In this document: one piece after another, positions 1 through 16,323 of the stretch | Position numbering within the stretch: the first letter of the stretch is position 1 | Layout: every line of letters starts with the position of its first letter | Source of the DNA: a bacterium | GTDB lineage: Bacteria; Blakebacterota; Blakebacteria; Blakebacterales; Blakebacteraceae | DNA: 16,323 nucleotides | Direction: 5' to 3' | NCBI GenBank assembly: GCA_025774205.1 | Contig: JALGWK010000036.1 | Span: 1-16,323 of the forward strand | Notes under the pieces: generated by a model | The model's database searches: none | Seen by the model: only the letters and a program-made list of their open reading frames with translations | Told to the model about the DNA's origin: nothing | Position numbers and translations under genes: made by a program

Positions 1-1296
1 CTGGAAGGAGTCGACTACCAGGAATCGACCTGGTTCCACGAGGTCAGCATGCGGGGGGTGCATGTCAGCGATGTCTTCATGGGGTACCGCAATTTCCCTC
101 ATTTCGTCATCGCCGTCAGGCAGGGTTTCGGAGCCGGACACCAGTTCGTCCTCCGGGCTACGATCGATACCGACGTCCTGAACCGGCTGGTGCAGTCACT
201 CGTGATCCAGCCTCACGGCGACGCCTTCATCATCAACCGGGATAACATCCTGCAGACGCCGTCCCGATCGGGCGGCGACGTCCTGGAGCGGGCCGACCTG
301 CCCGAACTACCCCGGAGTCTCCAGCCGGAGCTGGTGGAACTGGAGGCTGACAACGGGGAACCCCTGATCGTCAGCTACGCCCCGATCGAGCGGTCCTCCT
401 TCCGGCTGGTCCTGCTGCGCTCCAGTTCCGCTCTCCCCGCGGAGTGGGTGGAACTTCGTCGCGATCTCGGGCTCTTCCTCCTGATCAGTATCGTCCTCAT
501 CCTCGGAGTGATCATTTCCGGCTCCATCTACATGATCAGGAAGCTGCGGGGGGCCGACCGACTGCGCGCCCTCATGTATCACAAGATGGAGTACACCAAC
601 AAGATGGAGTCGCTCGGCCGCATGAGCGCCGGCGTGGCCCACGAGATCAACAATCCGCTCTCGATCATCACCGAGAAGGCGGGCCTGATGCAGGACCTGC
701 TCTCTCTCTCCGAGGAGATGCCGCCGAGGCAGAAGCTCATCGATCTGGTCAACTCGGTCCTCAAGTCTGCCGACCGGTGCGGCGGGATCACCCACCGGCT
801 CCTCGGTTTCGCCCGACACATGCAGGTGCAGCGGGAGAATGTAGACCTCGACCAGCTCCTGAGGGAGGTCTTCGGATTCCTGGAGAAGGAAGCCGAGTAC
901 CGGGAGATCTATGTCGACTTCAAATTCCCGGAGGAGCAGGCCACGGTCTACAGCGACCGGGGGCAGCTCCAGCAGGTGTTCCTGAACCTCCTGAACAACG
1001 CCTTCGCGGCGGTGGACAACGGCGGTCATATCATGATCGGTGTCCTGCAGGAGGAAGAGGGAATGGTGGTCGTGAGTGTCGCCGACGATGGTTCCGGCAT
1101 CCCGGAGGAGAATCTGGACCGTATCTTCGATCCGTTCTTCACGACCAAGAAGGGCGCCGGAACGGGACTGGGCCTCTCCATCACCTACGGGATCATCGAG
1201 AAGCTGGACGGCCGCATCAGCGTGGAGAGCACGGTCGGTGAAGGTACCTGTTTTACCGTCACCCTGCCCGGTGGTCAGGACATCAACCAGGAGTAG
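1..1296 (+). CDS. Sensor histidine kinase, 5' end outside the window
   Basis: The reading frame is open from base 1, so the first in-frame ATG (position 49) is internal and the true start lies upstream. The first 140 or so visible residues look like the membrane-distal part of a periplasmic Cache-type ligand-binding domain. A transmembrane helix follows (about bases 469-537). Next is a HisKA dimerisation helix with the motif [11 protein letters not shown]; the phospho-accepting His codon is at 640-642. The HATPase_c domain shows the N box (LNLLNNAF), G1 box (DDGSGIP), F box (DPFFTTK) and G2 box (GTGLGLS). By family knowledge this is an NtrB-like class of kinase that autophosphorylates and passes phosphate to a receiver. 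The gene ends 3 bases before the first response regulator, so those are its likely partners. The ligand cannot be read from the sequence. The downstream anion transporter suggests a carboxylate or inorganic anion, which is inference. Confidence 0.93.
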
Positions 1297-1299
1297 CGC

Positions 1300-1677
1300 A
1301 TGGAACCGGTTCGCGTTCTGATCGTGGATGATGAAGAAGAACTGACCAGCGCCCTCGAGGAACGCCTTAACCTGCGCGGATTTCAGGCCCGGGGTGTGAA
1401 CACCGGAGCAGACGCGCTTGCCTGGCTTGAAGAAACCCCCTGTGATGTGGTACTGCTCGATGTCAAGATGCCGGGACTCGGAGGGCTGGAAGTCATCCAG
1501 CGGATCAAGAATGCCTATCCGCAGATGGAGGTGATCCTGCTGACCGGCCACGGATCGGCCCAGGACGCTGAGAGGGGCATGGAACTGGGCGCCTACGACT
1601 ACCTGATGAAACCGTTGAAGATCGAGGTGCTGGCCCAGTTGCTCGTGACCGCCGCGGCCCGTAAAGAAGGAGAATGA
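1300..1677 (+). CDS. Single-domain response regulator (receiver only), first of two
   Basis: This 125-residue protein is a bare CheY-like receiver domain with no output domain. The acidic pocket is D10/D11, the phospho-acceptor is D54 (LLDVKMPG), the switch Thr is T82 (LLTGHGS) and the conserved Lys is K104 (YLMKPL). It starts 3 bases after the kinase stop. Its stop overlaps the region holding the ribosome-binding site of the next receiver, so the genes are tightly coupled. Expected role: accept phosphate from the upstream kinase and either pass it on or bind a target protein. Without an effector domain it cannot by itself act as a transcription factor. Confidence 0.93.
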   Translation: MEPVRVLIVDDEEELTSALEERLNLRGFQARGVNTGADALAWLEETPCDVVLLDVKMPGLGGLEVIQRIKNAYPQMEVILLTGHGSAQDAERGMELGAYDYLMKPLKIEVLAQLLVTAAARKEGE

Positions 1678-1679
1678 CA

Positions 1680-2111
1680 ATGAGCAGCACCTGGATTCTG
1701 CTGGTCGATGACGAGGAGGAATTCCTGGACGTGCTGGCCGAACGGCTCGAGTCGCGCGGCCTCAAGGTGGATACGGCCGCCAGCGGGGAGAGCGCCCTCG
1801 AACGGGCGGAGGCAAAGGAATACGACGCCATCCTGCTCGACATGGCCATGCCCGGCCTGACCGGCACCGAAACACTCAGGCGGCTGCTCGAGATCAACGC
1901 CGACCTGCAGATCATCCTCCTCACCGGCCAGTCGACGCTGAGCCAGGCGGTCGAGGCGATGAAACAGGGCGCCCTCGACTTCCTTGAGAAACCGGCGGAC
2001 ATCGACACCCTGGTCGACCGGATCGAGACCGCCGCCACGAAGAAGTCGAGTCTCATGGACAAGCGTATCGAAGAACGACTCTCCGATATCATGCGGAAGA
2101 AGGGGTGGTGA
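1680..2111 (+). CDS. Single-domain response regulator, second of two
   Basis: This is a second receiver of 143 residues. It has D10/D11, D54 (ILLDMAMPG), T82 (LLTGQST) and K104 (FLEKPAD), the same key positions as its neighbour, and a charged helical tail of about 20 residues. I place the start at ATG 1680 because AAGGAG at 1667-1672 is 7 bases upstream. An in-frame ATG at 1674, overlapping the previous stop as ATGA, is only 1 base from that site. The two receivers look like a duplicated pair, but they have diverged clearly and so probably have different partners. The tail might contact the CBS protein or the kinase; that is inference. Confidence 0.92.
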   Translation: MSSTWILLVDDEEEFLDVLAERLESRGLKVDTAASGESALERAEAKEYDAILLDMAMPGLTGTETLRRLLEINADLQIILLTGQSTLSQAVEAMKQGALDFLEKPADIDTLVDRIETAATKKSSLMDKRIEERLSDIMRKKGW

Positions 2112-2116
2112 CAACC

Positions 2117-2641
2117 ATGCCTACCAGGCGAGTCGGTGAGATCATGATCCCCATCGAGCTGTACCCCTCGGTGACCGATACCGCAACCCTGAGGGAAGCC
2201 ATCAGGGTCATCGAGGAAGCCCAGCTTGAAGTGGACCGGAAGAAATCCCTCCCCCGGGTCATCCTGGTCTTCGACGCCATCGGCGTGATGGTCGGATACG
2301 TGCGGCGCCGGGACATCATGCGCGGGCTGGAGCCTGCATCGTACATCGCCCAGCCGCTCGATTACCGGACGAAACCGTTCGAGGTCGGGCTCGATCCGAA
2401 TCTCTCGGAATTCACCTACGACCGGGTGGTGAAGAGTATCGTCGACCAGGCCGACCGTCCGATCACCGATGTCATGCAGCCCAACGACATCCTGATCGAC
2501 GCGGATGATCATTGCGTCAAAGCGATGTACGAGATGGTCGCTTACAATCTGAGTCATCTCCCGGTCATCAGTAAGGGCGAGCTGGTCGGGGTGGTCCGAT
2601 CGGTCGATGTCTTTCAAGAACTCGTTCAACTCGTCACCTGA
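2117..2641 (+). CDS. CBS-domain pair protein
   Basis: This 174-residue soluble protein is built of two CBS motifs. The first covers about residues 8-75 and includes VGYVRRRDIMRGL. The second covers about 112-172 and includes ITDVMQPNDILIDADD and HLPVISKGELVGVVRSVDV. CBS pairs usually bind adenosine nucleotides and regulate an attached or partner protein. Here no catalytic domain is fused, so it is a stand-alone regulatory module. I prefer ATG 2117 over an in-frame GTG at 2105: the purine-rich stretch at about 2096-2105 lies well placed for 2117 but is adjacent to 2105. It begins 5 bases after the second receiver and ends 42 bases before the transporter, so it is the likely link between signalling and transport. 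That link is inferred from position only. Confidence 0.88.
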   Translation: MPTRRVGEIMIPIELYPSVTDTATLREAIRVIEEAQLEVDRKKSLPRVILVFDAIGVMVGYVRRRDIMRGLEPASYIAQPLDYRTKPFEVGLDPNLSEFTYDRVVKSIVDQADRPITDVMQPNDILIDADDHCVKAMYEMVAYNLSHLPVISKGELVGVVRSVDVFQELVQLVT

Positions 2642-2683
2642 TCTTCTGAACCAGAACCCGGCATCCGGCAAGGCTGACAGCTC

Positions 2684-4231
2684 ATGAGCAACACCGAGAC
2701 ACCGGAAACCACGGCTCCCGCGACCGATGCGGGATCTCCGGGCGACAGGCCCCGGGTGGCGTTATCCCGACTCGGCCCGAAGGTCGGGAAGGAGCCGGTC
2801 GACTGGAAGAGGATCGGATTCATCCTGCTCGGGGTGGGACTCTTCCTTCTGGTCTATTTCGCGCCGGTTCCGGCCGACGCCATCGATCCCCAGGGAGAGG
2901 TCTTTCCCCTGACCAAGGAGGGGAAGGCCGCCCTGGCGCTCTTTTTCCTGGCCGCGACCTGGTGGGTCACCGAAGTCGTCCCGATCGGCGTAACGAGCAT
3001 CACCATTGGTGTCGTCCAGGCCCTCTTCCTGATCCGGCCGGCCGAGGACGCCTTCACCGATTTTATGGTCCCTTCGGTCTGGTTCATCTTCGGCTCCCTC
3101 ATCTTCGGCATGGTCTTCACCCAGACCGGGCTGACCCGGCGCCTGGCCTACAAGATGCTCTCCCTGGTGGGTGAGCGAACGAGCATGATCTACCTCGGCT
3201 GTTTCGTCATGACTGCCGCCCTCACCCTGGTGATGGCGCATACGGCGGTGGCGGCAACAGTCTTCCCCCTCTTCATGGCGATCTATGCCCTCTACACCGA
3301 TGAGCCCGGACCGACGAAGTTCGGGAAAGGGCTCTTCATGGGGATGGCCTTCGTGGCGGGCGCGGGGAGCATCATCACCCTGCTCGGCGCGGCCCGGGGC
3401 GCGGTAGCGATCGGATTTTTCAACGACATCACCGGACATTCGGTCAGCTTCTTCCAGTTGACCTGGTACATGCTCCCGGTCGGGGCGCTGATGGTGATCC
3501 TGCTCTGGGGCTTCTTCATGCTCTGGTACCGGCCGGAAAAGAAGACCATTCCCGGTCTCCGTGCGCGAGTAGACCGCCTGTATGCCAGTCTTGGCCCGGT
3601 CAGCCGCAATGAGATCCTCGCTCTCGTCCTGGTCTTCGGCACCATCCTGGTACTGAGTCTCAGGGAATTCATCCCGGCTCTCGAAGCGTTCGACAAGGCT
3701 GCCATCATCCTCGTCTCCACCGTGCTCTTCTTCCTCTTCAGGATCCTCCGCCTGGAGGACCTGGAGGGGACCTCCTGGAACATCATCCTCCTCTTCGGCG
3801 GAGCCATGAGCATCGGATTCTGCCTGTGGGAGACGGGAACCGCCGAGTGGCTCGCCATCCACTGGCTGAGCATGTTCCTCGACACGCCGCCGCTGATCTT
3901 CATCCTGGGGATTTCGGTCTTCGTGCTGGTGATGACTAATGTGATCATGAACGTGGCCGCTATCGCCATCACGATGCCGGTGGCGCTCACCATCGCGCCC
4001 TACGTCGGCGTCTCGTCCGAGGTGATCCTGTTCGCCTGTCTGGTGACCGCCGGCATGCCTTTCCTCCTGCTCGTGGGCGCGGCTCCCAACGCCATCGCCC
4101 ACACCAGCAACCAGTTCACCACCGGAGAATTCTTCAAGGCGGGTATTCCGGCCAGCATCCTGCTCATCGCGGTGCTGGCGCTCTTCCTGGCGATCATCTG
4201 GCCGGCGATGGGGATGCCGGTCCTGCAATAA
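2684..4231 (+). CDS. SLC13/DASS-family anion transporter
   Basis: This 515-residue polytopic membrane protein has about 45 hydrophilic N-terminal residues rich in Thr, Pro and Ala. It then has many hydrophobic segments arranged as the two inverted halves seen in divalent anion:sodium symporters. Family-like landmarks are FGSLIFGMVF, the loop GAAPNAIAHTSNQFTTGEF (465-483) and the helix ends near 185 and 418. The paired SNT motifs that bind sodium and substrate in characterised members are altered. The first reads AHT (185-187) and the second TNV (418-420), and the usual GTPPN reads GAAPN. The substrate could therefore be sulfate, a di- or tricarboxylate or something else, and sodium coupling is not assured. 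It is the last gene of the sensor operon. No clear terminator lies in the 31 bases before the convergent ABC permease gene. Confidence 0.87.
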   Translation: MSNTETPETTAPATDAGSPGDRPRVALSRLGPKVGKEPVDWKRIGFILLGVGLFLLVYFAPVPADAIDPQGEVFPLTKEGKAALALFFLAATWWVTEVVPIGVTSITIGVVQALFLIRPAEDAFTDFMVPSVWFIFGSLIFGMVFTQTGLTRRLAYKMLSLVGERTSMIYLGCFVMTAALTLVMAHTAVAATVFPLFMAIYALYTDEPGPTKFGKGLFMGMAFVAGAGSIITLLGAARGAVAIGFFNDITGHSVSFFQLTWYMLPVGALMVILLWGFFMLWYRPEKKTIPGLRARVDRLYASLGPVSRNEILALVLVFGTILVLSLREFIPALEAFDKAAIILVSTVLFFLFRILRLEDLEGTSWNIILLFGGAMSIGFCLWETGTAEWLAIHWLSMFLDTPPLIFILGISVFVLVMTNVIMNVAAIAITMPVALTIAPYVGVSSEVILFACLVTAGMPFLLLVGAAPNAIAHTSNQFTTGEFFKAGIPASILLIAVLALFLAIIWPAMGMPVLQ

Positions 4232-4262
4232 TTATTTAGTCGTCCTGGCGCGTGACAGGGCG

Positions 4263-5624
4263 CTAGGCCTGCCGCATCCACCTGACGATCTCCGGCAGAC
4301 TGGGCCGCTTCCCGTACATGAGTGAACCCAGCCGGAAGAGTTTGGCTCCGAACTTGAGGCAGAACCAGGTGAAGATTATCAGGATCCCGAAGGTCAGCGG
4401 AATCTCCCACCACGGCACCTGTCCGGATGGCAATCGCAGCATCATGGTCACCGGGCTTGTCAGCGGGAACCAGGCGAAAATGCGCGACAGGATGCTGAGC
4501 GGTTCAGCCAGGATCGCCACTATCGCAAACATCGGCAACCAGACTGGAATTGTGAAAATGATGGATAGCTGCTGGCTCTCCTTCATGGTGTTCCCGAGGC
4601 TTCCGGCGCCCGCCATGAGACTTGCTATCATCAGATAACCGACCAGGAAGTACCCGAGACAGAGCAGGAAGAGATCGACCGGTATCGTGAATCCGGGCAG
4701 GATATCCTGACTGACGAGTCCCACCAGGAGCAGGAATCCCATACCGAGCCAGACCAGGATCTGGAGGAGCCCGCAGGCTCCGAGACCGAGAACCTTTCCG
4801 AACATCAGTTCATCGGTCGTCACGCTCGAGAGAAGGAGTTCCATGACGCGGTTCTCCTTCTCTTCAGCCACCCCCTGCAGGAGAAAACTGCCGCCCATCA
4901 TGATCGAGATCAGCAGCAGGAGCGAGAAAGCGTATGGCAGCGCGACTTTGCGGAGCTCCGAGGCGATACCGGTCTGCTCGAACTCATCGCTGGCGGCGGA
5001 GATCTCATAGGCCATGTAATTCATCGGGGAGAGGATCCGGTTCTCGATCGCCGGATCGACCGGCTGCTCGTTGAGCAGACTGAGCAGCAGTGCCCGCCGG
5101 AGAAGTCGCTCCGCCGGACCGCTCCCGGCGTCATCATCCAGCAAACTCTTCGACTGACTGAACCCCCAGACCCGTCCGGTCTCGAGATAATCGGCCGATA
5201 TGATGAGAGCGGCGTCAAGATCGCCCCGTCGGGTCGTTTCCCTGGCTGAATCGGCATCAGCCATGATGATCAGGCTGAGGGTACCGCTGAAGCCGGTGAA
5301 GGTCTGTGATACGAGATCGAGCGTGGAGGGATTGACCCTGGTCAGGCGATCGGAGAGCAGCTGCAGTGCCTCCTCGCTCAGAACTTCCCTGCTCCGTGCC
5401 TCGACCTCGAGGTCGGTCAGGATCGAATGGTCGAGCACGCCGCTGGAATCCACCACGGCGATGACCCGGGGTGTGATCTTCAATGCCGTTTTGGCGGTGG
5501 TGAGACCGATGATGCCGAACATGGCAGCATAGAGGAGTGGTATTCCGAAGATGGTGAACAGATAAGCCGGTCGCTTGATCGTCACGGAGAGTTCGTGGGC
5601 GGCGATGAGGAGGGCACGCTTCAT
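4263..5624 (-). CDS. ABC-2 type exporter permease (NatB-like)
   Basis: This 453-residue permease has one N-terminal transmembrane helix (about 20-42). A large extracytoplasmic domain (about 45-225) follows, then five or six helices. The amphipathic motif EEKENRVMELLLSS (254-267), before helix 3, is typical of the NatB/ABC-2 class. The start is ATG 5624, preceded by GGAGG. It overlaps the ATPase stop as ATGA, the usual layout of a two-gene export operon. An upstream in-frame ATG at 5672 would run deep into the ATPase gene and is rejected. NatAB-type systems export ions, drugs or peptides; nothing here tells which. The permease itself looks intact although its ATPase partner is frameshifted. 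Confidence 0.9.
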   Translation of the reverse strand: MKRALLIAAHELSVTIKRPAYLFTIFGIPLLYAAMFGIIGLTTAKTALKITPRVIAVVDSSGVLDHSILTDLEVEARSREVLSEEALQLLSDRLTRVNPSTLDLVSQTFTGFSGTLSLIIMADADSARETTRRGDLDAALIISADYLETGRVWGFSQSKSLLDDDAGSGPAERLLRRALLLSLLNEQPVDPAIENRILSPMNYMAYEISAASDEFEQTGIASELRKVALPYAFSLLLLISIMMGGSFLLQGVAEEKENRVMELLLSSVTTDELMFGKVLGLGACGLLQILVWLGMGFLLLVGLVSQDILPGFTIPVDLFLLCLGYFLVGYLMIASLMAGAGSLGNTMKESQQLSIIFTIPVWLPMFAIVAILAEPLSILSRIFAWFPLTSPVTMMLRLPSGQVPWWEIPLTFGILIIFTWFCLKFGAKLFRLGSLMYGKRPSLPEIVRWMRQA

Positions 5625-6449
5625 GACGCCACCTCCTCGAACTTCTCCGGCTCCACCTCGCCCCTCAGCCACACTTTTTTCAGGCGACCGGGGGCGGCGT
5701 TCTCATCGACCCGGATTACCTGGGCCAGACCACGGGCGGTCACTTCGTCATTGACGAAGACCGCATTATCGGCATGCTCCTTCTTGATCTCATCCAGTCG
5801 GCCGTAGAGCACACGCTTGCCGCGGCTGATCATGAACACCCGATCGGCCAGCGCCTCCACCTGGGCCATCTGGTGGGTGGAGAGGATCACGGTCTTCCCC
5901 TTCCGGCGCATCTCGGAGATGAACTCCTTGGAACTCCTTGATGACCTGGATGTTGAGCGGGTCGAGTCCGCTGAACGGTTCATCGAGAATGACAAGATCG
6001 GGATCGTGAAGCAGGGTCAGGACGATCTGGGCTTTCTGCTGCATCCCCTTGCTCAGCTCCTCGACCTTCTTCTTCTCCCACTCCCCCAGGTCGACGCGGC
6101 CGAGCCACTCCCGGGCACGCTCGAGCGAAGTTTCCTTGTCGAGTCCGTGCAGCCGGCCGAAATAGGCGAGGACCGCCCCCAGCTTCTGTTTCTTGTAGAG
6201 CCCCCGTTCCTCCGGCAGGTAACCGATCCGGTGCTTGAGATCGGGTGTGATCATCTCACCGTCGAAGGTGATCGTCCCCGAGTCGGGCCGGGTGATATCC
6301 ATCAGCATGCGGATCAGGGTGGTCTTACCGGCGCCGTTCGGCCCGAGGAGCGCGAACACCTGCCCGCCCCGGGCATCGAGCGAAACCCCGTCGACCGCCC
6401 TGACGTCTCCGTATACCTTGACCGCGTTTTCGACCGAGACCTTGATCAT
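5621..6449 (-). pseudogene. ABC exporter ATPase (NatA-like), frameshifted by a 10-bp duplication
   Basis: From ATG 6449 the frame encodes Walker A GPNGAGKT (36-43), the Q-loop region, signature LSKGMQQK (132-139), Walker B LVILDEP (152-158) and D-loop SGLDP. It then reads IKEF and leaves frame at the duplicated decamer 5921-5940, stopping at 5790. The other frame carries the missing part: KGKTVILSTHQMAQVEALADR with the switch His (H-loop), and a C-terminal extension like those of NatA-type ATPases. It ends at 5621, overlapping the permease start. Deleting one decamer gives 819 bases, exactly 272 residues plus stop. As written, the product is 219 residues and lacks the H-loop, so it should not hydrolyse ATP normally. 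The lesion may be real, phase-variable or an assembly error. Confidence 0.92.
5921..5940. repeat. Perfect 10-bp tandem duplication causing a frameshift
   Basis: The decamer GAACTCCTTG occurs twice in immediate succession. On the coding (minus) strand one copy reads CAAGGAGTTC and encodes part of IKEF. The second copy adds 10 bases, shifting the frame by one just before the segment that carries the H-loop. Everything before and after the repeat reads as normal ATPase sequence. Confidence 0.97.
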
Positions 6450-6645
6450 ACAGTGTCTCCAGCTCTCCTGCCCGGCCAGCGCTTGGGCCGGGGCGGTTAT
6501 GACTGCCTCCGGTGTCCGAATGAATTAATATACGTGCTATCAGGACGTTCTCTTCAACAGGAGAATGTCATGTTCACAATTGGACAACAATGGACGCGTG
6601 ATCGTCCGCCGATCACCACCGCCCTCACCACAAAGGAACCAGGCC
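6450..6645. promoter_or_regulatory. Divergent promoter region with an inverted repeat
   Basis: These 196 bases separate the minus-strand ABC genes from rocD and should hold both promoters. A perfect 7-bp inverted repeat CCCGGCC/GGCCGGG (6471-6477 and 6486-6492, 8-base loop) lies near the ABC start and could be an operator or an RNA hairpin. The AT-rich patch TTAATATAC (6525-6533) is the best place for a -10 element in either direction, but I could not pair it with a convincing -35 element. AGGAG at 6559-6563 is followed 6 bases later by an ATG that opens a frame unrelated to rocD. Confidence 0.4.
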
Positions 6646-7791
6646 GTGACCCGACCTACTCTTTCAGCAGCCGACTGCATCACCATCGAGAACGAACTGG
6701 GCGCCCACAACTACCACCCCCTCGATGTCATCATCTCCCGCGCTGAGGGTATCTGGGTCTGGGACGTGGAAGGGAAGAAGTATCTCGATTTCCTGGCCGC
6801 TTACTCCGCCGTCAACCAGGGGCATTGTCATCCGCGGATCCGGGAAGCCGCAACGGCGCAGATGGAACAGGTCACCCTCACCAGCCGGGCGTTCCGCAAC
6901 GACCAGCTCCCCCTCCTCTACCGGAAGCTCCACGACATGACCGGCATGGAGGTCTCCCTGCCGATGAACTCGGGGATCGAGGCCGGCAAACAGGAGATCA
7001 TCGTCTGCAGTGATAACTTCCACGGGCGCACCATCAGCATCATATCCGCTTCCAGTGAACCGCAGTACCGGGAGGGATTCGGCCCCTTCACCCCCGGCTT
7101 CGTGATGACCGACTACGGTGATATCGAAGCCCTCGAAGCGGCTATCACCCCTGACACCTGTGCCTTCGTGGTGGAACCGATCCAGGGGGAGGCGGGTATC
7201 CGCATCCCGCCTGACGGCTACCTCGAAGCCGCCGGGAACCTCTGCCGGGAACACAACGTCCTTCTGATCTTCGATGAAATCCAGTCGGGCCTGGGACGCT
7301 GCGGCAAACTATTCGCCTATCAGTACGAGCAGGTCGAGCCCGACGGGCTGATCGTCGGCAAGGCGCTCTCGGGAGGTTACTACCCGGTTTCGGCGTTTCT
7401 GGCAGGCAAAGAGGTGATGGATGTGTTCACTCCCGGTGACCATGGCAGCACCTTCGGCGGCAATCCACTCGGCTGCGCTATCGCCGTGGCGGCGCTCGAA
7501 GTGATCGAAGAGGAACAGCTGGCCGAACGGAGCGCCGAACTGGGAGCCTGGTTCCTCGAGCAGCTGCGCACCATCGATAACGCGCACATCGTGGAGATCA
7601 GGGGACGGGGCCTCTTCATCGGACTGGAACTGGACCAACCTGCACGACCGTACTGCGAGGCGATGCAGGAAGAGGGTCTCCTCTGCAAGGAGACCCACGA
7701 GAACGTCATCAGGTTCGCGCCCCCACTGGTGATCGGGAAGGACGACCTCGAGTGGGCCTTCGGGAAGATAAACGGAGTACTCACTCCCTGA
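6646..7791 (+). CDS. rocD: Ornithine--oxo-acid aminotransferase with an internal in-frame gap
   Basis: This is a PLP-dependent class III aminotransferase that converts ornithine and 2-oxoglutarate to glutamate semialdehyde and glutamate. Recognition rests on GAHNYHPLDVIISRAEG, FLAAYSAVNQGHCHP, NFHGRT, VEPIQGEAGI, the PLP-ring Asp in FDEIQSGLGR, the Schiff-base Lys K239 in VGKALSGGYYPVS, and HGSTFGGNPLG. I chose GTG 6646 because AAAGGA lies 8 bases upstream. The upstream in-frame ATG at 6565 adds 27 residues that do not look like the family and has poor spacing. From GTG it has 381 residues; family members have about 400. The shortfall sits at one point: LPMNSGIEAG (105-114) joins directly to KQEIIV. 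Relatives have about 20 more residues there, forming the helix that follows the PLP-phosphate turn. The frame is kept, but activity is doubtful. Confidence 0.93.
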   Translation: MTRPTLSAADCITIENELGAHNYHPLDVIISRAEGIWVWDVEGKKYLDFLAAYSAVNQGHCHPRIREAATAQMEQVTLTSRAFRNDQLPLLYRKLHDMTGMEVSLPMNSGIEAGKQEIIVCSDNFHGRTISIISASSEPQYREGFGPFTPGFVMTDYGDIEALEAAITPDTCAFVVEPIQGEAGIRIPPDGYLEAAGNLCREHNVLLIFDEIQSGLGRCGKLFAYQYEQVEPDGLIVGKALSGGYYPVSAFLAGKEVMDVFTPGDHGSTFGGNPLGCAIAVAALEVIEEEQLAERSAELGAWFLEQLRTIDNAHIVEIRGRGLFIGLELDQPARPYCEAMQEEGLLCKETHENVIRFAPPLVIGKDDLEWAFGKINGVLTP

Positions 7792-7822
7792 CCTCTACCC
7801 GATCAGGGAGCAGGTCCGTTTC
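7784..7822 (+). terminator. Possible terminator overlapping the rocD stop
   Basis: A perfect 8-bp inverted repeat CTCCCTGA/TCAGGGAG (7784-7791 and 7803-7810, 11-base loop) includes the stop codon of rocD. It is followed by only a short T-rich stretch (GTTTC). It lies between convergent genes. The weak T-run makes termination uncertain. Confidence 0.4.
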
Positions 7823-7830
7823 TCCTGACC

Positions 7831-8217
7831 TCAGTCCTCCCCTTCGGCATTCCGATCGGGATCGACACGGAGTCGCGGGCACAGCAGGGCATGGAGGATC
7901 AGGCTTATGCCGACCAGTGCCAGCATGATCGGCACCAGGGGGAAGAACTGCAGATCCACCCCCACCAGGTCGAGCAGACCGGTGCCGAGGGAGGTACAGC
8001 CCGCGATGAGGCCGGTTGTATCCCGCCGGGTCTTCATCATCCTGCGCAAGTAGCTCATGCTGATGAAAACCACCCCGAACGGCACGAGGAAGTGCCACAG
8101 GCGGTCCACGCCGGGAATCAGGAAGAGGATCGCCATTACCAGGAGTGCAGATCCCCAGGTGAAAAGGTTGAGACGCTCATCGAGCGCCCGGTGTTCGGCA
8201 TCGGTCCTGACTGGCAT
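7831..8217 (-). CDS. Small four-helix membrane protein, function unknown
   Basis: This 128-residue protein has a short charged N-terminus, then four hydrophobic segments at about 18-36, 38-56, 66-85 and 87-108. Its tail is hydrophilic (CPRLRVDPDRNAEGED). An Arg/Lys cluster (LRRMMKTRRD) between helices 2 and 3 suggests a cytoplasmic loop, with both ends inside. ATG 8217 has GGAAGGA at a suitable distance. It follows the lipoprotein gene on the same strand after a 20-base gap, so the two are probably co-transcribed. I do not recognise the family; no catalytic motif is visible. Confidence 0.75.
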   Translation of the reverse strand: MPVRTDAEHRALDERLNLFTWGSALLVMAILFLIPGVDRLWHFLVPFGVVFISMSYLRRMMKTRRDTTGLIAGCTSLGTGLLDLVGVDLQFFPLVPIMLALVGISLILHALLCPRLRVDPDRNAEGED

Positions 8218-8237
8218 GCTTCAATCCTTCCCTTCTG

Positions 8238-8696
8238 TCACCGCTTTACCATGGTGAATATTCCCTCGTCTACCAGCATGCCCTCCTCATAAACCTCGAT
8301 GGTGCCGGTCAGCTTTCCATCCTGAAGGCGCGACTTGCAGAGCACTTCCACGCCGAAGGTGTCGAAGCCCATCCAGAAGGTGCATCGTTCGCCCTCGAAG
8401 GTCACCCGTGAAACACTGGCATTGTCGCCCTGTCCCTGGTAGTTGACCGAGGCCTGGATATCATAACCGCTGCCCTCGGGAGTGAACCGCATGCTCGCGC
8501 TGGCGTTTCCCTCCGAAAGTGAGAGGGTCCCCTCCCAGAGGCCCTGAAAACCTGCCGCCGGGGCGGCGGTCTCCGTAGTGGAAGCCGCCTGACCGCTTCC
8601 GGCGGTCCCGCCGGTCCCGGCACTGCCCGCGCATCCGACCGCGCCGAGAAGAAGGAGGATTGTCACTGGTAGAAATCGATTTATATGGCGCCTCAT
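8238..8696 (-). CDS. Lipoprotein with a C-terminal beta-rich domain
   Basis: The 152-residue product starts MRRHINRF, followed by a hydrophobic stretch ending in the lipobox LGAVGC. Cys22 is the expected lipidation site. A Gly/Ala/Ser/Thr-rich linker runs to about residue 48. The rest alternates short strands: GLWEGTLSLSEG, ASMRFTPEG, then two Cys (C105 and C120) and GKLTGTIEVYEEG. This pattern resembles small calycin-like or other beta-sandwich lipoproteins. ATG 8696 is chosen over an in-frame ATG at 8756 because AGGAG sits about 9 bases upstream and the signal peptide begins there. It is the first gene of a two-gene minus-strand unit. Function unknown. Confidence 0.82.
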   Translation of the reverse strand: MRRHINRFLPVTILLLLGAVGCAGSAGTGGTAGSGQAASTTETAAPAAGFQGLWEGTLSLSEGNASASMRFTPEGSGYDIQASVNYQGQGDNASVSRVTFEGERCTFWMGFDTFGVEVLCKSRLQDGKLTGTIEVYEEGMLVDEGIFTMVKR

Positions 8697-8841
8697 GCCG
8701 TTCACTCCTGAGCTGGATAGTGAACCTGGTGCCCAGTCACGCAGCAACTGTCGCATGACATGACACTAGCAACTCTGTTCTCAACCCTACCGTATCACGA
8801 AATCATCTCACATCAAGAATAATCCTACAGGGGAACATGCC
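8697..8841. promoter_or_regulatory. Divergent intergenic region with short direct repeats
   Basis: This region separates the lipoprotein gene (minus) from the signal-peptide ORF (plus). Two copies of AGCAACT (8743-8749 and 8768-8774) are 25 bases apart and flank a doubled ATGAC (8755-8764). The arrangement could be an operator, but no promoter consensus stands out in either direction. Confidence 0.3.
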
Positions 8842-8976
8842 ATGCACCGACCGATTCCCATCCTGGCAGGATTGATGCTGCTCGGTATCACCCTGATTCC
8901 GACCGACGCCGATGCCCGGGAGTTAAAGCTCACTGTCCAGAGGGGGCTCTACGGCTCCCGGGGGGGAGGCGTATAG
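8842..8976 (+). CDS. 44-residue ORF: signal peptide with a 19-residue mature part, possibly a truncated gene
   Basis: ATG 8842 has AGGGGA at 8829-8834, 7 bases upstream. The product begins MHRPIPILAGLMLLG and has the hydrophobic core and the ADADA end of a Sec signal peptide, with cleavage likely after residue 25. Only RELKLTVQRGLYGSRGGGV follows before TAG. The last 28 bases overlap, tail to tail, the 3' end of the anti-sigma-like gene on the other strand, and no intergenic space or terminator is left between them. Two readings are possible: a small exported peptide, or the 5' stub of a larger secreted-protein gene whose body was deleted. The good start site and signal peptide favour a once-real gene; the family is not recognised. 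Confidence 0.55.
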   Translation: MHRPIPILAGLMLLGITLIPTDADARELKLTVQRGLYGSRGGGV

Positions 8977-10103
8977 CCGGGGGGGATCTTCGGGACGAAG
9001 GCCTCGGGATCGACCTGCTCTCCCCAGCGGAAATCGAACACCCACTTCACTTCATCCCCTTCCACGGTTCCGATCAGCTCGAGCCTCACCGGCAGACCGC
9101 TGAGAGGATCGATCCAGAGTCGTCCCACCCCTTCGAGCACGCCTTCATCGCCGGCTGGAGGATCGTCCACTTCGATACCCGTCACCTCGACCTCCCCGAT
9201 GACCGATTCGCCCAGTTCCCGATAACCGCCGGCGATGAACCGTCGGATGTACTCCTCGGGATCCTGCTCGACGGCCGGGACGGTACGGGAGGATTGATCT
9301 CGATCAACAGGCATCTCCATCCAGGTAGCCTGTTCATGCATCAACCAGACCATCGAATCACCGGCGGGAGGGATGAAGAGGCTCGATACCGGCTGTGAGT
9401 CGGTGATCACATCCCACCTGAATCCGCCCTCCTTCGAGAGGTAGAAGTCCATGTCGACCTCCCGGACCTTCTGCCCTTCTGCCAGCCCTTCTGCCTCCTC
9501 CACCTGTTCGACAGCGGCTTCCGGCTTGACCGCCTCCCGGCGCGAGGGCGTCGGAGCGGCCTCCTGCTGAACCTCGTCACTCCGCACCGCTCTGGCGGCG
9601 GCCGGGGGGGTCACCTTGACCTCATCGCCCTGTGCGATCCGGGCGGCGGCCGGAGCCTCATGTATCTCACTCGCGCCGACCTCCAACTCGGCCGGAACCT
9701 CCGACGCGATATCCCCTGCTCCCCTCTTCCCCTGCCCGACACTGACCTGCATGCTGATCATCATACGGTCGATCGCCGCCATCTGATCGGCCACCTCCGC
9801 CCAGGCAACCGGCACGATCTCCTGCTGCCGGAGCGACAGTCCGGCCACCACCACGATCAGCACCGACAGGGCGGCAGCGGCCCAGCGGACCGCAACCGGC
9901 TGACCGGCGATGAACCATATCCTGGTCGGCCTGATCCCCCTTCTCCTCTCCAGCCGGCGAACGTAGGGATGGGTTGCGAGCTGCTCCCTGAATTCCTGCA
10001 GGCTCTCATCCATGACCCGGTCCACTCCCTCTTCCGGTTCCCCGGACGTGATACCCCTCACCAGCCGGGTGAGGTCATCGGATCCCTTGTTCTGATCGTT
10101 CAT
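8949..10103 (-). CDS. Anti-sigma-like membrane protein with a LolA/RseB-like periplasmic domain
   Basis: This 384-residue protein has a cytoplasmic N-terminus (about 1-70, acidic then Arg-rich). One transmembrane helix follows at about 72-92, then a periplasmic region. After WAEVADQMAAIDRMMISMQVS comes a low-complexity insert rich in Ala, Glu and Pro (about 125-212). A beta-rich part follows, with FYLSKEGGFRWDVI, WMEMPVD and the Arg/Asp pattern GRLWIDPLSGLPVRLELIG. That second part resembles LolA/RseB-type folds used to sense lipids or envelope damage. ATG 10103 starts 4 bases after the sigma-factor stop, with GGAGG upstream; an in-frame ATG at 10178 lies inside the sigma gene and is rejected. 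No zinc-finger HxxxCxxC anti-sigma motif is visible. The sigma partnership is inferred from gene order and topology. Confidence 0.8.
   Translation of the reverse strand: MNDQNKGSDDLTRLVRGITSGEPEEGVDRVMDESLQEFREQLATHPYVRRLERRRGIRPTRIWFIAGQPVAVRWAAAALSVLIVVVAGLSLRQQEIVPVAWAEVADQMAAIDRMMISMQVSVGQGKRGAGDIASEVPAELEVGASEIHEAPAAARIAQGDEVKVTPPAAARAVRSDEVQQEAAPTPSRREAVKPEAAVEQVEEAEGLAEGQKVREVDMDFYLSKEGGFRWDVITDSQPVSSLFIPPAGDSMVWLMHEQATWMEMPVDRDQSSRTVPAVEQDPEEYIRRFIAGGYRELGESVIGEVEVTGIEVDDPPAGDEGVLEGVGRLWIDPLSGLPVRLELIGTVEGDEVKWVFDFRWGEQVDPEAFVPKIPPGYTPPPREP
9558..9653 (-). repeat. 48-bp imperfect tandem repeat inside the anti-sigma-like gene
   Basis: Two 16-codon units encode PAAARIAQGDEVKVTP and PAAARAVRSDEVQQEA (residues 151-182). 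The shared core PAAAR....DEV is clear, and the DNA is similar but not identical. The repeat lies in the low-complexity insert and indicates growth of that insert by tandem duplication. Confidence 0.75.
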
Positions 10104-10107
10104 GACA

Positions 10108-10695
10108 TCATCCCTCCGCCGGGTTGAGCCCGAGCCCGGCCAGGTGTTCCCTGAGTTTCGCCAGCCCCTTCGAGACATGGGAGCGAGCGGTGACCTCGGA
10201 ACAGCCCAGCACCCGGCCTATTACATCGAACTGCTGGTCCTCCAGCAGGCGCAGGAGTACCGCCTGGGCCTGCTTTCGGGGCAACGTGGAGATCCCCTCC
10301 CGGATGAGCGGCAGCACTTCCCGGTCAGGAACCGGGGCTCCACTCTCCACCATGGCCAGGTCCGGAACTACCTCAGCCACTTCTGGAACGGTCACCTCCC
10401 GCTCACGCCGACGGGTGCCCTTGCGCAGGATATCGTAGGAAGAACTGATGCAGACCCTGATGATGTAGCCGTGCGGATTGGGATGGCGGTGGATCCTGCG
10501 AAGATGTTTCCAGATGTAGATCAGGGCGTTCTGGAAGGCATCGGCCGCGTCATCGGGATCGTTGACGATCCCCGCCACGACACTCTTCATGCGGCCCTCC
10601 ACCGGGCCTATCAGGTCTGCGTACAGCTGATCAGCTGTTTCCACGTACGACACCCATCGGTTTGCAGGAATGGACTCCGGTTGCCCTCCTGTCAC
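10108..10695 (-). CDS. ECF-type RNA polymerase sigma factor
   Basis: The protein has up to 195 residues. Sigma region 2 shows DPDDAADAFQNALIYIWKHL and HPNPHGYIIRVC. Region 4, after an acidic linker, shows LPRKQAQAVLLRLLEDQQ and the helix-turn-helix GCSEVTARSHVSKGLAKLRE. Regions 1.1 and 3 are absent, as in ECF factors. Such factors redirect RNA polymerase to stress or envelope genes and are held by an anti-sigma encoded next door, here the downstream membrane protein. The start is uncertain. GTG 10695 is the first possible codon in frame but has a poor ribosome-binding site. A TATACA box at 10697-10702 would, if used as a -10, put transcription start below that GTG, making GTG 10653 or 10644 more likely. 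Confidence 0.88.
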   Translation of the reverse strand: MTGGQPESIPANRWVSYVETADQLYADLIGPVEGRMKSVVAGIVNDPDDAADAFQNALIYIWKHLRRIHRHPNPHGYIIRVCISSSYDILRKGTRRREREVTVPEVAEVVPDLAMVESGAPVPDREVLPLIREGISTLPRKQAQAVLLRLLEDQQFDVIGRVLGCSEVTARSHVSKGLAKLREHLAGLGLNPAEG

Positions 10696-10740
10696 CTGTA
10701 TAGCGCAGGCGCGCTCCGGATGTGTAACGGATTACCTCAA

Positions 10741-10775
10741 GAAAACGCCCCCTCCGGTCGGAACCGGAAGGGGCG
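10741..10775 (-). terminator. Intrinsic terminator of the cold-shock gene
   Basis: On the minus strand a 13-bp stem (10746-10758 with 10763-10775; one G-U pair) closes a 4-base loop and is followed at once by TTTTC. It lies about 27 bases after the cold-shock stop codon and before the sigma-factor gene, so the two genes are separate transcripts. Confidence 0.9.
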
Positions 10776-10801
10776 CGATAGTGTTCAGTCCAGGCGTCGT
10801 G

Positions 10802-11005
10802 TCAGATCTTGACAACGTTCTCCGCTGCCGGACCCTTGTCACCCTGAACGATGTCGAACTCGACACGGTCGCCTTCGCTCAAAGTCTTGAAGCCTTCACC
10901 CTGGATTGCAGAGTGGTGTACGAAACAGTCCTTGGAACCATCATCCTGCGTGATGAAACCAAAGCCCTTGGCGTCGTTGAACCACTTCACTGTTCCTTGT
11001 GCCAT
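10802..11005 (-). CDS. Cold-shock domain protein (CspA family)
   Basis: This 67-residue protein is a single cold-shock domain: [18 protein letters not shown] with RNP1 KGFGFI (13-18), RNP2 in CFVHHSAI, and the end [10 protein letters not shown]. These small five-strand barrels bind single-stranded RNA and DNA and act as RNA chaperones and antiterminators. The length is normal for the family. RNP2 carries Cys at residue 27 where Val or Ile is commoner. ATG 11005 is preceded by AAAGGA at a slightly long spacing. It is monocistronic: a strong terminator follows, and another terminator-like hairpin lies about 105 bases upstream. Several leader hairpins suggest post-transcriptional control. Confidence 0.96.
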
Positions 11006-11107
11006 TGTAATCGTATTCCTTTGTTCTAAGCCTTTCGGCTCGCCATACCAAACCCGAGCATTTGCCGGGTACTACCACAACGTGGAGCTGGTGCTGGTGT
11101 CCTATAA
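11006..11107 (-). promoter_or_regulatory. Structured leader of the cold-shock gene
   Basis: Three small hairpins lie in series between the upstream terminator and the ATG. CCAC/GTGG (11075-11078 and 11082-11085) has a 3-base loop. ACCCG/CGGGT (11052-11056 and 11066-11070) has an inner GC pair. The third is a 5-bp stem closed by a GAAA tetraloop on the minus strand (11028-11041), just upstream of the ribosome-binding site. Cold-shock genes often have structured, temperature-responsive leaders, so this is a candidate for such control; folding was done by eye. Confidence 0.5.
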
Positions 11108-11153
11108 ACAAAAAAGCACCCGGGCAATGACGCGTAACCCCGGTGCTTGTTTT
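11108..11153 (-). terminator. Intrinsic terminator between the M3 peptidase and cold-shock genes
   Basis: The arms AAGCACCCGGG (11114-11124) and CCCCGGTGCTT (11138-11148) pair with one bulge around a 13-base loop. On the minus strand the stem runs directly into six T, a strong terminator for the peptidase transcript or an attenuator for a longer cold-shock transcript. On the plus strand the tail TTGTTTTG is weaker, so bidirectional use is possible. Confidence 0.8.
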
Positions 11154-11197
11154 GAATAGTCCATCCGGTACTGCCTCTACGTCGTGCTTAATTATCA

Positions 11198-11225
11198 ATC
11201 ATAGCGGCATTCCGACACACTTCAA
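11198..11225 (-). promoter_or_regulatory. Candidate sigma-70-type promoter upstream of the terminator
   Basis: Read on the minus strand, TTGAAG and TATGAT are separated by 16 bases, close to the TTGACA/TATAAT consensus. They lie 64 bases past the M3 peptidase stop, and transcription would start near 11191. The transcript would then meet the terminator at 11153-11108 before reaching the cold-shock gene. It therefore gives either an RNA of about 80 bases or an attenuated cold-shock mRNA. Confidence 0.4.
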
Positions 11226-11288
11226 GGACAATTATCGGATTGGCTGAACTTAGCCGAATCGCCGGAATCGTCTTTTCAACTACCTCCC

Positions 11289-13391
11289 CTACTTGCCCGG
11301 GATCAATCCCCGCCCGATGAGCAGCGCCTCGATGGACGGTTCACGCCCCCGGAAGGCAGTATAGAGTTCCATCCCTGGCCGGGTCCCACCCCGCGATAGA
11401 ACCTCGCGACGGAGCCGTTCGGCCGTCTCACGATCGAAGAGGGTCGTCTCCTTGAAGGCCTGGAAGGCGTCCTTATCGAGGACCTCGGCCCAGATGTAGG
11501 CGTAGTAGCCGGAAGCGTACCCACCCGAGAAGATGTGGGAGAAGTAGGTGCTCCGGTACCGGGGGATGATCTCCTCGATCATCCCGACCCGCTCCATTTC
11601 GGTAGTCTCAAAGGCATCGATATCAAGCTCTTCCGTTTCGGAGAGGGTGTGCCAGGCCAGGTCGAGGTAGGATGCGGCCATGTATTCGAGGGTGATGAAA
11701 CCCTGATTGAAAGTTCCCGCTGCCTGAAGCTTCTCGATCAGTTCATCGGGAATGACCTCTCCGGTCTGGTAGTGCCGGGCGTACTCACGGACTACCTCCG
11801 GCTCGTTCATCCAATTCTCCATGATCTGGGAGGGGAACTCAACGAAATCGCGCGGGACCGCCGTCCCAGAGAGGGAGGGATAGGTAACGTCGGAGAGGAG
11901 TCCATGGAGGGCGTGACCGAACTCGTGGGCCAGGGTCGAGGCGTCGATGGCAGCCAGGAGCGCCGGGGTATCGGCCGTCGGGCCGGGGAAGTTGAAGTTG
12001 GTGGTGACAATCGCCTTGTCGCCATAGAGACGCGACTGGGGCCTGAGATCGTTCATCCACGCCCCACCCGACTTGCTCTCGCGGGCATAGAAGTCCATGT
12101 ACATGACGCCCAGGTGGGAGCCGTCGGCCTCCTTCACCTCGAAGACCTGCTGGTCGGGGTGCCAGGTCGGCACATCCTGCAGCTCGGTGAAGGTGAGGCC
12201 CCACAGGCGGGTGGCCAGACTGAGAACCCCGTCGCGGACCGACTCGAGCGGGAAGTAGGGCCGCAGGATCTCCTCATCGAGGTCGAACCGCGCCTTGCGC
12301 ACCTTCTCGGTGTAGTAGCGCCAGTCCCAGCCCTTCAGTTCATCATCGATCCCTTCGGCCCGCATCATCTCCTCCAGCGCGGCCCGTTCCTCTTTCCCCA
12401 CCCTGAGGGCAGGTTCCATGATCTGGTCGAGGAAGTTGTACACGTTGGCCGGGGTCTCGGCCATGTTGTTGGAGAGGACGAAGTGGGCGTGGGTCTCGTA
12501 GCCTCTCAGGGCCGCCCCTTCCGCGCGGAGAGTGGCCATCCGACCGAGGATCTGCTTGTTGTCATTCTCGTTGTCGTTGTCGCCCCGCATGGCGTATCCC
12601 ATGAAGAGCTGCCGCCTCAATTCCCGGTTCGGAGAGAACTGCAGGAAGGGGTTGATGCTCGGGCGCTGCAGCGTGAAGGCCCAGCCGCCGTCATACTCCC
12701 GTCGTTCCGACTCGGCCGCCGCGGCGGCCACCAGGTTGGCCGGGATGTCACCCAGGTCAGCTTCATCAGTGACATGGATCGAAAAATCATTGGTCTCTGC
12801 CAGAAGGTTCTGCCCGAAGGTCTGCGACAGTTCGGCCAGTTCGCTGTTGATCTCACGCAGGCGATCCTGCGTCGCCTCATCGAGACCGATGCCGCTCCTG
12901 ACGAAAGCCTTGTTCGTCTCCTCCAGCAGCCGCATCTGCTCCGGGTTCAGGCCAAGCGATTCACGCTGCTCGAAGACGGTGTTCACCCGCTCGTAAAGAT
13001 CACGGTTGAAGGTGATGTCGTCGCCGTGGGCCGACAGTTCCGGGGCGATGGTGCTTGCGATCTCGCGCAGTTTTTCGTTGCCATGGGCGCCCTCGACAGC
13101 GAAGAAGACGCTGGAGACCCTGGTCAGGGCCTGGCCGCTGCGCTCCAGGGCCACGATCGTGTTCTCGAAGGTCGGCGCCTCGCTGGTGCTGACGATGGCT
13201 TCGATCTCCACCCGGTGCTCCGCCATGGTGGTCCGGAAAGCCGGAAGATAGTGCTTCTCCCTGATCTCATCGAAGGGCGGCACGCCGAAGGGCGTATTCC
13301 ACTCCGTGAGGAGCGGATTGTTACCCGTCGAGGAGCACGCAACGGCTCCGAGAAGAAGGATCAGACTGGCGAAGGGGGCGAGAGACCTCAT
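11289..13391 (-). CDS. M3-family metallopeptidase lipoprotein (Dcp/oligopeptidase A-like)
   Basis: This 700-residue zinc peptidase has HEFGH at 489-493. The third zinc ligand E518 lies in DFVEFPSQ, 25 residues after the second His, as in the M3 family. The substrate-binding stretch is FSGGYASGYYAYIW (621-634). The N-terminus MRSLAPFASLILLLGAVACSS has a lipobox with Cys19, so the mature enzyme should be lipid-anchored in the envelope. E. coli Dcp and OpdA, by contrast, lack a lipobox. Length and the N-terminal PPFDEIREKHYLPAF segment match Dcp-type peptidyl-dipeptidases, which trim short peptides. ATG 13391 has AGGAG upstream. The SDR gene lies 61 bases upstream on the same strand with no terminator seen between them. 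A strong terminator follows at 11153-11108. Confidence 0.95.
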   Translation of the reverse strand: MRSLAPFASLILLLGAVACSSTGNNPLLTEWNTPFGVPPFDEIREKHYLPAFRTTMAEHRVEIEAIVSTSEAPTFENTIVALERSGQALTRVSSVFFAVEGAHGNEKLREIASTIAPELSAHGDDITFNRDLYERVNTVFEQRESLGLNPEQMRLLEETNKAFVRSGIGLDEATQDRLREINSELAELSQTFGQNLLAETNDFSIHVTDEADLGDIPANLVAAAAAESERREYDGGWAFTLQRPSINPFLQFSPNRELRRQLFMGYAMRGDNDNENDNKQILGRMATLRAEGAALRGYETHAHFVLSNNMAETPANVYNFLDQIMEPALRVGKEERAALEEMMRAEGIDDELKGWDWRYYTEKVRKARFDLDEEILRPYFPLESVRDGVLSLATRLWGLTFTELQDVPTWHPDQQVFEVKEADGSHLGVMYMDFYARESKSGGAWMNDLRPQSRLYGDKAIVTTNFNFPGPTADTPALLAAIDASTLAHEFGHALHGLLSDVTYPSLSGTAVPRDFVEFPSQIMENWMNEPEVVREYARHYQTGEVIPDELIEKLQAAGTFNQGFITLEYMAASYLDLAWHTLSETEELDIDAFETTEMERVGMIEEIIPRYRSTYFSHIFSGGYASGYYAYIWAEVLDKDAFQAFKETTLFDRETAERLRREVLSRGGTRPGMELYTAFRGREPSIEALLIGRGLIPGK

Positions 13392-13452
13392 GTGACGACT
13401 CCTGGTGGTTGTGTCAGGGATGTATGCAGATGATAGAAACTACTTCATCAAC

Positions 13453-14352
13453 TCACCGGTGGAAATCGAAACTGACACCGGTCAGTTCCTCCGAGACTTC
13501 CCACAGCTTCCTGGCGACATCCTCATCGTGAGAAGCGTCGTTCGACTTCACCTTTTTCGGATAGCCGCGCTGCTCCATGAGTCCACGTGGCCCGGCGTAA
13601 TCCCCACCTTTCATACTATCGGACAGGGCGGCATAGAGGGTCGGCAGAGCACCCATGGGGGGTTTCTGAGAGGCGAACCGGTTCATGAACCGCAGCGTCG
13701 ATGCATGCCTCTGCAGGTTTGTTCCGGTCCAGCCCGGATGGGCGGCGGTCGCATCCATCCTGATTCCGGCCTTCTCCAGTCGCCGCTGCAGCTCGTAGGT
13801 GAAAAGAAGATTGGCCAGCTTGCTCACCGCGTAAACGCTCATTGGACTGTAGGACTGTTCCGCGTTCAGGTTGTCGAAATCGATCTTCCCGAATCGATGT
13901 CCCATGCTGCTCACTGTCACCACCCGCGCTCCCGGAGTGTTCCTGAGCAGATCAAAGAGCAGACCGGTGAGCGCAAAGTGTCCGAGATGGTTGGTGCCGA
14001 ACTGCATTTCGAATCCGTCGGCAGTCTCCTGCCGCTCCGGGATCATCATCACTCCGGCGTTGTTGATAAGGAAGTCGAGGGCGTCGTACCGGCCGGTGTA
14101 TGACTCGACGAAGGTCTTTACCGAGGCAAGATCGCTCAGGTCGAGTTCCATGACCTCCAGATCAACCTCAGGATTCCTCGTCCTGATGGATTCTGCCGCC
14201 CCGGTCCCCTTCTCCAGATTCCGGCAGGCCATGACCACCCGGGCGCCCTTTTCCGCCATCGCCCGGGCCGTCTCCAGGCCGATCCCACTGTTGGCACCAG
14301 TGACGATCACGTGTTTGCCCGTCAGATCGTTAATATCCGTTTCATTCCACAT
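13453..14352 (-). CDS. Short-chain dehydrogenase/reductase (retinol dehydrogenase-like subgroup)
   Basis: This is a complete 299-residue classical SDR. The cofactor motif TGANSGIG is at 18-25, followed by ACRN, whose Arg suggests NADP preference. The stabilising NNAG is at 97-100 and the catalytic Ser at 148/149 (TVSSMGH). Y174 and K178 lie in YAVSKLAN, and HPGWTGTNL follows the active site. The subgroup includes WW-domain oxidoreductase and retinol dehydrogenase relatives whose bacterial substrates are mostly unknown. ATG 14352 has a weak GGGAGAG upstream. It lies between the beta-barrel-like protein (68-base gap) and the M3 peptidase (61-base gap) on the same strand; a functional link to either is not evident. 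Confidence 0.93.
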   Translation of the reverse strand: MWNETDINDLTGKHVIVTGANSGIGLETARAMAEKGARVVMACRNLEKGTGAAESIRTRNPEVDLEVMELDLSDLASVKTFVESYTGRYDALDFLINNAGVMMIPERQETADGFEMQFGTNHLGHFALTGLLFDLLRNTPGARVVTVSSMGHRFGKIDFDNLNAEQSYSPMSVYAVSKLANLLFTYELQRRLEKAGIRMDATAAHPGWTGTNLQRHASTLRFMNRFASQKPPMGALPTLYAALSDSMKGGDYAGPRGLMEQRGYPKKVKSNDASHDEDVARKLWEVSEELTGVSFDFHR

Positions 14353-14420
14353 GGTTCAACACTCTCCCGGTCACTGCCATGAATACAGAGTGAGATGCAG
14401 GCGATTCAGATGGTGAGATA

Positions 14421-15062
14421 TTACCTCGAAATCCGCAATCCGGTCGACAGCCCCAGATATCGGTTTTCAACGTACATCACACCGACATTCAGGGTCTCGG
14501 ACAGGAACAGGGAGATCCCGTAATTGATGTTCAGTCCATCGTAGGAGATGAACGGCAGCACTTTCTCTTTATAGAAATAGCTCACCGTACCTATCGGGTA
14601 GAGCCTGTCTCCATCTTTCAGGTAGCCGGCTGCGCCGAGCGATATCCGGATTGGTGGACCGAGTACGTCCTCCAGGTTCTTGGTCAGGCTGAGAAAGATC
14701 GATTGATCCGACGCATCAGCCCTGACACTGCCGATCCCGGCAACGATGCCAGGCCGGAGTTCCTGCTCCTGAAGCAGCAGCGTCCGGGCAGTGAAGACCA
14801 CCGAACGGCTGGTAGCCAGATAACTCACACCAACATCGAGCCTGGGCGAGAGGGCCATTTTCACCCCGGTGATGAAGGTCTCTTCACCATCAGGGAACAC
14901 CAGGGCCCGGGTCAGGATGGTGCTGGTCGAGAGCATGGTTTCGGTGCTGAAGACCGATCCGGAACAGATAGGACAATTCGGTCCGCACTCCTGAGCCCCG
15001 ACATTCGGAGTGCCGGACAGCATCAGCGGGACGATCAGCATCACAGCGGCAGACAGTTTCAC
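14421..15062 (-). CDS. Secreted, outer-membrane beta-barrel-like protein
   Basis: The 213-residue product has a Sec signal peptide ending NVGA, with cleavage likely before Q24. The mature part begins QECGPNCPICSG with three Cys (26, 30, 33). The rest is alternating strands typical of small outer-membrane barrels: ITGVKMALSPRLDVGVSYLA, ISLGAAGYLKDGD, and ending in GLSTGLRISR. A terminal phenylalanine, common in barrel proteins, is missing. I chose GTG 15062 because GGGGAGG ends 6 bases upstream. An in-frame TTG at 15068 abuts that site, and the ATG at 15064 is out of frame and stops at once. The Cys cluster is not a haem motif (no CXXCH) and may form a disulfide or bind metal. Specific role unknown. 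Confidence 0.72.
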   Translation of the reverse strand: MKLSAAVMLIVPLMLSGTPNVGAQECGPNCPICSGSVFSTETMLSTSTILTRALVFPDGEETFITGVKMALSPRLDVGVSYLATSRSVVFTARTLLLQEQELRPGIVAGIGSVRADASDQSIFLSLTKNLEDVLGPPIRISLGAAGYLKDGDRLYPIGTVSYFYKEKVLPFISYDGLNINYGISLFLSETLNVGVMYVENRYLGLSTGLRISR

Positions 15063-15361
15063 ATCCAACCTCCCCTTTGGTGGTTACCTGCCTCCTAAAA
15101 AACATCGGAGGCCGAATAAAAGACAGGGGCAAGATACTTTATCCGCTCGGCGCATTCTCCAGCAGCTCCGCGCCTCAGACGCTGGTCCTCTTGATCTTCG
15201 CCACCGGGTTGAGGCCTTCGATTTCCTCCAGCGCCTGGAAAGGATCAGACACCGATCACGATGATTCTTACGGAATGATCGCAGATACACAGCGGGAAAC
15301 GCGGCACAGACAAACTGAAACGCCGGCCAAGAAAGGACTCAGCCGGCGTTGACGGTATAGA
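15063..15361. other. Gene-poor stretch upstream of the beta-barrel-like gene
   Basis: I find no convincing gene in these 299 bases. A 6-bp inverted repeat GCCTCC/GGAGGC (15090-15095 and 15107-15112) flanks a T-rich loop upstream of the beta-barrel-like gene. A 25-codon minus-strand frame (15252 to 15175, GTG start) encodes an amphipathic, coding-like peptide ending NPVAKIKRTSV. It has no ribosome-binding site that I can see, and its in-frame stop lies just upstream, so it may be the tail of a lost gene. The promoter for the beta-barrel-like gene should be here but is not obvious. Confidence 0.5.
15312..15350 (-). terminator. Terminator-like hairpin after the tRNA fragment
   Basis: A perfect 9-bp inverted repeat AACGCCGGC/GCCGGCGTT (15319-15327 and 15342-15350, 14-base loop) is followed on the minus strand by TTTCAGTTTG. 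It starts 11 bases past the CCA of the tRNA fragment, where a tRNA terminator would be expected. Confidence 0.55.
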
Positions 15362-15394
15362 TGGCAGCGGGGGCAGGACTCGAACCTGCGACCC
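15362..15394 (-). pseudogene. 3' fragment of a tRNA gene (T-arm, acceptor strand and CCA only)
   Basis: On the minus strand a perfect T-arm, GCAGG TTCGAGT CCTGC (15373-15389), is followed by a 7-base acceptor strand CCCCGCT, discriminator G and encoded CCA (15362-15364). The preceding bases do not form an anticodon arm: GGAACGACCTGAACGAC has no stem but contains GAACGAC twice. No 5' acceptor strand (AGCGGGG) or D-arm lies upstream, because the membrane-protein gene ends at 15415. Such 3' tRNA ends are typical attachment-site remnants of integrative elements, but no integrase is in the window. The amino-acid identity cannot be assigned. Confidence 0.75.
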
Positions 15395-15414
15395 TGTCGT
15401 TCAGGTCGTTCCTG

Positions 15415-16227
15415 TTACAGCATCCCCTCGGCGCTGTAGTCGATTTCCGAACCCATCACCGAGTGCGGGATGAGATAGACGACGATGGTCACGATGGAGG
15501 CGATCAGAGCCGGTCCCCGGGCGTTCTTCCCCTTCAGTACGGCCCACAAAGCCCAGCCCCAGGCGATGATGAATAGCAGGGTCTTGTTGTCGGTCAGATC
15601 CCAGCCCCAGGGCACACCGGTCCAGAGCGCCCCGAAGGCGAACTTCTGGACGATCGGGCCGAGGATCATCCCGCCGACGAACAGCAGCGTGAAGGTAGTG
15701 ATGATCAGGCGCTTCAGGTTGTCCCGCTTGAAGATCGCCTCGAGCCCGGTCCGGGTGCTGAAGAGCATACCGACGAACATTAAGAGTATATGGGGCAGCA
15801 GTGCCCAGCCGGGCACAACGCCCTTGAAGCGGGTGACAATCGCCCTCCCCTTGTTGGAGATGGTGTATTCAGCGTCCCCGGCAGCAATATTCACGGTATA
15901 GTCGAGTTTACCGGCCGGGGGCTGGTTCGGCAGATGACCGACGAGCGAGCCCTCGCTGAAGGTCATCGGCACCGTGGTCCAGGTCTCCTCGACCTTGTGC
16001 CGCTTCCACTCGATGGTTCCGTTAAAGGCGTCCGAAGGGACTTCGACCGAAATCTGCTGGTCGGTGTCACCCTCCCAGGTGCGTTCCATTTTCCAGGGGA
16101 CCGTCTCGCCCGCCAGTTCCAGTTCACCGCTGACCGGATTGGTCGGCCCGGTCACCCGCTGATAGAACGCCGAACCAAGCGTGACGACAACCGCGATGAA
16201 CCAGATAAAAGCTGTCTTCAGTGCCAC
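15415..16227 (-). CDS. Membrane protein with one N-terminal and four C-terminal helices, function unknown
   Basis: This 270-residue protein has one N-terminal helix (about 5-22). An extracytoplasmic beta-rich domain follows at about 24-135, with repeated WE/WK strand patterns (GTIEWKRHKVEETWTTVPM). Helices then lie near 139-157, 173-192, 215-232 and 238-255. The loop TGVPWGWDLTDNKTLL before helix 4 is the most distinctive part. It recalls the Trp-rich loops of haem-handling cytochrome c assembly proteins but is not the WWD motif itself. GTG 16227 has GGGAG about 9 bases upstream. It shares one base with the stop of the preceding gene (TAGTG), so translation is probably coupled. It ends about 20 bases before the tRNA fragment. 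Family not recognised. Confidence 0.78.
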   Translation of the reverse strand: MALKTAFIWFIAVVVTLGSAFYQRVTGPTNPVSGELELAGETVPWKMERTWEGDTDQQISVEVPSDAFNGTIEWKRHKVEETWTTVPMTFSEGSLVGHLPNQPPAGKLDYTVNIAAGDAEYTISNKGRAIVTRFKGVVPGWALLPHILLMFVGMLFSTRTGLEAIFKRDNLKRLIITTFTLLFVGGMILGPIVQKFAFGALWTGVPWGWDLTDNKTLLFIIAWGWALWAVLKGKNARGPALIASIVTIVVYLIPHSVMGSEIDYSAEGML

Positions 16228-16323
16228 TATTCACCACTCCCTGTTACGGCCGGATGTTCCTCTTCCTCTGAAGTGGTGAAGACGAGCTCGTCCCCCTTCC
16301 GGCTGACTTTGATGTCAGTTCCC
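16227..16323 (-). CDS. C-terminal end of an unidentified protein (continues beyond the window)
   Basis: A minus-strand frame open to the window edge encodes 31 residues and stops at TAG 16229-16227. It includes GTDIKVSRKGDELVFTTSEE and a Glu-rich, hydrophilic end. The stop overlaps the GTG of the next gene by one base, which strongly supports it as the real upstream member of the same operon. The fragment is too short to name. With the membrane protein that follows, a ResB-like or other envelope protein would be possible, but that is a guess. Confidence 0.7.
   Translation of the reverse strand, partial: GTDIKVSRKGDELVFTTSEEEEHPAVTGSGE

Follow-up and report, generated by a model that had tools for sequence, protein, structure and literature searches.

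A frame-breaking 10-bp tandem duplication in an ABC exporter gene of a metagenome-assembled genome is very probably an assembly error

An exact 10-bp tandem duplication at positions 5921-5940 breaks an ABC ATPase gene in the window, a stretch of 16,323 nucleotides that is the complete contig C102 of a metagenome-assembled genome (MAG; G000), and it is very probably a local error of a fragmented short-read metagenome assembly. This explanation is favoured because similar lesions occur genome-wide, one of them breaking the only valS gene found. Most likely, the duplication exists in the deposited sequence but not in the organism, and the locus is that of an ordinary DrrAB/NatAB-like exporter. 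The MAG comprises 3.09 Mb in 527 contigs, with 85.9% completeness and 4.8% contamination, and contains the locus once.

The unit GAACTCCTTG is present exactly twice at 5921-5940 (period 10, 2.0 copies, 100% match), and reads as two copies of CAAGGAGTTC on the coding strand, which is the minus strand. The resulting +10 frameshift falls between the Walker B/D-loop and the H-loop of the ATPase. The 5′ part of the gene, on the minus strand at 5790-6449, is read from 6449 to 5790 as 219 codons that match ABC_tran (PF00005, E=1e-29) and DrrA-like profiles of the ABC-2 type; the correct frame is gone after ...NIQVIKEF, with the break point after ...GLDPLNIQVIKEF, between the D-loop and the H-loop (STHQM), and the part ends out of frame past the duplication. 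The 3′ part continues in another frame from the H-loop STHQM on (5621-6016, minus strand, read from 6016 to 5621), and neither piece in the window gave a Pfam match to DrrA1-3_C. With a single copy of the 10-mer, the gene would be a 272-aa frame ending in an ATGA overlap with the start of the neighbouring permease gene. The repeat, the frame break, and the 272-residue reading were all described in the first-pass annotation and are borne out here. Second-order Markov simulations of the same sequences produced 0-1 exact tandem repeats with a unit of at least 10 per ∼308 kb, and since the expectation per window-sized sequence is well under 0.1, the duplication is not a chance repeat.

Besides the MAG, a close version of the locus turned up in just two genomes, G001 from the same genus and G003 from the same family; the collections searched contain one genome per species and yielded no further assembly of this species. 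Comparison of the locus with these close relatives, as the first-pass annotation had proposed, showed a single copy of the 10-mer in both, with the ATPase open at 302 aa in G001 (locus L030) and 306 aa in G003 (locus L031), and with a C-terminal DrrA1-3_C domain (PF13732) in each. The two relatives thereby share the gene order, ATGA overlap, and domains of DrrAB/NatAB-like ABC-2 exporters (PF00005 and PF13732 in the ATPase, PF12698 in the permease), whereas in the window the ATPase is broken by the frameshift and its C-terminal domain is missing 34 residues. These residues correspond to a second lesion, an exact, clean, in-frame loss of 102 bp relative to G001 at the junction 5638/5639 on the minus strand, which removes 34 codons of DrrA1-3_C, a segment present in G001 and with a counterpart in G003. 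Even the single-copy product of 272 aa would accordingly be 34 residues too short.

A third lesion lies in the adjacent ornithine aminotransferase-like gene (6565-7791, plus strand), an open frame in which a clean in-frame loss of 60 bp near 6972-6983 takes 20 residues from the conserved GAEAVETA region. The duplication and both losses fall within 1.35 kb of the window, which contradicts the earlier remark that further decay was not visible and removes the premise of one precise and recent lesion. Elsewhere in the ∼14 kb alignment with G001, no gene of the window carries a comparable lesion; other sizeable indels lie between genes or at their ends, except for a 12-bp loss on the side of G001. 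The G001 ATPase (L030:5217-5260) lacks 12 bp, or four residues including the A-loop aromatic position, by comparison with both the window and G003. The G003 aminotransferase (L031:1-974) lacks about 35 residues at nearly the same conserved place as the window's, and the full region is present only in G001.

Lesions of this kind are frequent across the MAG. A census of isolated exact two-copy tandem duplications with a unit of at least 10 was made on about 88 MAG contigs in three batches, with masked and repeated bases excluded. The MAG had 25 such duplications with units of 10-70 bp in 563 kb (44/Mb), compared with 6 in 1.00 Mb of controls (p about 5e-7 for the excess), the controls being 56 loci of other genomes, mostly MAGs (2 in 603 kb), and stretches of two closed genomes (4 in 400 kb). 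Frameshifting duplications numbered 15 in the MAG and 1 in the controls (p about 2e-6), and their share in the MAG, 15 of 25 (60%), is close to the two thirds (∼67%) expected without selection; some of the census repeats with units that are multiples of three are probably natural protein repeats. Homology flanking the duplicated units is almost nil. In G001, a MAG of the same genus, the excess is weaker, with 5 duplications in 263 kb (19/Mb), four of them frameshifting. Extrapolation from the sample suggests on the order of a hundred such duplications genome-wide, many of them within genes. Among the frameshifting units of the MAG, 13 are of length 3n+1 and 2 of length 3n+2, while all four in G001 are 3n+2, a post hoc pattern that is possibly due to chance.

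Searching the pieces that flank each lesion separately allowed the split genes to be named, and they include constrained core genes. Duplications of 10, 22, and 40 bp split genes for KDO transferase (L096), pyruvate phosphate dikinase (PPDK; L122), and RecJ (L140), respectively, and one of 13 bp splits a C69 dipeptidase gene (L188), identified from one side. Clean deletions relative to G001 were also found, of 106 bp (L154), 82 bp (L267), and 92 bp (L231). The 106-bp deletion is frameshifting and cuts the gene for valine-tRNA ligase (C340:5342; pieces L154:5303-5659 and 3057-5546). Searching with TIGR00422 gave no second valS in the MAG and recovered valS of G001 as a single open frame of 899 aa. 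No living cell can do without valS; this lesion, at least, cannot therefore be truly fixed in the organism, unless the unassembled part of the genome contains an intact copy.

The assembly itself bears marks of contig joining. Runs of 4, 28, and 39 Ns in the sampled MAG contigs mark joins whose gaps were estimated as small, and an exact 94-bp end overlap is common to two contigs (L134:3754-3847 and L199:1-94), which suggests that a k-mer assembler was used. The shared 94-bp end contains a tandem CACAGCCATC duplication. Errors of a similar kind have been described in deposited MAGs by Chen et al. 2020 (PMC7111523), who reported local assembly errors that not a single read supports, a problem suspected to be most marked with IDBA-UD, and duplicate sequence left behind where Ns had been put in despite overlapping flanks. 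Their cases, in which the consensus was unsupported by reads, resemble the present ones in having short exact duplicates at joins and damaged protein-coding genes, and differ in that the supposed joins here contain no Ns and include both duplications and clean deletions. A literature search on tandem duplication at contig ends found nothing directly useful.

From the lesions themselves, their excess, their blindness to reading frame, the damage to core genes, and the N-gaps, we infer a joining error as the source of these particular lesions. At points of thin coverage, adjacent contigs would either overlap by too few bases for the assembler to notice or be separated by a small real gap, and paired-read scaffolding could then butt them together at the wrong spacing. 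An unrecognised overlap would become an exact tandem duplication, of 10 bp at this site, and an unrecognised gap closed to zero would become a clean deletion, as of 102 bp and 60 bp in the window. The observed sizes, 10-70 bp for duplications and 60-106 bp for deletions, fit the overlap and gap cases, respectively. Several observations speak against this mechanism: both deletions in the window preserve the frame (a 1 in 9 chance), the 3n+1 bias of the MAG units (13 vs 2) is not predicted by it, two of the supposed joins would be only about 280 bp apart, and G003, which has a MEGAHIT-like contig name, also lacks about 35 aminotransferase residues. MEGAHIT output is not normally scaffolded. With an assembly error as the preferred explanation, the ATPase-permease pair probably forms an undamaged, ordinary two-gene ABC-2 exporter in the living cell, just as it does in the relatives. 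Frames of this MAG that are broken at exact short tandem duplications should not be taken as pseudogenes or switches without read support, and the same caution extends to its clean deletions of 60-110 bp.

Assembly error was one of three candidates named in the first-pass annotation, and it is the one that the genome-wide lesions and the damaged core genes favour; the other two, a true loss of function and a slippage-based switch, are disfavoured. The ABC-2 permease (4263-5624, minus strand; 453 aa, PF12698), whose start codon overlaps the stop codon of the ATPase as ATGA, is indeed intact, yet this does not point to a switch or a very new mutation as had been argued, being equally expected under an assembly error. 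A real pseudogenisation, in which the dominant strain lost the exporter ATPase through the 10-bp duplication and perhaps the 102-bp deletion while the permease is undecayed, is unlikely. In its favour, the lesions cluster in two neighbouring genes, that of the ATPase and the one beside it, on an otherwise largely intact contig, and retention of the gene in both relatives would allow for a recent loss. The same class of lesion nevertheless breaks core genes elsewhere in the MAG, including its only detected valS, and the explanation is disfavoured because no cell could bear all such lesions as fixed losses.

Genuine hypermutation of the lineage, owing for instance to defective flap or end processing, with many real short tandem duplications and deletions caught by the assembly, is a very doubtful source of the lesions. 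The strong excess in G000 and the weaker one in its genus mate G001 (19/Mb) are consistent with such hypermutation, as is the scarcity of homology flanking the duplicated units. Against it stand the frame-blind damage to core genes such as valS and the fact that G001 is also a MAG, with a contig name that says scaffold; duplications and deletions are, moreover, both accounted for by known assembly behaviour. There is similarly little chance that much of the excess is real mutation drawn from a mixed population of a Zixibacteria-like lineage with an exceptional duplication and deletion rate.

A slippage-based on/off switch of the exporter is highly improbable: an exact tandem repeat within a coding frame, with copy number setting the frame and with an intact partner gene, does resemble simple-sequence-repeat phase variation, but the 10-bp unit is present in two copies only, G001 and G003 show neither a second copy nor a repeat tract there, the same ATPase gene carries the second lesion of 102 bp, and the same lesion class occurs genome-wide in many unrelated core genes. 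Slippage switches usually use long tracts of short units, unlike a two-copy 10-bp repeat. A search of the literature on phase variation returned nothing directly useful. Tolerated +1 frameshifting was considered as the source of the 3n+1 bias and rejected, the ratio being a post hoc 13:2 in the MAG and 0:4 in G001, and as a mechanism it fails because it leaves the deletions unexplained. A 6-bp match beside the 4-N gap in L203 was likewise considered as a contig overlap and dropped, as its translated context suggests a native short repeat.
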